From Indioceanicola profundi (lineage in GTDB: Bacteria > Pseudomonadota > Alphaproteobacteria > Azospirillales > Azospirillaceae), in NCBI RefSeq assembly GCF_003568845.1, contig NZ_CP030126.1:3269501-3333500 (forward strand): a stretch of DNA of 64,000 nt, given 5' to 3'. Shown here one piece after another: positions 1 to 64,000 of the stretch (positions within the stretch are counted from its first letter, which is position 1; each line of letters begins with the position of its first letter). The notes below the pieces were generated by a model. It was not told the origin of the DNA and made no database searches. It saw nothing but the letters and a program-made list of their open reading frames with translations. The position numbers and the translations under genes are program-made.

Positions 1-399
1 TTCGGCAGCGCCCGACCCGCTCAGCGGCGCTTCCCTCACCAGGGCGACATAGCCGGTGGAGACGACGCGGGGGCCGCCCTCCAGCTCGCGCGGGTCGCGG
101 TAGCGGTCGCCGAAGGTATAGAGCTGCTCCACATAGCGCAGCGGCAGGCCGGTCTGCTCATGCACCCAACGGCGCAGCCCCTGTTCCAGCGTTCGGTCGC
201 GCTCCGCCGCGAAGGGACCGAAGGGCAGGGCGTCCAGGCTGTCGGCGGGAATGCGGGAGGGTTCGGCCCGCTGTTCCGGGGTAGCCAGGTCGTGGGTCAT
301 GCGGCGCACGACCAGCACGCGCGGCACCTCCTCCGTCACCGCGACGATCGCGGCCGTCAGGCCCAGCACCATGGCGCTGGACGGGGGCGGGGCGGCCAT
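1..399 (-). CDS. NUDIX-type NAD metabolism regulator-like protein (COG4111/NadQ-like), 3' part cut off
   Basis: The gene runs off the left edge; 133 codons are visible and they form the N-terminal part. The translation contains a segment reading EQLYTFGDRYRDPRE followed by RVVSTGYVALV, typical of the alphaproteobacterial COG4111 family. In those proteins a NUDIX-like fold is joined to a C-terminal winged-helix part, and the family is described as a regulator of NAD metabolism. Two in-frame ATGs are possible, at 399 and 372. I use the first, but neither has a convincing ribosome site. The gene is divergent from the NAD-dependent glutamate dehydrogenase, with 285 bases between them that show no clear operator. 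The DNA-binding part lies outside the window, so the regulator role is known only from the family. Confidence 0.55.
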   Translation of the reverse strand, partial: MAAPPPSSAMVLGLTAAIVAVTEEVPRVLVVRRMTHDLATPEQRAEPSRIPADSLDALPFGPFAAERDRTLEQGLRRWVHEQTGLPLRYVEQLYTFGDRYRDPRELEGGPRVVSTGYVALVREAPLSGSGAAE

Positions 400-684
400 T
401 CCGCCGCCCGCCGGTGCCCCTCCCGGAATGCCCGAGTCCGCCGCGCCCAAGCGCACCCTCCCCCTCTGCGAATACCCGGTCTTCGCCGGGCGACAGGAAC
501 ATGCCGTCCCATCGGCTTTTAAGGCAATGGACTGGCGGACGCAAACCCGCCAACGCACAAGCATTGCGCGGGCATGACAAGGTCAGGCCGCGTTTGCTCC
601 CAGCCTCGATTCCTGCGACAAAACGGGCCAGCATGATGGTCCGGCGTCCAATGATCGGGCCCAGCATTTCGGGAGAGAATCGCC

Positions 685-3600
685 ATGGCGCTCAAGCTCG
701 AGCAGCGCAAGGTCGAACTGACGGAACAGGTGGTGGACCGGGTGCGTGACCGGCTGTCCCGCGACAAGGTCCCCATGGGGGAGCGGTTCGTCCGCCAGTT
801 CTACGCCAACGTGCCCCCGGACGACATCCTGCGCTCCAGCGCGGATGAGCTTTATGGCGCCGCCCTGGCGATCTGGCAATTCGGCGCCGTGCGCCAGCCG
901 GGCGAGGCGCTGGTGCGGGTGCTGAACCCGCGGGTCGATTCGGATGGCTGGCACGCCCCCCATACGGTGGTGGAGATCGTCAATGACGACATGCCGTTCC
1001 TGGTGGATTCCGTTTCCGCCGAGCTGAACCGCCACGGCCTCACCGTGCATCTGGTGATCCACCCGGTGGTGAAGGTGCGCCGCGATGGGGCCGGCCGGCT
1101 GGCGGAGCTTTACAATGGCGATGCTCCGGACGATGCGTTGGCGGAAAGCTACATGCATATCGAGGTCGACCAGCAGACCGGGCCGGAGCAGCTGGAGCGG
1201 CTGCGCAGCGACATCGCCGGCGTGCTGCGCGATGTCCGCGCGGCGGTGCGCGACTTCCAGGCCATGCGCGGGCGCATCGCTCAGACCGTTTCAGAGACCA
1301 AGTCCAATCCGCTGCCCCTGCCGGCGGAGGAGGTGACGGAGGGTCTGTCCTTCCTGCACTGGCTGGACGAGGATCATTTCATCTTCCTGGGCGTGCGCGA
1401 ATACCGCTTCGGCCAGGAGAGCGGCGAGGACACGCTGGATATCCAGCGCGGTCAGGGGCTGGGCATCCTGGCTGATGACGAGGTCAGCGTGTTCGACGGG
1501 CTGCGCAACTTCTCCAGCCTACCGCCGGAGGTGCGCAGCTTCGTGCGCCAGCCGCGCTTCATGATGGTCACCAAGGCCAACAGGATGTCCACCGTGCACC
1601 GGCCGGTGCAGTTGGACGCCGTGATGGTGAAGGTGTTCGACGACCAAGGGGTGGAGATCGGGGAGCGGCTGTTCGTCGGCCTGTTCACCAGCACCGCCTA
1701 TAACCGCTCCGTCCGCGACGTGCCGTTCCTGCGGAACAAGGTGACCGGGGCGTTGCGCCGCGCCGGCTTCGACCCCAAGGGCCATGACGGCAAGGCGCTG
1801 GTCCACATCCTGGAGACCTTCCCCCGGGACGAGCTGTTCCAGATCCCCGAGGAGGAGCTGTTCGAGACCGCCATCGGCGTGCTGCACCTGCAGGAGCGGC
1901 AGCGCGTGGCGCTGTTCGTGCGCAAGGACCCGTTCGAGCGCTTCGTCTCCTGCCTGGTCTATGTGCCGCGCGACCGTTACGACACCGATCTGCGCCGCCG
2001 CATGCAGGGGATCATCGAGAAGGCCTATGGCGGGGCCACGGCGTCCTGCAACGTCCAGCTTGCCGAAAGCGTGCTGGCCCGCGTGCACCTGATTGTCCAG
2101 ACCGTGCCGGGGCAGGTGCCCGAGGTGGATGTCGCCGAGCTGGAGCGGCAACTGGTGGAAGCCGCGCGCGGCTGGCAGGACCGGCTGCAACAGGCGCTGG
2201 TGGAGCAGTTGGGGGAGGAGCGGGGGCTGAAGCTGGCCCGGCGCTACGGCGCCTGCCTGCCCGCCAGCTACCGCGAGAATTATACCGCCGATCAGGCCAT
2301 GGTCGATATCGGCCGGATGGAGCGGGTGGTGGAGACCGGGCGGATCGCCCTCAACCTCCATCGCCCGGTGGAAGCGGACCGGCACGAGCTGTATTTCAAG
2401 GTCTATCATGACGGCCGCCCGGTCACCCTGTCCCGGGTGCTTCCCATGCTGGAGGATCTGGGCCTGCGCATCATCGCGGAGGGCGGGCCCTACGAGATCG
2501 ACCTGCCGGACCGGACGGAGACCCTGTTCATCCAGGATTTCCAGATGGAAATGGCGGATGGCAGCCCGGTGGAGCTGGACCGGATCAAGCCCGCCTTCGA
2601 GGACGCCTTCATGCGGGTCTGGACCGGCGAGGCCCAGACCGACGGCTTCAACCGGCTGGTGCTGACGGCCGGCTTCACCTGGCGGGAGGTGTCGGTTGTC
2701 CGCGCCTATGCCAAGTATCTGAAGCAGGCCCGGTTCGACTTCAGCCAGGAATATATCGAGGACACGCTGGCCGCCCATCCCGGCGTCGCCCGGCTGCTGC
2801 TGAACCTGTTCCTGACCAGCCACGATCCCGCCTTGCGCGCCCAATTGGGCGGGGGGGAGGTGGACAGCCGGCGCATGGGGCTGATCATCGAGATCGAGCA
2901 TGCGCTGGACAAGGTCACCAACAGCGACGAGGACCGCATCCTCCGCCGCATGCTGAACCTGATCCGGGCCACGCTGCGCACCAACTATTTCCAGAAGGAT
3001 GCGGAGGAGCGGCCGAAGCCCTATCTCTCCTTCAAGCTGGACAGCCGCTCCATCGACGAGCTGCCGCTGCCCCGGCCCTTCGTGGAGATCTGGGTCTACA
3101 GCCCGCGGGTGGAGGCCGTGCATCTGCGCGGCGGCAAGGTGGCGCGCGGCGGCATCCGCTGGTCCGACCGCAAGGAGGATTTCCGCACAGAGATCCTGGG
3201 CCTGATCAAGGCGCAGATGGTCAAGAACGCGGTGATCGTGCCGGTCGGCTCCAAGGGCGGCTTCGTGGTCAAGAACCCGCCGCCCGCCAGTGCGGGCCGC
3301 GACGCGCTGATGGCGGAAGTCATCGAGTGCTATAAGACCCTGATGCGCGGGATGCTGGACATCACCGACAATCTGAAGGCGGGGGAGGTGATCCCGCCCA
3401 AGGATGTGGTCCGGCTGGACGGCGACGATCCCTATCTGGTGGTGGCCGCCGACAAGGGCACGGCCACCTTCAGCGACATCGCCAACGGCGTGTCGCGCGA
3501 CTACGGCTTCTGGCTGGACGACGCCTTCGCCAGCGGCGGGTCCGCCGGCTACGACCACAAGAAGATGGGCATCACCGCCCGCGGCGCGTGGGAAGCGGTG

Positions 3601-5553
3601 AAGCGCCACTTCCGCGAGATGGGGCACGACACCCAGACCGAAGCTTTCACCGTGGTCGGCGTCGGCGACATGTCGGGCGACGTGTTCGGCAACGGCATGC
3701 TTCTGTCGAAGCATATCCGCCTGCTGGCCGCCTTCGACCACCGCCACATCTTCCTGGACCCCAACCCCGATCCGGAGACGAGCTGGGCGGAGCGCCAGCG
3801 CCTGTTCGACCTGCCGCGGTCGAGCTGGGCGGATTACGACGCCTCCCTGATTTCCCCCGGCGGCGGGGTGTTCGACCGCAAGGCCAAGTCGATCCAGATT
3901 TCCCCCCAGATCAAGGCGCTGCTCGGCCTCGCCTCCGACCGGCCGACGCCCACCGACCTGATGCGCGCCATCCTGCGCGCACCGGCCGACCTGCTCTGGC
4001 TGGGCGGCATCGGCACCTATGTGAAGTCGTCGGACGAGGTGAATGCCGAAGTCGGCGACAAGGCCAACGATGCCATCCGCGTCGATGCCGACGAGCTGCG
4101 GGTCAAGGTGGTGGGCGAAGGGGCGAATCTCGGTTTCACCCAGCGCGGCCGTATCGAGGCGGCGATGGGCGGGGTGCGGCTCAACACCGACGCCATCGAC
4201 AATTCCGCCGGCGTCGACACCTCCGACCACGAGGTGAACATCAAGATCCTGCTGCGCGACGTCATGGACCAGGGCGGGATGAGCCTGGCCCAGCGCGACA
4301 CGCTGCTGTCGGAGATGACGGACGAGGTCGCGCGCCTCGTCCTGGCGCATAATTACAAGCAGACCCAGGCGCTGACCGTGGCGCAGGCGACGGCCACCGA
4401 AAGCCTGGAGGATCAGGCCCGCTTCATGCGCAGCATGGAAAAGGCCGGCAAGCTGTCCCGCGCCATCGAGTTCCTGCCCGATGACGAGGAGGTGGCCGCC
4501 CGCGCCCAGCAGGGCCGCGGCCTGACCCGGCCGGAGCTGGCGGTGCTGCTGGCCTATGCCAAGATCGACCTGTTCGAGAAGACCCTGGCGGGCGAGCTGC
4601 CGGACGATCCCAAGCTGGCCGACGATCTGCGCCGCTACTTCCCCGTTCCCCTGCAGGAGCGCTTCCCCGACGCCATCAGCCGCCACCAGCTCCGCCGCGA
4701 GATCATCTGCACCGTGGCCACCAACGCCATGGTCAACCGCGTCGGCCCCACCTTCGTGTGGGAGATGGTGGAGCAGACCGGCCGGTCGGAGGGCGATGTC
4801 GCCCGCGCCTACATCGTGGTGCGGGAGGCATTCGGGCTGCTCCGCACCTGGGACGGGATCGAGGCGCTGGACAATGTGGTGCCGGCCGCCGTGCAGACCG
4901 GCATGGTCCTGGCCACCAACCGGCTGATGCGCCGGGCCATCCCCTGGCTGCTGGTCAATGGCAGGCACCCGCTGGACATCCAGGCGGAGGTGGACCGGCT
5001 GCTGCCCACGGTGGAGGCGCTCGCGGCCTCCCTGGACGGCATCCTGTCGGAAGCGGCGCGCGAGGCGCTGAAGGCGCAGGCGGCGGAGCTGGTCGCGGCC
5101 GGCGTCCCGGAGGAGCTGGCGCGCCGGATCGCGGCATTGCCGGTGCTGGCGGCGGCCACCGACGTGGCCGACATCGCCCGCGCCACCGGCCGGTCGGCGC
5201 AGGAGGTGGCGGCCCTCTACTTCGCGCAGGGCGAACGGTTCGGCTTCGACTGGCTGCGCCAAAGGGCGGCCAATGTGAAGGCGGAGAACCACTGGCAGCG
5301 CCAAGCCGCCAGCGCCATCGCGGATGAGCTCTGGATGCTCCAGGCCAGGCTCGCCACCCGCACCCTGACGGAGGGGCCGAAGGCATCCGGGCCGGAAGCC
5401 GTAGCGGAACTGACCGCCGCCTTCGTCGCCGGCTGCCCCGGCCCGGTGGAGCGCGTCCAGACCCTGCTGGGCGAACTCCACGCCGTCACCTCCGTGGACA
5501 TCGCCATGCTGGCCGTGGCCACCCGCCAGCTCCGCGCACTTGTGGCGGCATAA
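685..5553 (+). CDS. gdhB: NAD-specific glutamate dehydrogenase, large (180 kDa) type
   Basis: This 1622-aa protein is expected to oxidise L-glutamate to 2-oxoglutarate and ammonia with NAD in the cytoplasm. Length and sequence match the L-GDH180 family: long N-terminal ACT-like regulatory segments, a catalytic core from about residue 730 to 1230, and a helical C-terminal part. Visible core motifs are GKVARGGIRWSDR near 818-830, KAQMVKNAVIVPVGSKGGF near 842-860, and a dinucleotide-fold glycine motif GVGDMSGDVFGNG near 991-1003. The start ATG follows GGGAGA at a good distance. It stands alone on its strand: a divergent NAD-regulator-like gene lies upstream and a REP cluster begins 7 bases after the stop. 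The pairing with an NAD regulator is suggestive but no shared operator was seen. Confidence 0.96.
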   Translation: MALKLEQRKVELTEQVVDRVRDRLSRDKVPMGERFVRQFYANVPPDDILRSSADELYGAALAIWQFGAVRQPGEALVRVLNPRVDSDGWHAPHTVVEIVNDDMPFLVDSVSAELNRHGLTVHLVIHPVVKVRRDGAGRLAELYNGDAPDDALAESYMHIEVDQQTGPEQLERLRSDIAGVLRDVRAAVRDFQAMRGRIAQTVSETKSNPLPLPAEEVTEGLSFLHWLDEDHFIFLGVREYRFGQESGEDTLDIQRGQGLGILADDEVSVFDGLRNFSSLPPEVRSFVRQPRFMMVTKANRMSTVHRPVQLDAVMVKVFDDQGVEIGERLFVGLFTSTAYNRSVRDVPFLRNKVTGALRRAGFDPKGHDGKALVHILETFPRDELFQIPEEELFETAIGVLHLQERQRVALFVRKDPFERFVSCLVYVPRDRYDTDLRRRMQGIIEKAYGGATASCNVQLAESVLARVHLIVQTVPGQVPEVDVAELERQLVEAARGWQDRLQQALVEQLGEERGLKLARRYGACLPASYRENYTADQAMVDIGRMERVVETGRIALNLHRPVEADRHELYFKVYHDGRPVTLSRVLPMLEDLGLRIIAEGGPYEIDLPDRTETLFIQDFQMEMADGSPVELDRIKPAFEDAFMRVWTGEAQTDGFNRLVLTAGFTWREVSVVRAYAKYLKQARFDFSQEYIEDTLAAHPGVARLLLNLFLTSHDPALRAQLGGGEVDSRRMGLIIEIEHALDKVTNSDEDRILRRMLNLIRATLRTNYFQKDAEERPKPYLSFKLDSRSIDELPLPRPFVEIWVYSPRVEAVHLRGGKVARGGIRWSDRKEDFRTEILGLIKAQMVKNAVIVPVGSKGGFVVKNPPPASAGRDALMAEVIECYKTLMRGMLDITDNLKAGEVIPPKDVVRLDGDDPYLVVAADKGTATFSDIANGVSRDYGFWLDDAFASGGSAGYDHKKMGITARGAWEAVKRHFREMGHDTQTEAFTVVGVGDMSGDVFGNGMLLSKHIRLLAAFDHRHIFLDPNPDPETSWAERQRLFDLPRSSWADYDASLISPGGGVFDRKAKSIQISPQIKALLGLASDRPTPTDLMRAILRAPADLLWLGGIGTYVKSSDEVNAEVGDKANDAIRVDADELRVKVVGEGANLGFTQRGRIEAAMGGVRLNTDAIDNSAGVDTSDHEVNIKILLRDVMDQGGMSLAQRDTLLSEMTDEVARLVLAHNYKQTQALTVAQATATESLEDQARFMRSMEKAGKLSRAIEFLPDDEEVAARAQQGRGLTRPELAVLLAYAKIDLFEKTLAGELPDDPKLADDLRRYFPVPLQERFPDAISRHQLRREIICTVATNAMVNRVGPTFVWEMVEQTGRSEGDVARAYIVVREAFGLLRTWDGIEALDNVVPAAVQTGMVLATNRLMRRAIPWLLVNGRHPLDIQAEVDRLLPTVEALAASLDGILSEAAREALKAQAAELVAAGVPEELARRIAALPVLAAATDVADIARATGRSAQEVAALYFAQGERFGFDWLRQRAANVKAENHWQRQAASAIADELWMLQARLATRTLTEGPKASGPEAVAELTAAFVAGCPGPVERVQTLLGELHAVTSVDIAMLAVATRQLRALVAA

Positions 5554-5560
5554 AGAAAAC

Positions 5561-5589
5561 GTAGGTCGGTCACGCGTAGCGTGGCCGAC
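5561..5589 (+). repeat. GTAG-headed REP-like hairpin, family 1, unit 1
   Basis: A 29-base unit made of the tetranucleotide GTAG, then 11-base arms GTCGGTCACGC and GCGTGGCCGAC around a 3-base loop. One arm position is a mismatch. This is the layout known for REP elements that are mobilised by RAYT (TnpA-REP) transposases. It begins 7 bases after the gdhB stop. Confidence 0.8.
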
Positions 5590-5627
5590 TTCCTTCGGGT
5601 CTATTCGATGTAGAGCGGCGCTGTAAT

Positions 5628-5656
5628 GTCGGCCGGGCTTTGCCCGACCGACCTAC
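5628..5656 (-). repeat. GTAG-headed REP-like hairpin, family 1, unit 2 (inverted)
   Basis: On the minus strand this reads GTAG followed by arms GTCGGTCGGGC and GCCCGGCCGAC around a 3-base loop, again exactly 29 bases. It shares the GTAGGTCGGTC head with units 1 and 3 but the inner arm differs. The opposite orientation between two direct copies gives the alternating layout of a BIME. Confidence 0.78.
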
Positions 5657-5688
5657 GTGTACTGGCGCTCCAGGCGGCTGAAAATGCT

Positions 5689-5717
5689 GTAGGTCGGTCA
5701 CGCGCAGCGTGGCCGAC
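5689..5717 (+). repeat. GTAG-headed REP-like hairpin, family 1, unit 3
   Basis: A 29-base unit differing from unit 1 at a single loop position (CGCGCAGCG against CGCGTAGCG). The three units start 67 and 61 bases apart. Unit 3 ends 44 bases before the stop codon of the convergent mtgA, so the cluster fills the gap between two convergent gene ends, the usual REP location. The hairpins may also stabilise or end the two transcripts. Confidence 0.8.
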
Positions 5718-5760
5718 TTCCCTCGTCCCTATCTGGTGAAAATCCGTTTTGTAGAGTCGG

Positions 5761-6450
5761 CTACGTTTTCGGCAGCACGCACCCCGCCAGCCCCTCCCGG
5801 CGGACGATGGCGGCGCGGCGTTCCAGGATGCCGGTCCGGTTGCGGACATAGGGGCCGGGCTTGGATGCGCTCCATTTCAGCGGGCTGGGCAGCACGGCGG
5901 CCAGGGCCGCAGCCTCCCGACGCGTGAGATCGGCGGCGGCCTTGCCGAAATGGCTACGGGCCGCGGCTTCGGCGCCATAGATGCCGTCGCCCCACTCCAC
6001 GATGTTCAGATAGACCTCCATCACCCTGGCCTTGGGCCAGAGCAGCTCCACCCAGATGGTGAACCACGCCTCCAGCCCCTTGCGCAGCCAGGTGCGGGAT
6101 GGCCAGAGGAAGGCATTCTTGGCCGTCTGCATGGAGATGGTGCTGCCGCCGCGCATGCGCCCGCCCTCCTGGTTTTCCGCCCAGGCCGCGCGCACGGCGT
6201 CCCAGTCGATGCCGGCATGCTGGCAGAAGCGGCTGTCCTCCGCCCCGATGACGGCGTGGACGAGGTTGGGGGAGATGCGATCCAGCGGCACCCACTCCTT
6301 GCGCATCGGGGCCGCCCCTTCCAGTGCGCGGATCGGCATCAGCAGCGTCCAGCCCACCGGCACCATCCGGTAGGCCGCCACCCACAGGATGCTGAGCAGC
6401 ACCAGCCCTATCAGCAGCAGGGCGGTCCAGCGGAAGAGCCGTCGCAGCAT
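5761..6450 (-). CDS. mtgA: Monofunctional biosynthetic peptidoglycan transglycosylase
   Basis: This 229-aa GT51 enzyme polymerises lipid II into glycan strands at the periplasmic face of the inner membrane. It has one N-terminal membrane anchor (about residues 7-27). The catalytic motif EDSRFCQHAG starts at 71, with Glu71 as the probable catalytic base. RGGSTISMQTAKN follows at 100-112 and KARVMEVYLNIVEWG at 140-154. Length is normal for MtgA and there is no transpeptidase domain. It converges on gdhB across the REP cluster and is divergent from the glutathione transferase gene. Confidence 0.95.
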   Translation of the reverse strand: MLRRLFRWTALLLIGLVLLSILWVAAYRMVPVGWTLLMPIRALEGAAPMRKEWVPLDRISPNLVHAVIGAEDSRFCQHAGIDWDAVRAAWAENQEGGRMRGGSTISMQTAKNAFLWPSRTWLRKGLEAWFTIWVELLWPKARVMEVYLNIVEWGDGIYGAEAAARSHFGKAAADLTRREAAALAAVLPSPLKWSASKPGPYVRNRTGILERRAAIVRREGLAGCVLPKT

Positions 6451-6547
6451 GGGTGTCCGGTCCGTTTCGAATTTGCATCGCGCGAAGGGGTGGGCTCCAT
6501 TCTAACGCGCCCGATCGTCCGCGGGTGCCGATCAGTGGAGGTTTTGG

Positions 6548-7186
6548 ATGTACAAGCTCTTCTACAATCCCGGAATGGCCAGCCTCGCCCCCCATATCGC
6601 GCTGGAGGAGATCGGCGCGGATTATGAGCTGGTGCGGGTGGACACCGCTGCGGGAGAGCACAGGACGGCCGCATATCTTGCCCTGAACCCGACGGGCCGC
6701 ATCCCGACCCTGCTGGAAGGCGGGCAGCCGGTCTTCGAGACGGCGGCGATCCTGCTGTATCTGGCCGACCGCCATCCGGAAGCCGGGCTGATCCCGGCGG
6801 TCGGCACCATGGAACGGGGGCTGGCCTGCCAGTGGCTGGTCCATCTGGCCAACACGGTCCATCCCGCCTTCGTCTGCTTCTATTATCCCGAGCGCCACGT
6901 CGCCGATCCCGCCAACGTGGCCGATGTGAAGGCGACGGCGGAGCAGCGGCTGAACCTCATGTTCGACCTGCTGGACGCGGAGCTGGAAAAACGGAACTGG
7001 TTGGGCGGGGATGCCTACGGCGTTGCCGACATCTTCCTGTTCATGATGGTCCGCTGGGGCCGCAACTTCCAGCACCGCCCGCCGCGGCTGCTGCCCAATC
7101 TCGGCGCCCATGCCGCCCGGATGATGTCCCGCCCGGCGGTCCGGCGCGCCTTCGAGCGGGAGGGGCTGGCGGAGCCGTATTTCTGA
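6548..7186 (+). CDS. Glutathione S-transferase family protein
   Basis: A 212-aa cytosolic GST-fold protein. The N-terminal thioredoxin-like half includes NPTGRIPTLL (48-57), holding the family's cis-proline (Pro53), and the Glu64-Thr65 pair expected to contact the gamma-glutamyl group of glutathione. The all-alpha C-terminal half follows from about residue 85. A canonical N-terminal catalytic Tyr, Ser or Cys is not obvious, so the chemistry cannot be assigned from sequence. The ATG is preceded by GTGGAGG, a good ribosome site. It is a single gene facing a convergent secreted-protein gene. Confidence 0.85.
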   Translation: MYKLFYNPGMASLAPHIALEEIGADYELVRVDTAAGEHRTAAYLALNPTGRIPTLLEGGQPVFETAAILLYLADRHPEAGLIPAVGTMERGLACQWLVHLANTVHPAFVCFYYPERHVADPANVADVKATAEQRLNLMFDLLDAELEKRNWLGGDAYGVADIFLFMMVRWGRNFQHRPPRLLPNLGAHAARMMSRPAVRRAFEREGLAEPYF

Positions 7187-7191
7187 GCATG

Positions 7192-7221
7192 AAAAAAGGG
7201 CCGTCCCTTGCGGGACGGCCC
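7192..7221 (-). terminator. Rho-independent terminator of the secreted peptidoglycan-binding protein gene
   Basis: A perfect 10-bp stem (GGGCCGTCCC with GGGACGGCCC) around a 4-base loop. On the minus strand it is followed by six T residues. It lies 26 bases past the stop of the 7248-8102 gene and just past the stop of the convergent GST gene. Confidence 0.85.
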
Positions 7222-7247
7222 GAACGTCATGGAACGGAAACGGTCGA

Positions 7248-8102
7248 TCAGTTGCCGCCGCTGGCGGTGCTCAGGTCACGGACCGGAGCCGCATTGTCGT
7301 CCTCGGCATCGGGGACGAGCTGCGCCTCGGACGGGTCGGAACCCTCGCCCGGGGTCACCTGGGTAGCGCCCTCGCCCATGCCTTCGGACGCGGCGCCGGT
7401 GCTTCCCATGCTGCTGCTGCCGGAGGCGGAGCCGCCCATGCCGACCTCGGACTCCAGATCGACGCCGAGGGCGGAGACGGTCTGCTCATCCAGCTCACCG
7501 GTCGCGTCGATGTTCTCGGCTTCCTGGAAGGAGCGCAGGGCCTCCTTGGTGTTCGGGCCCCAGATGCCGTCGGCATCCAGATCCTGGCCCTGCTCGCTCA
7601 GCGCCTGCTGAACCTGACGGATCTGCTGGCTGTCGAGCTGCTGGCCATTATAGGTCGGCGGCTCCATGCTGGCCTGAGCCGAACCAGAGCTGCTGCCCGA
7701 ACCCGAGGCGGCCATGCCGGTGGAACCAGTGGACCCGCTGGAACCGGTGGCGTCGCTCATGCCCGCGCCGGCGGTCGAGCCGGTGCCGACATTCGTGTCC
7801 GTGCCGCCGGTCGAGGCTTGGTCGCCCATGCCGCCCGCCGGGCCGCCCGGCGCGCCGGCCGTGTCCGCACCGCTGACGCTGCTGGAGCCGCCCATGCCGC
7901 CGGTGGCGCTGGAGGGGGCGTCAACCTCGGGGTCGGCGTGCGACCCGCCCATGGACCCTCCGGCCGTGGCGCCGGTGGTGCCGGCCGTGCCGGTGGTGCC
8001 CATGGAACCGGAATCCGTGGAGGTGCCGCCCTGCTGCGCCATTGCGCCGCCAGCGAAAAGAGCCGCAGCGGCGATCGTGGTGACCAGAAGCTTGGACTTC
8101 AT
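7248..8102 (-). CDS. Secreted Gly/Ser/Thr-rich protein with peptidoglycan-binding-like domain
   Basis: The protein is 284 aa when started at the ATG at 8102, which follows GAGGAAGG. The open frame continues upstream to 8576, but the signal peptide and ribosome site fix the start. Residues 1-22 are a signal peptide ending AMA. Residues 23-148 are low-complexity Gly/Ser/Thr/Met/Ala with many GSMG and GMG units. About 158-215 is a PG_binding_1-like domain with the DADGIWGPNTKEALRSFQ motif. A second Gly/Ser-rich tail (216-284) ends in acidic residues. It is probably periplasmic or cell-wall associated. No catalytic domain is visible. Its own terminator follows. Confidence 0.75.
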   Translation of the reverse strand: MKSKLLVTTIAAAALFAGGAMAQQGGTSTDSGSMGTTGTAGTTGATAGGSMGGSHADPEVDAPSSATGGMGGSSSVSGADTAGAPGGPAGGMGDQASTGGTDTNVGTGSTAGAGMSDATGSSGSTGSTGMAASGSGSSSGSAQASMEPPTYNGQQLDSQQIRQVQQALSEQGQDLDADGIWGPNTKEALRSFQEAENIDATGELDEQTVSALGVDLESEVGMGGSASGSSSMGSTGAASEGMGEGATQVTPGEGSDPSEAQLVPDAEDDNAAPVRDLSTASGGN

Positions 8103-8355
8103 GGTGATTCCTTCCTCAGTTGTGCGGCTGACGCCGATGCGCGGCCGCTTCAATCGCTTCGTGCATGCCCAACAGGATTTCCCGTATTTCCTCACGTACC
8201 ACCTTGGTGTGGGGTGGTGACCTTTTGTGGCATGCGGGTCGGGCTCTGCTGCTTCTGGATGACTGGCAACCGGCGGCGGGGCCGGGCAGCGACAAGTGCG
8301 GGCGTTCCCGCTTTGTTGGTGTACGGTAAAGGCCGGCCCCCTATACTCCCGCGCC

Positions 8356-11142
8356 ATGACGCTGACGCCAGACCTCCACCGCCCGGCTCCCGCCCATTCC
8401 GGGCGCCGCCTGCTGCTGCCGCCCGCACCGGCGCTGGTGGTGGGGGCGCGCCATGCCACTCTGGTGACCCCCGACGGGGAGGTGGAGGTGCTGGAGCCGG
8501 AGGCGGCGGCCCGGCGGCTGCGCGACGATCCCCCCATCCTGTGCCATGCGCGCGCCGTGGCCCGGCGGTTGCGCACCGATCCTTTCCGCGCCTACGACGT
8601 GCTGGAGCTGTTCGCCTTCGTCCGGCCCGCCCGCTTCTGCCTGCCGACCCCGAAGGGGCTGGCGGAGGCGCTGGGCCTGGACATGCCGCAGGATGCGGAA
8701 GGGGAGGCGGTGGCGGTGGTGGACGCCGCCCGCGCCCTGCTGACGGAGCTGATGGACCCGCACCGCAAGGACCGGTCGGATGCCGCCGGCATCGCCTTCG
8801 CCATGGGCCGGGCCGGCTGGGGCTGGGGGCCGGCGGTGCTCGCCGCACTCGGCCGGCCGGATGGCGGCGGGGACCCGCGCCGCTCCCTGATGGTGTGGGG
8901 CCAGCTCAAGGAATGGCAGGCCGACGCGCCGGAGCCGCCGCCGGGCCAGTTCCTGGTGGAACCCGCCGAGGCCCGCCGCCGGCTGGCGGAGCTGGTCGCC
9001 ACCGGCATCCATGCCGAACCGCGGCCGCAGCAGTCGGACTATGCCAGCGCCTGCTCCACCGCCTTCACCCCGCGGGAGATGGCGGGCACGCCGAACCTGG
9101 TGCTGGCGGAGGCCGGAACGGGCGTCGGCAAGACGCTGGGCTACCTGTCGCCGGCCACCCTGTGGGCGGAGAAGAACAAGGGGCCGGTCTGGATCTCCAC
9201 CTATACCCGCCAGCTCCAGCACCAGATCGACAAGGAGCTGGACCGGCTGCACCCCGATCCGGAGAAGAAGGCCCGCCGCGTCGTCATCCGCAAGGGGCGG
9301 GAGAATTATCTCTGCCTGCTGAACCTGGAGGAGGCGGTCGGGGTGGCCCAGACCCAGCCGGCCTACATGACCGCCGTGGGGCTGATGGCGCGCTGGGCCG
9401 CCTGCACCCGCGACGGCGACATGCAGGGCGGCGACTTCCCCGGCTGGCTGGTGGACATACTGGGCAAGGGCCGCACCCTAGCCCTAGCCGACCGGCGGGG
9501 GGAATGCGTGTTCAGCGCCTGCCCGCACTATCAGAAATGCTTCATCGAGAAGTCGGTGCGCCGCGCCCGCAAGGCGGATGTGGTGGTGGCGAACCATGCG
9601 CTGGTGATGATCCAGGCCGCGCTGGGCGGCGGGGACGACGCCTATGTGCCGACCCGCTTCGTCTTCGACGAGGGGCACCATGTGTTCGACGCCGCCGACA
9701 ACGCCTTCGCCGGCCATCTGACCGCCTTCGAGACGCATGAGCTGCGCCGCTGGCTGATCGGGGCGGAGGTGTCGGGGCGCAGCCGCGCCCGCGGCCTGAA
9801 GCGCCGGGTGGAGGATCTGGTGGGCGGCGACGCCCCCGCCATGGAGCTGCTGGAGGAGATCGTGCAGGCCGCCCGCGCCCTGCCCGGCGATGCTTGGTCC
9901 CAGCGCATCAATGGCGGCATCACGCAAGGCCCGGCGGAAGCGTTCCTGGCCATGGTTCGTACCCAGACCTATGCCCGCGCCCACGGCCCCGACAACCCCT
10001 ACAGCCTGGAGACGGAGACGCGCCCGCCCATCGAGGGGCTGCTGGAGACCGCGGCGGAGCTGGACGCCGCCCTGGCGAAACTGCTGCGCCCGCTGGAGAA
10101 GCTGGCGATCCGGCTGGAGGAGATGCTGGACGAGGAGTCGGAGGAGCTGGAAAGCGAGACCCGCCGCCGCATCGACAGCGTCGCCCGCTCCCTGAAGCGT
10201 CGGGCGCAGAACGAGGTGGCGGCTTGGCGGCAGATGCTGGCCGCCCTGCGGGAGGACACGCCGCCCCAATATGTGGACTGGTTCGGGATCGAGCGGTCCG
10301 ACGGCCGCGACATGGATGTCGGCATGTACCGCCACTGGGTGGACCCCACGGTGCCCTTCGCCGCCAGCGTCGGCGGGCAGGCCCATGGCATGGTGGTGAC
10401 CTCCGCCACGCTGACCGACGGCACCGGCGATCCGGAGCTGGACTGGCAGGCGGCGGCGATCCGCACCGGGGCCGTCCACATGGCGAAGCCGCCGTTGCGC
10501 GCCGCCGTGCCCAGCCCCTTCGACCATGCCGCCCAGACGCGGGTGCTGGTGGTCACTGATGTGCGCAAGGACGATCTGAAGCAGGTCGCCGCCGCCTACC
10601 GGGAGCTGTTCCTGGCCTCCCATGGCGGGGCCATCGGGCTGTTCACCGCCATCCAGCGCCTGCGCGCCGTGCATGAGCGGATCGGCCTGCCGCTGGAGCA
10701 GGCCGGGCTGCCGCTGCTGGCCCAGCATCTGGACGGGATGGACGTCTCCACCCTGGTGGACATCTTCCGGGGGGAGGAGAATGCCTGCCTGCTGGGCACG
10801 GATGCCGTGCGCGACGGGGTGGACGTGCCGGGGCGCAGCCTGCGGCTGATCGTGTTCGACCGCGTGCCCTGGCCCCGCCCCGACATCCTGCACCGCGCCC
10901 GGCGGGAGCATTTCGACAAGGTCGCCGGGGCCAAGCGCTATGACGACATGATCACGCGGCTCCGGCTGCGCCAGGCCTTCGGCCGGCTGGTGCGGCGGGC
11001 GGACGATGTCGGCGTTTTCGTGTTGCTGGACCCGATGATGCCCTCACGCCTGAAGGGCGCGTTCCCGGAGGGGGTGGAGATGCAGCGGGTCGGCCTGAAG
11101 AATGCGGTGGCGATCACGCGCGAATTCCTGGCGGAAGGCTAG
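8356..11142 (+). CDS. DinG-like Fe-S ATP-dependent DNA helicase
   Basis: This 928-aa superfamily 2 helicase of the XPD/DinG group probably unwinds DNA 5'-3' during repair. The Walker A motif is EAGTGVGKT near 251-259 and the DEAH-type box is DEGH at 438-441. Between them lie cysteines 320, 350, 384, 389 and 395, in the place where this group binds a 4Fe-4S cluster. Motif VI is QAFGRLVRR near the C-terminus. I start at the ATG at 8356; the frame is open to 8296 but those codons look non-coding. A TATACT sequence only 9 bases before the ATG would give an almost leaderless mRNA, and no matching -35 was found. The N-terminal 250 residues are family-specific and I do not recognise them. Confidence 0.88.
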   Translation: MTLTPDLHRPAPAHSGRRLLLPPAPALVVGARHATLVTPDGEVEVLEPEAAARRLRDDPPILCHARAVARRLRTDPFRAYDVLELFAFVRPARFCLPTPKGLAEALGLDMPQDAEGEAVAVVDAARALLTELMDPHRKDRSDAAGIAFAMGRAGWGWGPAVLAALGRPDGGGDPRRSLMVWGQLKEWQADAPEPPPGQFLVEPAEARRRLAELVATGIHAEPRPQQSDYASACSTAFTPREMAGTPNLVLAEAGTGVGKTLGYLSPATLWAEKNKGPVWISTYTRQLQHQIDKELDRLHPDPEKKARRVVIRKGRENYLCLLNLEEAVGVAQTQPAYMTAVGLMARWAACTRDGDMQGGDFPGWLVDILGKGRTLALADRRGECVFSACPHYQKCFIEKSVRRARKADVVVANHALVMIQAALGGGDDAYVPTRFVFDEGHHVFDAADNAFAGHLTAFETHELRRWLIGAEVSGRSRARGLKRRVEDLVGGDAPAMELLEEIVQAARALPGDAWSQRINGGITQGPAEAFLAMVRTQTYARAHGPDNPYSLETETRPPIEGLLETAAELDAALAKLLRPLEKLAIRLEEMLDEESEELESETRRRIDSVARSLKRRAQNEVAAWRQMLAALREDTPPQYVDWFGIERSDGRDMDVGMYRHWVDPTVPFAASVGGQAHGMVVTSATLTDGTGDPELDWQAAAIRTGAVHMAKPPLRAAVPSPFDHAAQTRVLVVTDVRKDDLKQVAAAYRELFLASHGGAIGLFTAIQRLRAVHERIGLPLEQAGLPLLAQHLDGMDVSTLVDIFRGEENACLLGTDAVRDGVDVPGRSLRLIVFDRVPWPRPDILHRARREHFDKVAGAKRYDDMITRLRLRQAFGRLVRRADDVGVFVLLDPMMPSRLKGAFPEGVEMQRVGLKNAVAITREFLAEG

Positions 11143-11148
11143 GGCCGC

Positions 11149-11616
11149 GTGCTGGACTGGTTCACCGGCGGGATGGAGCCCGGCCTCTGGGCCTATTGGT
11201 CGCTGTTCCTGGTCAGCTTCCTGGCCGCCACCATCCTCCCGGCCCAATCGGAATTCCTGCTGGTGGGGCTGCTGGCCGGCGGGCACCACGATCCGGTGCT
11301 GCTGACGATCGTGGCGTCGGCGGGCAACACCCTGGGAAGCTGCGTCAACTGGGCAGCCGGGCGCTGGCTGCGCCATTTCAGCGGCCGCCGCTGGTTCCCC
11401 GTGCCGGAAAAGGCGCTTCTGAAGGCGGAGGCGGTGTTCGTCCGGTGGGGCCTGCCATCCCTGCTGCTGGCCTGGACGCCCTTCCTGGGCGACCCGCTCA
11501 CCGTGGTGGCGGGGAGCCTGCGGGTGAATTTCTGGCTCTTCACCCTGCTGGTCGGGATCGGAAAGGCGGCGCGCTACGTGGTGCTGACCCTGGCGACGCT
11601 GGGGTGGCTGGGGTAG
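11149..11616 (+). CDS. yqaA: YqaA-type VTT/DedA-like inner membrane protein
   Basis: A 155-aa membrane protein with about four hydrophobic segments. It has the PAQSEFLLVGLL and GNTLGSCVNWAAGRWLR patterns of the YqaA branch of the SNARE-associated/VTT (DedA) superfamily. Known superfamily members act in envelope lipid handling; the substrate here is unknown. The start codon is GTG at 11149, only 6 bases after the helicase stop, with GGAAGG upstream, so the two genes are probably cotranscribed. An ATG eight codons further in is the alternative start. Confidence 0.8.
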   Translation: MLDWFTGGMEPGLWAYWSLFLVSFLAATILPAQSEFLLVGLLAGGHHDPVLLTIVASAGNTLGSCVNWAAGRWLRHFSGRRWFPVPEKALLKAEAVFVRWGLPSLLLAWTPFLGDPLTVVAGSLRVNFWLFTLLVGIGKAARYVVLTLATLGWLG

Positions 11617-11634
11617 GGGGCGGCGGGGCGGGGT

Positions 11635-11665
11635 GTCGCAATCCGCTGTGCTTCTTGCGACCTAC
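11635..11665 (-). repeat. GTAG-headed REP-like hairpin, family 2, copy 1
   Basis: On the minus strand a 31-base unit reads GTAG, then GTCGCAA, a 13-base middle part, and TTGCGAC. The arms are a perfect 7-bp inverted repeat. It shares the GTAGGTCG head with the family at 5561-5717 but has a different palindrome. It lies 18 bases after the yqaA stop. Confidence 0.7.
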
Positions 11666-11694
11666 GGGATTTATGCCGGTGTCGGAACCGGGTT

Positions 11695-11725
11695 GTCGCA
11701 ATCCGCTCCGCTCCTTGCGACCTAC
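11695..11725 (-). repeat. GTAG-headed REP-like hairpin, family 2, copy 2
   Basis: A 31-base unit in the same orientation as copy 1 and 60 bases away. Head and 7-bp arms are identical; the loop differs at a few bases. Both copies sit between the converging ends of yqaA and argG. Confidence 0.7.
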
Positions 11726-11799
11726 GGAACTCTGTCAAAATCCCTGCAACCGCCATCCCCTGCGGGGGCGCTCGCCGAACTGTTTTGCCCCGACCCGCC

Positions 11800-13029
11800 T
11801 CACATCTTCTGCTTGGCGATCGTCCCCAGCCGCAGCCGCAGGGCGTTCAGCTTGATGAAGCCTTCGGCATCTTTCTGGTTGTAGACGCTGTCCGCCTCGA
11901 AGGTGACGTAGTCCAGGCGGTAGAGGCTGTTCGGGCTCTGGCGGCCCACCACGCGGGCGCTGCCCTTGAACAGCTTCAGCCGCACGGTGCCGTTGACGGT
12001 AGCCTGGGTGCTGTCGATCAGGGCCTGCAGCGCCTCGCGCTCCGGGCTGAACCAGAAGCCGTTGTAGATCAGCTTGGCATAGCGCGGCATCAGCTCGTCC
12101 TTGAGGTGCATGGCCTCGCGGTCCAGGGTGATGCTCTCCATGCCGCGGCGGGCGATGCTGATCAGCGTGCCGCCCGGCGTCTCGTAGACACCGCGGCTCT
12201 TCATGCCGACGAAGCGGTTCTCCACCAGGTCCAGGCGGCCGATGCCGTGCTTGCCGGCCAGCTCGTTCAGCCGGGTCAGCAGGGATGCGGGGGACAGCGC
12301 CTCCCCGTTCACGGCGACCGGGTCGCCCTTCAGGAACTCGATCTCCACATATTCCGGCTGATCCGGCGCCTTTTCCGGGGCGACGGTGCGGGTGAACATG
12401 TCCTCGTCCGGCTCCACCCAGGGGTCCTCCAGCGCCTTCCCCTCGTAGGAGATGTGCAGCAGGTTGGCGTCGGTGGAGTAGGGGGCCTCGCCCCGCTTGT
12501 CCTTGGCGATGGGGATCTGGTGCTTCTCGGCGAAGTCCAGCAGGGCGGTGCGGCTGTTCAGCTCCCACTCGCGCCAGGGGGCGATCACGGTGACGTCCGG
12601 CTTCAGGGCGTAATAGCCCAGCTCGAACCGGACCTGGTCGTTGCCCTTGCCGGTGGCGCCATGGGCGACCGCATCGGCGCCCACCTGGTTGGCGATCTCG
12701 ATCTGGCGCTTGGCGATCAGCGGCCGGGCGATGGAGGTGCCCAGCAGATAGGTGCCCTCATAGAGCGTGTTGGCGCGCATCATCGGGAAGACGAAGTCGC
12801 GCACGAACTCCTCGCGCAGATCGTCGATGAAGATGTTCTCCGGCTTCACGCCGAACATCTCCGCCTTCTTCCGCGCCGGCTCCAGCTCCTCCCCCTGGCC
12901 CAGATCGGCGGTGAAGGTCACCACCTCGCATCGGTAGGTCTCCTGCAGCCATTTCAGGATGACGCTGGTGTCGAGGCCGCCGGAATAGGCCAGGACGACT
13001 TTCTTCACACCGCTGCTGGGGCTGCTCAT
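11800..13029 (-). CDS. argG: Argininosuccinate synthase
   Basis: This 409-aa enzyme joins citrulline and aspartate with ATP in arginine synthesis, in the cytoplasm. The N-terminal ATP pyrophosphatase P-loop AYSGGLDTS is at 14-22. The conserved [12 protein letters not shown] and YAPWREW-like (IAPWREWEL) segments follow, and the length is normal for the family. The start ATG at 13029 opens the recognisable protein after a short Ser/Gly lead. It stands alone, with no other arginine gene in the window. A pair of REP-like hairpins lies past its 3' end rather than a T-tailed terminator. Confidence 0.97.
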
Positions 13030-13248
13030 GGGACGATCCGTTGCGTGTAAGCGGGTTGCAGGGAAAGATTTGACGGGGCCGGACGTTAGCGGCGGCTTCC
13101 CCGCCTGTCCAGATGCGGGGCCGGCGGGAACGGGCCGGCGCGCGTTTGGGAGCCATGCGCGACCTGCGCTGCTCTGTCCGGTTGAGGGGGGGATGGCCGG
13201 CCATTAGGCTCGCCGCCGAACCGTTCGCTTCGTTTCAGGGAAACCAGC

Positions 13249-13569
13249 ATGTCCGGTCCCCGTTCCGGTCCGCGCCTGTCCACTGGCGCCCTGTTCATCA
13301 TCGTGGTCCTGGTCGCGCTGCTGGGCGTGTCCATCTGGATGGCGGTGGATGTCTGGACCTCCACCGACCGGGCCGCTGCGCAGGCGGACGGGCAGGGGGA
13401 GGTCAGCGGGCATGGGATCATCGCCCTGATCCTGGGGGGAATCGGCTCGGTGATCGTGGGCGGCGGCCTGATGGCGCTGGTCTTCTTCTCCAACCGCTCC
13501 GGCCATGACCAGACCGTGCATGACGAGTACAAGTCGCGGGTGCATCCGGATGATGACCCGCTGCGGTAA
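13249..13569 (+). CDS. Small two-span membrane protein, unknown function
   Basis: 106 aa. Two clear membrane segments are seen, at about residues 14-35 and 54-80. A polar linker lies between them, and the charged C-terminal tail is rich in His and Asp. No catalytic or metal-binding motif is recognised. The ribosome site (CAGGGAAA) is weak. It lies alone between divergent argG and a convergent glycosyltransferase gene. Coding nature is supported by the clean hydrophobicity pattern and strong GC bias at third positions. Confidence 0.55.
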   Translation: MSGPRSGPRLSTGALFIIVVLVALLGVSIWMAVDVWTSTDRAAAQADGQGEVSGHGIIALILGGIGSVIVGGGLMALVFFSNRSGHDQTVHDEYKSRVHPDDDPLR

Positions 13570-13647
13570 GGGGGCGGTTGGCCGTAACTCGGCGCGGGCG
13601 TAGCGGGAGCCGGCATCTGCGACGGCCCGTCACGATGCCGGACCTTC

Positions 13648-14568
13648 TTACCCGATCCGGCGGTCCAGCAGTGCGCGCGTCGCCGCCAGCACCTCGCTCA
13701 CCGGCACATCCTCGATCCCGCGCGCGGGTCCGTCCGTGGTGCCGCCCACGTAGGCGGCATGCGGGCCGAAGGGGGCGTACTGGCGGGGGTCGGTGGGGCC
13801 GAACACGGCCAGCGTCGGCACGCCCAGCGCCGCCGCCACATGGCTGAGCCCGCTGTCATTGCCGAGATAAAGCGCCGCCCGGCCGATGCAGGCCGCCTGC
13901 ACCAGCAGCTCCTCCCGCCCGGCGAGTTCGACGGCATCGGGGAAGGCGGCGCGCAGCACCGCGGTGAACCCCTCCTCCCCCGGCCCGCCGGCGATCAGCA
14001 CCCTGGCCCCCGGCAGAGGGCCGTCGGGCGCCGACAGGCTCCGCACCACCTCCACGAACCGCTCCGTCGGCCAGACCTTCTCCGGCCGGCCGGCATTGGC
14101 GGCCACGGCGATCACGGGCCGCCCCTCCGGCACCAGCCGTCCGGCTGCCGCGCGCTCGGCCTCCGACAGCCAGATGGCGGGCCATGGCGGGGCTTCCAGC
14201 CCCAGCAGCCGGGCCAGTTCCCGCACCCGCAGCTCCGGAACCGCTCCCTTGCGGAAGCGGAGCGTGCGGCGGCTGGGGGCGAGATAGCCGACGGCGCTGT
14301 CGCGCAGATCGACCACCAGATCCCAGCGCCGCGTCACCGTCTGCGCCAGCAGTTCCAGCCAGTGCCGGTTCCAGGACCGCTTGCGGTAGACGATCATGCG
14401 CTCGACATTGGGCACATGGCGCAGCACCTGCTCCGCCAGCGTGCCGGCGATGATGGTCAGCCGGGCATCCGGCCAGGTCTCCACGATGTGGCGTAGCGCC
14501 ACGGTGGACATGACGGCGTCGCCGATCCGGGTCCAGCCGACGAAAAGGATGCGCTTGGGCGAAGGCAA
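13648..14568 (-). CDS. Glycosyltransferase family 9 (heptosyltransferase-like)
   Basis: A 306-aa GT-B enzyme that probably transfers a heptose or similar sugar from a nucleotide donor to lipopolysaccharide core. The N-terminus RILFVGWTRIGDAVMST and the late donor-site block GNDSGLSHVAAALGVPTLAVFGPTDP are both typical of the ADP-heptose:LPS heptosyltransferase family. It is second in a two-gene minus-strand unit, 11 bases after the glycosyltransferase gene at 14580. The exact acceptor cannot be read from sequence. Confidence 0.85.
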   Translation of the reverse strand: MPSPKRILFVGWTRIGDAVMSTVALRHIVETWPDARLTIIAGTLAEQVLRHVPNVERMIVYRKRSWNRHWLELLAQTVTRRWDLVVDLRDSAVGYLAPSRRTLRFRKGAVPELRVRELARLLGLEAPPWPAIWLSEAERAAAGRLVPEGRPVIAVAANAGRPEKVWPTERFVEVVRSLSAPDGPLPGARVLIAGGPGEEGFTAVLRAAFPDAVELAGREELLVQAACIGRAALYLGNDSGLSHVAAALGVPTLAVFGPTDPRQYAPFGPHAAYVGGTTDGPARGIEDVPVSEVLAATRALLDRRIG

Positions 14569-14579
14569 GGCGGGGTCCG

Positions 14580-15623
14580 CTAATACTGGTGCAGGGGCCA
14601 GGCGTAATCGCCCGACAGGGGAAGACCGAACGCCACCTCCAGCAGGTAGCGGGCGACGATGGTGCCGTCGAACATCCAGTGCGCCTTGGCCCAGCCGGCT
14701 TCCGCCACCGCGCGGCGGGCGGGCTCATCCGCATGGAAGGTCCGCAGCTTGGTCTCCAGCTCCTCCACGCTGCCGTAGAAGGCGGCCTCACGCTCCGTGA
14801 AGATGTCCGCGAAGCCGGCGCGCCGGTCGATGAAGGTCAGCACCCCGTTGCCCATGAGATGGGCCATCCGGTCGGAGGAATAGAGATGGTGGTCGCTGCG
14901 CCGCGACAGGGACAGCCCCATCCGGCTTTCCGCCAGGGCGGCATGGTAGGCGGCGCCGGACAGCATCGGCTCCCCCGGCAGGCCGGGAAAGCGGCAGCGC
15001 AGCTCCGGCAGGCGCTTGCGGAGGTCCTGGCAGAACTGCCGGACATCCCGCGTCTCCCCGCCCACCTGCCGGGTGAAACCGGCCGTGCCCACCGTATAGA
15101 TCAGGTCGGCGGCATGGCTTTCGGCGGCGAAGCTCCGCCCCTGCTCCATGCTGCGGTCCTGGGGATTGGGCATGAAGGCCACGGCCCGCCCCGGCCGGGC
15201 CAGCGCCTGCAGCTCCGGCCCGGCGGAGGTGACGAAGGTGGCGTCCGCCAGCTCCAGCTTGGCCTTCAGCGCCTCCACATTGGGCGCGTCGAACAGCGGG
15301 TCGTGGTTCCATTGCAGCACCCGCACGGCCGGATGCAGCCGGCGCATCTCCTTCAGCGTGGCCGGGGCGACCATGCATTTCTGGCCAAGCGCCACCAGGT
15401 CGGGGCGCATATTGTCCACGGTGTCCAGGAAGCGGCGGTTCATCCTGCGCACGCCCAGCGCCTTGGCCCCGAACGGGGTCGCCGCCCTAGCGACATCCCG
15501 GTCGGAGAAGTCATAGACGGCGTGCCCCAGCCGGGTCCACCCGGCGGAGAGCTTGTGCGCCGTCAGAAAATAGTCGCGCCCGTCCTTCTTCAGATTGAAG
15601 TTGGCGGCGTGGAGAATGCGCAT
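14580..15623 (-). CDS. CgeB-like glycosyltransferase
   Basis: A 347-aa protein resembling the CgeB/glycosyl-transferase-1-like family found in surface polysaccharide and spore-coat maturation loci. The N-terminal Rossmann half opens RILHAANFNLKKDGRDYF. The C-terminal half carries the family block LSLSRRSDHHLYSSDRMAHLMGNG and an acidic FTEREAAFY stretch before the last helices. It is a cytoplasmic GT-B fold with no membrane segment. It is the first gene of the pair with the GT9 gene and is divergent from the 15755 gene across 131 bases. Donor and acceptor are unknown. Confidence 0.7.
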   Translation of the reverse strand: MRILHAANFNLKKDGRDYFLTAHKLSAGWTRLGHAVYDFSDRDVARAATPFGAKALGVRRMNRRFLDTVDNMRPDLVALGQKCMVAPATLKEMRRLHPAVRVLQWNHDPLFDAPNVEALKAKLELADATFVTSAGPELQALARPGRAVAFMPNPQDRSMEQGRSFAAESHAADLIYTVGTAGFTRQVGGETRDVRQFCQDLRKRLPELRCRFPGLPGEPMLSGAAYHAALAESRMGLSLSRRSDHHLYSSDRMAHLMGNGVLTFIDRRAGFADIFTEREAAFYGSVEELETKLRTFHADEPARRAVAEAGWAKAHWMFDGTIVARYLLEVAFGLPLSGDYAWPLHQY

Positions 15624-15754
15624 CGGTGCAAGAGCCCCTGTCTCGGCCTGCCTGCTTTACGGGATGCCGGCCCCCCATGTCCAGGGCAGCCCATTGACCC
15701 GTCGCCCCCGATGGCGGATACCACCCGCCGCAACCTTGCGGAGGTCCGGCCCCG

Positions 15755-16738
15755 ATGACGGCGTATCTGAACTGGCTGGCCCGGGCCGGCGATCTCTGGC
15801 CGGCGCGGACTCCGCTGCCCGCCCCTGCCGCCTCCACCGGGCCGGGCATGGTGATCGGCTGTGCTGTCGGCTATGGCGTCGCGGATGTCACCCCGTTCGT
15901 GAAGTCGCTGCGCGCGGTGACGTCCGCGCCCGCCGCCCTGATCATCCGGCCCGATCCGGTCATGGAAGCATTCCTGGCGGAGCATGATGTCGCCGCCGTC
16001 CCGGCGGACGCGCCCGACGAGTTCGCCGGCGCCTATGCGCCGCATATCGTGGTGTCCCGCTTCCTGTACAGCATCCGCGCCCTGGAGCTTTATCCCCAGG
16101 CCGCCCGCGCGCTGGTGACGGATGTGCGCGACGTGGTGTTCCAGTCCGACCCCTTCGCCGGAGCCACCGCGCCAATCTGCTATTATCTGGAGGACGAGCC
16201 CAACACGCTCCGCACCAATGGCGGCGGCATCAATCTGCGTTGGATGAGCCGCGTGGTCGGGCGGAAGCTGGCCGACCAGTTGGGCGACCGGGGATGCGTC
16301 TGCGTCGGCACGGTGCTGGGCGACCGGGAGCAGATCCTGGAGTTCTGCCGGCTGTCGCTGCTGCTGGCGGCCATCCCGCGGGCGGAGGTGGTGCGCACCT
16401 TCGGCTTCGGCGTGGACCAGGCCACCTGCAACATGCTGGCCCATGGCCGCCTGATCGCCGGAACCGCCATCTGCCCCAATTACGGGCTGGTCGCCACGGT
16501 GGGCCGCGCCCGGCCGGAGGAACTGGTCCTCGACGCCGAAGGGCTGGTCCACAATCCCGACGGCAGCGTCAGCGCCGTGCTGCACCAGTACGACCGCCAC
16601 CCCCATCTGCTGGAGGAGGTGGTGCGGCGCTGGGGCACGGAACCGGTCGTCGGCCTGTACAAGAAGAAGAAAAAGAAGAGCGCCGGGCAGCGGTTCCTGA
16701 CCTCGCTCCGCAAGCGCGCGCCGGAACTGCGCTGGTAG
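15755..16738 (+). CDS. Putative GT-A-fold glycosyltransferase-like protein
   Basis: 327 aa with no confident family name. After a Rossmann-like start (MVIGCAVGYGVADVTPFVKSL, split here at 32-41 and 42-52) comes ALVTDVRDVVFQSDPF at 119-134. The DVRD at 123-126 is placed like the metal-binding DxD of GT-A sugar transferases. Later come a GVDQATCNMLAHG stretch and a VLHQYDRHPHL segment with a conserved-looking histidine. The C-terminus has six consecutive lysines (about 303-308) and a basic tail, possibly for membrane or glycan contact. It heads a plus-strand pair with the methyltransferase 38 bases downstream. Confidence 0.5.
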   Translation: MTAYLNWLARAGDLWPARTPLPAPAASTGPGMVIGCAVGYGVADVTPFVKSLRAVTSAPAALIIRPDPVMEAFLAEHDVAAVPADAPDEFAGAYAPHIVVSRFLYSIRALELYPQAARALVTDVRDVVFQSDPFAGATAPICYYLEDEPNTLRTNGGGINLRWMSRVVGRKLADQLGDRGCVCVGTVLGDREQILEFCRLSLLLAAIPRAEVVRTFGFGVDQATCNMLAHGRLIAGTAICPNYGLVATVGRARPEELVLDAEGLVHNPDGSVSAVLHQYDRHPHLLEEVVRRWGTEPVVGLYKKKKKKSAGQRFLTSLRKRAPELRW

Positions 16739-16776
16739 TCACCGGCGCTGTCGGCGCGTTGCCGGATATCCTTGAG

Positions 16777-17517
16777 ATGGATGAGAAGATGAGCGGCCCC
16801 GTTTCCCGTATCGACACTTTCCGCCAGGGCGAGGCCGCCCTGACGCCGGACATGGAAACCTACAAGGGGCTGGTGGTGCATGCGCTGACCGGCCTGCACG
16901 CCCATGCGGCGGGGCTTGCGGCGCGCGGCTTCCCGCCGGGAGGCCGGGTCCTGGACATGGCCGCCGGTTCCGGCGCCTTTGCCCTGCGCCTGACGGAGGC
17001 CGGGTTCGCCGTCACCGCCAGCGACCTTGCCACGGGCTCCTTCCGGCTGGCCGACCGCATCCCCTTCCTGACCGCCGACCTGAACGTGGACGGGCCGGAG
17101 CATTTCCCCGGCCCCTTCGATGCCGTCACGGCGCTGGAGATCATCGAGCATCTTGAGAATCCGTGGGACTTCACGCGCAAGCTGCATGCGCTGCTGAAGC
17201 CGGGCGGCCGGCTGCTGCTGACCACCCCGAATGTCGAGGCTCCCATCATGGTGGAGCGCTGGCTGCGCCGCGGGCAGCATCCCTTCTTCGATGAGGAGCA
17301 TTTCCGCAAATACGGTCACATAACCCCCGTCACCCAGTACATGCTGACCCGCATGCTGGAGGAGGCAGGGTTCCGCGACATCCGCCTGTCCGGCTACGGG
17401 ACGGAGCCGCCGGCCCGCCTGTCGGGCAAGAAGCTCCGCCAATGGCTGCTGAATCGCTGGACGTCCCGCGGGCCGCTGGTCCGCGAGCTGGTGCTGATCG
17501 CCGAGGCCACGGCCTGA
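16777..17517 (+). CDS. Class I SAM-dependent methyltransferase
   Basis: 246 aa. SAM-binding motif I is GGRVLDMAAGSGAFALRL at 56-73. An acidic end of strand 2 follows (ASDLATGSF), then VTALEIIEHLENPWDF, the motif II region of UbiG/Methyltransf_11-like enzymes. The C-terminal TPVTQYMLTRMLEEAGF block resembles small-molecule and glycan methyltransferases. Its place after glycosyltransferase-like genes suggests it modifies a surface glycan or lipid intermediate, but that is inference. ATGs at 16777 and 16789 are both possible starts; the second has GAGATGG at a better distance. Confidence 0.75.
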   Translation: MDEKMSGPVSRIDTFRQGEAALTPDMETYKGLVVHALTGLHAHAAGLAARGFPPGGRVLDMAAGSGAFALRLTEAGFAVTASDLATGSFRLADRIPFLTADLNVDGPEHFPGPFDAVTALEIIEHLENPWDFTRKLHALLKPGGRLLLTTPNVEAPIMVERWLRRGQHPFFDEEHFRKYGHITPVTQYMLTRMLEEAGFRDIRLSGYGTEPPARLSGKKLRQWLLNRWTSRGPLVRELVLIAEATA

Positions 17518-17627
17518 CGCCGTTGCGCCATCGGGCAACCCAGCCGCGCCTTTGCCGGCCTTGACAATGGGTGGACCCGCTACCCAATGTCCCGGTTCCT
17601 GAAACCATCCTTGCATTGGGAACCGCC

Positions 17628-19613
17628 ATGTCCGTGGCCGAGATCAACGCTGCCGACCAGATCGCCATTACGCTGCCCGACGGCAGCGTGCGCACCTATG
17701 CGCGCGGCGTGACCGGCACCGAGATCGCCGGCTCCATCGCCAAGTCGCTGGCGAAGGCCGCACTTGCCGTGAAGCTGGACGGCCAGGTGAAGGACCTCGC
17801 CCTGCCGGTGGAGCAGGATGCGGCGCTGGAGATCGTCACGGCCAAGTCCGACGAGGCGCTGGAGCTGATCCGTCACGACAGCGCCCATATCATGGCCGAG
17901 GCGGTGCAGGAGCTGTATCCCGGCACGCAGGTGACGATCGGCCCGGCCATTGCCAACGGTTTCTACTACGACTTCTACCGCGAGACGCCGTTCACGCCCG
18001 AGGATCTGGTGAGGATCGAGGCGCGGATGCACGAGATCGTGGATGAGAACCGGCCCTTCACGCGCGAGGTCTGGGACCGGAACGAGGCCATCGAGCACTT
18101 CAAGTCCATCGGCGAGAAGTTCAAGGCGGAGATCATCTCCGACCTGCCGGAGGACCAGACCATCACGATCTACCGCCAGGGCGAGTGGTACGATCTCTGC
18201 CGCGGCCCCCACCTGCCCAGCACGGGCCGGGTCGGCCACGCCTTCAAGCTGATGAAGGTGGCCGGCGCCTATTGGCGCGGCGACGCGAAGAACCCGCAGC
18301 TCCAGCGCATCTACGGCACGGCCTGGCGCACGGAGCAGGAGCTGGCCGCCTATCTCCACATGATCGAGGAGGCGGAGAAGCGCGACCACCGCAAGCTGGG
18401 CAAGGAGATGGACCTGTTCCATGTCCAGGAGGAGGCGGCGGGCAGCGTGTTCTGGCATCCCAAGGGCTGGACGCTCTACCGGACGCTGGAGCGCTACATG
18501 CGCGCCAAGCTGGAGGAGGCCGGCTATGTGGAGGTGCGTACGCCGCAGCTCTTCGACAGCAGCCTGTTCAAGGCCTCCGGCCACTGGGACATGTATGGCG
18601 ACAACATGTTCAAGATCCGCGAGAGCGTGGACGAGCAGGGGCGGGAGAAGCTGCTGGGCGTGAAGCCCATGAACTGCCCGGCCCATGTGCAGATCTTCCG
18701 CCAGGGGCTGAAGAGCTACCGCGACCTGCCGCTGCGCATGGCCGAGTTCGGCAACTGCCACCGCAACGAGCCTTCCGGCGCGCTGCACGGCATCCTGCGC
18801 GTGCGCAACTTCACCCAGGACGACGCCCACATCTTCTGCACCGAGGATCAGGTGCCGACCGAGGCGGCGGAGTATTTCAAGCTCCAGCTCGGCGTCTACA
18901 AGGATCTCGGCTTCGAGAACATCGCGGTGAAGCTGGCGCTGCGCCCCGATGTGCGTGCCGGCTCCGACGATGTCTGGGACAAGGCGGAGGAAGGGCTGCG
19001 CCAGGCGCTCCGCGCCAACGGGCTAGCGTTCGAGGAGCTGCCCGGCGAGGGCGCCTTCTACGGCCCGAAGGTGGAGTTCCACCTGACCGACGCCATCGGC
19101 CGGTCCTGGCAGTGCGGCACGCTGCAGCTCGACTTCGTGCTGCCGGAGCGGCTGGATGCCAGCTATATCGGCCAGGACGGCGCCCGCCACCGGCCTGTCA
19201 TGCTGCACCGGGCCATCCTGGGCAGCTTCGAGCGCTTCATCGGCATGATGATCGAGCATTATGCCGGCAAGTTCCCGCTCTGGCTGGCCCCGGTGCAGGT
19301 GGTGGTCGCCACCATCACCTCGGAAGCCGACGGCTATGCGGCGGATGTCGCGGCGGCGCTGAAGGCGGCCGGTCTCAGGGCCGAGCTTGACGTCCGCAAC
19401 GAAAAGATCAACCTGAAGGTCCGTGAGCATTCCCTGGCCAAGGTGCCGGTGATGCTCGTGGTCGGCGGGCGCGAGGCGGAAAACCGCACCGTCGCCATCC
19501 GCCGTCTGGGGTCGAAGGATCAGGAAATCCTTGCCCTGGACGAAGCTGTCGCTAATCTTATGGTCGAAGCACGTTCCCCGGCGGGGAACGGCGCCATTCA
19601 GTCTGCGTTCTAA
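17628..19613 (+). CDS. thrS: Threonyl-tRNA synthetase
   Basis: A 661-aa class II synthetase that charges tRNA-Thr. In order: an N-terminal TGS domain (about 12-72), the editing domain with [10 protein letters not shown] (His83, His87) and a later CRGPHLP (family Cys/His zinc-like site), the catalytic core with motif 2 around [17 protein letters not shown], and the C-terminal anticodon-binding domain ending near residue 650. The start at 17628 gives the standard N-terminus; the frame is open to 17571 without support. It is followed by infC, the arrangement common in many bacteria. I see no T-box or other recognisable leader. Confidence 0.97.
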
Positions 19614-19615
19614 CG

Positions 19616-19639
19616 GCACGCCGGATTCAACCGGCGTGC
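19616..19639 (+). other. Stable hairpin just after thrS
   Basis: Perfect 9-bp arms GCACGCCGG and CCGGCGTGC around ATTCAA, starting 3 bases after the thrS stop. There is no U-run after it, so it is not a classical terminator. It may be a processing or partial-termination signal in the thrS-infC transcript. Confidence 0.6.
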
Positions 19640-19660
19640 GCCAACAGGGTGGATCGACGA

Positions 19661-19680
19661 CCGGCGGATTTATCCGCCGG
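19661..19680 (+). other. Second stable hairpin in the infC leader
   Basis: Perfect 8-bp arms CCGGCGGA and TCCGCCGG around TTTA. It lies 21 bases after the previous hairpin and about 85 bases before the infC start. No U-run follows. It is a possible leader element for infC expression. Confidence 0.55.
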
Positions 19681-19765
19681 ACAGGGCTCGGGTCCGGCTG
19701 CTTCTGTTCGGGGCAGCCGCTGTCCAACCCGTCGCCGGCCGCCCACAGCCGAAGGAGAAGGTTCC

Positions 19766-20305
19766 ATAGCCAGGCCGTCCACCACTGATCGGGAGCCCCA
19801 GCGCGATGGCCCCCGGATCAATCGCGAGATCAATGTCCGTTCCGTCCGCCTTGTTGATGCCAATGGCGAAATGGTTGGCGTCGTCAGCCTGCGCGACGCA
19901 CTGTTCGCCGCCGAAGAGGCCGGCCTCGACCTTGTCGAGGTGAGCCCCAATGCCGACCCGCCGGTCTGCAAGATCCTCGACTATGGCAAGTTCAAGTACG
20001 AGGCGCAGAAGAAGGCCAACGAGGCGCGCAAGAAGCAGAAGGTCATCGAGGTCAAGGAGATCAAGCTCCGCCCCGGCATCGATGAGCACGACTACGAGAT
20101 CAAGATGCGCAACATGAGGCGCTTCATCGAGGAAGGCGACAAGGTGAAGGTCACCATGCGCTTCCGCGGGCGTGAAATGGCGCACCAGAATCTCGGTATG
20201 GACGTGCTGGTGCGCGTGCGCGACGAACTTGAGGAAATGGCCAAGGTCGAACAGATGCCGCGCCTGGAAGGCCGGCAGATGGTCATGGTGCTGGCGCCGC
20301 GCTGA
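19766..20305 (+). CDS. infC: Translation initiation factor IF-3, apparent ATA start codon
   Basis: 179 aa from the proposed start. IF-3 binds the 30S subunit and proofreads the initiation codon. The N-domain holds the [14 protein letters not shown] segment and [21 protein letters not shown] lysine-rich linker ([11 protein letters not shown]) and the C-domain ([17 protein letters not shown], then [10 protein letters not shown]) follow. No ATG, GTG or TTG lies where the family begins. ATA at 19766 follows AGGAG (19753-19757) by 8 bases and gives M-ARPSTTD, the normal family N-terminus. infC is known for non-standard starts (AUU in E. coli) that let IF-3 repress its own synthesis; ATA would fit that logic. 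Confidence 0.9.
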
Positions 20306-20361
20306 GCGGCCGCCCCGCACCTCTCGACCCGGCCCCTGCCTCGTAGGGCCAGCGGACCCCG

Positions 20362-20395
20362 AACCCCCGCCGCGGCGATCCCGCGGACGGGGGTT
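20362..20395 (+). terminator. Probable terminator after infC
   Basis: A long GC-rich stem (AACCCCCG plus CCGCGG paired with CCGCGG plus CGGGGGTT, one bulged A) about 55 bases past the infC stop. The following T-tract is weak (TTTCGTGCTTT), so efficiency is uncertain. Confidence 0.5.
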
Positions 20396-20519
20396 TCGTG
20401 CTTTCAGGCTGCGTGACGAACCCGTGACCTGCATGGACCGCGATTGACGCTACCCACCTCTTTCATACAACGTGCAACCTCTTTGGCCGAGCGCCAGCCC
20501 GCGCATTGGAAGTAGGCAC

Positions 20520-21524
20520 GTGAACACCCTTTGTGACGCACCCGATGACACCCTCCTCACCATCCTGGAGGCCAGCGGTGCGTTGATCGCTGTCTGGGAT
20601 ATCCCGACGGATCGGCTGGGCTGGATGTCCCGTCCGGCCGGGCTTCTGCCGGATACGGGCCCCGACAATGCCGACTTCAACGGGCTCACGGCTCTTTACC
20701 ATCCGGAGGAGCAGCCGGCCTTCCGCCGACGCATCGCCGACCTCCTGGAGGCAGGCGAGGATTTCGAGGGCGAGGCGCGGATCGTCGATGTCGGCGGCGG
20801 CATCCGCTGGATGGCGGAGCGCGGGCGCTTGCAGCGGAGCCGGACCGGCGCGCCGGTCCGGCTGACCCTGGTTCTCACCGACATCACGGCCCGCAGGCTG
20901 GCGGAGGAGGAACTCCGCGCTGCCGCCAAGGCCCGGACCGTTCTGATCCGGGAGATGAACCACCGGATGAAGAACTCGCTGCAAATGGTGGCCTCCCTGG
21001 TCCAGCTCCATCGGATGCGCACCCGGGACGAGGCCGCCCGCGCCGTGTTCGACGATGCCACCGCCCGGGTCCGGGCCGTGGCGGAGGTGCACCGGCTGCT
21101 GTATCAGGGCGACCGCGCCGGCGATGTGGACCTTGCCGCCCTGCTCCGCCCGCTGGCGGAGAATGTGGACGTGGCCGATCCCGAACGCCTCCATTTCGAC
21201 ATGCCGGACGCCCCGCTGGAGGTGCCGGTGGAGCAGGCCGTGCCGGTCGGGTTGATCGTGAACGAACTGGTCGTCAATGCGAACCGGCATGCCTATGCCG
21301 GCGGTCCCGGACCGATCCGCATCGGCTTGGCCCGCGACGGAAGGGGGACCATCCGCCTGACCGTCGCCGACGAGGGACGCGGCCTGCCCGCCGGGCTGAA
21401 CTGGCGCAACGCCAACAGCCTGGGCATGATGCTGCTGCGCACCCTGACCTCCCAGATCGATGGCGAGCTGGAGATCGAATCCGGGCCGCTGGGCACCAGG
21501 GCAAGCGTGGCGTGGCAGGTTTAG
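20520..21524 (+). CDS. PAS-domain HisKA_2 sensor histidine kinase
   Basis: A 334-aa soluble kinase with no membrane segment. A PAS domain spans about residues 14-128, ending in the DIT motif typical of PAS-kinase joints. The HisKA_2 dimerisation box EMNHRMKNSLQMVASL (145-160) has His148 as the phospho-acceptor. The HATPase domain shows NELVVNANRHAYA (N box) and VADEGRGLP (G box). I start at GTG 20520 because GGAAG lies upstream; a GTG 16 codons earlier is the alternative. No response regulator is adjacent, so it is an orphan. The single-domain regulator at 43959 is a formal candidate partner only. The signal is unknown. Confidence 0.85.
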   Translation: MNTLCDAPDDTLLTILEASGALIAVWDIPTDRLGWMSRPAGLLPDTGPDNADFNGLTALYHPEEQPAFRRRIADLLEAGEDFEGEARIVDVGGGIRWMAERGRLQRSRTGAPVRLTLVLTDITARRLAEEELRAAAKARTVLIREMNHRMKNSLQMVASLVQLHRMRTRDEAARAVFDDATARVRAVAEVHRLLYQGDRAGDVDLAALLRPLAENVDVADPERLHFDMPDAPLEVPVEQAVPVGLIVNELVVNANRHAYAGGPGPIRIGLARDGRGTIRLTVADEGRGLPAGLNWRNANSLGMMLLRTLTSQIDGELEIESGPLGTRASVAWQV

Positions 21525-21531
21525 CCCAAAC

Positions 21532-22581
21532 TCACAGCCACTTCTTCCGCTTGAAGTACCAGAGCGGCAGCACGGCGCTGATCACCATCAGGACCAGGGC
21601 GACGGGATAGCCCCAGACTTTGGACAGTTCGGGCATGTACTCGAAATTCATGCCGTAGATGCTGGCGATCAGGGTCGGCGGCAGGAAGGCCACCGCGGCG
21701 ACCGAGAAGATCTTGATGATATTGGTTTGTTGGATGTTGATCACGCCCAGCGTGGCGTCCAGCAGGAAATTGGTCTGCATGGCCTGGAAGCCGGCATGCT
21801 CCACCAGGGAGTGGACGTCGCGGCTGATGGTCTTCAGCCGGAGCTTCTGGTCCTTGGCCATTCTCGGGCCTGCGACCGCCACCGCGAAGGCGCCCAGCCG
21901 CTCCAGCCCGGCCAAGCTGTCGCGCACCTTGTGGGTCAGGTCGCCGGCGCGGCCGATGGCGGTGATGACGCCGCGGAGGGCGTCCGACTCGGCCTTGCGC
22001 TTCTCCTGCCGACGCTTGACGGCCTGACGCTTCCGGCTTTCATGCTGCCGGCCATGCGGTTTGGCGGGCCCACGCTCATCCAGCTCGCTGAACACCTGTT
22101 GGGAGAGCTGGTCCAGTTCGCCCCGGACGATCTCCAGCACGTCCGCCGCCCGGTCCACCACCGCTTCCAGGATGCCGAGCATGGCGTCCAGATGGCCGGT
22201 CACCAGCCCCGGCTGGCGCAGGGCGCGGGCGGCGAAGATGGCCAGCCAGAGCGGTTCGGTGTGACGGACGGTGATCAGCACGGTGGGCGTCAGCACGAAG
22301 GTCAGCATGCCGAGGTCCGGCCGGCCATCCTCCCCGCGCGACATGACGGGCGTGGTGAGATAGGCCGCGTCGTCCTCGGTATAGAGGCGGGAGGAGGCTT
22401 CGATCTCGCGCATGTCCTCCTGGGTCGGCAGATCGACGCCCAGGCGGGTGGAGATGTCCTCCCGCTCCGCCTCCTCAGGACGCAGCACGTCCAGCCAGAC
22501 GGTCCCCGCCGGCATGTCCGCCCCCGCTTCCAGCGGCAGGGCATGGAGCCGGTCATCCGTGCGGACATAGGCCGTGATCAA
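21532..22581 (-). CDS. corA: CorA-family magnesium/cobalt transporter, TTG start
   Basis: A 349-aa protein of the CorA/MIT family, forming a pentameric inner-membrane channel for divalent cations. The long soluble N-terminal part and stalk helix are followed by two C-terminal membrane segments. The first ends in the signature YGMNFEYMPEL, and the chain ends with the basic FKRKKWL. The start codon is TTG at 22581, placed 5 bases after GGAGGT; no ATG or GTG fits better. It converges on the histidine kinase gene with only 7 bases between stops. The EYMPEL loop after GMN is close to the family's MPEL selectivity loop. Confidence 0.93.
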   Translation of the reverse strand: MITAYVRTDDRLHALPLEAGADMPAGTVWLDVLRPEEAEREDISTRLGVDLPTQEDMREIEASSRLYTEDDAAYLTTPVMSRGEDGRPDLGMLTFVLTPTVLITVRHTEPLWLAIFAARALRQPGLVTGHLDAMLGILEAVVDRAADVLEIVRGELDQLSQQVFSELDERGPAKPHGRQHESRKRQAVKRRQEKRKAESDALRGVITAIGRAGDLTHKVRDSLAGLERLGAFAVAVAGPRMAKDQKLRLKTISRDVHSLVEHAGFQAMQTNFLLDATLGVINIQQTNIIKIFSVAAVAFLPPTLIASIYGMNFEYMPELSKVWGYPVALVLMVISAVLPLWYFKRKKWL

Positions 22582-22657
22582 CCGGCACCTCCGTTACTGT
22601 CCGGGCAGTTGAAATGCAGGAAGCGGCCGGCAGAGGACAGGCCCGGCCGGGAAGACA

Positions 22658-23569
22658 TCAGACCAGCTCTTCCGGCAGGGGCAGGCCCCGGCTGCGGCAG
22701 GCTGCGGTGACGGTATTCAGCAGCAGGCAGGCGATGGTCATCGGCCCCACCCCGCCCGGCACCGGGGTGATGGCGCCGGCCACGGCCTTGGCCTCCTCGA
22801 ACGCCACGTCGCCGACTACGCGGGTCTTACCCTGGGCCGCCTTCTCCGGATCGGCGGAGGGGACGCGGTTGATGCCGACATCGATGACGACCGCGCCTTC
22901 CTTGATCCAGTCGCCGCGCACCATCTCCGGCCGGCCCACGGCGGCGATCAGGATATCGGCGTCGCGGCAGGTCTCGGCGATGTCCACGGTGCGGCTGTGG
23001 GCGACGGTGACGGTGCAGTCGGCCTGGAGCAGCAGTTGCGCCATGGGCTTGCCGACGATGTTGGAGCGACCGACCACGACGGCGTGCAGACCGCGCAGCT
23101 CGCCGATCACGTCCTTCAGCAGCATCAGGCAGCCCAGCGGGGTGCAGGGCACCAGGGCGGGCAAGCCCACCGCCAGCCGCCCGGCATTGACGATGTGGAA
23201 GCCATCCACATCCTTGTCCGGATCGATGGCGGCCAGCACGGCGTTGGAGTCGATGTGCTTCGGCAGGGGCAACTGCACCAGGATGCCGTGGATGGCGGGG
23301 TCGTGGTTCAACTGGTTGACCAGCCGCAGCAACTGTTCCTGCGTGGTCTCCGCCGGCAGGGTGTGGGTGACGGAGTGCAGGCCGGCCATCCGGCTCTGCT
23401 CCCCCTTGTTCTTGACGTAGAGCTGGCTGGCCGGGTCCTCGCCCACGATGACCACGGCCAGGCCGGGCACCAGCCCCTTTTCGGTCTTCAGCCGATGGAC
23501 CGCGACGCCGATGCGGCCGCGCAGATCGGCCGCGAAGGCCTTGCCGTCGATGATGCGTGCTTCAGACAT
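22658..23569 (-). CDS. folD: Bifunctional methylenetetrahydrofolate dehydrogenase/cyclohydrolase
   Basis: A 303-aa cytoplasmic enzyme interconverting methylene-, methenyl- and formyl-tetrahydrofolate with NADP. Tyr51 and Lys55 in [12 protein letters not shown] correspond to the family's catalytic Tyr-Lys pair. [15 protein letters not shown], the NADP loop [16 protein letters not shown] and the C-terminal [11 protein letters not shown] are all present. The start at 23569 matches the family N-terminus; longer readings add unrelated residues. It is third in a row with yggT and the DUF167 gene on the same strand. Confidence 0.97.
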
Positions 23570-23620
23570 GTCGTGTGCCACCCGGACTGGAAACAAGGGA
23601 CTGGGCGGCAGCACGCCCCC

Positions 23621-23956
23621 TCAACGGACGAGCCCGGCGGCCCAGTCCGTGAGGCGGGGCAGCAGCTCCGCCGTCTCTCCGGCTACGTGTATAATTTTAG
23701 AGCGGTCCGCGCCACCGGCGACCACCTCAAGGCTGGTCTTCGGCAGCCGCCATTCCTTGGCCAGCAGCTTCAGCACCGCCTCGTTGGCCTTGCCGTTCTC
23801 CGGCGGGGCGGTGACGGCGACCTTCACGGCCATACGGCCGGGAGCGGATTCGGCGATACCCTGCACAGCCGTGCGCGACGCCTTGGGCGAAACGCGCAGA
23901 TGCACCCGCACGCCGCCCGCGGCAGCCTCGATCGCGGCGGCCGGAGCGGCGGGCAT
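23621..23956 (-). CDS. yggU: DUF167/YggU-family protein
   Basis: A 111-aa small alpha/beta protein of the DUF167 family. It shows VRVSPKAS-like (LRVSPKASRTAV), VAVTAPPENGKANEAVLKLLA and a final GADRSKIIHV segment, the three conserved blocks of the family. Function is unknown in general. The start at 23956 lies 5 bases after the yggT stop, so the two are likely cotranslated, an arrangement common in proteobacteria. The first 15 residues are Ala-rich. Confidence 0.85.
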   Translation of the reverse strand: MPAAPAAAIEAAAGGVRVHLRVSPKASRTAVQGIAESAPGRMAVKVAVTAPPENGKANEAVLKLLAKEWRLPKTSLEVVAGGADRSKIIHVAGETAELLPRLTDWAAGLVR

Positions 23957-23961
23957 TCCGG

Positions 23962-24270
23962 TCAGGCCGCAGCCGCGATGTAGGGCGCGTAACCGGCGAT
24001 CAGGTTGCGCAGGAAGAAGATGATCAGGATGACGATTACCGGGGAGATGTCCACCCCGCCCAGGTTCGGCAGGACGTTGCGGATGGGCCGCAGCACCGGC
24101 TCCGTCAGCCGGTAGAGCATGTCGGCCACCGTGTAGACGAAGCGGTTGTGTGTGTTGATGACATTGAAGGCGATCAGCCAGCTCAGCACCGCCGAGATGA
24201 TGAGGACCCAGACATACAGTCCCAGAATCATGTCGATGAGGCTGAGCAGGGCGAGGAGGAGCGGGGCCAT
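23962..24270 (-). CDS. yggT: YggT-family integral membrane protein
   Basis: 102 aa with two hydrophobic segments flanking the conserved middle. The family block [16 protein letters not shown] is followed by [18 protein letters not shown] and then [14 protein letters not shown]. These are the YGGT repeats of proteins thought to act in membrane integrity or protein insertion. I start at the ATG at 24270 because the family N-terminus begins there; upstream codons to 24360 lack resemblance. It leads the yggT-yggU-folD series. Confidence 0.88.
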
Positions 24271-24414
24271 ATCGGGTCCATGCAGTCTTGCGCGCACCCG
24301 GAACGTAATGTGGCACCCCGCACATGTCCAGAGTGCGCCCGTGTGCGGACCGCCGGCCATCGGAGCAAGCGGTCTGCCACTTCCGGTTTGTCCGGCCTTT
24401 TGCGCCCGCCGCCG

Positions 24415-25143
24415 CTACTCGCCCTTCGGCGTGAACATGTAGCCGGCGCCGCGGATGGTCTTGATGTATTGCGGCCGGGCCGGATCGATCTCGATCTTCC
24501 GGCGCAGCCGCGCGATCCGGACATCGATGGAGCGGTCGAAGGGTTCGTTGTCCCGGTGATGGGCCATGTCCAGGAGCTGGTCGCGGGTCAGCACCCGGTT
24601 CGGCTTGGTGGCGAAAACCGCCAGCAGGTCGAACTCCATGGCCGTCAGCTCGATCAGGTCGCCATCCTGCCGGCGCAGGGAGCGGGCGGCCATGTCCAGC
24701 TTCCACGGGCCGAAGCCGATGATTTCCCGCCCATCCGCCTCCGGCGCCGCGGCGGCGGTCGGTTTGGCAGAACCCCGGCGCAGCACGGCGCGCACCCGCG
24801 CCAGCAGTTCGCGCAGATCGAAGGGCTTGGCGACATAATCGTCGGCCCCCAGCTCAAGTCCCACGACACGGTCCACCACCGTGCCGGCGCCGGTCACCAT
24901 GATGATGGCGGGGCCGCTGCCGTCCGGCTTCTTCAATCGGCGGGCGATGCTGAACCCGTCCTCTCCCGGAAGGCCGAGGTCCAGCAGCACCAGATCCGGC
25001 TGGCCGAGCATCATCAGCTTGTCCAGCTCATCCCCGCCGGACGCCGCCGCCACATCGAATCCCTGCTGTCCCAGATAGGCGGTCAGCAGCTCGCGCAGCT
25101 CCGCCTCATCGTCCACGATCAAGATCTTGCGGCCGTCCGTCAT
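24415..25143 (-). CDS. OmpR/PhoB-type two-component response regulator
   Basis: 242 aa. The receiver domain spans 1-120, with Asp11-Asp12, phospho-acceptor Asp55 in LVLLDLGLPGEDG, and the switch Lys in DDYVAKPFDLRELL. The winged-helix DNA-binding domain runs from about 145 to 240, with LTAMEFDLLAVFATKPNRVL and the closing IKTIRGAGYMFTP. The start at 25143 is the standard N-terminus. No kinase gene is adjacent. It is divergent from the amidase gene across 243 bases, which could hold the promoters of both. Confidence 0.9.
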   Translation of the reverse strand: MTDGRKILIVDDEAELRELLTAYLGQQGFDVAAASGGDELDKLMMLGQPDLVLLDLGLPGEDGFSIARRLKKPDGSGPAIIMVTGAGTVVDRVVGLELGADDYVAKPFDLRELLARVRAVLRRGSAKPTAAAAPEADGREIIGFGPWKLDMAARSLRRQDGDLIELTAMEFDLLAVFATKPNRVLTRDQLLDMAHHRDNEPFDRSIDVRIARLRRKIEIDPARPQYIKTIRGAGYMFTPKGE

Positions 25144-25386
25144 GACCCCGGGACCCCGTTCCGGCGCGCGGATGGCGCCGCCGGCCATCGCCGGCAGCGC
25201 TCCGCCGCATATCTGCAACCAATCTAAGGAATGCCCCCGATCGGGGTTCGCTGCAACTCTGGAAACCTATCCCCTAAGGATTATAGCTGGAGATTGCGCC
25301 TCTCGCGCATTCCGCAATCCTCACGTACCCTTCCGTCCCCGGCCATGTCCGGGCAATCAGAAGCGGAACAGAAAGGGAGGTCGGGC

Positions 25387-26892
25387 ATGTCCCTCGGGCA
25401 GGCCTATGGGCAGCACGACGCCACCGGTCTGGCGGAGCTTGTCGCCAGACGCGAAGTCTCTCCGGCCGAGCTGGTGGACAGCGCCATCGCCCGGATCGAG
25501 GCGGTGGAACCGGCGCTGGACGGGATCGTGGAGCGGGCATTCGACTGTGCCCGCAAGGCTGCGAAGGAACCCCTGCCGGACGGCCCCTTCGCCGGCGTGC
25601 CCTTCCTGCTGAAGGACAATATGAATGTGGCGGCGGGCATCCCGTACCATAACGGCTCCGCCATATGGCGGGGCTGGACGCCCGACCGGGACAGCGAACT
25701 GGTGGCCCGGTTCCGCCGCGCCGGCCTGATCCTGCTGGGCAGCACCAAGGTGCCGGAACTGTCGTTGATGCCGGTGACGGAGCCCAAGACCTTCGGCCCG
25801 GCCCACAATCCCTGGGACGGGAGCCGGACGCCCGGCGGCTCCTCCGGCGGGTCCGCGGCGCATGTGGCGGCGCGCAGCGTGCCCATGGCGCATGCCACCG
25901 ACGGCGGCGGCTCCATCCGCATCCCGGCCAGCTGCTGCGGCCTGTTCGGGCTGAAGCCCAGCCGCGGGCGCACCCCCAACGGCCCCTATATCGGGGAGGG
26001 CTGGCATGGGGCCAGCATCGCCCATGCGGTCACCCGCTCCGTCCGCGACAGCGCCCGCCTTCTGGATGCCGTTGCGGGGCCGGATGCCGGGGCGCCCTAT
26101 GGCATCGCCCCGCCGGAGACATCCTTCGCCGCGGCGCTGGACCGGCCGCCCGGAAGGCTCCGCATCGCTGTCTCTTCAAAGCCGCCGGTGGACGTCCCGG
26201 TCCATCCCGACTGCATGCGCGCTCTGGACCAGGCTGCCCGGCTCTGCGCCGAGTTGGGGCACGAGGTCGAGGAAGCAACGCCCGACCTGCATCCAGACTT
26301 CCTGAAATGGTTCATGACCGTCTTTTTCGCCGCCGTGGCGCAGGAGTTCGCCATGGCGGAGGCGCAGACCGGCACGAAGGCCAGACGGCAAGAGGTGGAG
26401 ACAGCTACCTGGCTGGCCCGCCTGCTGGGCCGAAGCTTCTCTGCGGAGGATCTGTCCCTGGCGATCGAGCGGCTGCACCGCCAGTCCCGCCTCATCGCCC
26501 CGTTCTTCGAGCGATACGATGTGCTGTTGACCCCCACCCTGGCCCAGCCGCCACTGTCCAGGGGGGCGCTGAAGCCGGCGGGGGCGGAGGCGTTCGCGCA
26601 GGAAATGGCGGCGGTTCTGGGGATGGGCGGGCTGGCGAAGCTGGGGCCGTTCCTGGACCAGGCGGTGATCCGCGCCTTCGGCTTCATCCCCTATACGCCG
26701 GTCTGGAACGTAACCGGCCAGCCGGCCGCCAGTATTCCCCTGCACTGGGCCGCGCCGACACCAGCGGCTCCCGCCGGCCTGCCCATCGGCGTACAGGCGG
26801 TGGGCCGCTTCGGAGAGGAGACGACGTTGATCTCCCTGGCCGCCCAGTTGGAGCAGGCTTGCCCCTGGGCCGACCGCCATCCGCCGCTGTAG
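25387..26892 (+). CDS. Amidase-signature family amidase
   Basis: A 501-aa cytoplasmic hydrolase of amides. The Ser-cisSer-Lys triad is complete: Lys76 in PFLLKDN, the cis-Ser in the GGSSGGSAA loop (Ser153), and the nucleophile Ser176 in TDGGGSIRIPAS. The C-terminal block NVTGQPAASIPL is also typical. An AAAGGGAGG ribosome site sits just before the ATG at 25387. Close relatives act on aliphatic or aryl amides and 6-aminohexanoate-type substrates; substrate choice cannot be read here. It is not GatA in context, since no gatB or gatC is near. Confidence 0.88.
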   Translation: MSLGQAYGQHDATGLAELVARREVSPAELVDSAIARIEAVEPALDGIVERAFDCARKAAKEPLPDGPFAGVPFLLKDNMNVAAGIPYHNGSAIWRGWTPDRDSELVARFRRAGLILLGSTKVPELSLMPVTEPKTFGPAHNPWDGSRTPGGSSGGSAAHVAARSVPMAHATDGGGSIRIPASCCGLFGLKPSRGRTPNGPYIGEGWHGASIAHAVTRSVRDSARLLDAVAGPDAGAPYGIAPPETSFAAALDRPPGRLRIAVSSKPPVDVPVHPDCMRALDQAARLCAELGHEVEEATPDLHPDFLKWFMTVFFAAVAQEFAMAEAQTGTKARRQEVETATWLARLLGRSFSAEDLSLAIERLHRQSRLIAPFFERYDVLLTPTLAQPPLSRGALKPAGAEAFAQEMAAVLGMGGLAKLGPFLDQAVIRAFGFIPYTPVWNVTGQPAASIPLHWAAPTPAAPAGLPIGVQAVGRFGEETTLISLAAQLEQACPWADRHPPL

Positions 26893-26914
26893 CCGGCCGG
26901 CGGAAGCAGCCGGG

Positions 26915-26953
26915 GTGTAAAAGGTCCTTGACAGGTGTAAAGGATGCTTGTCA
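26915..26953 (+). promoter_or_regulatory. Direct-repeat operator overlapping a -35 box, upstream of the XRE/exporter operon
   Basis: Two 19-base copies, GTGTAAAAGGTCCTTGACA (26915-26933) and GTGTAAAGGATGCTTGTCA (26935-26953), match at 15 of 19 positions and repeat at 20 bases. Each copy is itself a loose inverted repeat of TGTAAA and TTGACA. The first contains a perfect -35 hexamer TTGACA (26928-26933); a poor -10 (TCACAT) lies 17 bases on. The gene start is at 26968. The likely binder is the XRE protein encoded at 27657, by autoregulation. Confidence 0.6.
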
Positions 26954-26967
26954 CATAGCGTGACGAG

Positions 26968-27228
26968 ATGAACGCCCGAAGGGGCCAGCCACAGGGAGTG
27001 GCGGCGGTGATCAACCCGGATGCCAGGGATCGTAAGCGGCGGGCCCGCACGCGATACGCGCTGCTGGCCGCGGTCGCCCTGTTCGGGGCCGGCTTCCTGG
27101 CCGGCAGCCGGATTTCCCTGCCGCCGCAGGACGCGCCCTCCCGCCACGGCCCGCTGACCGGAGTGGCGCTGGACATTGCCGCCGCCCTGCTGGTGCTGGA
27201 CGCGACGCTCGACCATCTGCGGGACTGA
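26968..27228 (+). CDS. Small membrane protein of the XRE/exporter operon
   Basis: 86 aa. After a basic N-terminus (RDRKRRARTRY) there is one strong membrane segment at about 30-46. A Pro-rich stretch follows, then a second, weaker hydrophobic stretch near 63-78. No family is recognised. It is first in a same-strand series, 12 bases before the next gene, and directly downstream of the direct-repeat operator. Position suggests a membrane partner of the 138-aa protein that follows. Confidence 0.6.
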   Translation: MNARRGQPQGVAAVINPDARDRKRRARTRYALLAAVALFGAGFLAGSRISLPPQDAPSRHGPLTGVALDIAAALLVLDATLDHLRD

Positions 27229-27240
27229 GGGGGAGAGGAG

Positions 27241-27657
27241 ATGGCGGAGATCACCCATGCCGGCCTCTGGCTCCGCTGGTCCAGCCTGACCCGCCGCGAC
27301 AAGCGCGATGTCCTGGCAACCATCGTCGCAATTGCGGCAGGTATCCTGCTGGCCCGTCTGCCCTTCAGGTTCGGGATCGGGCCGGGCGGCCTCCTGACGG
27401 CCCTGTCCCCGCTGGCGCCGTTGCTGCTGGGCAGCGTGATCTACGCCCGTTTCGTCCTGCGTCAGGATGAGCTGTTCCGGCTCTGCCACATGGTCATGAT
27501 GGTATGGGGCGCCGCCGCCATGCTGACCGCCCTTTTCACCCTGACGCTGCTCCAGCGGGTGCCGGACCTGCCGGTGAACGGTCCGCTGGTACTGGGAGCC
27601 GCCTTCTCCATCGGCTCCATCGCCGGCGGCGTCTGGGCGACGCGGAGATATCTGTGA
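27241..27657 (+). CDS. Four-span membrane protein coupled to the XRE regulator
   Basis: 138 aa with about four membrane segments, after a WSSLTRRDKRDVLATIVAI start. Function is unknown. The ATG follows GGGAGAGGAG, a strong ribosome site. Its stop overlaps the start of the XRE regulator gene (TGATG), so the two are translationally coupled. Small XRE regulators encoded with a multi-span membrane protein are a recurring pairing in bacteria. What they sense is not known to me. Confidence 0.65.
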   Translation: MAEITHAGLWLRWSSLTRRDKRDVLATIVAIAAGILLARLPFRFGIGPGGLLTALSPLAPLLLGSVIYARFVLRQDELFRLCHMVMMVWGAAAMLTALFTLTLLQRVPDLPVNGPLVLGAAFSIGSIAGGVWATRRYL

Positions 27658-27872
27658 TGGAGAACCGGCTGCCCATGCTGCGGGTGGAGCGGAAATGGTC
27701 GCAGGGGGAGTTGGCGGAGCGGCTGGGCGTGTCGCGCCAGACCGTGAACGCCATCGAAACCGGAAAATACGATCCTTCCCTGCCGCTCGCCCTGAAGATC
27801 GGCCGCCTCTTCGCCCTTCCGGTGGAATCCATTTTCCTGCTGCCGGACGAAGCGCCGAAAGCTGCGGAGTAA
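27657..27872 (+). CDS. 71-aa XRE-family transcriptional regulator
   Basis: Almost the whole protein is one helix-turn-helix domain. WSQGELAERLGVSRQTVNAIE (split: helix 2 WSQGELAERLG, recognition helix VSRQTVNAIE) is followed by GKYDPSLPLALKIGRLF and a short tail ending VESIFLL. There is no ligand domain. This compact type (YozG/HTH_3-like) usually represses its own operon. It overlaps the upstream membrane-protein gene by one base, which supports joint expression. The repeated operator at 26915-26953 is the natural candidate target. Confidence 0.88.
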   Translation: MENRLPMLRVERKWSQGELAERLGVSRQTVNAIETGKYDPSLPLALKIGRLFALPVESIFLLPDEAPKAAE

Positions 27873-27967
27873 CGTACAGGGTCGAAGCGGCCCGCACCCG
27901 ACCATCGCCGTCCCACCCCGGCGATCCCGCCCCCGCCACGCCGACATGCGCAACCGCAGGAGGATCA

Positions 27968-29422
27968 ATGAGAAAGGCGACCATCTCCATGTTGAAGGCT
28001 GCCGCGTTGGCGCTGGGCGTTCTGGCCGCGGCTCCCGCGGCAGCGCAGCCATCCGTCGGTAGGCCCTGTCATGTGCCGGGGGTGACGGACCTTGCCACCT
28101 GCCACAGGATCACGGTGCCGGAGGACCGGTCGGCTCCGGCGGGGCGGACAATCGAGCTGCATGTGGCGGTGCTGCCGGCCCGCGGCAGCGCCAAGCCGCC
28201 GGACAGTGCGCTGTTCCTGCTGGCCGGCGGGCCGGGGCAGGCCGCGAACGACATGGGGCCGCTGGTGGGGACGGCGCTCGCGAAGGTGCGGGATTCCAGG
28301 GCCATCGTGCTGATGGACCAGCGCGGCACCGGCCGCAGCAATCCGCTGGCCTGCAGCCTGCCCGGAGACGACGCAATCACGTTGGATCTGAACACGGAAT
28401 CCATGGCGAAGGCGCTGACGGCGTGCCGCGCCGGGTGGAACGCCGACCTTCGCCGCTATTCCACCCTGGACGTGGTGGAGGATATCGAAGCGGTGCGGCA
28501 GGCGCTGGGCTATGCCAAGCTGGATCTGTGGGGCGGTTCCTGGGGCACACGCACGGCGCTTCTCTACATGCGCGCATATCCGGGATCGGTGCGCAGCGCC
28601 GTTCTGGACGGGGTGAGTCCGCCCAACGACCTTCTCCTGACGGGAGAGCCCGCCCATTCCCAGGCGGCGCTGGACGCCCTGTTCGAGGCCTGCGCCGCGG
28701 ATGCCGCCTGTGCCGGGACCTATCCCGACCTGGGCGCCCGCTTCCAGGAGTGGCTTGAGGAGCTGGGGGAGGGCAGCACCGTCACCATGGCGGACGGGCT
28801 GAACGGCAAGGTGGAGACGGTGACGCTCAGCCGCGACGGCGCCGCCCAGTCGGTGCGTGCGGTCCTCTATTCCACCATCACCGCCGCCAAGCTGCCCTAT
28901 GCGCTGGACCGGCTGATCGGCAAAGGGGATGCGACGTCCATCGTGCCCCTGGCCTTCGGAGCCGGCAGCGTCGTGCGCGACACCATGTTCCTGGGCTCCA
29001 CCCTTTCCTCCCTATGCCGGGAGGAGGTGCCGCGGACGGAGGGCGTGCCGCTGGCCGCCGGCTTCACCGGCGAGAGCTGGCTGGCAAGCTGGCGCACGAT
29101 GTGCCGGGACTTCCCCGCCGACCCGCTGCCGGACGGCTATGCGGAGCCGGTCACCACGGATGTGCCGGTGCTGCTGCTCTCCGGCGCGCTGGACCCGGTG
29201 ACGCCGCCTGCATCCGCCGACAAAGCGGCGGCCCACCTGCCGCGCGCCTGGCATCTGGTCGCCCCGGCCACCGGACACATCGTGACGGGCGGCGCGCCCT
29301 GCGCCGGCGATCTGATCGCCGAGTTCGTGGAGGCCGCGGACGGCAGCAGGCTGGATGCCGCCTGCCTGGGCGAGCGGGGCCGTCCGCCCTTCATGACCAC
29401 GCCGCAAGGCCCCACCCCCTGA
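27968..29422 (+). CDS. Exported alpha/beta hydrolase, tripeptidyl-aminopeptidase (TAP)-like
   Basis: 484 aa starting at an ATG directly after GGAGGA. A signal peptide covers about 1-27 (AAAPAAAQ). The hydrolase fold shows LAGGPGQ (85-91, oxyanion loop), DQRGTGRS (117-124) and the nucleophile elbow WGGSWGT with Ser191. The late acid and base are in SGALDPVTPP and ATGHIVTG, matching a TAP-like C-terminal domain. Several cysteine pairs (Cys34/45 and others) fit periplasmic disulfides. Relatives release N-terminal peptides or cleave prolyl bonds. It sits between the XRE gene (95 bases upstream) and the ABC genes (28 bases downstream). Confidence 0.85.
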   Translation: MRKATISMLKAAALALGVLAAAPAAAQPSVGRPCHVPGVTDLATCHRITVPEDRSAPAGRTIELHVAVLPARGSAKPPDSALFLLAGGPGQAANDMGPLVGTALAKVRDSRAIVLMDQRGTGRSNPLACSLPGDDAITLDLNTESMAKALTACRAGWNADLRRYSTLDVVEDIEAVRQALGYAKLDLWGGSWGTRTALLYMRAYPGSVRSAVLDGVSPPNDLLLTGEPAHSQAALDALFEACAADAACAGTYPDLGARFQEWLEELGEGSTVTMADGLNGKVETVTLSRDGAAQSVRAVLYSTITAAKLPYALDRLIGKGDATSIVPLAFGAGSVVRDTMFLGSTLSSLCREEVPRTEGVPLAAGFTGESWLASWRTMCRDFPADPLPDGYAEPVTTDVPVLLLSGALDPVTPPASADKAAAHLPRAWHLVAPATGHIVTGGAPCAGDLIAEFVEAADGSRLDAACLGERGRPPFMTTPQGPTP

Positions 29423-29450
29423 CCCGCACCGGACCGGAGGAGACAAGGAC

Positions 29451-30164
29451 ATGCTTGAGATCAGCGGACTGGTGAAGCGCTTCAAGAAGGTGACGGCCGT
29501 GGACAGGGTCTCCTTCGCCGCACGGGACGGGGAGATCACCACCCTTCTGGGCGCCAACGGGTCGGGCAAGACCACCAGCCTGCGCTGTCTGGTCGGTCTG
29601 CTGCGTCCCGATGCCGGACGGGTGGCGGTGGACGGAATCGAAGTAGCGGCGGACCCGAAGCGGGCGCGGCAGCGGCTTGGCTGGTTCCCCGATGCCTTCG
29701 GCCTGTATCCCCGCCTGACGGTGCGGGAGCATCTGCGCTATTTCGCCCGGCTGCACGGGATGGACGGGCCGGCGATGGAGCAGGCAATCCGGGCCGCCAT
29801 CGCCGAGCTGGGCATGGAAGACATCGCCGACCGGCGGACGGAGGGCTTTTCCACCGGGCAGAGCATGAAGGTGGCCCTGGCCCGCGCCCTGGTGCATGCG
29901 CCGCCCAACCTGATCCTGGACGAGCCCACCCGAGGGCTGGACGTGATGAGCATCCGGCTGCTGCGGGACACGCTCCGCCGCTTGCGGGCGGAGGGGCGCT
30001 GCATCCTGCTGTCCAGCCACGTCATGGCGGAGGTGGCGGAGCTGTCCGACCGGATCGTCTGCATCGCCGGCGGCCGGACGGTGGCGGAGGGCAGCCCGGC
30101 CGAGCTGGTGGCGAGAACGGGCGCCGCCAGCCTGGAGGACGCCTTCGTGCAACTGGCGGCGTGA
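29451..30164 (+). CDS. ABC transporter ATP-binding protein, NatA-like
   Basis: 237 aa, a single ATPase domain. Walker A is GANGSGKTTS (34-43), the signature is FSTGQSMKVALARAL (the usual SGGQ is STGQ, common in the NatA/DrrA export group), and Walker B is NLILDEPTRGLD. Together with the ABC-2 permease encoded next it should form an exporter. Its final codons overlap the leading sequence of the permease gene, with the stop 12 bases before the permease ATG. Substrate is unknown; NatAB exports sodium, while other relatives export peptides or drugs. Confidence 0.92.
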   Translation: MLEISGLVKRFKKVTAVDRVSFAARDGEITTLLGANGSGKTTSLRCLVGLLRPDAGRVAVDGIEVAADPKRARQRLGWFPDAFGLYPRLTVREHLRYFARLHGMDGPAMEQAIRAAIAELGMEDIADRRTEGFSTGQSMKVALARALVHAPPNLILDEPTRGLDVMSIRLLRDTLRRLRAEGRCILLSSHVMAEVAELSDRIVCIAGGRTVAEGSPAELVARTGAASLEDAFVQLAA

Positions 30165-30175
30165 GGAGAAAACCG

Positions 30176-31345
30176 ATGCGCAGGCAGCTCTTCACCGTGC
30201 TGGGCACGGAGTTCATCGATCATAGCCGCGACCGGCGGTCCCTCTTCGCCGCCCTGATGTACGCCCTGTTCGGGCCGGTTCTGGTGCTGGCGATGCTGAC
30301 CATGATCGCCAAGCAGGTCGGCAACGACCGCCCGGTCAGTCTGGCCGTCCACGGCGCGGCGCACGCCCCCACCCTGGTGGCGGAGCTGGAGCGGCGCGAC
30401 ATCAAGGTGGAGCGCCGGGAGGGCGCGGCGGCGGAAATCCCGGCCCTGGCCGGCGCGGACGCCGTCCTGGTCATTCCGCCCGACTATCCCGACCGCTATC
30501 GCGCGGGGGAGCCGGCGGAACTGACCCTGTTCCGGGACGAGCGGCGCGACAGTTCCACCCTCGCGGCCCGCAAGGTCGCCGCCCAGATCGAGAGTTACGG
30601 ATCGGACATCGCCCATGCCCGTCTGATCGCCCGCGGCGTTCCGGCCGAAACCATGCGTCCGATCCAGGTCATCGGCGCGAACGTTGCCGCCGCCGGCGCC
30701 GCCACGCTCCAGATCGCGACCATGCTGCTCTATTTCTTCGTCGCGGCTCCCTTCTTCAGCAGCATGACCGTTGCCATCGACAGCACGGCAGGGGAGCGTG
30801 AGCGGAAATCCCTGCACCCGCTGCTGAGCCAGCCGGTGGACCCCTCCGTGCTGATCCTGGGCAAATGGGCCAATGCGGCGCTGTTCGGGATGGCGGGCAC
30901 GGCGATCGCGGTGGTGCTGGGCATGAACCTGCTGCACTTCGCGCCGCTGGAGGAGCTGCGGGTCAGCATCCCGCTGGATGCGGGAACCCAGATCAGGATG
31001 ATCCTGGTTGTGCTTCCCCTGGCGCTTGCCGCCTCCGCCCTGCAGATCATGCTGGCGCTGCTGGCCAAGAGCTTCAAGGAGGCGCAGACCTACCTGACCC
31101 TGCTGTCCTTCGCGCCGGTGGTGCTGGCCTTTTCCGGCAGCTTCGGCGGGCGGGAGCCGGAGGGCTTCATGGAGGTGGCGCCGGTTCTGGGACAGATCGA
31201 GCTGTTGCGCGCGCTGGTGGCCGACGGGGAACTGGACCTGGGCAAGGTCGCCGTCGCCAGCGTCCTCTGCCTGCTTCTGGCCGCGGCCGCCTTGTGGCAG
31301 GCGACCCGGCAGTTGAAGGATGAAAAAATCCTGGGCGCCGGCTGA
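30176..31345 (+). CDS. ABC-2 type permease, NatB-like
   Basis: 389 aa from the ATG at 30176, preceded by GAGGAGA. It has one membrane segment near residues 25-45, a long extracytoplasmic domain (about 55-180), then five further segments. This is the layout of NatB/ABC-2 permeases with a periplasmic domain. The stretch ERERKSLHPLLSQPVDPSVLILGKW is split as the coupling-helix region after the second segment. It is the last gene of the series and converges on trmB, 21 bases away. Confidence 0.88.
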   Translation: MRRQLFTVLGTEFIDHSRDRRSLFAALMYALFGPVLVLAMLTMIAKQVGNDRPVSLAVHGAAHAPTLVAELERRDIKVERREGAAAEIPALAGADAVLVIPPDYPDRYRAGEPAELTLFRDERRDSSTLAARKVAAQIESYGSDIAHARLIARGVPAETMRPIQVIGANVAAAGAATLQIATMLLYFFVAAPFFSSMTVAIDSTAGERERKSLHPLLSQPVDPSVLILGKWANAALFGMAGTAIAVVLGMNLLHFAPLEELRVSIPLDAGTQIRMILVVLPLALAASALQIMLALLAKSFKEAQTYLTLLSFAPVVLAFSGSFGGREPEGFMEVAPVLGQIELLRALVADGELDLGKVAVASVLCLLLAAAALWQATRQLKDEKILGAG

Positions 31346-31366
31346 GCCCCCGCGCTCCTCGGCGCG

Positions 31367-32074
31367 TCACCCCCGCGGGCGGCGGCGGAAGTTCAGGAAC
31401 ACCGGCGTCCGCCCCTCTTCCCTGGCCTTCTGCTCGTAGCGGGTGCCGGGCCAGCCGTCCGGCGGGTCGCGCCAGTCGGCAGCGGTGCGGGCCAGCCACT
31501 CGAAATCGGGGTAGCGGAAAGTGTGCTCCAGCATCCAGCGGCAGAGCTGCATGTCGTCGGTCGCCAGACGCAGCTCGCCACCGTCCTTCAGCAGGCGCGA
31601 AAGGCGGGGCAGGTTCTCCGGCCCGACGAAGCGGCGGAAGGCGTGGCGGACCTTCGGCCAGGGATCGGGGAACAGCACATAGACCCGGCCCAGGCAGGCG
31701 TCGGGCAGCGCATCCATCGCCGGCCGGGCGTCGTCCGGCACGATGCGGATGTTGGTCAGCCCCTTGGCATCGATATGCTGAAGCAGGCCTGCGGTGCCGT
31801 TGATGAAGGGCTCCGCTCCGATGAAGCCGACATCGGGGTGCGCCGCCGCCGTTTCCGCCAGATGCTCCCCCCCGCCGAAGCCGACCTCGAACCAGAGATC
31901 GCGCTTCGGCGTGTCGAACAGGGCGCCGGCATCAATGCGGCCCCCGCCCGGCGGCACCGTCAGCTCCAGCCGGGGCAGCAGCGTGTCCAGCAGCCCCTGG
32001 CGCTGCTTGCGCAAGGGGCGGCCCTTGCGGCGGCCATAGAGCATCATGCGGTTCGGGGACGTCTCGTCGGTCAT
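31367..32074 (-). CDS. trmB: tRNA (guanine-N7-)-methyltransferase
   Basis: A 235-aa enzyme that methylates G46 of tRNA using SAM. Motif I is FEVGFGGGEHL, motif IV is VYVLFPDPWPKVRHAFRRF, and the substrate-binding residues follow toward GTRYEQKAREEGR near the end, all specific for TrmB. I start at the ATG at 32074 (MTDETSPNRMMLYGRRKG), the usual family N-terminus. The frame continues upstream with Arg/Pro-rich codons that lack support. It lies alone between the exporter operon and the DUF6607 gene. Confidence 0.95.
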   Translation of the reverse strand: MTDETSPNRMMLYGRRKGRPLRKQRQGLLDTLLPRLELTVPPGGGRIDAGALFDTPKRDLWFEVGFGGGEHLAETAAAHPDVGFIGAEPFINGTAGLLQHIDAKGLTNIRIVPDDARPAMDALPDACLGRVYVLFPDPWPKVRHAFRRFVGPENLPRLSRLLKDGGELRLATDDMQLCRWMLEHTFRYPDFEWLARTAADWRDPPDGWPGTRYEQKAREEGRTPVFLNFRRRPRG

Positions 32075-32189
32075 CGTGCGGCAGGAACAGGTGGCGGGCG
32101 GGCGCGGACTGTAGACGCCTCGCACCGCCGCCGCAATCCGGCACGGGATCGGCCGCCGCTTCGACCGCGCTCGCGCCGGACGCCCCGTC

Positions 32190-33194
32190 TCAGCCCTTCG
32201 CCGGCCGGGTCGCCTCGGCGATGATACGGCGGGCCTGGGCGATGGCGTCCGGGGTGGAGGTCTTGCCGGAGACGACATCGTCCGCCAGCCCCATCAGGCG
32301 CGGGCCGGTGACGGAACCGTTCTCCGCCTCCTCCGCCACCCGGATGCCGCCGTCACGGGCGGCGACATCGTCCCAGGCCCTGCGCACCGCGGCCCAGTAG
32401 GTGGAGGTCTTGTCCATGTAGCTGTCGGCGGCCTCCACCGGATAGTCGCTGAAGTGGCGGTAGGTGTTCAGCACCACCTCATGCACATAGGTGACCTGCC
32501 GGCCGTCCTTCGGCCCCAGCTTGGCATTGTCCTGCTCATGCACCCAGCCGTCGGGAGTCAGGGCGTGGCGGTTGACGGCGAGATAACGGTCATAGGGCGG
32601 CTTGCGGACGGCATCGCGCCGCGCCAGGGGCCGCAGACCTTCCCCACTGGTCCAGCGCGGCACGCCGAGATCGTGCGCCCAGCGACCGACACCGCCATAG
32701 CGCGGGGAATCGTCGGTCTGCCAGACGGTCTGGCTCCAGGCGCCCGCCCGCTCCTCGGGCGGAACCGGCGTGATCGCCCACTGGCCGGAGGACTGGTAGG
32801 TCAGCACGCTGGCCGGCTCCCAGCTCCAGTCCTGACGCCAGTGCTTGATGACCACTGGCTTCTCGTTCTCATCCTCCACCACCAGTAGATGCTGCAGGCG
32901 GATGGTGGGGCCGGTATCCTCGATCACCCGCACCACCTCGTGCCCGTTGCTGCGCTTCGGCTCGATGGGCGTGTAGTCCGGCAGGAAGAACACGGTTTCG
33001 CGGAAGTCGAAGCGGACCCTGTATTCGCCCGCCATGGCCAGGATGGCCTGCCGGTCCTGCTGGAACCTGGCGCAGTCCTCCGCCCGCACCGGGGCAGGGC
33101 AGGCAGAGGCCGGGTCGGCGGCATGCGCCGCCGGAATGCCGGCGATCAGGATGACGGCGGCCAGTGCGGCCCGCATCCGGACGGAGCTTTTCAT
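32190..33194 (-). CDS. DUF6607-family exported protein
   Basis: 334 aa. A signal peptide (about 1-25, ending AAHA) is followed by the DUF6607 pattern: AILAMAGEYRVRFDFRETV, then LQHLLVV, the near-invariant KHWRQDWSWEP, and GQWAITPVPPEERAGAW later. Function is not known. The gene follows a TonB-dependent receptor gene by 23 bases on the same strand. That neighbourhood is known for this family and suggests a periplasmic role in uptake or handling of the receptor's ligand. Two Cys near residues 32 and 41 could form a disulfide. Confidence 0.75.
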   Translation of the reverse strand: MKSSVRMRAALAAVILIAGIPAAHAADPASACPAPVRAEDCARFQQDRQAILAMAGEYRVRFDFRETVFFLPDYTPIEPKRSNGHEVVRVIEDTGPTIRLQHLLVVEDENEKPVVIKHWRQDWSWEPASVLTYQSSGQWAITPVPPEERAGAWSQTVWQTDDSPRYGGVGRWAHDLGVPRWTSGEGLRPLARRDAVRKPPYDRYLAVNRHALTPDGWVHEQDNAKLGPKDGRQVTYVHEVVLNTYRHFSDYPVEAADSYMDKTSTYWAAVRRAWDDVAARDGGIRVAEEAENGSVTGPRLMGLADDVVSGKTSTPDAIAQARRIIAEATRPAKG

Positions 33195-33217
33195 GGGAAA
33201 CCTCCCTGATTTGGATG

Positions 33218-35434
33218 TCAGAACCGCACGGTGACGGAGACGCTGGCGTTACGGCCGGGCTGCGAATAGGCGTCCGTCACGTTCGATGCGGCGGACAGCC
33301 CGCGCACATCGCTCCACCACCAGTACTTCTCGTCGAAGAGGTTGAAGAGGCCGGCCCGCAGGGTCGCGCTCTCGCCCAGGTTCCAGTAGGCGGTGAGGTC
33401 CACCAGCGTGAACGGACCCGGCGTGAAGCAGTTCGGCGCACAGGTGCCCGAGACCCGCGACTGCGCCTTGCTGGCCGTCTGGGTCACGGCGAGTTGGCCG
33501 CCGAACCGCCCCTCCGGATCGCGGTAGGTCAGGCCGGCCACGACCTTGACCGGGTCGATGCTGTCCAGCGGCGTCTTCTCCCCGTCGACCTTGTAGTCGC
33601 CGTGGGCGTAGGAGGCGGCGAGGACGGCGCCGATGCCGGTTCCGGACTGGAACTCGACCTTGCCCTCGACACCCCGGATAGTGACCTCCCCCAGATTGAC
33701 GAACTGGAACACGGCCGGGTCGGCAGGGGTCAGGCTGCCGGAAACCTGGACCTGTTCGATGAAGTCGTCGTACCAGCCGGTGAAGCCGGTGACGCTGGCC
33801 GTCCAGGCCCGGTGCCGCAGGCGCACCCCGCCCTCCAGCGTGTCGCTGGTTTCCGGCCGCAGATCCGGATTGGGAGCGGAGCGGTAGTTGAACAGGACGT
33901 TTTCGAACCCGTTGTTCACCTGCGACGGGCTGGGCGCCTTGTAGCCCTGGGCGTAATTGGCGAAGACCCCGATGGCCTCCGTCGCCCAGTAGACGCCGCC
34001 AAGCTTGGGCGAGATGTGCCAGTCGCTGGCCGATGCCGTCTCGAAGGGAAACAGCGGGTCGTTCCCTTCCGGGGCCAGACGGTAGTAATCGACGCGCACC
34101 GCTGGGAAGATGGACAGCGCGCCGTCCAGCCCGGTGATCTCATCCTGGAGATAGAGGCCGGCCAGCGTGTAATCGGTGTCCGGGAAGGCCTTGATCGGGA
34201 AGCTTTCGCCCACCGGCGGGGTCTGCCCGTTGCGAAGCCCTTCCTGCCGGGTCCGGGAGACGTCGCCGCCATAGCTGAACCGATGGGTCCAGCCGCTGCC
34301 CAGCTCGGCGCTGGCGGCGTCGATGCTGAGGCCGGTGACCTCGTTGTCGAACAGGCTGTCGCGGGTGCGGTCGGCGGCAACGTTGCGGTCTTCCGCCGAG
34401 AACTGCCGGACCCGTCCATCCTGATGGTAGGCGGTCCAGTGCAGCGACTGCAACGCCGCGAGCCCGGCATCATAGCTGTGGTCGAAGCTGATGCGGGTGC
34501 GCCGGGTCTCATCCTCCGCCACCAGCCCGATGACGCTGGCGGCGGTCAACGGCGGCCGGGCGATGGCGCTGAGGACATCGGTGTCCACATCCTGGTTCAG
34601 ATGGTCCAGGGTCAGGCGGAACCGGTGCGCCTCCGTCGCCTGGAAGACCAACTTGGCCAGCACCGCGTCGGAGGAGATGTCCTGCGGGTTGGCCTCGGTC
34701 CGGTCCACATTGGCGGCATCGTTGTCGCCCTGGGTTTCCTGCTCCTGCGCGTCCCGGCGGCTGTAGGCCAGCAGGGCCTCCCACCGCCCGGACCGTCCGG
34801 CCAGGATGGCGCCCTTGCTCCAGCTCTCATCGGCGGAGCTGTAGCCGAGCTTGGCTTCGCCATGCAGGCTCTCGCCATCCTTCAGGAAGTCGCCGGGATC
34901 GCGGGTGACGAAGCTGACCGCGCCGGCCACGCCGTCGCTGCCATAGAGGGCGGAAGCCGGGCCGCGCAGGATTTCCACCGACTTCAGCAGGTCCAGATCG
35001 GTGAAGCCGCCGCGGCCGGTGGACTGGGGACCGAAGCTGAAGGCGTCCGGCGTGCGGATGCCGTCCACCTGGATCAGCACCCGGTTCCCCTCCAGCCCGC
35101 GGATGGTGAAGCCGCTGTTGCCGTCGCGGCCGGTGGAGGCGCCCGCGGCGGTGAAGCGCGACGGGCTGCTGCGGACGGATACGCCGGGCTCGTACCGGAC
35201 CAGATCCTTGATGTCGGTGACGAGCTGGTCCTGGATCTCCTCCGCCGTGGTCACGCTGACCGTGGCCGGCACCTCCAGCACATCCTTCCGGGTGCGCGTC
35301 GCGGTGATGGTGATCTCTTCCAACTCCGCCGCCTCCGTAGCGGCAGAACCGCCTGCGGCCATCTGGGCCGTGGCGGCGAAGGGCAGGCCTGTGAGCAGCA
35401 GCGGGAGCGTGGCCCGCGCCAGATAGGTCGTCAT
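33218..35434 (-). CDS. TonB-dependent outer membrane receptor, heme-receptor-like
   Basis: 738 aa. A signal peptide covers 1-24 (ATAQ). A TonB-box-like EEITITATRTRK comes at about 39-50. The plug domain includes DLVRYEPGVSVR and IRGLEGNRVLIQVDGIR. A beta-barrel of about 570 residues ends in a terminal Phe (VTVRF). YKAPSPSQ and NPDLRPETSDTLEGG correspond to the FRAP and NPDL blocks of heme/hemoglobin receptors (HutA/PhuR type); this assignment is by resemblance only. It is first in an operon with the DUF6607 gene. A 31-bp palindrome lies 48 bases upstream of the start, which argues for iron control. Confidence 0.88.
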   Translation of the reverse strand: MTTYLARATLPLLLTGLPFAATAQMAAGGSAATEAAELEEITITATRTRKDVLEVPATVSVTTAEEIQDQLVTDIKDLVRYEPGVSVRSSPSRFTAAGASTGRDGNSGFTIRGLEGNRVLIQVDGIRTPDAFSFGPQSTGRGGFTDLDLLKSVEILRGPASALYGSDGVAGAVSFVTRDPGDFLKDGESLHGEAKLGYSSADESWSKGAILAGRSGRWEALLAYSRRDAQEQETQGDNDAANVDRTEANPQDISSDAVLAKLVFQATEAHRFRLTLDHLNQDVDTDVLSAIARPPLTAASVIGLVAEDETRRTRISFDHSYDAGLAALQSLHWTAYHQDGRVRQFSAEDRNVAADRTRDSLFDNEVTGLSIDAASAELGSGWTHRFSYGGDVSRTRQEGLRNGQTPPVGESFPIKAFPDTDYTLAGLYLQDEITGLDGALSIFPAVRVDYYRLAPEGNDPLFPFETASASDWHISPKLGGVYWATEAIGVFANYAQGYKAPSPSQVNNGFENVLFNYRSAPNPDLRPETSDTLEGGVRLRHRAWTASVTGFTGWYDDFIEQVQVSGSLTPADPAVFQFVNLGEVTIRGVEGKVEFQSGTGIGAVLAASYAHGDYKVDGEKTPLDSIDPVKVVAGLTYRDPEGRFGGQLAVTQTASKAQSRVSGTCAPNCFTPGPFTLVDLTAYWNLGESATLRAGLFNLFDEKYWWWSDVRGLSAASNVTDAYSQPGRNASVSVTVRF

Positions 35435-35482
35435 GGTTACCAACCTGTTATCTCGAACGAAGTGGGTAGGGCCAATAGTTCC

Positions 35483-35513
35483 GATGCAATTGCGAGTCAA
35501 TCGCATTTGCATC
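35483..35513. promoter_or_regulatory. 31-bp Fur-like palindromic operator
   Basis: Arms GATGCAATTGCGA and TCGCATTTGCATC flank GTCAA; 12 of 13 arm positions pair. The TTGCGA-N-TCGCA core and outer TGCAA resemble alphaproteobacterial Fur-family sites. It lies 48 bases before the TonB receptor ATG and about 310 bases before rpsO. No Fur, Irr or RirA gene is in the window, so the binder is inferred. Confidence 0.65.
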
Positions 35514-35826
35514 TTAGCTCCTGCGCATCGACCTTGTCATCCCGTCCCTGCGGGACGCGGCCGGTCTGCATCGCGCGCATCGCCGACATCCGGCCCGCTG
35601 CCCCGAATCCGCTTGACCAAAGCGGGCATTTGCCGCATCCATCCGCCATCGAACGACGCCTGCGACCGTTCGCGACCGTGCTGGACGACATCCCGGCCCG
35701 GCCACGAAGGGTGCTGCGGGCGCGCACCCATTTCCGGACCATGCAGCATGGGTCGGCGGATGCGGATCGTGGGGCGGCTTTCCGCCCGGTGCGCGGTTTC
35801 CAATCCCTTATGACATGGAGAATCCG
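35514..35826 (+). other. rpsO leader region
   Basis: This stretch has no credible gene. Its last part carries a short hairpin (GGGCGG/CCGCCC around CTTT, about 35772-35787) some 40 bases before rpsO, which could be part of an S15 autoregulation structure. No promoter could be placed with confidence. Confidence 0.35.
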
Positions 35827-36096
35827 ATGTCGATTACGCCCGAGCGCAAGGCCGAGCTTATCAGCGAGTACAAGACCAAGGACGGCGATACCGGTTCGCC
35901 CGAGGTCCAGGTCGCCATCCTGTCGGAGCGCATTTCGAACCTGACGGAGCACCTGAAGACCCACGCCAAGGACTTCCACTCCCGCCGTGGCCTGCTGGTC
36001 ATGGTCGGCCAGCGCCGCCGGCTGCTGGACTATGTGAAGAAGAACGACCAGGCCCGGTATGAAAGCCTGATCGGCCGTCTGGGCCTGCGCCGCTAA
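35827..36096 (+). CDS. rpsO: 30S ribosomal protein S15
   Basis: 89 aa, exactly the family length when started at 35827, which lies 8 bases after GGAG; an ATG four codons earlier is rejected for that reason. S15 binds 16S rRNA early in assembly of the small subunit platform. Family residues [16 protein letters not shown] and the [16 protein letters not shown] helix with its basic cluster are intact. It is followed by a strong terminator and then pnp, the classical rpsO-pnp order. Confidence 0.98.
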
Positions 36097-36247
36097 CCGC
36101 GGCCACGTCCTACAGAAGGTCGATCACCTCCGTGCAGCCCACCGGCATACGCCCCCAGATTTCCGCTCCGGCCCGACCGGAGCGTTCCGGGGGCGTCGTG
36201 ACCGGCAGCCTTTCCGGCTGGGTGCGCACATCCTGTCTGCAAAGCAT
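36097..36247 (+). other. rpsO-pnp intergenic part 1, long GC hairpin
   Basis: The region 36150-36195 can fold into a two-step hairpin: GCTCCGG with CCGGAGC inside, and CGCCCCC with GGGGGCG outside. No gene is seen. It lies upstream of the strong terminator, so it belongs to the rpsO transcript. Confidence 0.45.
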
Positions 36248-36290
36248 GAACGGCCAGCCGGAGACAGCTCCGGCTGGCCGTTCGTCTTTT
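36248..36290 (+). terminator. Strong Rho-independent terminator between rpsO and pnp
   Basis: A perfect 16-bp stem (GAACGGCCAGCCGGAG with its complement) around a 4-base ACAG loop, followed by GTCTTTT. It is about 150 bases past the rpsO stop. Some read-through into pnp is usual in this operon. Confidence 0.9.
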
Positions 36291-36340
36291 CCGCACGCCG
36301 ATGCGCGACGCGCATCCGCGTGGCGTATCATTTTGCCGCT

Positions 36341-36358
36341 TGGCCGGTTGACCGGCCA
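36341..36358 (+). other. Hairpin in the pnp leader
   Basis: Perfect 7-bp arms TGGCCGG and CCGGCCA around TTGA, about 105 bases before the pnp start. Enterobacterial pnp is autoregulated through a leader stem cut by RNase III. This shorter stem is in the right place but its role is inference. Confidence 0.45.
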
Positions 36359-36464
36359 GGGCACGGGTTTCGCCTGAGGGCAACACACGCGGGGCTGGCC
36401 GATCGGGCCCCGGCCCGCCACCCAATCCGGGGTGACACGGGTTTCGGATGGAAGGAACGAAGAG

Positions 36465-38585
36465 ATGTTCAAGGTTTTCCGCAAGGAAATGACGTGGGGC
36501 GGGCGCAAGCTCGTGCTCGAGACGGGCAAGGTCGCCCGTCAGGCCGACGGCGCCGTCTGGGCCTCCTACGGCGACACCGTGGTGCTGGCCACCGCGGTCG
36601 GGGCCAAGCAGCCCAAGCCGGGCGTGGATTTCTTCCCGCTGACGGTGAACTACCAGGAGAAGGCCTTCGCCGCGGGCAAGATCCCCGGCGGCTTCTTCAA
36701 GCGTGAGGGCCGCCCCACCGAGAAGGAGGTGCTGGTCTCCCGCCTGATCGACCGGCCGATCCGTCCGCTGTTCGCCGATGGCTACCGGAACGAGACCCAG
36801 GTGGTCGTCACCGTGTTGAGCCATGACCTGGAGAACGATCCCGACATCGTTTCCATGGTCGCCGCCTCAGCGGCCCTGACCATCTCCGGCCTGCCTTTCC
36901 TGGGCCCGATCGGCGCCGCCCGCGTCGGCTACAAGAACGGCCAGTACCTGCTGAACCCGACCACGGACGACGCCGTCGGCAGCGAGCTGGATCTGGTGGT
37001 CGCCGGCACGCAGGAAGGCGTGCTGATGGTCGAGTCCGAGGCCAAGGAGCTGACCGAGGAGGTCATGCTGGGCGCCGTGATGTTCGGCCACCGCGAGTTC
37101 CAGCCGGTCATCGACCTGATCATCGAGCTGGCCGAGATGGCCGCCAAGGACCCGCGCGACATCCCGCCGCCGGCCTATGACGGCGCTGCCGTGAAGGCGC
37201 GCCTCAAGGAACTGGTCGGGGGCGATCTGACCGCCGCCTACGGCAACACCGTGAAGCAGGAGCGCTACGGCGCCATCCAGGCCGCCAAGCAGAAGGCGCT
37301 GGAGGCGACGAAGGAAGAGTTCGCGCCGGAGGCCGTGTCGGCCATGTTCAAGGAGCTGGAGGCCGACATCCTCCGCGGTTCCGTGATCGAGACCGGCAAG
37401 CGCATCGACGGCCGCACCACCGTGGACATCCGCCCCATCGTGTCGGAAGTCGGCGTGCTGCCGCGCGCCCACGGCTCGGCCCTGTTCACCCGCGGCGAGA
37501 CCCAGGCCCTGGTGGTCGCCACGCTGGGCACCGCCCAGGATGAGCAGATCGTGGACGCGCTTGAAGGCGAGTACCGCGAGAACTTCATGCTGCACTACAA
37601 CTTCCCCCCCTATTCGGTGGGTGAAGCCGGACGCATGGGCTCCCCCGGTCGCCGCGAGATCGGCCACGGCAAGCTGGCCTGGCGCGCCGTTCACCCGCTG
37701 CTCCCGGCCAAGGAGAACTTCCCCTACACGCTGCGCATCGTGTCGGAGATCACGGAGTCCAACGGCTCCTCCTCCATGGCCACGGTCTGCGGCACCTCGC
37801 TGTCGCTGATGGATGCCGGCGTGCCGCTGGTCCGTCCGGTGGCGGGCATCGCCATGGGCCTGATCAAGGAAGGTGACAAGTTCGCCGTGCTGTCCGACAT
37901 CCTGGGCGACGAGGATCACCTCGGCGACATGGACTTCAAGGTGGCCGGCACCGAGAAGGGCGTCACCGCGCTGCAGATGGACATCAAGATCACCTCCATC
38001 ACGGAGGAGATCATGAAGGTGGCGCTGGGCCAGGCCCAGCAGGGCCGCCTGCACATCCTGGGCGAGATGGCCAGGGCGCTGACCGGTGCGCGCGAAGCCG
38101 TCAGCTCCAACGCCCCGCGCATCACCGTGATCAACATCCCGAAGGACAAGATCCGCGACGTGATCGGCTCCGGCGGCAAGGTGATCCGCGAGATCGTGGA
38201 GCAGACCGGCGCCAAGATCGACATCGAGGATGACGGCACCGTCAAGGTCGCCGCCGTGGACGGCAACGCCGCCGAAGCCGCGATCAAGTGGATCAAGGGC
38301 ATCGTCGCCGAGCCCGAGGTGGGCGAGATCTATGACGGCAAGGTCGTGAAGGTGATGGATTTCGGCGCCTTCGTGAACTTCCTCGGCGCCAAGGACGGCC
38401 TCGTCCATATCTCCGAGCTGAAGAACGAGCGCGTTGCCAAGGTCACTGACGTGGTGAAGCAGGGCGATGCCGTGAAGGTGAAGGTTCTCGGCTTCGACGA
38501 CCGCGGCAAGGTGAAGCTGTCCATGAAGGTGGTCGACCAGACCACCGGCGAAGACCTCTCCAAGAAGGAGCAGGCGGAGGGCTGA
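36465..38585 (+). CDS. pnp: Polyribonucleotide nucleotidyltransferase
   Basis: 706 aa. This 3'-5' phosphorolytic exoribonuclease is a trimer and part of RNA turnover. In order: the first RNase PH-like domain ([14 protein letters not shown], then [22 protein letters not shown] split across 70-90), the helical linker, the second RNase PH domain with [23 protein letters not shown] and [17 protein letters not shown], the KH domain ([20 protein letters not shown]), and the C-terminal S1 domain ([19 protein letters not shown]). The ATG at 36465 follows GGAAGGA; an ATG-like start 11 codons upstream is not needed. Confidence 0.98.
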
Positions 38586-38616
38586 TCCAGCCCCCGCTCT
38601 TCCTCCAAGGAAAAGA

Positions 38617-38646
38617 AAGGCCGCCGGAGCGATCCGGCGGCCTTTT
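38617..38646 (+). terminator. pnp terminator
   Basis: An 11-bp stem (AGGCCGCCGGA with TCCGGCGGCCT) around GCGA, followed by five T residues, 34 bases past the pnp stop. Confidence 0.9.
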
Positions 38647-38681
38647 TCATTGTCAGCTTCCTCGTCGTCCGCACAGCAGAA

Positions 38682-38707
38682 AGGGGCGGCCCCTGCGGAC
38701 CGCCCCT
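38682..38707 (-). terminator. Hairpin after the parvulin-type isomerase gene
   Basis: An 8-bp stem AGGGGCGG with CCGCCCCT around a 10-base loop, 25 bases past the isomerase stop on the minus strand. The minus-strand tail is only TTTCTG, and TTTT follows on the plus strand, so it may act in both directions weakly. Confidence 0.55.
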
Positions 38708-38732
38708 CTTTTCTGCCAATGGGACCGGGTGC

Positions 38733-39659
38733 TTACTTCTTCGGCTTGGCTGCCTCGCCGCCGGCTGCACCGGTGTCGGCGCCGGTGGTGGTCGGGATCG
38801 GGGTGCCATCGATGTTGAAGGTCTCGATCTTTGCGCCCTTGCGCAGCTCGGTGATCACCTCCTGGGCGATCTCCTGGGCCACGGCCTGGCGGAAGCGCGG
38901 CTGCACCTGCTCGAAGCTGGGCAGCTCCTGCTTGCGCTTGTCCTCCACCTTGATCACGTGCCAGCCGAACTGGGTCTCCACCGGCTCCTTCGTCACCTCG
39001 CCCGGCTTCATGGCGAAGGCGGCGTTGGCGAAGGGCTCCACCATCATGTCCTTGGTGAAGTAGCCGAGATCGCCCTGGTTCTGGGCGGAGGCGGTGTCGA
39101 TCTTCTGCTCAGCCGCCAGCTCCTCGAACTTGGCGCCGCCATTCAGCTTCTTGATGATGGCGTCGGCCTCTTCCCTGGTCTCCACCAGGATATGGCGGGC
39201 GCGGACCTCCTCCTCGGGCACGGTCTCCTTGGCCCACTTCTCGTACCGCTGGCGCACAAGCTCGTCCGTCAGCTTGGCGTCGACGGCGCGGCGCAGATAG
39301 GCCTGCTGGACATATTCCTCTTCCGCCGCCTTGACGGCTTCCTTCACCTCGGCGGTGTCCTGGAGCTTCTGCTTGTAACCCTGCGCTTCCAGCAGCTCGC
39401 CGGCGATCATGTTCTCCAGGAGCTGGGGATAGATCGCCTGCAGCGGAACCTGCTGCGCCTGCGGCCCCAGGCCCTGCAACGCCTCCAGCACGGCCGACCG
39501 CTTGATCTCCTTGCCGTTGACGCGGGCCACGACCGGGTCCTCGCCCTCCGTCTGGGCCGGGGCCGGGGTGGTCTGGGCGACGGCCGGGCTCAGCGCCAGC
39601 GCCGATGCCGAGGCGAGCGAAGCGGCCAGAAGGGTGGCGCGCATGGACTTCACGAACAT
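38733..39659 (-). CDS. Exported parvulin-type peptidyl-prolyl isomerase
   Basis: 308 aa. A signal peptide covers about 1-29 (SPAVAQ). A SurA-like helical N-terminal region from about 40-145 follows (VARVNGKEI, the usual opening of PpiC/SurA proteins). The rotamase domain at about 152-245 shows [36 protein letters not shown] and [12 protein letters not shown]. The C-terminal tail is Thr/Ala/Lys rich. It should assist folding of outer membrane or secreted proteins in the periplasm. The start at 39659 follows GAGGAAA. It is divergent from secA, which makes physiological sense but proves nothing. Confidence 0.88.
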
Positions 39660-39829
39660 TCCAGGGTTTCCTCTACGGGGTTCCGATCGGGCTTCGTCCG
39701 TTCCCGGTTTGGGCGGCCATATGGGGCCCGCGGCCCCGGGTGCAAGGCGGCCATCCGCCTTAAAGCACGGGTTGCCGCGCCGGGCAAGGCTCCCCTCCGG
39801 CAGCCGGGGACGCCTACCCGACAAGACAA

Positions 39830-39857
39830 TTGGAAAATGGCGGGATCATGGTATGGT
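39830..39857 (+). promoter_or_regulatory. Possible secA promoter
   Basis: TTGGAA (39830-39835) and TATGGT (39852-39857) with a 16-base spacer, each matching 4 of 6 sigma-70 consensus positions. It lies in the 370-base divergent gap between the isomerase gene and secA. The rest of that gap, including the 170 bases before secA, holds no gene that I can support and no SecM-like peptide. Confidence 0.35.
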
Positions 39858-40029
39858 CGCGCGCCGTCCGAGCGGCCGCTTCCCGGGCCGTCCCCGCGTT
39901 GACCGCGGCGCCCGCCATCCCCATGTGATTGCGCATCGGGTGCGGAGGTGCTGCCTGGACCGGCACCGCACCATCCCCGGCCGGGGACGCCCGGCCGATC
40001 GCGTTCATCGTCGTCTGAGGTCTTCATTC

Positions 40030-42804
<2,775 letters not shown>

Positions 42805-42827
42805 CCGGCTTCCGGATGTGAAACTGA

Positions 42828-42859
42828 AAAGGGCGGCTCCCACCGGAGCCGCCCTTTTT
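42828..42859. terminator. Bidirectional terminator between secA and the Crp/Fnr gene
   Basis: A 13-bp stem (AAAGGGCGGCTCC with GGAGCCGCCCTTT) around CACC. It has T residues after it on the plus strand and A residues before it, so it can end both convergent transcripts. Confidence 0.88.
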
Positions 42860-42876
42860 CATGATTGCCAGCCGCT

Positions 42877-43635
42877 TCAGGCCGACCGGGCCAGCCGCTC
42901 CATCGCGCTGTCGCTGATGCTGCGCTGGTGGAGGTACAGGTGGTCGAAGGCGGCCACCTCCTGTAGCCGATCCACATCCAGCAGCCTGACTGTGGCGCCC
43001 TCCACATCCAGCAGCCGCTCCTGCTTGAGCCGGCGCAGGATGCGGTTGGCGTGGACCTGGCTCATGCCCAGCGAATCGGCCAGAAGCTCCTGCGTCAGCG
43101 GCATGTGGAAGGAGTTCTCCTGCACCAGCCCGATGGGCAGCAGGCGATAGCGGAATTCCAGCAGCATGTGCGCCATCCGCTCATAAGCCGTGCGCTGGCC
43201 AAGACAGCTCGCCCGCTCCAGCGTCGCGGCATCGTCCTGGGCCGCCAGCCAGCCGAAGGCAGCGCCGACGCGGGGGAACTGGCGGAATACCCTGGCGGCC
43301 TGCTGGTAGTCCACGGCGGAGAATTCCGCCTCCGTCACCGTGGTCACGGAATATTCCGCCACCTCGACCAGCGGGCAGTACATGCAGCAGAGGTCGCCGG
43401 GCAGCATGAAGTTCAGGATCGCCCGGCGTCCATCGGGCAGCGCCTTTGCCCGAATGGCCCAGCCGCGGTGAAGGATGCCGACGCGGTCGAACCTTTCCCC
43501 CTGCTTCACGAAGTCGGTCTTCGCCGGGACCTTCCGCCGCTCTCGGCTGAACACCTCGATCGCGCGCCGCTCGGGCGCAGTAAAATCGACGTGCGCGGCA
43601 AGGCGCTTGAAGAGCGGCAAAGATGTCTGCGGCAT
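42877..43635 (-). CDS. Crp/Fnr-family transcriptional regulator with a Cys-Cys-Met-Tyr-Cys cluster
   Basis: 252 aa. A cyclic-nucleotide-binding-like beta-roll covers about 20-140 and a Crp-type winged helix about 160-235 (LTQELLADSLGMSQVHANRILRRL, split as helix-turn-helix LADSLGMSQVHANRILR). It lacks the N-terminal Cys set of FNR. Instead residues 83, 84 and 87 are cysteines in LPGDLCCMYCP, at the end of the beta-roll where CRP has its phosphate-binding loop. Ligand is unknown. The ATG at 43635 follows GGAGAAT. It is divergent from the single-domain response regulator. Confidence 0.82.
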   Translation of the reverse strand: MPQTSLPLFKRLAAHVDFTAPERRAIEVFSRERRKVPAKTDFVKQGERFDRVGILHRGWAIRAKALPDGRRAILNFMLPGDLCCMYCPLVEVAEYSVTTVTEAEFSAVDYQQAARVFRQFPRVGAAFGWLAAQDDAATLERASCLGQRTAYERMAHMLLEFRYRLLPIGLVQENSFHMPLTQELLADSLGMSQVHANRILRRLKQERLLDVEGATVRLLDVDRLQEVAAFDHLYLHQRSISDSAMERLARSA

Positions 43636-43958
43636 CGGACATTCTCCAGGTCGGCCCGGATGACTGGCACACGGAACCGCCGTCACTCCGATATCATGGA
43701 AAGCTGATCGAACGGGTTACGCTTACCTTAACAGTCTCTGGGCAGGGGAGGTTCATCTCTGGCCTGTGATAAACATCGGCATGCTTGTCAGACCTGCTTC
43801 CTCTGAAACCGTGGGATGCGACAATCCCGTCACAGGTGCTGGATATCGGGGCAGCGATTAACCAATGTTGGTGCGTCCGGCCGACGACTGCCCCAAGTTC
43901 CCGGCAGCCTGACGGAAGGCGCCCGTGCCTGGGCAGCCCACAGGCGGGAACAGACAAC
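43636..43958. other. Divergent intergenic region without a supported gene
   Basis: 323 bases separate the Crp/Fnr gene from the response regulator. I looked for FNR-type (TTGAT-N4-ATCAA), Crp-type and general-stress (GGAAC/GTT) promoter patterns and found no convincing match. The region is less GC-rich than its neighbours, as expected for promoters. Confidence 0.3.
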
Positions 43959-44318
43959 ATGCGGATTCTTGTCGCCGAGGATGAGGCGATCATCGCCCAG
44001 TCCCTGGCGATGATGCTGGAGGAGTTGGGCTACCAAGTAGTCGGCCCGGTCGCCACTGTCGCGGAAGCGCTGCGGCTGACGGCCGGGCGCGCGATGGATG
44101 TGGCGTTGGTGGATTACCGTCTGCGGGACGGCACGACGGACGATCTGGCCGCCGCCCTGCGGGAGGGCGGCATTCCGTTCCTGCTGATGTCCGGATTCGA
44201 CCGGACCACGCTGGCGCGTCTGGGCGCGCCGATCCTGCAGAAGCCCTTCCGGCAGGAGGAGCTGGCCACGGCCATCGCCGCCCTGCTTCCCCCCGTCGGC
44301 GGAGCGGAGCCTAGCTGA
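43959..44318 (+). CDS. Single-domain response regulator (receiver only)
   Basis: 119 aa, a complete CheY-like receiver and no output domain. Acidic residues lie at 8-9, the phospho-acceptor Asp is in [11 protein letters not shown] (about 52), and the switch pair is in FLLMSGFD and [10 protein letters not shown]. The form resembles the stand-alone regulators that work with HWE/HisKA_2 kinases in alphaproteobacteria, so the orphan kinase at 20520 could be a partner; this is inference from type only. Its last 8 bases overlap the 3' end of the convergent accA. Confidence 0.85.
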
Positions 44319-45264
44319 GGCCCTTCTGGCCCATATCCAGGAACTTCTGGCGGCGATTCAGGCGCAACGTCGCGCCGTCCTGTCCGCGCAGGCTTTCCAG
44401 CGCATCCTCGATGGCATTGCCGAGATGCTGCATGGTCTCTTCCCGCTGGCGGTGGGCGCCGCCGATGGGCTCGTTCACGATGCGGTCAATAACGCCCAGC
44501 TCCTTCAGGTCCTGGGCGGTCAGCCGCAGGGCCTGGGCCGCGTCGGCGGCATTGGCGGCGGAGCGCCAGAGGATGGAGGCGCAGCCCTCGGGGCTGATGA
44601 CCGAATAGATCGCGTGCTCCAGCATCATGACCCGGTCGGCGGTGGCGATGGCGATGGCCCCGCCGGACCCGCCCTCGCCGATCACGGCGGAGACGATGGG
44701 CACCTTCACGCGCAGGCAGGTCTCGATGCTCTTGGCGATGGCTTCCGCCTGCCCGCGCTCCTCCGCGCTGACGCCGGGGAAGGCGCCGGCGGTGTCCACC
44801 AGCGTGATGACCGGCAGGCCGAAGCGGTCGGCCATCTGCAACAGCCGCTGGGCCTTGCGGTAGCCCTCGGGCTTGGCCATGCCGAAATTGTGCCGCACCC
44901 GGCTTTCGGTGTCGTTGCCCTTCTCCTGGCCGATGACGACGCAGGAGCGGCCCTTGAACCGGCCGAGACCGCCGACGATGGCGCGATCCTCCGCGAACAG
45001 CCGGTCGCCGGCCAGCGGGGTGAAGTCGGTGATCAGGGCGCGGATATAGTCCAGGCAGTGCGGCCGGTTCGGGTGGCGGGCCACCTGGACCTTCTGGGCC
45101 GGGGTCAGCTTGGCGTAGGTGGCGCGGAGCTGCTTCTCCACCTTATCCTGAAGCTTTTTGACCTCGTCGGCGATGTTCAGGTCGCCGCCGTCGGACAGGT
45201 GGCGGAGCTCCTCGATCTTGCCTTCGAGTTCGGCGATCGGCTTCTCGAATTCCAGGAAGTGCAT
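44311..45264 (-). CDS. accA: Acetyl-CoA carboxylase carboxyltransferase subunit alpha
   Basis: 317 aa. With AccD it transfers the carboxyl group from biotin to acetyl-CoA, the first step of fatty acid synthesis. The start [20 protein letters not shown] is the normal AccA N-terminal helix (shown in part), so 45264 is preferred over the upstream ATG at 45297. The crotonase-like core shows RPHCLDYI, a [16 protein letters not shown] block, the oxyanion stretch [17 protein letters not shown], and [14 protein letters not shown]. Length is normal. It overlaps the convergent response regulator by 8 bases at the stop codons. Confidence 0.97.
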
Positions 45265-45377
45265 CGGTGCTGTGCTCTTGGCCGTGGCGGCTCGCATTCA
45301 AGCGGCGGTCATTAGCACACCACCCCTTTGAGAACCAGAATTGAGTGAAGGGGGCAGACGCCCCCCACCCGGAGGAC

Positions 45378-46055
45378 TCACATCCGCAGCCAGTGGGACA
45401 GCAACTGCCTGAGCCACGGCACCTCGTCCAGCGCCCACATGAGGGCGGTTTCCCCGACGCCGACAATCGCCGCCGCAGCAGCGCCGCTCACCACCAGGAT
45501 GGCGAGCGCCCACTTGCGCGGGGCCGGCGGGGACCCCGCCGCTTCAGGCAGAACCGGTTCGCCAGCTCCCGGCTCGCCGAATGGCAGACCGCGCACGGCC
45601 GTCCCATAGGCGTAGATGCTGGCTTGGCCATTGCCGATCCGGACGGCGTCGATCCGCACGCCCACCGCCCCGTCGCCGCCGCGTTCGGCCACCTGCCGCC
45701 GCAGCCGCAGCAACGCCTCGCGCCGGGCGCGGTCGTAAAGACGGTTGTAGAGATCGATGCGCCCGCCGGTCAGCTTGCGGAGCATCAGGACGAAGCGGCC
45801 GAGCGGCGGCGGAGCCAGCGTCACGCCGCCGCCCACCAGCCCCAGCGCGACCATGCCCGGAACCGCCCCTCCAGGCAGGACATAGGCCGATGCGATCAGC
45901 CGGATGCCGGAAAGCGCCGCGCCGTCTTGCACCAGCCGGCAATAGTGCCGCGCCTCGATCACCGCACCGGCCACCAGCAGCGGCAGCGCCAGCGCCAGCG
46001 CCATCGCGGTCAGGGCGGCCAGAAGGGGGCCCGGGATGAACTCCCACCAGGACAT
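45378..46055 (-). CDS. Membrane-anchored YbjQ/DUF74-like domain protein
   Basis: 225 aa. An N-terminal membrane segment (about 8-32) is followed by a cytoplasmic or periplasmic part of 35-155 that has the layout of a YbjQ domain: RLIASAYVLPGG, then YNRLYDRARREALLRL, GADAVVG-like (GGDGAVGVRIDAVRI) and a closing SIYAYGTAV. A second membrane segment comes near 180-205. The YbjQ family is described as pentameric and possibly heavy-metal binding, with unknown role. The gene starts 8 bases after the stop of a stand-alone YbjQ gene on the same strand, so the two are probably made together. Confidence 0.65.
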   Translation of the reverse strand: MSWWEFIPGPLLAALTAMALALALPLLVAGAVIEARHYCRLVQDGAALSGIRLIASAYVLPGGAVPGMVALGLVGGGVTLAPPPLGRFVLMLRKLTGGRIDLYNRLYDRARREALLRLRRQVAERGGDGAVGVRIDAVRIGNGQASIYAYGTAVRGLPFGEPGAGEPVLPEAAGSPPAPRKWALAILVVSGAAAAAIVGVGETALMWALDEVPWLRQLLSHWLRM

Positions 46056-46063
46056 GGCGGGGC

Positions 46064-46402
46064 TCAGCCGGCCGGCGTCGACATGTCCGGCTCCACCCCC
46101 ACGGCGGTGCCGTAGGCCAGGATTTCGGACGCGCCATCGGTGATGCCGGCGGTGCCGAAGCGCAGCCCCACCACGGCATCCGCACCCAACTCCCGCGCGG
46201 CGGCGATCATGCGCGCCAGCGCTTCCGCCCGCGCCTCCTCCATCAGCTCGGTGTAGCCGCGCAGCTCACCACCGACCAGGGTCTTCAGCCCCGCCATGAA
46301 GTCCCGCCCCAGATGCTTGGAGCGGACGGTGGAGCCCTGCACCAGCCCATGGGAGCGCACGATCCGGAAGCCCGGCAGATGGTCGAGAGTGGAAATGTGC
46401 AT
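46064..46402 (-). CDS. ybjQ: YbjQ/UPF0145 family protein
   Basis: 112 aa, close to the family length. It shows FRIVRSHGLVQGSTVRSKHLGRD, split here as RIVRSHGLVQGSTV and RSKHLGRDF, then LRGYTELMEEARAEALARM, the core GADAVVGLRFGT, and the family end EILAYGTAVGVEP. It has no cysteine, so classical metal chelation is not evident. Function is unknown. It is directly upstream of a membrane-anchored relative. Confidence 0.85.
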   Translation of the reverse strand: MHISTLDHLPGFRIVRSHGLVQGSTVRSKHLGRDFMAGLKTLVGGELRGYTELMEEARAEALARMIAAARELGADAVVGLRFGTAGITDGASEILAYGTAVGVEPDMSTPAG

Positions 46403-46594
46403 GAAAGTCGTGTCCGCCGGATGTAGTTGCACGGCACGGTAGCGGGAACTACAGGTGGCGGCAATGGAAGGACTTGCCGCGGCCACCTCTTTTGCGCAGC
46501 CCTCCGACGCTGTCCCGCCTTTCCGTGGTCCTTGACCGGAACGTGCCGGACCCGCAGTTTCCTGCCAACCCTTTGACGGACGGGAGATACCCGC

Positions 46595-46855
46595 ATGGCG
46601 CGCGAGACCGCCCCCCATTCCCTGATCGAACTGGCAGACTACTGCATGTCCGTAACCCGGGACATCATGCGCGGGCGTGACGCCCCCTTGAAGGGCGATG
46701 GCAACACCGATGCGGTGGAGGCCATGCTGGCCATCACCGCCGCCATCGACAATGGCCGCATCCCGGAACCCACCGGCTGGCAGGAGCTGCGCGGCCGGAT
46801 CAACGCCATGTATGCCCGGCTTCTGGAAGGCAGGACGGATATCGGGGCGGAGTGA
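46595..46855 (+). CDS. Small protein of unknown function
   Basis: 86 aa, mostly predicted helical, with IELADYCMSVTRDIMRG at the start and an amphipathic ELRGRINAMYARLLEGR at the end. No family or motif is recognised and there is no signal peptide or membrane segment. GGGAGA precedes the ATG. It is convergent with a 59-aa gene 15 bases away and divergent from ybjQ. Acidic and basic residues alternate as in real globular proteins. Confidence 0.6.
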   Translation: MARETAPHSLIELADYCMSVTRDIMRGRDAPLKGDGNTDAVEAMLAITAAIDNGRIPEPTGWQELRGRINAMYARLLEGRTDIGAE

Positions 46856-46870
46856 GAGCGGGGCCAAGCC

Positions 46871-47050
46871 CTATTCGAAGGTCAGGATCACGGCATAGCC
46901 ATGCGCCTGGACCACAGTCCAGCCGGCCGGGGTGCCGGATTTGCGCTTCGGGGCGGCCGATTGCGGAGGAGCCGCCGCGGCCGGCGCTGCAACGGAAGCC
47001 TCGGTGCAGGGCTGCACCTCGTCGGGAACGAACGTCTCGTAACGGTCCAT
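46871..47050 (-). CDS. 59-aa Ala/Pro-rich small protein
   Basis: A short frame opening MDRYETFVPDEVQPCTE, followed by an Ala/Pro linker and a basic APKRKSG, then GWTVVQAHGYAVILTFE. The support is a strong GGAGG 6 bases before the ATG and a sensible non-random composition. No family is recognised. It could be a small regulatory or adaptor protein; function is unknown. Confidence 0.45.
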   Translation of the reverse strand: MDRYETFVPDEVQPCTEASVAAPAAAAPPQSAAPKRKSGTPAGWTVVQAHGYAVILTFE

Positions 47051-47412
47051 GCGTTGCCTCCGGGCCCGTGGGGCGGAGACGCCGAGGCCCCCCTCCCGAG
47101 GGCGGGAGAGGGGCCGGCGCGGCCCTGGGCCGAATACTGATCCGCGTGACGGGTCCCATCGGGTCGCGGCCTCCAGCGTGCCGCTTGCCGGCCCCGGTCC
47201 GGTTCCGGCCATTCAGCGGCCGGGGTTGGATCGGAAGGCAGAATCCGTCGCGCGGATCGGATGCACCGGCGGTCCAGCGCGCCGGTGCGGAACCCCTCGC
47301 GCCATTCAGTGGCTGAAGGGGCGGCTCGGACCCGGTGCCGCCGCGTACTGCCGCGCGGCACCGGAAAACTCGGGAGGTGGGCCGGGAGACCGCCGGCCCG
47401 CCCCGATCCCGC
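47051..47412. other. Non-coding stretch between the 59-aa gene and aceA
   Basis: 362 bases without a supported gene. It contains a hairpin at 47332-47364 (CCGGTGCCG with CGGCACCGG, plus inner CGCG pairs) 48 bases past the aceA stop, which may end aceA transcripts although no T-run follows on that strand. GCCATTCAG followed by GGC occurs twice. The leader of the 59-aa gene must lie here. Confidence 0.4.
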
Positions 47413-48699
47413 TCAGTGGAACTGGTCGGTCTCGGTGCTGTCCTTCATCGCGGTGGTGGAGGACGTGCCGCCGGAGATCGCAAGGCTGACGGCATCGAAG
47501 TAGCCGGTGCCGACCTCGCGCTGGTGCTTCACGGCGGTGAAACCCTTCTCGGCGGCCGCGAACTCGCGCTGCTGCATCTCGGAGTAGGCGGCCATGCCGC
47601 GCTCCTTGTAGCCGCGGGCCAGCTCGAAGGTGGCGAGGTTCAGGCTGTGGAAGCCGGCCAGGGTGACGAACTGGTACTTGTAGCCCATGGCCCCCAGCTC
47701 GGCCTGGTAGCGGGCGATGGTGTCCTCGTCCAGGTTGGCCTTCCAGTTGAAGCTGGGCGAGCAGTTGTAGGCCAGCATCTTGCCCGGATACTTCTTGTGC
47801 ACGGCCTCGGCGAAGCGGCGCGCATCGTCCAGGTTCGGCTTGGAGGTCTCCCACCACATCAGGTCGGAATATGGCGCGTATTCCAGGGCGCGGGCGATGC
47901 AGTAATCCACGCCCATGCCCTTCTTGATCCGGTAGAAGCCTTCCGGCGTGCGGTCGTTCCGGTCGATGAAGGGATGGTCGCGCTCATCCACGTCGGAGGT
48001 GATGAGCTGGGCTGACTCGGCGTCGGTGCGGGCGATGACCAGCGTGCTGGTGCCGCAGACGTCGGCGGCCATGCGGGCCGCGTTCAGGGTGCGGATGAAC
48101 TGCTGGATCGGGATCAGCACCTTGCCGCCCAGATGCCCGCACTTCTTCTCGGAAGCGAGCTGGTCCTCGAAGTGGACGCCCGCCGCACCGGCCTCGATCA
48201 TGGCCTTCATCAGCTCGAAGGCGTTCAGCGGGCCGCCGAAGCCGGCTTCTGCGTCGGCGATGATCGGCGCGAACCAGTAGGTGTCGCCCTTGCCTTCCAT
48301 GGTCTGGATCTGGTCGGCGCGCTGCAGCGCGTTGTTGATCCGCTTCACCACCATGGGCACGGAGTTGGCCGGATACAGGCTCTGGTCCGGATACATCTGG
48401 CCCGCCAGGTTGGCATCGGCCGCGACCTGCCAGCCGGAGAGGTAGATCGCCTCCAGCCCCGCCTTCACATGCTGGACCGCCTGGTTGCCGGTGAAGGCGC
48501 CGAGCGTGTGGACATAGGGGCGGGTGTGCAGCAGCTCCCACAGGCGCCGGGCCCCCATCTCCGCCAGCGTGTACTCGATCTTCACCGAGCCGGCCAGACG
48601 GCGGACATCCTCCATCGTGTAGTCGCGCTTGATGCCGTCCCAGCGCTTGGCGTGGATGTCGGCGAGGTCCTGGGTCTTGCCTTGATCGAGCGGGGCCAT
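47413..48699 (-). CDS. aceA: Isocitrate lyase
   Basis: A 428-aa enzyme that splits isocitrate to succinate and glyoxylate, the first step of the glyoxylate shunt needed for growth on acetate or fatty acids. The catalytic signature KKCGH is at 185-189 with Cys187 as the general acid; [11 protein letters not shown] and WWETSKPN are also family blocks. Length fits the short (E. coli-type) class. The start at 48699 follows AAGGAG by 9 bases. It is divergent from a RamB/ScfR-like regulator gene. No malate synthase gene is in the window. Confidence 0.97.
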
Positions 48700-48870
48700 G
48701 GTGTCGAACTCCTTCTTTCCCTTTGAGCCACAGCCGTGCGGAGCTTTGTAAATCCGCCGTCCGGCCTGCGCTTGCCGTTGGTCCTGTTCTCTCTGCGCTG
48801 CGGCGCACATGAACAGTAACTATCGGACGCGGCTGAGGTTCAACGGGACATTTCCGTAAAGTGGTTAGGC

Positions 48871-48917
48871 TGTAACGTCTTGTCAGGACGATTGCTGTAA
48901 GGATGTAAATCTTGTAA
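48871..48917. promoter_or_regulatory. Cluster of TGTAA boxes in the aceA/regulator divergent region
   Basis: TGTAA occurs at 48871, 48896, 48904 and 48913, the last two inside ATGTAAATCTTGTAAATA. They lie 40-86 bases before the regulator start and 172 or more bases before aceA. RamB-type regulators bind AT-rich sites of this size, but the exact match to a known site is not established. Confidence 0.4.
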
Positions 48918-48956
48918 ATACGAGAAGCGTCCACGGGACCGGCTTGCGAGAGGCAG

Positions 48957-50399
48957 ATGTCCGAAAAGAAAGCCATGCTGGGCCACAAGGTCCGCCGCCT
49001 TCGCCGGGAGCTGAAGCTGACCCAGGCCCAGATGGCGGAGGAGCTGTCGATCAGCCCCAGCTACCTGAACCTGATCGAGGCCAACCAGCGGCCCCTGACC
49101 GTGCCCCTGCTGCTGAAGATCGGGCAGCTCTACGACATCGACCTCTCCAGCTTCGCGGAGGATGACGAGCACCGGGTGGTGGCTGGGCTGAAGGAGGTCT
49201 TCGCCGATCCCCTGTTCGAGATGTCGGACATCAAGGGCCAGGACATGAAGGAGCTGGCGGCCGTCGCCCCCACGCTGGGGCAGGCGGTGGTCACGCTCTA
49301 CCGGGCCTATCTGGAGGCGCGGCAGGATCTGGGCGCCTTGGCGGAGCGGCTGGCCGACGGCGACAAGATGCAGATCATGAACGCCACCGCCTTCCCGCAG
49401 GAGGAGGTCGGCGAGTTCTTCCAGGAGCAGTCCAACCACTTCCCCGAGGTGGAGACGGCGGCCGAGACCCTGTGGATCGACGGCGACCTGGACCAGTCCG
49501 ACCTGTACGGCACCCTTTCCGCCTTCCTGGAGAAGCACCACGGCACGCGGGTGAAGCTGATGCCGGTGGAGGTGATGGGCAGCACGGTGCGCCGCTACGA
49601 CCGGCATTCCAAGCGGGTGCTGATTTCCGAGATGCTGCCGCCGGCCGGGCGCAGCTTCCAACTCTCCGCCCAGATCGCCCTGCTGCGCCACCGGGAACTG
49701 CTGACGGCGATCGTGGAGGGGGCGGGCTTCAGCAACGAGGGCGTGAAGCGCATGGCGCTGGCCGGCCTGTCCAACTATTTCGCCGGCTGCGTGATGATGC
49801 CCTATGGCCGCTTCCTGGAGGCGGCGAAGAAGGCTCGTTACGATATCGAAATCCTTCAGAACCGCTTCGTCGCCAGCTTCGAGCAGGTGGCCCACCGCCT
49901 GACCACCTTGCAGCGGCCGGGGGCGAAGGGCGTGCCCTTCTTCTTCTTCCGGATCGACAATGCCGGCAACGTGTCGAAGCGGTTCAGCGCCGCCCCCGGC
50001 TTCCACTTCGCGCGCTTCGGCGGGGCCTGCCCGCGCTGGAACGTGCATGACGCCTTCCGCATGCCGGGCGCCATCCAGACCCAGTTGGCGCAGATGCCGG
50101 ACGGCACGGTCTATTTCTCCCTGGCCCGCCGGGTGATCAAGCCGGGCGGCGGCTGGAAGAACCCGCCGCGCCAGTTCGCCATCGCGCTGGGCACGGACAT
50201 CGTCCATGCGGGCCAACTGGTCTATGCCGATGGGGTGGACATCCACAACATGGCGGCGGCGACACCCATCGGCGTGAACTGCCGCATCTGCCCCCGCCTG
50301 GACTGCACCCACCGCGCCTTCCCGCCCCTGAACCACCGGCTGGACGTGGATGAGAACATCCGGGGCGTGTCCAGCTATGTGGGGGCGGGGATCGGGTGA
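48957..50399 (+). CDS. RamB/ScfR-like XRE regulator of acetate/fatty-acid metabolism
   Basis: 480 aa. An N-terminal XRE helix-turn-helix spans about 8-65 (LTQAQMAEELSISPSYLNLIE). A central IrrE/ImmA-like (DUF955) region follows, with RHSKRVLISEML and LRHRELLTAIVEG; a HExxH protease motif is not evident. The C-terminal DUF2083 domain carries NCRICPRLDCTHRAFPP, with three cysteines. Proteins of this layout include RamB and ScfR, which control isocitrate lyase and related genes by sensing acyl-CoA or carbon state. Divergent placement from aceA supports that role here. Confidence 0.85.
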   Translation: MSEKKAMLGHKVRRLRRELKLTQAQMAEELSISPSYLNLIEANQRPLTVPLLLKIGQLYDIDLSSFAEDDEHRVVAGLKEVFADPLFEMSDIKGQDMKELAAVAPTLGQAVVTLYRAYLEARQDLGALAERLADGDKMQIMNATAFPQEEVGEFFQEQSNHFPEVETAAETLWIDGDLDQSDLYGTLSAFLEKHHGTRVKLMPVEVMGSTVRRYDRHSKRVLISEMLPPAGRSFQLSAQIALLRHRELLTAIVEGAGFSNEGVKRMALAGLSNYFAGCVMMPYGRFLEAAKKARYDIEILQNRFVASFEQVAHRLTTLQRPGAKGVPFFFFRIDNAGNVSKRFSAAPGFHFARFGGACPRWNVHDAFRMPGAIQTQLAQMPDGTVYFSLARRVIKPGGGWKNPPRQFAIALGTDIVHAGQLVYADGVDIHNMAAATPIGVNCRICPRLDCTHRAFPPLNHRLDVDENIRGVSSYVGAGIG

Positions 50400-50455
50400 T
50401 GCGGGGCGCGGCACCGCCGTGTTACCCTACCGACAGGTCGTCCATGGAGGCGGGA

Positions 50456-51055
50456 ATGGCCCAGGCGGCGCGTAAATTATCTGCTCCCCTCATGACGGTG
50501 ACCGAGTTCCTGGCCGCCGATCTCGACGAGTCCTGCCGGTGGGAGCTTGTGGACGGCGAACCCGTCGCCCAGGCCAGCCCGCACAAGCGGCATGGGCGGT
50601 TGCAGGGGGCCTTGAGCCGGCATCTGGGCAATGCGTTGGAGGCGAAGAACGCCCGCGACGGCACCGACTGCCAGCCGGTCACGGAAGCCGGCATCCGGAC
50701 CCGCCTGGACCCCGACCATAACTACCGGGTCGCCGACATCGCGGTGACCTGCGAGCCCTTCGGGTCCGACGATCCGCCCTGGGTGGAGGCGCCGGTCCTG
50801 ATCGTGGAAATCCTCTCCCCCGGACAGGAGCGGGAGCAGCGGGCCAAGCTCCACCTCTTCGCGGCCCTGCCCAGCGTGCGGGAAATCCTGTTCCTGGACA
50901 GCCTGGACATCCGCGCCGAACTGCACCGCCGCGACGGTGAGGGAGCGTGGCCGCCGCGGCCGGAGGTGCTGGATGCGAACTCCGTCCTGATGCTGGAAAG
51001 CTGCGGGATGGAGATGCCCTTGGCGGAACTCTACAGGGGGCTCAATCTTGACTGA
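50456..51055 (+). CDS. Uma2-family (DUF820) PD-(D/E)xK nuclease-fold protein
   Basis: 199 aa. The Uma2 fold is shown by MTVTEFLAAD, WELVDGEPV, then the active-site strand RVADIAVTCEP (Asp) and VLIVEILSPGQEREQRAKL (Glu, then Lys on the next helix). This matches a PD-(D/E)xK nuclease core. The family is widespread and often multi-copy; its role is unproven. The start at 50456 follows GGAGG by 5 bases. Its last 8 bases overlap the next gene, so the two are coupled. Confidence 0.8.
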   Translation: MAQAARKLSAPLMTVTEFLAADLDESCRWELVDGEPVAQASPHKRHGRLQGALSRHLGNALEAKNARDGTDCQPVTEAGIRTRLDPDHNYRVADIAVTCEPFGSDDPPWVEAPVLIVEILSPGQEREQRAKLHLFAALPSVREILFLDSLDIRAELHRRDGEGAWPPRPEVLDANSVLMLESCGMEMPLAELYRGLNLD

Positions 51056-51740
51056 ACCGGTTGGGGACGGCGTCCAGGCGGGACTGCTGCCCTGGCAGGC
51101 CTTGACGGCGGCATGCGATTTCCCGCTCGCAGCACCGCTGGATGCCCGGCTGGACCCGGACGCCCTTGCCCGCGACCTGGCGGAGGTGGAGCGGCAGGTC
51201 GGGCCGGAGGGGCGGACCCGCGTTCCTCATATGACCGGCTGGTGCAGCATCCCGGTGGTCGCGCAGGACCGGCCGGGAAATGTGAGCGGCACCGCCCGGG
51301 CCGCCCTGGCGTTCATGCCGATAATGCGGGATTTTCTGCACCGCACGGGCCTTTGCGTCACCCGTGCCGACCTGATCCGCAGCGAACCCGGCTGGGTCCT
51401 GGACTGGCACTACGATCCCCTGGCGCCCCACCGGGCGGAGGCGCGGCTGCTCCTGCCGCTCCGCACCGGGCCTGGGGCGCGGACCTGGATGAGCCATGAG
51501 GAGCATCATTGGGACGTCGGCAGTTGCTGGGCCGCAGACTTCACCTTTCCGCACATGATGACGAATGACGGCTTCGAGCGGGTGATCCTGGCTTTGGACA
51601 TCCAGGTCGATGACGCGGCCCGCGCGCTGCTGCCGCCCGCGCTGATGAGAGACGGCACCGCACGGATCGAGACCGCGCAGAAGGCCTGCAACATGATGCT
51701 GGCCGCCCGCCACGGACGTCAGCCCGCCGCCTCCGCATAG
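51048..51740 (+). CDS. Aspartyl/asparaginyl beta-hydroxylase-like protein, TTG start
   Basis: 230 aa. A double-stranded beta-helix core of the 2-oxoglutarate/iron oxygenase type is suggested by WHYDPLAPHRAEARLLLPL (His and Asp as iron ligands) and a distal histidine in the HHWDVGSCWAADFTFPHMM region. Substrate is unknown. The start codon is TTG at 51048, inside the end of the Uma2 gene, with AGGGGG 9 bases upstream; no better start exists. Its last 22 bases overlap the convergent oxyR. Confidence 0.6.
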   Translation: MTEPVGDGVQAGLLPWQALTAACDFPLAAPLDARLDPDALARDLAEVERQVGPEGRTRVPHMTGWCSIPVVAQDRPGNVSGTARAALAFMPIMRDFLHRTGLCVTRADLIRSEPGWVLDWHYDPLAPHRAEARLLLPLRTGPGARTWMSHEEHHWDVGSCWAADFTFPHMMTNDGFERVILALDIQVDDAARALLPPALMRDGTARIETAQKACNMMLAARHGRQPAASA

Positions 51741-52612
51741 TCGCCCGCCACCCGCCGGATCACCGCAGCCACCGCCTCCACCGCCTTCATGCGGGGGAAG
51801 CTGGGGCGGGTGACCAGGCGGATGGTGCGGGAGGCGGGACCGTCCAGCGGGCGCAGAACCACGTCGCGCCCGCGCATGGCCCCGGCGGCCAGCCCGGGGA
51901 TCAGGGTGGTGCCGTAGCCCGCCGCCACCATGTTCACCAGAGTCTCCAGGCTGGCGGCGCGGAAGGCCCCGGCCTCCCCCTCCATGCGCCCGCAGGCGGC
52001 CAGCGCCTGGTCGCGCAGGCAGTGCCCGTCGGCCAGCACCAGCAGGCTACCGGCAAGCTCCGCCTCCGCCAGCCGCTCCCTCTCCGCCAGCGCATGGCCG
52101 GCCGGGACCGCGGCCAGGAACGGCTCGGTGAAGAGCGGGATTTCCCGCAGCTCGCCTTCCGGCACGGCGGTGGCGACCAGGGCGGCGTCCAGCTTCTGCG
52201 CTCGCAGACGCTCCAGCACGGTTTCCGTCACATCCTCCCATAGCTCGATGGAGAGCCGGGGAAGCGCCCGCCCCAAGGGACCGAAGGCCAGCGGCATCAG
52301 ATAGGGGCCCAGCGTCGGGATCACGCCTAGCCGCAACGTGCCCACCAGGGGATCGCGGGCGGCCCTGGCCTCCGCCTCGACGGCGTCGGCGCAGGCGACG
52401 GCGGCGCGGGCATGGGACAGGATGCGTTCCCCCACCTCCGTCGGGACGACCCACTTGTTGGTGCGCTCGAAAACCGCGACGCCCAGCCACTCCTCCAGCT
52501 TCTTCACCTGTCCGGACAGGGTGGGCTGGCTGACATGGCAGGCCTCCGCCGCCTTTCCGAAATGGCGGTGTTCGGCGATGGCGACGAGATAGCGGAGATC
52601 GCGGAGGTTCAT
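51719..52612 (-). CDS. oxyR: OxyR-type LysR-family peroxide sensor
   Basis: 297 aa. An N-terminal LysR helix-turn-helix (FGKAAEACHVSQPTLSGQVK) is followed by the effector domain. The redox pair is present: Cys198 and Cys207 in GHCLRDQALAACG, at the same spacing as Cys199 and Cys208 of E. coli OxyR. It should form a disulfide with peroxide and activate defence genes. The ATG at 52612 starts the family N-terminus; an in-frame ATG at 52681 would extend through the operator and is rejected. It is divergent from katA. Confidence 0.92.
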   Translation of the reverse strand: MNLRDLRYLVAIAEHRHFGKAAEACHVSQPTLSGQVKKLEEWLGVAVFERTNKWVVPTEVGERILSHARAAVACADAVEAEARAARDPLVGTLRLGVIPTLGPYLMPLAFGPLGRALPRLSIELWEDVTETVLERLRAQKLDAALVATAVPEGELREIPLFTEPFLAAVPAGHALAERERLAEAELAGSLLVLADGHCLRDQALAACGRMEGEAGAFRAASLETLVNMVAAGYGTTLIPGLAAGAMRGRDVVLRPLDGPASRTIRLVTRPSFPRMKAVEAVAAVIRRVAGDYAEAAG

Positions 52613-52638
52613 CGATGGCGGTCTAGGCTGGATGTGCG

Positions 52639-52675
52639 ATAGGTATGCACGATCATAGCCATCTGTATAATCGAT
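52639..52675. promoter_or_regulatory. OxyR binding site between oxyR and katA
   Basis: Four tetranucleotides at exact 11-base intervals: ATAG, CGAT, ATCT, CGAT, each separated by 7 bases. A further ATAG follows at 52683-52686. The OxyR consensus is ATAG-N7-CTAT-N7-ATAG-N7-CTAT, so spacing is exact and most positions agree. It lies 26 bases before oxyR and 67 before katA. Confidence 0.78.
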
Positions 52676-52742
52676 TTCCACAATAGCGCGGGCCAGCCTA
52701 GCCTCACTTTCAGGTTCACATACCTAGAAAGGGAGGCAGCGC

Positions 52743-54209
52743 ATGACCAACCGCCTGACCACCACCGCCGGCGCGCCTATCGCCGACAATCAGAACAGCC
52801 TGACCGCGGGCGCGCGCGGCCCCGTGCTGCTGCAGGATTACCAGCTCATCGAGAAGCTGGCCCACCAGAACCGGGAGCGTATTCCGGAGCGGGTGGTGCA
52901 TGCCAAGGGCTGGGGCGCCTTCGGCACGCTGACCGTCACCCACGACATCAGCAAGTACACCCGCGCCAAGCTGTTCGACACCGTGGGCAAGAAGACCGAC
53001 CTGCTGATCCGCTTCTCCACCGTTGCCGGTGAGCTGGGCGCGGCGGATGCCGAGCGCGATGTCCGCGGTTTCGCCCTGAAGTTCTATACGGAGGAGGGCA
53101 ACTGGGACCTGGTCGGCAACAATACGCCGGTCTTCTTCATCCGCGATCCGCTGAAGTTCCCGGACTTCATCCGCACGCAGAAGCGGCATCCCAGGACCAA
53201 CCTGCGCTCCGCCACAGCCATGTGGGATTTCTGGAGCCAGAGCCCGGAAAGCCTGCACCAGATCACCACCCTGTTCAGCGACCGCGGCCTGCCGGTCAGC
53301 CCGCGCTTCATGAACGGTTACGGCAGCCACACCTACAGCTTCTGGAACAATGAGGGTGAGCGCTTCTGGGTGAAGTTCCACTTCAAGACCCGGCAGGGCC
53401 ACCGCACCATGACCAACCGCGAGGCGGAGCAGGTGGTCGGCCGGAGCCGCGAGACCTACCAGGAGGATCTGTTCGGCGCCATCGAGCGGGGCGAGTACCC
53501 GCGCTGGACCATGTTCGTCCAGATCATGCCGGAGCTGGATGCGGAGAAGACCCCCTACAACCCGTTCGACCTGACCAAGGTATGGCCGCATGGCGACTAC
53601 CCGCTGATCGAGGTCGGGGAGGTGGAGCTGAACCGCAACGCCGACAACTACTTCGCGGAGATCGAACAGGCGGCCTTCAGCCCGTCCAACATCGTGCCCG
53701 GCATCGGCTTCAGCCCGGACCGCGTGCTCCAGGCCCGCATCTTCGCCTATGCCGACGCCCACCGCTACCGCATCGGCACCCATTACGAGGCGCTGCCGGT
53801 CAATGCGCCGAAGTGCCCGATGCACCACTACCACAAGGACGGGGCGATGCGGTTTTTCCGCAACGACACCGGCAACCCGGACGCCTATTACGAGCCGAAC
53901 AGCTTCAACGGCCCGGCTGAGGACGAGAGCGTGAAGGAGCCGCCGCTGCGCATCTCCGGCGATGCCGACCGCTACAGCCACCGTGTCGGCAACGACGATT
54001 TCATCCAGCCGCGCGCCCTGTTCAACCTGTTCGATGCCGGACAGAAGCAGCGCCTGTTCGAGAACATCGCGGAGGCCATGAACGGCATTCCCGACTTCAT
54101 CGCGGAGCGTCAACTGGCCCTGTTCGACCAAATCCATCCAGAGTACGGCGCCGGCGTGCGGGCGGCCCGTGCAGCCCTCGCCGGCGGAGTAAGGGTCGCG
54201 GCGGAGTAA
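52743..54209 (+). CDS. katA: Monofunctional heme catalase, small subunit (clade 3)
   Basis: A 488-aa enzyme that dismutates hydrogen peroxide. The distal His is His53 in [11 protein letters not shown], the distal Asn is Asn126 in [11 protein letters not shown], and the proximal heme Tyr lies in [12 protein letters not shown] near 336. Length and the NADPH-site sequence [19 protein letters not shown] (split) fit small-subunit catalases. The ribosome site AAAGGGAGG precedes the ATG. It is divergent from oxyR with an OxyR site between, so peroxide control is very likely. Confidence 0.97.
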
Positions 54210-54401
54210 TCCACTCCCCGAATTTTAGAGAAACGGAATGTGAGAAGGGGGCGGGAGACCGTCCCCTTTTTATTACATCCTGATCCGCGATTTCGCGTGG
54301 CTTGCGCATCGGCGCGGGGAACACCAGCTAGACTGGAGATGTTCATCGTCGGGTGCATGCGCGCCCGCCATCGCATCCCCAGATATATCGAGGAGGCCCC
54401 C

Positions 54402-55286
54402 ATGCTCCTGCCGTCCCTGGCCGACCCCGCACGGTTCCGCCGGCCCGCCGTCATGCTGCTGGCCGGGCTGGCAGCCCTGGCAAGCGGGCCGGCGGCGGCC
54501 CAGTACGACGTCCCCTATGTTCCGACCCCGCAGCCGGTCGTGGACGCCATGTTGGAGATGGGAGAGGTCTCCGGCGACGATTACCTGATCGACCTCGGTT
54601 CCGGCGATGGCCGCATCGTGGTCACCGCCGCGTCCCGCTTCGGGACGCCGGGCATGGGCGTGGACATGAACCCCGTTCGCATCCAGGAGAGCAACGCCAA
54701 CGCGGAGGCTGCGGGTGTCACCGACAAGGTGGAGTTCAAGCAGCAGGATCTGTTCAAGACCGACATCTCCAAGGCCACGGTCCTGACCATGTACCTGCTG
54801 CCGCAGGTCAATCTGCGCCTGCGGCCGGTGATCCTGGACACGCTGGAGCCGGGCACACGGGTGGTCAGCCACGCCTTCGACATGGGCGACTGGGAGCCGG
54901 ACGAAACCCGCACCGTGGACGGCAAGCGCATCATGCGCTGGATCGTGCCGGCCAAGGTCAACGGCGCCTGGCGGCTGGAGGATGGCGAGCGCACCAGCAT
55001 CGTCACTCTGAACCAGCGCTACCAGAAGGTGGCCGGACAGGCGCGGGACGAGGACGCCTCGTCCGTCGGCGTCGGCGATGGCCGGCTTGATGGCAGGACC
55101 ATCAACCTGACCGTGACCGGCAGGGACGGAACCGTGCGTGAATATCGCGGCGAGGTCGAAGGCGACCGGATGAGCGGCAAGACTGCCGACGGCACTGAGT
55201 GGACCGCCGAGCGGATCGAGGGCGGCGGCGCCGTGGCCGAGGAGGAGCAGGACTCCAGCCAGACCGGCGCCGGATCGGGTAACTGA
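54402..55286 (+). CDS. Exported class I SAM-methyltransferase-like protein
   Basis: 294 aa from the ATG at 54402, which follows GAGGAGG. Residues 1-33 form a signal peptide ending AAAQ. The mature part opens YDVPYVPTPQPVVDAML and has SAM motif I YLIDLGSGDGRIVVTAA (61-77), with acidic GMGVDMNP at strand 2 and QQDLFKTDISKATVLTMYLL later. The last 90 residues are a separate beta-rich part with an acidic Ser/Glu tail. A methyltransferase fold behind a signal peptide is known in several bacteria, but SAM is not expected outside the cytoplasm. It ends 4 bases before the permease gene. Confidence 0.75.
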   Translation: MLLPSLADPARFRRPAVMLLAGLAALASGPAAAQYDVPYVPTPQPVVDAMLEMGEVSGDDYLIDLGSGDGRIVVTAASRFGTPGMGVDMNPVRIQESNANAEAAGVTDKVEFKQQDLFKTDISKATVLTMYLLPQVNLRLRPVILDTLEPGTRVVSHAFDMGDWEPDETRTVDGKRIMRWIVPAKVNGAWRLEDGERTSIVTLNQRYQKVAGQARDEDASSVGVGDGRLDGRTINLTVTGRDGTVREYRGEVEGDRMSGKTADGTEWTAERIEGGGAVAEEEQDSSQTGAGSGN

Positions 55287-55290
55287 TCCC

Positions 55291-56667
55291 ATGCACTCAC
55301 CGCAGCCCGGCCGGGAGCCCGGCCATGAACCGGGCCGGCCGGCGCGGCGGCTGACAACCGCGGACGGCGTGGCCCTGCTGGTCGGCACGGTGGTCGGGGT
55401 GGGCATTTTCAAGCTGCCTTCCCTGGTCGCCCAGAACTCCGGCAGCGATACGGCGTTCCTGCTGTTCTGGCTGGCCGGCGCCGTGGTCGCCCTGATCGGC
55501 GGGCTCTGCTATGCGGAACTCGCCACCCGCGATGCCGATGCCGGCGGGGAATACAGCTTTCTGCGCCACGCCTTCGGCCCCTCTGCCGCGTTCCTGTTCG
55601 CCTGGGCGCGGCTGGCGGTGATTCAGACCGGCTCCATTGCCCTGGTCGGCTTCATCTTCGGCGACTATGCACAGGCGCTGCTGCCGCTGGGATCGCAGGG
55701 TCCCACCATTTATGCCCTGGTCGCCGTGGCCGTGCTCACGGCCGTGAATATGGGCGGGGCGACATTGGGGGCCCGCACGCAGGCGGTGCTGACCGTTTTC
55801 CTGGCCATCTCCGTTACCGTCCTGGCCATCGCCGGGCTGGGGATGGAGGGCGATCCGGGGGCGCCCGCCGCCGGGTCCACCACCACCGTGGCCGGTCTGG
55901 CCATGGTGTTCGTGCTCTATACCTTCGGCGGCTGGAACGAGGCGGCCTATGTCGCCGGAGAGCTGAAGGATGTCCGCCGGGGCATGGTGCGGGTATTCCT
56001 GATCGGGATCGCCCTGGTCACCCTGCTGTATCTGGCCATCAACGTGGCCTATCTGCGGGTGCTGGGGCTGGACCGGCTGGCGGAGTCAAGCGCCGCCGGC
56101 GCCGATCTGGCCACGGCCACGCTGGGCGGAACGGCGGGGCTTCTGGTGGCGGGCCTGGTCGCCCTGGCCACGCTGACCACGATGAACGCCGCCATCTTCA
56201 CCGGCAGCCGGGCGACATACGCCCTTGGCCGGGACTATCCCCGCCTGCCGTTGATCGGGCAATGGGGAACGGCGGGCACGGGGCGCGCGCCGACCGGCGC
56301 CCTGCTGGTCCAGGCCTGCATCTCGATGATCCTGATTATCGGGGGCTCGCTGGCCCGCGACGGGCTGAATGCCATGGTGGAGTACACCGCCCCCGTCTTC
56401 TGGTTCTTCCTGCTGATGGTCGGCATCTCCGTCTTCCTGCGCCGGCGGCAGAGCCCGCCGCCCTTGTTCGCGGTGCCGCTCTATCCGCTGACGCCAATCC
56501 TGTTCTGCGCCGCCAGCGCCTTCATGCTCTATTCCAGCCTGGCCTATACCGGGCGCGGCGCCCTGTTGGGCTTGGCGGCCCTGGCCCTGGGCGTGCCCCT
56601 GCTGGCCTGGGCGAAACGCCCGGCGGAGCGGGGCGTGACCCGTCCGGACATCGCGCGGTCCCGTTGA
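55291..56667 (+). CDS. APC-superfamily amino acid permease
   Basis: 458 aa with about 12 membrane segments. The N-terminal unwound-helix motif GTVVGVGIFKLP (about 31-42) is that of the amino acid-polyamine-organocation family. CYAELATRDADAGGEY (about 73-88) follows in segment 2-3, and YTFGGWNEAAYVAGELKD marks segment 6. Substrate is unknown. It lies 4 bases after the exported methyltransferase gene and is probably cotranscribed. Confidence 0.85.
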   Translation: MHSPQPGREPGHEPGRPARRLTTADGVALLVGTVVGVGIFKLPSLVAQNSGSDTAFLLFWLAGAVVALIGGLCYAELATRDADAGGEYSFLRHAFGPSAAFLFAWARLAVIQTGSIALVGFIFGDYAQALLPLGSQGPTIYALVAVAVLTAVNMGGATLGARTQAVLTVFLAISVTVLAIAGLGMEGDPGAPAAGSTTTVAGLAMVFVLYTFGGWNEAAYVAGELKDVRRGMVRVFLIGIALVTLLYLAINVAYLRVLGLDRLAESSAAGADLATATLGGTAGLLVAGLVALATLTTMNAAIFTGSRATYALGRDYPRLPLIGQWGTAGTGRAPTGALLVQACISMILIIGGSLARDGLNAMVEYTAPVFWFFLLMVGISVFLRRRQSPPPLFAVPLYPLTPILFCAASAFMLYSSLAYTGRGALLGLAALALGVPLLAWAKRPAERGVTRPDIARSR

Positions 56668-56795
56668 GGCTGCGGGCGGGAACCGCCGGGCCGCGGGCAG
56701 GTTTGCGGGTTGCGGTGAGGGCAATGCGCCCTAAGTAAAGCCGGGAGCCGGCCGTTCAGGGTCGGGTCGCGACCGAAACCGCGCCGGAGCCTGAC

Positions 56796-57974
56796 ATGAA
56801 ACGCACCTCCCTGCTCGCCTTCGCCGCAGTGGCCGCTCTTGCCGTAGGCGCGGTCTGGTTCATCCGCGGCGGCGGAGAGGCGGACGCCCCGGCGGAGCAG
56901 GAGGAGCGCCGCACCGCCGTGGTGGTGGCGCCGGCCCGTTCCGCCCCGGTGGAAGATCGGGTGGAGGCGATCGGCACCATCCGGCCGCAGGAGCAGGTGG
57001 TCATCACCGCCGAGACGGAAGGCGTCATCCGCGAGCTGCGGTTCCGCGATGGCGAGCGGGTGGAGGACGGCGCTGTTCTGGCCACGCTGGACAGCGAAAT
57101 CCAGCAGGCCGAACTGAACGCCGCCAATGCCGAGCTGGAGGAGGCGCAGGCCGCCTTCGATCGTGCCGAGGAGCTGCGCCGCCGCGGCACGGTCGCCCAG
57201 GCCCAACTGGATGAGGCGCTCGCCACGCTGCGCACCACCAGGTCCCGTGTCGCCCTGGCGCAGGCAAGGCTGGACAAGCGGTCCGTCCGCGCGCCCTTCG
57301 CCGGCGTCCTGAGTTTCCGCCGGGTGAGCCCCGGCGCTTATGTCCAGCCCGGCGACGCCATCGCCACCCTGTACGCCATCGACACGGTGGAGGTGGAGTT
57401 CCGCCTGCCGGAGCAGTATCTCGGCGAACTGGCGCCCGGCCAGCCGGTATCGGCCGCCGCCCGCGCCTTTCCCGGCCGTTCATTCCAAGGAAAACTGGCG
57501 GAGGTCGATACCGGCATCGACCCGGCCACGCGTCAGGCCGTGATCCGCGCCGCCTTCGACAATCCCGACAGGCTCCTGCGCCCCGGCATGCTGGTCGGGG
57601 TGGAGCTGCTGCTGGACACGCGCGAGTCGGTGGTGCTCCCGGAGACGGCCATCACCTCAATCGGCCCGTCCAGTTTCGTCTTCGTCGCCGACAGCGAGGG
57701 GAAGGTCAGCCGCCGTGCCGTGACGCTGGGCCGGCGCATGCCGGGACGGGTGGAAATCGCCGAGGGCGTCGAGCCCGGCGAGTCCGTGGTGGTGGACGGC
57801 GCCGCCAAGCTGACCGAGGGCGACCTGATCGAGGCGCGGCCCGTCGAATCCTCCCCCATCTCCGCCCTGCTGGACCCGCAGGTGGCGGAGCAGGCGGGCG
57901 GCGAAGCGGCGGATGCCGGCGCCCCTGCCGCTCCCGCCGCCGCTGCCCCGCCCGCAGCCGCCCTGGCGCGGTGA
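56796..57974 (+). CDS. RND efflux periplasmic adaptor (membrane fusion protein)
   Basis: 392 aa. An N-terminal membrane anchor covers about 6-25. The HlyD-type lipoyl halves flank a coiled hairpin: RVEAIGTIRPQEQVVITAETEG opens (in two parts), AELNAANAELEEAQAAFDRAEEL (in two parts) forms the hairpin, and RAPFAGVLSFRRVSPGAYVQPGD closes (in two parts). Beta-barrel and membrane-proximal domains follow. The C-terminal 45 residues are Ala/Pro-rich. The pump gene begins 7 bases after its stop. No outer membrane channel gene is adjacent. Confidence 0.92.
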   Translation: MKRTSLLAFAAVAALAVGAVWFIRGGGEADAPAEQEERRTAVVVAPARSAPVEDRVEAIGTIRPQEQVVITAETEGVIRELRFRDGERVEDGAVLATLDSEIQQAELNAANAELEEAQAAFDRAEELRRRGTVAQAQLDEALATLRTTRSRVALAQARLDKRSVRAPFAGVLSFRRVSPGAYVQPGDAIATLYAIDTVEVEFRLPEQYLGELAPGQPVSAAARAFPGRSFQGKLAEVDTGIDPATRQAVIRAAFDNPDRLLRPGMLVGVELLLDTRESVVLPETAITSIGPSSFVFVADSEGKVSRRAVTLGRRMPGRVEIAEGVEPGESVVVDGAAKLTEGDLIEARPVESSPISALLDPQVAEQAGGEAADAGAPAAPAAAAPPAAALAR

Positions 57975-57981
57975 GGCCGGC

Positions 57982-60900
57982 ATGACCCTCTCGGAGCTTT
58001 CCGTCCGCCGCCCTATCGGGGCCATGGTGCTGAACCTGCTGCTGGTGGTCTTCGGGCTGGTGGCGCTGCAACGGCTGTCGGTGCGCGAGGCGCCCGATAT
58101 CGACCCGCCCATCGTCACCATCGAGACCAGCTATACCGGCGCCTCCGCGGAGGTGGTGGAGACGCGCGTCACCCGCATCATCGAAGACCAGCTCGCCGGG
58201 ATCGAGGGGATCGAGACCATCCAATCCCAGAGCGAGGACGGCGAGAGCGACATCACCATCGAGTTCTCGCTGGACCGCGATGTGGACGTGGCCGCCAATG
58301 ATGTCCGCGACCGCGTCAACCGCGCCCTGGACGACCTGCCTGAGGAGATCGATCCGCCGGAGGTCATCAAGGTGGACAGCAACGCCGATGAGGTGATGTG
58401 GCTGTCCCTGCGCAGCGATTCCCTGGACCCGATGGCGCTGACCGATCTGGTGGACCGGCTGCTGGTGGACCGGCTGACCGCCGTGGACGGGGTAGCGCGG
58501 GTCCGGATCGGGGGTGAGCGGCGGCCGGCCATGCGTATCTGGCTGGACCGGCAGGCCATGGCCGCCCGCGGCGTCACCGCTAACGATGTAGAGGCCGCCC
58601 TCCGCGCGGAGAATGTAGAGCTTCCGGCCGGCCGGCTGGAATCCGCCGCCGTGGACCTGTCCATGCGGGTCGACCGTGGATATAGCGATCCCGCCACCTT
58701 CGCCCGCCTGCCCGTCGCGACCAGCGAGGAGGGCGCCACCATCCGCCTTGGCGAGATTTCCCGCATCGAGGTCGGCCCGGCGGAGCCGAACGTGGTCTTC
58801 CGCTCCAACGGGCAGACCACCGTGGGCCTCGGCATCGTCTCGCAGAGCCAGGCCAACCTGCTGGAGCTGGCGGCCGGCGTGAAGGCGGAGATGGAGCGCG
58901 CGTTGAGCGAGCTGCCGGGCGGCCTCACCCTCGGCGTCAGCTATGACAGCTCCGTCTTCGTGGAAGCGGCGTTGAACGAGGTGGTAGGAACGCTGATCGC
59001 GGCGGCAGTGCTGGTGGTGGCGGTGATCCTGCTGTTCCTGGGCAGCCCGCGCGCCACCCTGATCCCGGCCATCACCATGCCGGTGGCCCTGATCGGCGGT
59101 CTGGCCGGTCTGTATGTGTTCGGCTTCTCCATCAACATCCTGACCCTGCTGGCCTTCGTGCTGGCGACCGGGCTGGTGGTGGACGACGCCATCGTGGTGC
59201 TGGAGAACATCTGGCGGCGAATCGAGAACGGGGAGAACCCCAAGGAAGCCGCCGCAAATGGCGGGTCCCAGGTGTTCTTCGCCGTTATCGCCACCACCGC
59301 GGTTCTGGTGGCCGTGTTTCTGCCCATCGGGCTTCAGACCGGCGACACCGGACGACTTTTCCGCGAATTTTCTCTGACAATCGCCGCCACGGTCGCAGTT
59401 TCCAGTCTGGCGGCCCTGACGTTGGTTCCCGCCATTTCGGGCCTGATCCTGAAGCGGCAGAAGCCGGGGCGCATCCATGCCGCCATCGACAGCGTCTTCC
59501 GTCGGATCGAGGATGCCTACCGCGGGCTGTTGGAACGGCTGGTCGACCGCAGCACCCTGGCCGTCCTGGTGCTGCTCGGCGCCGCCGTGGCCTCCGTGCT
59601 GCTGTATCGCGCCGTGCCGCAGGAACTGGTTCCGCCGGAGGATCGCGGCGGGCTGATCGTGGCGCTGAACCCGCCGGAGGGCGCCGGCTTCGATTATTCC
59701 GCCGCCTACCTGACGGAGGTGGAAGCGGAGATGCTGAAGCTGGTGGAGAGCGGGGAGGCCCGCCAGCTTCTGCTGATCCTGTTCGGCGGACCGGACCCGC
59801 GCCCCCGCGCCATCATGGCGCTGAGCGACTGGGAGGAGCGGGAGCGCAGCCAGGAGCAGATCGTGGCGGAACTGTCGTCCTATCTGGGCCAGCTTCCCGG
59901 TGTGGACGCCTTCGCCCGCGGCCGGCCCGCTTTGGGCCAGAGCGGCGGCGGCCGGCCGGTGCAGTTCGTCATCGGCGGCCCGACTTATGAGGTGCTGGCG
60001 GACTGGCGCGATCGCATCATCGAGCGGGCGGAGGAGAATTCCGGCCTGGTCGGGCTGGATGCCGACTATGATGAGCGCCGGCCGCAGATCCTGATCTCCA
60101 TCGATGCCGAACGGGCGGCGGAGCTGGGCGTTCCGGCCTCCGCCATCGGCAATACGCTGCAGACCATGTTCGGCTCCCGCAACGTCACCACATTCGCGGA
60201 GCGGGGGGAGGAGTATGACGTCATCCTGCAGGCGGAGGATGCGGACCGACGCTCCCCCACCGATCTTGCCAATGTCTATGTCCGCTCCACCACCACCGGG
60301 GCCGCGATCCCGCTGTCCAACCTGATCAGCTTCACCGAGGGGGCGAGTGCCGCGGAGCTGAACCGCTTCAACCGCACCCGCGCCGTCACCATCGAAGCCG
60401 GCCTTGCCCCCGGATACTCGCTGGGCGAGGCGCTTGAATATCTCCAGCAGGTGGCGGCGGAAGAGCTGCCGGAAGGCGCATACAGCCTGGACTACAAGGG
60501 GGAGAGCCGCGACTTCCTGGAGGCGCAGTCGCAGGGCCTGTTCACCTTCGGCCTTGCCCTGCTGGTCGTGTTCCTGGTGCTGGCGGCCCAGTTCGAGAGC
60601 ATCAAGCTGCCCGTCGCCATCATCCTGACGGTTCCGCTGGCGGTGACCGGCGCGCTGCTGGGGCTGTGGCTCACCGGGTTGACGCTGAACATCTACAGCC
60701 AGATCGGCATGGTCATGCTGGTCGGCATCGCCGCCAAGAACGGCATCCTGCTGCTGGAGTTCGCCACCCAGTTGGAAGCGGAAGGCAGGGATCCGCGCTC
60801 CGCGGCGGTGGAGGCGGCGGTGATCCGCTTCCGCCCCGTGCTGATGACGGCGCTCTCTACCGCCGCCGGTGCCGTGCCGCTGCTGCTGTCCGGCGGGGCG

Positions 60901-61047
60901 GGGTCGGAGGTGCGGACGGTGGTGGGCGTGGTGATCCTGGCCGGCATCGGCGTGGCGACGGCGCTGACCCTGCTGCTGATCCCGGCGCTGTTCCCGCTGA
61001 TCCGTCGCAAGCGGGGCGGGGCGGCGCAGCCGGTGGCGGCGGAATAG
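57982..61047 (+). CDS. RND-type multidrug/solute efflux pump
   Basis: 1021 aa with 12 membrane segments in two repeats, each followed by a large periplasmic loop. The N-terminus MTLSELSVRRPIGAMVLNL is typical. Segment 4 carries LATGLVVDDAIVVLENIWR with the two Asp of the proton relay, and segments 10-11 hold AKNGILLLEFA. The start at 57982 follows GTGAGG, the frame upstream overlapping the adaptor's Ala/Pro tail. It looks like the HAE1/CzcA-like drug group; substrate is unknown. A phosphodiesterase gene follows 10 bases later. Confidence 0.93.
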   Translation: MTLSELSVRRPIGAMVLNLLLVVFGLVALQRLSVREAPDIDPPIVTIETSYTGASAEVVETRVTRIIEDQLAGIEGIETIQSQSEDGESDITIEFSLDRDVDVAANDVRDRVNRALDDLPEEIDPPEVIKVDSNADEVMWLSLRSDSLDPMALTDLVDRLLVDRLTAVDGVARVRIGGERRPAMRIWLDRQAMAARGVTANDVEAALRAENVELPAGRLESAAVDLSMRVDRGYSDPATFARLPVATSEEGATIRLGEISRIEVGPAEPNVVFRSNGQTTVGLGIVSQSQANLLELAAGVKAEMERALSELPGGLTLGVSYDSSVFVEAALNEVVGTLIAAAVLVVAVILLFLGSPRATLIPAITMPVALIGGLAGLYVFGFSINILTLLAFVLATGLVVDDAIVVLENIWRRIENGENPKEAAANGGSQVFFAVIATTAVLVAVFLPIGLQTGDTGRLFREFSLTIAATVAVSSLAALTLVPAISGLILKRQKPGRIHAAIDSVFRRIEDAYRGLLERLVDRSTLAVLVLLGAAVASVLLYRAVPQELVPPEDRGGLIVALNPPEGAGFDYSAAYLTEVEAEMLKLVESGEARQLLLILFGGPDPRPRAIMALSDWEERERSQEQIVAELSSYLGQLPGVDAFARGRPALGQSGGGRPVQFVIGGPTYEVLADWRDRIIERAEENSGLVGLDADYDERRPQILISIDAERAAELGVPASAIGNTLQTMFGSRNVTTFAERGEEYDVILQAEDADRRSPTDLANVYVRSTTTGAAIPLSNLISFTEGASAAELNRFNRTRAVTIEAGLAPGYSLGEALEYLQQVAAEELPEGAYSLDYKGESRDFLEAQSQGLFTFGLALLVVFLVLAAQFESIKLPVAIILTVPLAVTGALLGLWLTGLTLNIYSQIGMVMLVGIAAKNGILLLEFATQLEAEGRDPRSAAVEAAVIRFRPVLMTALSTAAGAVPLLLSGGAGSEVRTVVGVVILAGIGVATALTLLLIPALFPLIRRKRGGAAQPVAAE

Positions 61048-61057
61048 GCGGCAAGCC

Positions 61058-61822
61058 ATGGCCCGGCATCCCTATCTGGACCATTCCGGCCCGATCCCCT
61101 TCGCCCATTGCGGCGGCGGGTTGGAAGCGCCGGAGAACACGCTGACCGCCTTCGCCTATGCGGTGGATCTCGGCTATCGCTATATCGAAACGGATGTGCA
61201 GGCCACGCGCGACGGCGTGCTGCTGGTCTTCCATGATGACGAGCTGCCGCGCCTGACCGGCCTGCCCGGCCGCCCCGGCGATCATGACTGGGCGCAGTTG
61301 CGCGACGCCCGCATCCACGGGACGGAGCCGATCCCGCTGTTTGACGAGCTGCTGTCGAGCTGGCCGGACATCCGGCTGAACATCGATCCCAAGACCGATG
61401 CGGCGGCCGGGGCGCTGACCGCCCTTCTGGCGAAGCGGCCGGAGCTGCTGGACCGGATCTGTATCGGCAGCTTCTCCGGCGCCCGGCTCGCCCGCATGCG
61501 CAAGGCGCTGGGACCGCGGCTCTGCACCTCTGCCGGGCCGATGGAGGTGACCGCGCTGGCGATGCGCGGTCTCGGCCTGCCTTTTCCCCGCCCGGCGGCA
61601 TTGGCGGCCCAGGTGCCGGAGCGGCACCACGGCATCCCGGTGGTCACGAAGCCATTCCTCCGTGCCGCCCACAGGCTGGACATGCCGGTCCATGTCTGGA
61701 CCATCGACAGCCAAGCGGAGATGGAGCGGCTGCTGGACCTTGGCGTCGACGGCATCATGACCGACCGGCCCAGCCTGCTGAAATCCGTGTTCCAGGAACG
61801 GGGGCTGTGGCCGGCCGGATGA
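61058..61822 (+). CDS. Glycerophosphodiester phosphodiesterase-like protein, altered HRG motif
   Basis: 254 aa, a GDPD TIM-barrel without signal peptide. It aligns with His17, Glu44, Asp46 and His59 as the expected metal and catalytic residues in FAHCGGGLEAPENT, YIETDVQATRDG and LLVFHDDELPRLT. The usual HRG at the first histidine is HCG here: Cys18 (codon TGC) replaces Arg, which a single C-to-T change would produce. Late motifs MPVHVWTIDSQAEM and DGIMTDRPSLL are normal. Activity is therefore uncertain. It is probably cotranscribed with the RND genes. Confidence 0.85.
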   Translation: MARHPYLDHSGPIPFAHCGGGLEAPENTLTAFAYAVDLGYRYIETDVQATRDGVLLVFHDDELPRLTGLPGRPGDHDWAQLRDARIHGTEPIPLFDELLSSWPDIRLNIDPKTDAAAGALTALLAKRPELLDRICIGSFSGARLARMRKALGPRLCTSAGPMEVTALAMRGLGLPFPRPAALAAQVPERHHGIPVVTKPFLRAAHRLDMPVHVWTIDSQAEMERLLDLGVDGIMTDRPSLLKSVFQERGLWPAG

Positions 61823-61835
61823 TCCGGCCGACGCC

Positions 61836-63062
61836 TCACCGCTTCCCCAGCAGCTCCGCATAGACCGCCAGCGTGTCGCGGCACATCCGGTCCTTGGTGA
61901 AGTGCTGGCGGACATGGGCCATGCCGTCCAGCCCCACGGTCTGGCGCTGCGACGGGTCCAGGTCCAGCACCGCGGCGATGGCCTGGGCCAGGCTGTCAGG
62001 GTCGCCCGGCGGCACCACCAGCCCGGTCTCCCCGTCCTTCACCGTTTCCTTGACGGCCCCCAGATCGGAGACGATCACCGGCCGGCCCATGGCCTGGGCC
62101 TCCGCGATGACGCGGCCGAAGGCTTCGGGCTCGGTGCTGGCGCTGACCACCGCCTCGGCCAGCATGTAGGCGGCCGGCATGTCGGCGCAGTGGCCGACCA
62201 CCCGCACCCGCCCCTCCAGCCCCAGCGCCTGCACCTTCTGCTCCAGCTCCCGGCGGTAGTCGGCGCGGCCCTGGTCGTCGCCGGCCAGCAGGGCCACCAC
62301 ATCGGTGCGGCCCAGCTTCGCCATGGCTTCGATCAGCACGCCCTGGCCCTTCCAGCGGGTCAGCCGGCCGGGCAGCAGGATGAAGCGGCAATCCTCCGGC
62401 AGGCGCCAGTCCGCCACCAGCTTGGCGATGCGGGATTGGCTGACATATTCCGGCGACAGGTACTGCACGTCCACGCCGCGGTGGATCAGCCGCAGCCGGT
62501 CGGGGCCGACGCCGTAATTGGCGGCCACATGCTCCGCCACAAAGGCGGAGACGGCGATCACCCGGTCGCCCTTGGCCATGACGGAGTTGTAGAGCTTCTT
62601 CCAGCGGCCCTTGAAGTTGTAGGGCGCGTGGAAGGTGGTGACGAAGGGGATGCGCGTCTCCTCCGCCGCCCAGTGGCAACTCCAGGCCGGGGCACGGGAG
62701 CGGGCGTGGATCAGCTCCACCCGCTCCTCCCGGATCAGGGCGGCCAGCCGGCGGGCGTTGCGGCGAAGGGTCAGCGGGTTCTTGCTGTCCACCGGCATGG
62801 TGATATGGCGCGCACCCGAACGCTCCAGCTCCCGCGCCATAGGGCCGCCGGCGGAAACCACCAGGGCGCGCCCGCCGGCCCGCTGGATGGCGGCGGCGAT
62901 GTCGACGCAGCCGCGCTCCGCCCCGCCGGTCACCAGCGTGGGGATGACCTGCAGGATCGTAGGGCCGCCGCCGCCGAAGGTCCGGCGGATCGACTCCTCC
63001 GCCGCGTTGCCGGGCTCGGTATCGGACGGTAGGGTGCCGGGAATGGCGGCCTCTGGGGACAT
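61836..63062 (-). CDS. Glycosyltransferase family 4
   Basis: A 408-aa GT-B enzyme. The N-terminal acceptor-side half includes ILQVIPTLVTGGAERG and HARSRAPAWSCHWA. The C-terminal donor half has LLPGRLTRWKGQGVLIEAM (in part), the EPEAFGRVIAEAQAMGRPVI motif (EX7E), and DLGAVKETVKDGETG. Such enzymes build lipopolysaccharide or exopolysaccharide. Start is uncertain: the ATG at 63062 gives a short disordered lead but has no ribosome site. It is divergent from the hydrolase gene with only 8 bases between the proposed starts. Confidence 0.85.
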   Translation of the reverse strand: MSPEAAIPGTLPSDTEPGNAAEESIRRTFGGGGPTILQVIPTLVTGGAERGCVDIAAAIQRAGGRALVVSAGGPMARELERSGARHITMPVDSKNPLTLRRNARRLAALIREERVELIHARSRAPAWSCHWAAEETRIPFVTTFHAPYNFKGRWKKLYNSVMAKGDRVIAVSAFVAEHVAANYGVGPDRLRLIHRGVDVQYLSPEYVSQSRIAKLVADWRLPEDCRFILLPGRLTRWKGQGVLIEAMAKLGRTDVVALLAGDDQGRADYRRELEQKVQALGLEGRVRVVGHCADMPAAYMLAEAVVSASTEPEAFGRVIAEAQAMGRPVIVSDLGAVKETVKDGETGLVVPPGDPDSLAQAIAAVLDLDPSQRQTVGLDGMAHVRQHFTKDRMCRDTLAVYAELLGKR

Positions 63063-63070
63063 GGACTGGA

Positions 63071-63907
63071 ATGCTCGGCAGCGGAAACGGCACGGAAGAA
63101 GGCGGCATTCATAGCCTGAGCCGGGGTGGCGCGAGAATAGCCTATCGGTGTCACCGGGGCCGCGGCCCCACACTTGTCTTCCTGGGCGGCTTCCGCTCCG
63201 ACATGACCGGTACCAAAGCGCAGTCGCTGCATGAATGGGCCGAGCGCGCCGGCCATGGCTTCATCCGCTTCGACTACCAGGGCCATGGCGCCAGCGGCGG
63301 GGCGTGGGAGGACTGCACCATCGGCCTCTGGCGCGACGACGCCCTGGCCGTGATCGATCAGGCGACACGGGGACCTCTGCTGCTGGTGGGGTCCAGCATG
63401 GGCGGCTGGATCGCGCATCTGGCGGCCTTGGCCCGGCCGGAGCGGGTGGCCGGCATCGTCGGCATCGCCCCCGCCGCGGACTTCACCGAGCGGCTGATCT
63501 GGAACCGGTTGGGCGAGGACCAGCGCGCGGCCATGCTGCGCGACGGTTATCTGGTCCAGCCCAGCGCCTACGACCCCGCCGGCTATCGGATCACCCGCCG
63601 GCTGGTGGAGGAGGGGCGGGAGCACCTGATCCTGGGCAAGCCCATCCCCATCGACTGCCCGGTGCGGCTGCTGCACGGGCAGCGGGACGAGGACGTTCCC
63701 TGGCAGCTCTCCCTCGACCTCGCCCGCGACCTCTCGGGCAGCGACGTGCGGGTCACGCTGGTGAAGGACGGCGACCATCGGCTGTCGCGGGCGCAGGATA
63801 TCGCCCTGCTGCTGCGCACGGTGGAGGAGCTGGCGGGCGGGGGCGATGCCTCGGCGTCCGCGGTTCCGGGGACGGGTCCTGGAAAGGGCGATGGCGGGCC
63901 GGCATAG
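63071..63907 (+). CDS. Alpha/beta hydrolase (ABHD10-like)
   Basis: 278 aa, cytosolic. FLGGFRSDMTGTKA is the oxyanion loop and FDYQGHGASGG follows. The nucleophile elbow is VGSSMGGW with Ser109. The acid and base come in LHGQRDEDVPW and VKDGDHRLSR. The order and motifs resemble ABHD10-type esterases and thioesterases. The C-terminal 25 residues are low-complexity Gly/Pro/Ser. It has no good ribosome site at ATG 63071 and starts 8 bases from the divergent glycosyltransferase gene. Confidence 0.82.
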   Translation: MLGSGNGTEEGGIHSLSRGGARIAYRCHRGRGPTLVFLGGFRSDMTGTKAQSLHEWAERAGHGFIRFDYQGHGASGGAWEDCTIGLWRDDALAVIDQATRGPLLLVGSSMGGWIAHLAALARPERVAGIVGIAPAADFTERLIWNRLGEDQRAAMLRDGYLVQPSAYDPAGYRITRRLVEEGREHLILGKPIPIDCPVRLLHGQRDEDVPWQLSLDLARDLSGSDVRVTLVKDGDHRLSRAQDIALLLRTVEELAGGGDASASAVPGTGPGKGDGGPA

Positions 63908-63927
63908 GCCGGACCCGCCGCCCGCCC

Positions 63928-64000
63928 TCACAGGTTCAGATCAACGATCACCGGCACATGGTCGCTGGGCTTCGGCTCCCACCCGCGGGCGTCGCGCAGG
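63928..64000 (-). CDS. xthA: Exodeoxyribonuclease III, C-terminal end only
   Basis: Only 23 codons and the stop are visible; the gene continues beyond the right edge. The translation ends RGWEPKPSDHVPVIVDLNL, matching the exonuclease III C-terminus, where SDHxP carries the catalytic histidine. The enzyme repairs abasic DNA ends. Confidence 0.75.
   Translation of the reverse strand, partial: LRDARGWEPKPSDHVPVIVDLNL

Follow-up and report, generated by a model that had tools for sequence, protein, structure and literature searches.

The six-gene cluster of Indioceanicola profundi analysed here is most likely a variation on the CylR1/CylR2 switch of Enterococcus faecalis whose output is an envelope hydrolase and exporter. 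The cluster lies in a stretch of 64,000 nucleotides, referred to as the window (contig NZ_CP030126.1, positions 3,269,501 to 3,333,500). We consider it moderately probable that the genes form a modular operon in which an autoregulated, membrane-gated repressor of the CylR2 type controls an exported TAP hydrolase together with a NatAB ABC transporter. Evidence comes from two putative operators at the promoter of the cluster, from the overlapping genes of the repressor and a small membrane protein, and from the recurrence of the combination in a second bacterial group.

Gene organization of the cluster

All six open reading frames that the initial annotation had proposed were recovered in our ORF scan (Table 1). 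The ORF listing also allows other starts, namely GTG 30161 for the permease and earlier ATGs for the hydrolase and XRE frames. For the first gene, reading of the sequence indicates that the ATG at 26968 would leave almost no leader if TTGACA is the -35 box, and that AGGGAG precedes a GTG at 27007, which may be the true start instead. The 86-aa product matched neither Pfam nor NCBIfam, and BLASTP detected no similarity to the small first gene at the equivalent place in L007, a related locus of the Azospirillaceae. By reading, a small first gene is absent from a further Azospirillaceae locus, L005. The proposed overlap between the regulator and the membrane protein gene was also found, as the ATG of xre and the TGA of the 138-aa gene have one base in common. 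A gap of 95 bp (27873-27967) follows between xre and the hydrolase gene.

Table 1. Features of the cluster and of its putative control region, with positions in the window
Feature	Position	Strand	Basis
Operator 1, TGTAAA-AGGTCC-TTGACA, imperfect 18-bp palindrome, right half being the -35 (putative)	26916-26933		pattern search
Putative promoter: -35 TTGACA 26928-26933, weak -10 at about 26951-26957	26928-26957	+	sequence reading
Operator 2, TGTAAA-GGATGC-TTGTCA, in the spacer, reaching the expected -10 (putative)	26936-26953		pattern search
86-aa ORF with hydrophobic segment	26968-27228	+	ORF scan
138-aa membrane protein ORF, proposed signal-receiving partner	27241-27657	+	ORF scan, AlphaFold
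71-aa XRE (HTH_3), CylR2-like	27657-27872	+	Pfam, comparison with solved relatives
TAP-like alpha/beta hydrolase, 484 aa, ATG 27968	27968-29422	+	Pfam and triad
NatA/DrrA-type ABC ATPase, 237 aa	29451-30164	+	Pfam and NCBIfam
NatB-type ABC-2 permease (ABC2_membrane_3), 389 aa, ATG 30176	30176-31345	+	Pfam

The description of the fourth gene as an exported TAP-like hydrolase holds. Its product matches PF08386 with 46.5 bits and PF00561 with 79.7 bits, both above the cut-offs, and a signal peptide was recognized by eye. Moreover, Ser191, Asp409 and His437 as well as ten cysteines are invariant in all 34 TAP homologues, and the relatives with known structures found by sequence search include Hip1 and carboxylesterase A. 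For the last two genes the matches to ABC_tran and ABC2_membrane_3 point to an ABC-2 transporter of the NatAB type, in agreement with the NatAB-like exporter proposed before. The best NCBIfam models for natA were DrrA, RbbA and others, and all 25 listed models scored under their cut-offs.

The repressor and its putative operators

The XRE protein consists of a bare HTH_3 domain according to Pfam. By sequence, the solved proteins closest to it are 9k3w, a 'PbsX family' regulator (E 6.4e-20), and CylR2 (E 2.5e-13, residues 3-61), with 32 of 59 residues identical to the latter as counted from the alignment. CylR2 has an inverted repeat as its site. Here, conserved palindromic putative operators are found over the proposed -35 box. 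The control region had been described as a 19-base direct repeat with 20-base spacing which covers the -35 box and suggests repression. The spacing is real, operator 2 standing 20 bp downstream of operator 1, and TTGACA indeed forms the right half of the first copy. The copies are identical at 15 of 20 bases and each is an imperfect palindrome; the element is better read as two putative tandem 18-bp imperfect palindromes, TGTAAA-N6-TTGACA and TGTAAA-N6-TTGTCA. No 19-base tandem match within the gap of 75 bp (26893-26967) scores above 15, a value reached by 2 of 2000 dinucleotide-preserving shuffles.

To compare this region across loci we used the best 80 of 545 XRE relatives in a species-level genome collection, mostly from Alphaproteobacteria and also from Lysobacterales, Pseudomonas, Chloroflexi and others. 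Half-site spacing tests in these 80 loci revealed one dominant arrangement, TGWMAA-N6-TTKWCA. This pattern occurs 36 times in 70,220 bases upstream of XRE, taken as the 900 bases before the gene, and elsewhere 5 or 6 times, depending on how the sequence was divided, in about 790-800 kb (6 in 800,202 bases). A strict operator was present in 28 of the 80 loci. Similar results were obtained for a second set which is independent of the motif discovery and comprises 20 Azospirillaceae XRE loci (20 of 31 places): 20 sites were found in 17,933 bases upstream, none in 235,163 bases elsewhere, and 14 of the 20 loci carry a strict operator. The 52 loci of the first set and the six of the second that lack a strict operator count against the operon proposed above. 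Among natA loci with XRE, ten of eleven have the operator (window included; the exception is L013), and none of the 36 natA loci without XRE does; L005, counted apart from these 36, has operators without a recognizable XRE.

In the 5.37-Mb genome of I. profundi itself the slightly stricter pattern TGWMAA-N5-CTTGWCA has two matches, and both are operators 1 and 2. Since this stricter pattern is matched only here, XRE would seem to be a local regulator dedicated to this cluster. The comparison gives good support to repression through the repeat, the site being conserved, well placed and matched nowhere else in the genome, and XRE would probably act there as a repressor rather than as an activator.

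The candidate -10 at a distance of 17-18 bp (26951-26957) overlaps the second repeat copy and fits the consensus poorly, and a consensus promoter scan of 26700-31500 returned no complete sigma-70 promoter, also missing the proposed main promoter, which suggests a weak -10 or one of a different type. A terminator scan of the same region gave one terminator-like site (27810-27826), located inside xre, a count equal to chance expectation. This chance-level site and the missing consensus -10 are further observations counting against the operon.

The proposed membrane partner of the repressor

The 138-aa product is predicted to be a helical membrane protein with four transmembrane segments. Its AlphaFold model (mean pLDDT 88.9) comprises helices at residues 18-38, 48-54, 58-73, 77-104 and 114-137, and residues 74-80 form the motif RQDELFR. 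Among the best 80 of 545 XRE loci an ORF ends at the XRE start in 71, and 50 of these upstream ORFs carry DE[FLYM], 42 of them with a 4-bp overlap with XRE. The DE motif also occurs in 17 of the 20 loci of the second Azospirillaceae set and in all five rows of an alignment of Gram-positive partners. In alignment A1 the motif is invariant by selection, because the rows had been picked for DE[FLYM]. The density of lysine and arginine in 46 selected rows is 0.17 around the DE motif, 0.25 at the C-terminal end and 0.04 in the loop between helices 3 and 4, a distribution that places the motif on the cytoplasmic side.

At an E value of 0.1 the 138-aa protein matched no Pfam family, DUF2178 (PF09946) included. 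A search of 46 family members against Pfam and NCBIfam gave scattered weak matches only, the most frequent one in 2 of the 46, and DUF2178 was not among the families listed for them at E 0.01. Comparison with a profile of five Gram-positive partners, two of which are themselves without a DUF2178 match, gave a weak match in which DE stands opposite DE (hhalign E 2.6e-4, probability 42%). For the 138-aa protein no match was found in the plasmid collection. Besides, none of the 35 PDB matches listed for the AlphaFold model reached E <= 0.001, and the best VIA-align hit (Z 6.7 over 57 residues) lies inside the stated background for helical models; these structure searches are no proof of a new fold.

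Two modules and their recurrence

The initial annotation had named relatives with separate hydrolase or ABC genes as a finding that would refute a common system, and for an obligate system the comparison gives this very result: the six genes do not form a single conserved unit. A close natA is present in 26 of the 398 genomes of the phylum sample, our own included, and 26 natA loci, all places in this sample other than the window, were examined. All 26 contain natB, and 25 have TAP directly upstream of natA (exception L165), in the same TAP-natA-natB order as in the window. They differ from it in that 22 of the 26 have no XRE within 7 kb upstream of natA; four do. One of the 22 also lacks TAP, which leaves TAP-NatAB without the switch in 21 of 26 loci. 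The absence of XRE is less firm in L112, L113, L118 and L170, where less than 4 kb upstream of natA is covered. A further 13 natA-natB loci from Alphaproteobacteria, comprising every place except the window, G009 and G032 in 82 genomes of the family and 385 of the class, showed no TAP and no XRE in the DNA examined. The regulator is likewise no part of an obligate system, as in all 20 other Azospirillaceae loci no hydrolase of the three types considered below lies near the switch; this too counts against the proposed operon. The locus is best described as two predicted modules, a switch of membrane gene and XRE and a TAP-NatAB trio.

Both modules occur together in further genomes. In Azospirillaceae two XRE-linked trios were identified, the window and L007. 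Nine others are of the Lysobacterales type: L013, L020, L068, L071 and L080 come from the best 80 of 545 XRE loci, and L145, L153, L161 and L163 from the phylum sample, grouping with the other Lysobacterales-type loci in the tree. The combination is therefore not an accident of one genome. A membrane protein with the DE motif adjoins XRE in nine of the ten XRE-linked trio loci other than the window; none was found beside XRE in L153. Two loci count against the proposed operon. L005 has kept both operators, the membrane gene and the output, and XRE is reduced to a start-like remnant, MENRL; L215, another XRE gene of the same genome, might act there. L006 has the switch without TAP or a close NatAB nearby, and its genome (G027) contains no close natA at E <= 1e-65.

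The XRE-linked groups of Azospirillaceae and Lysobacterales are separate in the natA and natB tree as well as in the three-protein tree. An AU test (LG+G4) on 23 of the 34 rows with TAP, three long rows and eight others having been left out by hand, rejected monophyly of the 11 XRE-linked rows that remained, among them L005 (p 2.4e-6). It also rejected a clade of Azospirillaceae and Lysobacterales (p 4.4e-11), a group that was named after the tree had been seen. The deep part of the trio tree is uncertain owing to long-branch rows. The simplest reading would be that switch and trio were joined twice and that losses followed within Lysobacterales; one ancient joining with many losses would be less simple.

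Hydrolase genes near related switches

Among the best 80 of 545 XRE loci, 48 are followed within 4.5 kb, on the same strand, by a gene for a hydrolase of one of three types; as the loci are related to each other, these counts are not independent events. Where at least 3.5 kb downstream was available, the number is 40 of 69. TraB/GumN genes were found in 29 of the 80 loci, alpha/beta hydrolases in 19 and TAP in 5; five loci have both of the first two types, which gives 43 loci with TraB/GumN or an alpha/beta hydrolase and five more with TAP. In Caulobacter vibrioides (L081) the related xre has both an alpha/beta hydrolase and TraB/GumN behind it. The HMMs were built from nine TraB/GumN proteins, up to nine alpha/beta hydrolases of the same loci and the 34 TAP sequences from natA loci, five of these sequences also coming from the 80 XRE loci. 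Pfam assigned ten downstream proteins to TraB/PrgY/gumN (six), alpha/beta hydrolase (two) or nothing (two). An earlier downstream scan of 71 ORFs had been chosen by eye; the count of 48 covers all 80 loci. Export of the downstream hydrolases was judged by eye for part of the loci.

As an upstream control, such a gene on either strand was counted in 20 of the 80 loci; where the upstream DNA extended over at least 4.5 kb, the number is 17 of 67. By strand these were seven TraB/GumN genes and one alpha/beta hydrolase on the same strand and 13 alpha/beta hydrolases on the opposite one. In L012 the stop-to-stop frame of the TraB/GumN gene begins before XRE, and the gene therefore entered the upstream count.

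Proposed mechanism and alternatives

According to the operon that we favour, XRE would shut off its own promoter by binding, presumably as a dimer, to a tandem pair of palindromic operators that cover the -35 and the -10. The 138-aa partner with its four transmembrane segments would sit in the inner membrane, the Asp-Glu motif lying at the cytoplasmic end of a helix, where it may contact the repressor. An envelope signal sensed by this partner would take the repressor off the DNA; by analogy with CylR1 the likeliest signal would be a membrane-active peptide. Read-through on a single transcript would then lead to expression of the exported TAP-type hydrolase and the NatAB-type transporter. In the periplasm the hydrolase may degrade or trim a substrate, either a peptide or an ester, and the transporter may move this substrate or its fragments.

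A wider reading is put forward more tentatively. It is possible that the window represents a widespread, undescribed envelope-sensing switch in which a CylR2-type repressor is held or released via a cytoplasmic Asp-Glu motif common to diverse small membrane proteins. Such a switch would have operators of its own at its promoter and would have come to stand repeatedly before unrelated exported hydrolases, so that a sensed membrane-active peptide or pheromone would be destroyed. Its outputs would comprise TraB/GumN, alpha/beta hydrolases, TAP with NatAB and perhaps erythromycin-esterase-like proteins.

It is rather unlikely that the regulator pair autoregulates only and that TAP-NatAB is a neighbour with its own control. 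The hydrolase-free switches of the 20 other Azospirillaceae loci, the frequent trios without XRE and the 95-bp gap before TAP would all be expected in that case. The same gene order nevertheless recurs in Lysobacterales, and the 48 of the best 80 of 545 loci with a downstream hydrolase on the same strand also argue against it. A separate promoter in the gap had been named as a finding that would oppose a common unit; the consensus scan shows no promoter-like site there, although it also misses the proposed main promoter. Improbable, in our view, is a peptide-export or pheromone system in which the ABC transporter exports a peptide, the hydrolase trims it and the membrane protein senses it, with autoinduction as in the cytolysin operon. 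The CylR2-like repressor with its membrane partner agrees with such a system, and so do an S8 subtilase located between XRE and TAP in L007 and, on a Priestia plasmid, adjacent genes for an S8 peptidase, a peptidase-type ABC transporter, a DUF2178 membrane protein and an XRE of related sequence. However, no gene for a precursor peptide or a modification enzyme stood out when the cluster was read, the transporter is of the NatAB type and not a peptidase-containing exporter, and most of the sampled TAP-NatAB loci (21 of 26) are without the sensor. That the pair is a toxin-antitoxin module, with XRE as antitoxin and the overlapping membrane protein as toxin, is very improbable and was rejected, since the matches to Y4mF/HigA/HipB antitoxin models of NCBIfam that suggest it, along with the small overlapping genes, score below the curated cut-offs (best 35.2 vs 71.65 bits), the nearest solved relatives are the 'PbsX family' regulator and CylR2, and L005 has an intact membrane gene with no recognizable XRE beside it.

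Relation to known systems

The operon proposed here shares several features with the cytolysin operon of E. faecalis. According to the published account, the operon governed by CylR1/CylR2 encodes, among others, a serine protease that is exported and an ABC transporter, a peptide is believed to be the signal, and CylR1 has three predicted membrane helices; the transfer of the signal from CylR1 to CylR2 is described there as not understood (PMC3709268). In both cases a very small XRE repressor is accompanied by a small membrane protein, and an operon with an exported hydrolytic enzyme, a protease there and TAP here, and an ABC transporter would be under local control. Unlike in the cytolysin operon, no lantibiotic precursor and no CylM-type enzyme were noticed in the cluster, and the ABC type differs. 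The 138-aa partner would correspond to CylR1 in its adjacency, small size and predicted multi-pass topology.

Streptomyces and Priestia plasmids (L223, L226, L229) likewise encode a CylR2-like XRE next to a small membrane protein with the DE motif, and the XRE proteins there are 50-58% identical to that of the window. The membrane proteins of these pairs match DUF2178, whereas the 138-aa protein does not, and XRE is the first gene there whereas the membrane gene comes first in the window. The S8 subtilase of L007 and the Priestia plasmid neighbourhood bear a suggestive likeness to the cytolysin operon, which does not prove a common function. In Bacillus subtilis the autorepressor SdpR is released by the membrane protein SdpI, which resembles the scheme proposed here; SdpR is not known to be of the XRE type, unlike the repressor of the window.

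The initial annotation had considered a peptide-responsive or peptide-exporting stress system that would unite all parts. A response to a peptide is plausible, given that CylR2, one half of the CylR1/CylR2 pair, is among the close solved relatives of the repressor; the six genes do not form one conserved unit. Within the search terms used, no description of the six-gene combination was found in the literature searched. According to a preprint, the prevalence of CylR1/CylR2 in other gene clusters is unexplored (PMC11343131).

The locus is real and modular, and its regulation is predictable. Many such pairs in environmental bacteria, with predicted operators and a candidate contact motif, are now available. 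As this genome has the operator pattern at the cluster's own promoter and nowhere else, the question of how CylR1 signals to CylR2 could be cleanly addressed here. Moreover, hydrolase genes often, but not always, lie near such switches, which hints at their purpose.

Related loci and neighbouring features

In L007, an Azospirillaceae relative's locus with the exported TAP-like hydrolase and NatAB genes, an S8 subtilase with an apparent signal peptide is encoded between the XRE and TAP-like genes, and on reading the operon holds additional small membrane-protein genes bearing the Asp-Glu (DE) motif. In another such locus, L005, only a start-like remnant (MENRL) occupies the expected XRE place, the membrane gene ahead of it is intact, and both operators are retained; a different XRE module (L215) is present in this genome.

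An upstream opposite-strand alpha/beta hydrolase gene, mostly about 1 kb away, together with a downstream TraB/GumN gene, was found in 13 loci (L031, L035, L043, L057, L075, L079 and seven more). On the Priestia plasmid, a CylR2-like XRE neighbours a DUF2178 protein, an S8 peptidase and a peptidase-type ABC transporter. On the Deinococcus plasmid, an erythromycin-esterase-family protein gene, whose product has an apparent signal peptide, is immediately followed by a small DE-motif protein and a related XRE.

Within the window, a 493-codon open frame contains another XRE-type match, a distant one at 38% identity, and past the cluster the translation of a further ORF resembles a TonB-dependent receptor.

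Positions of the features described
Sequence	Position	Strand	Feature
L007 (G009)	8758-10653		S8 subtilase
L005	7623-7742		Expected XRE place, with start-like remnant
L226	1-2489		Priestia plasmid locus
L224	340-2701		Deinococcus plasmid locus
Window	48987-49154		XRE-type match
Window	33218-35512	minus	Receptor-like ORF
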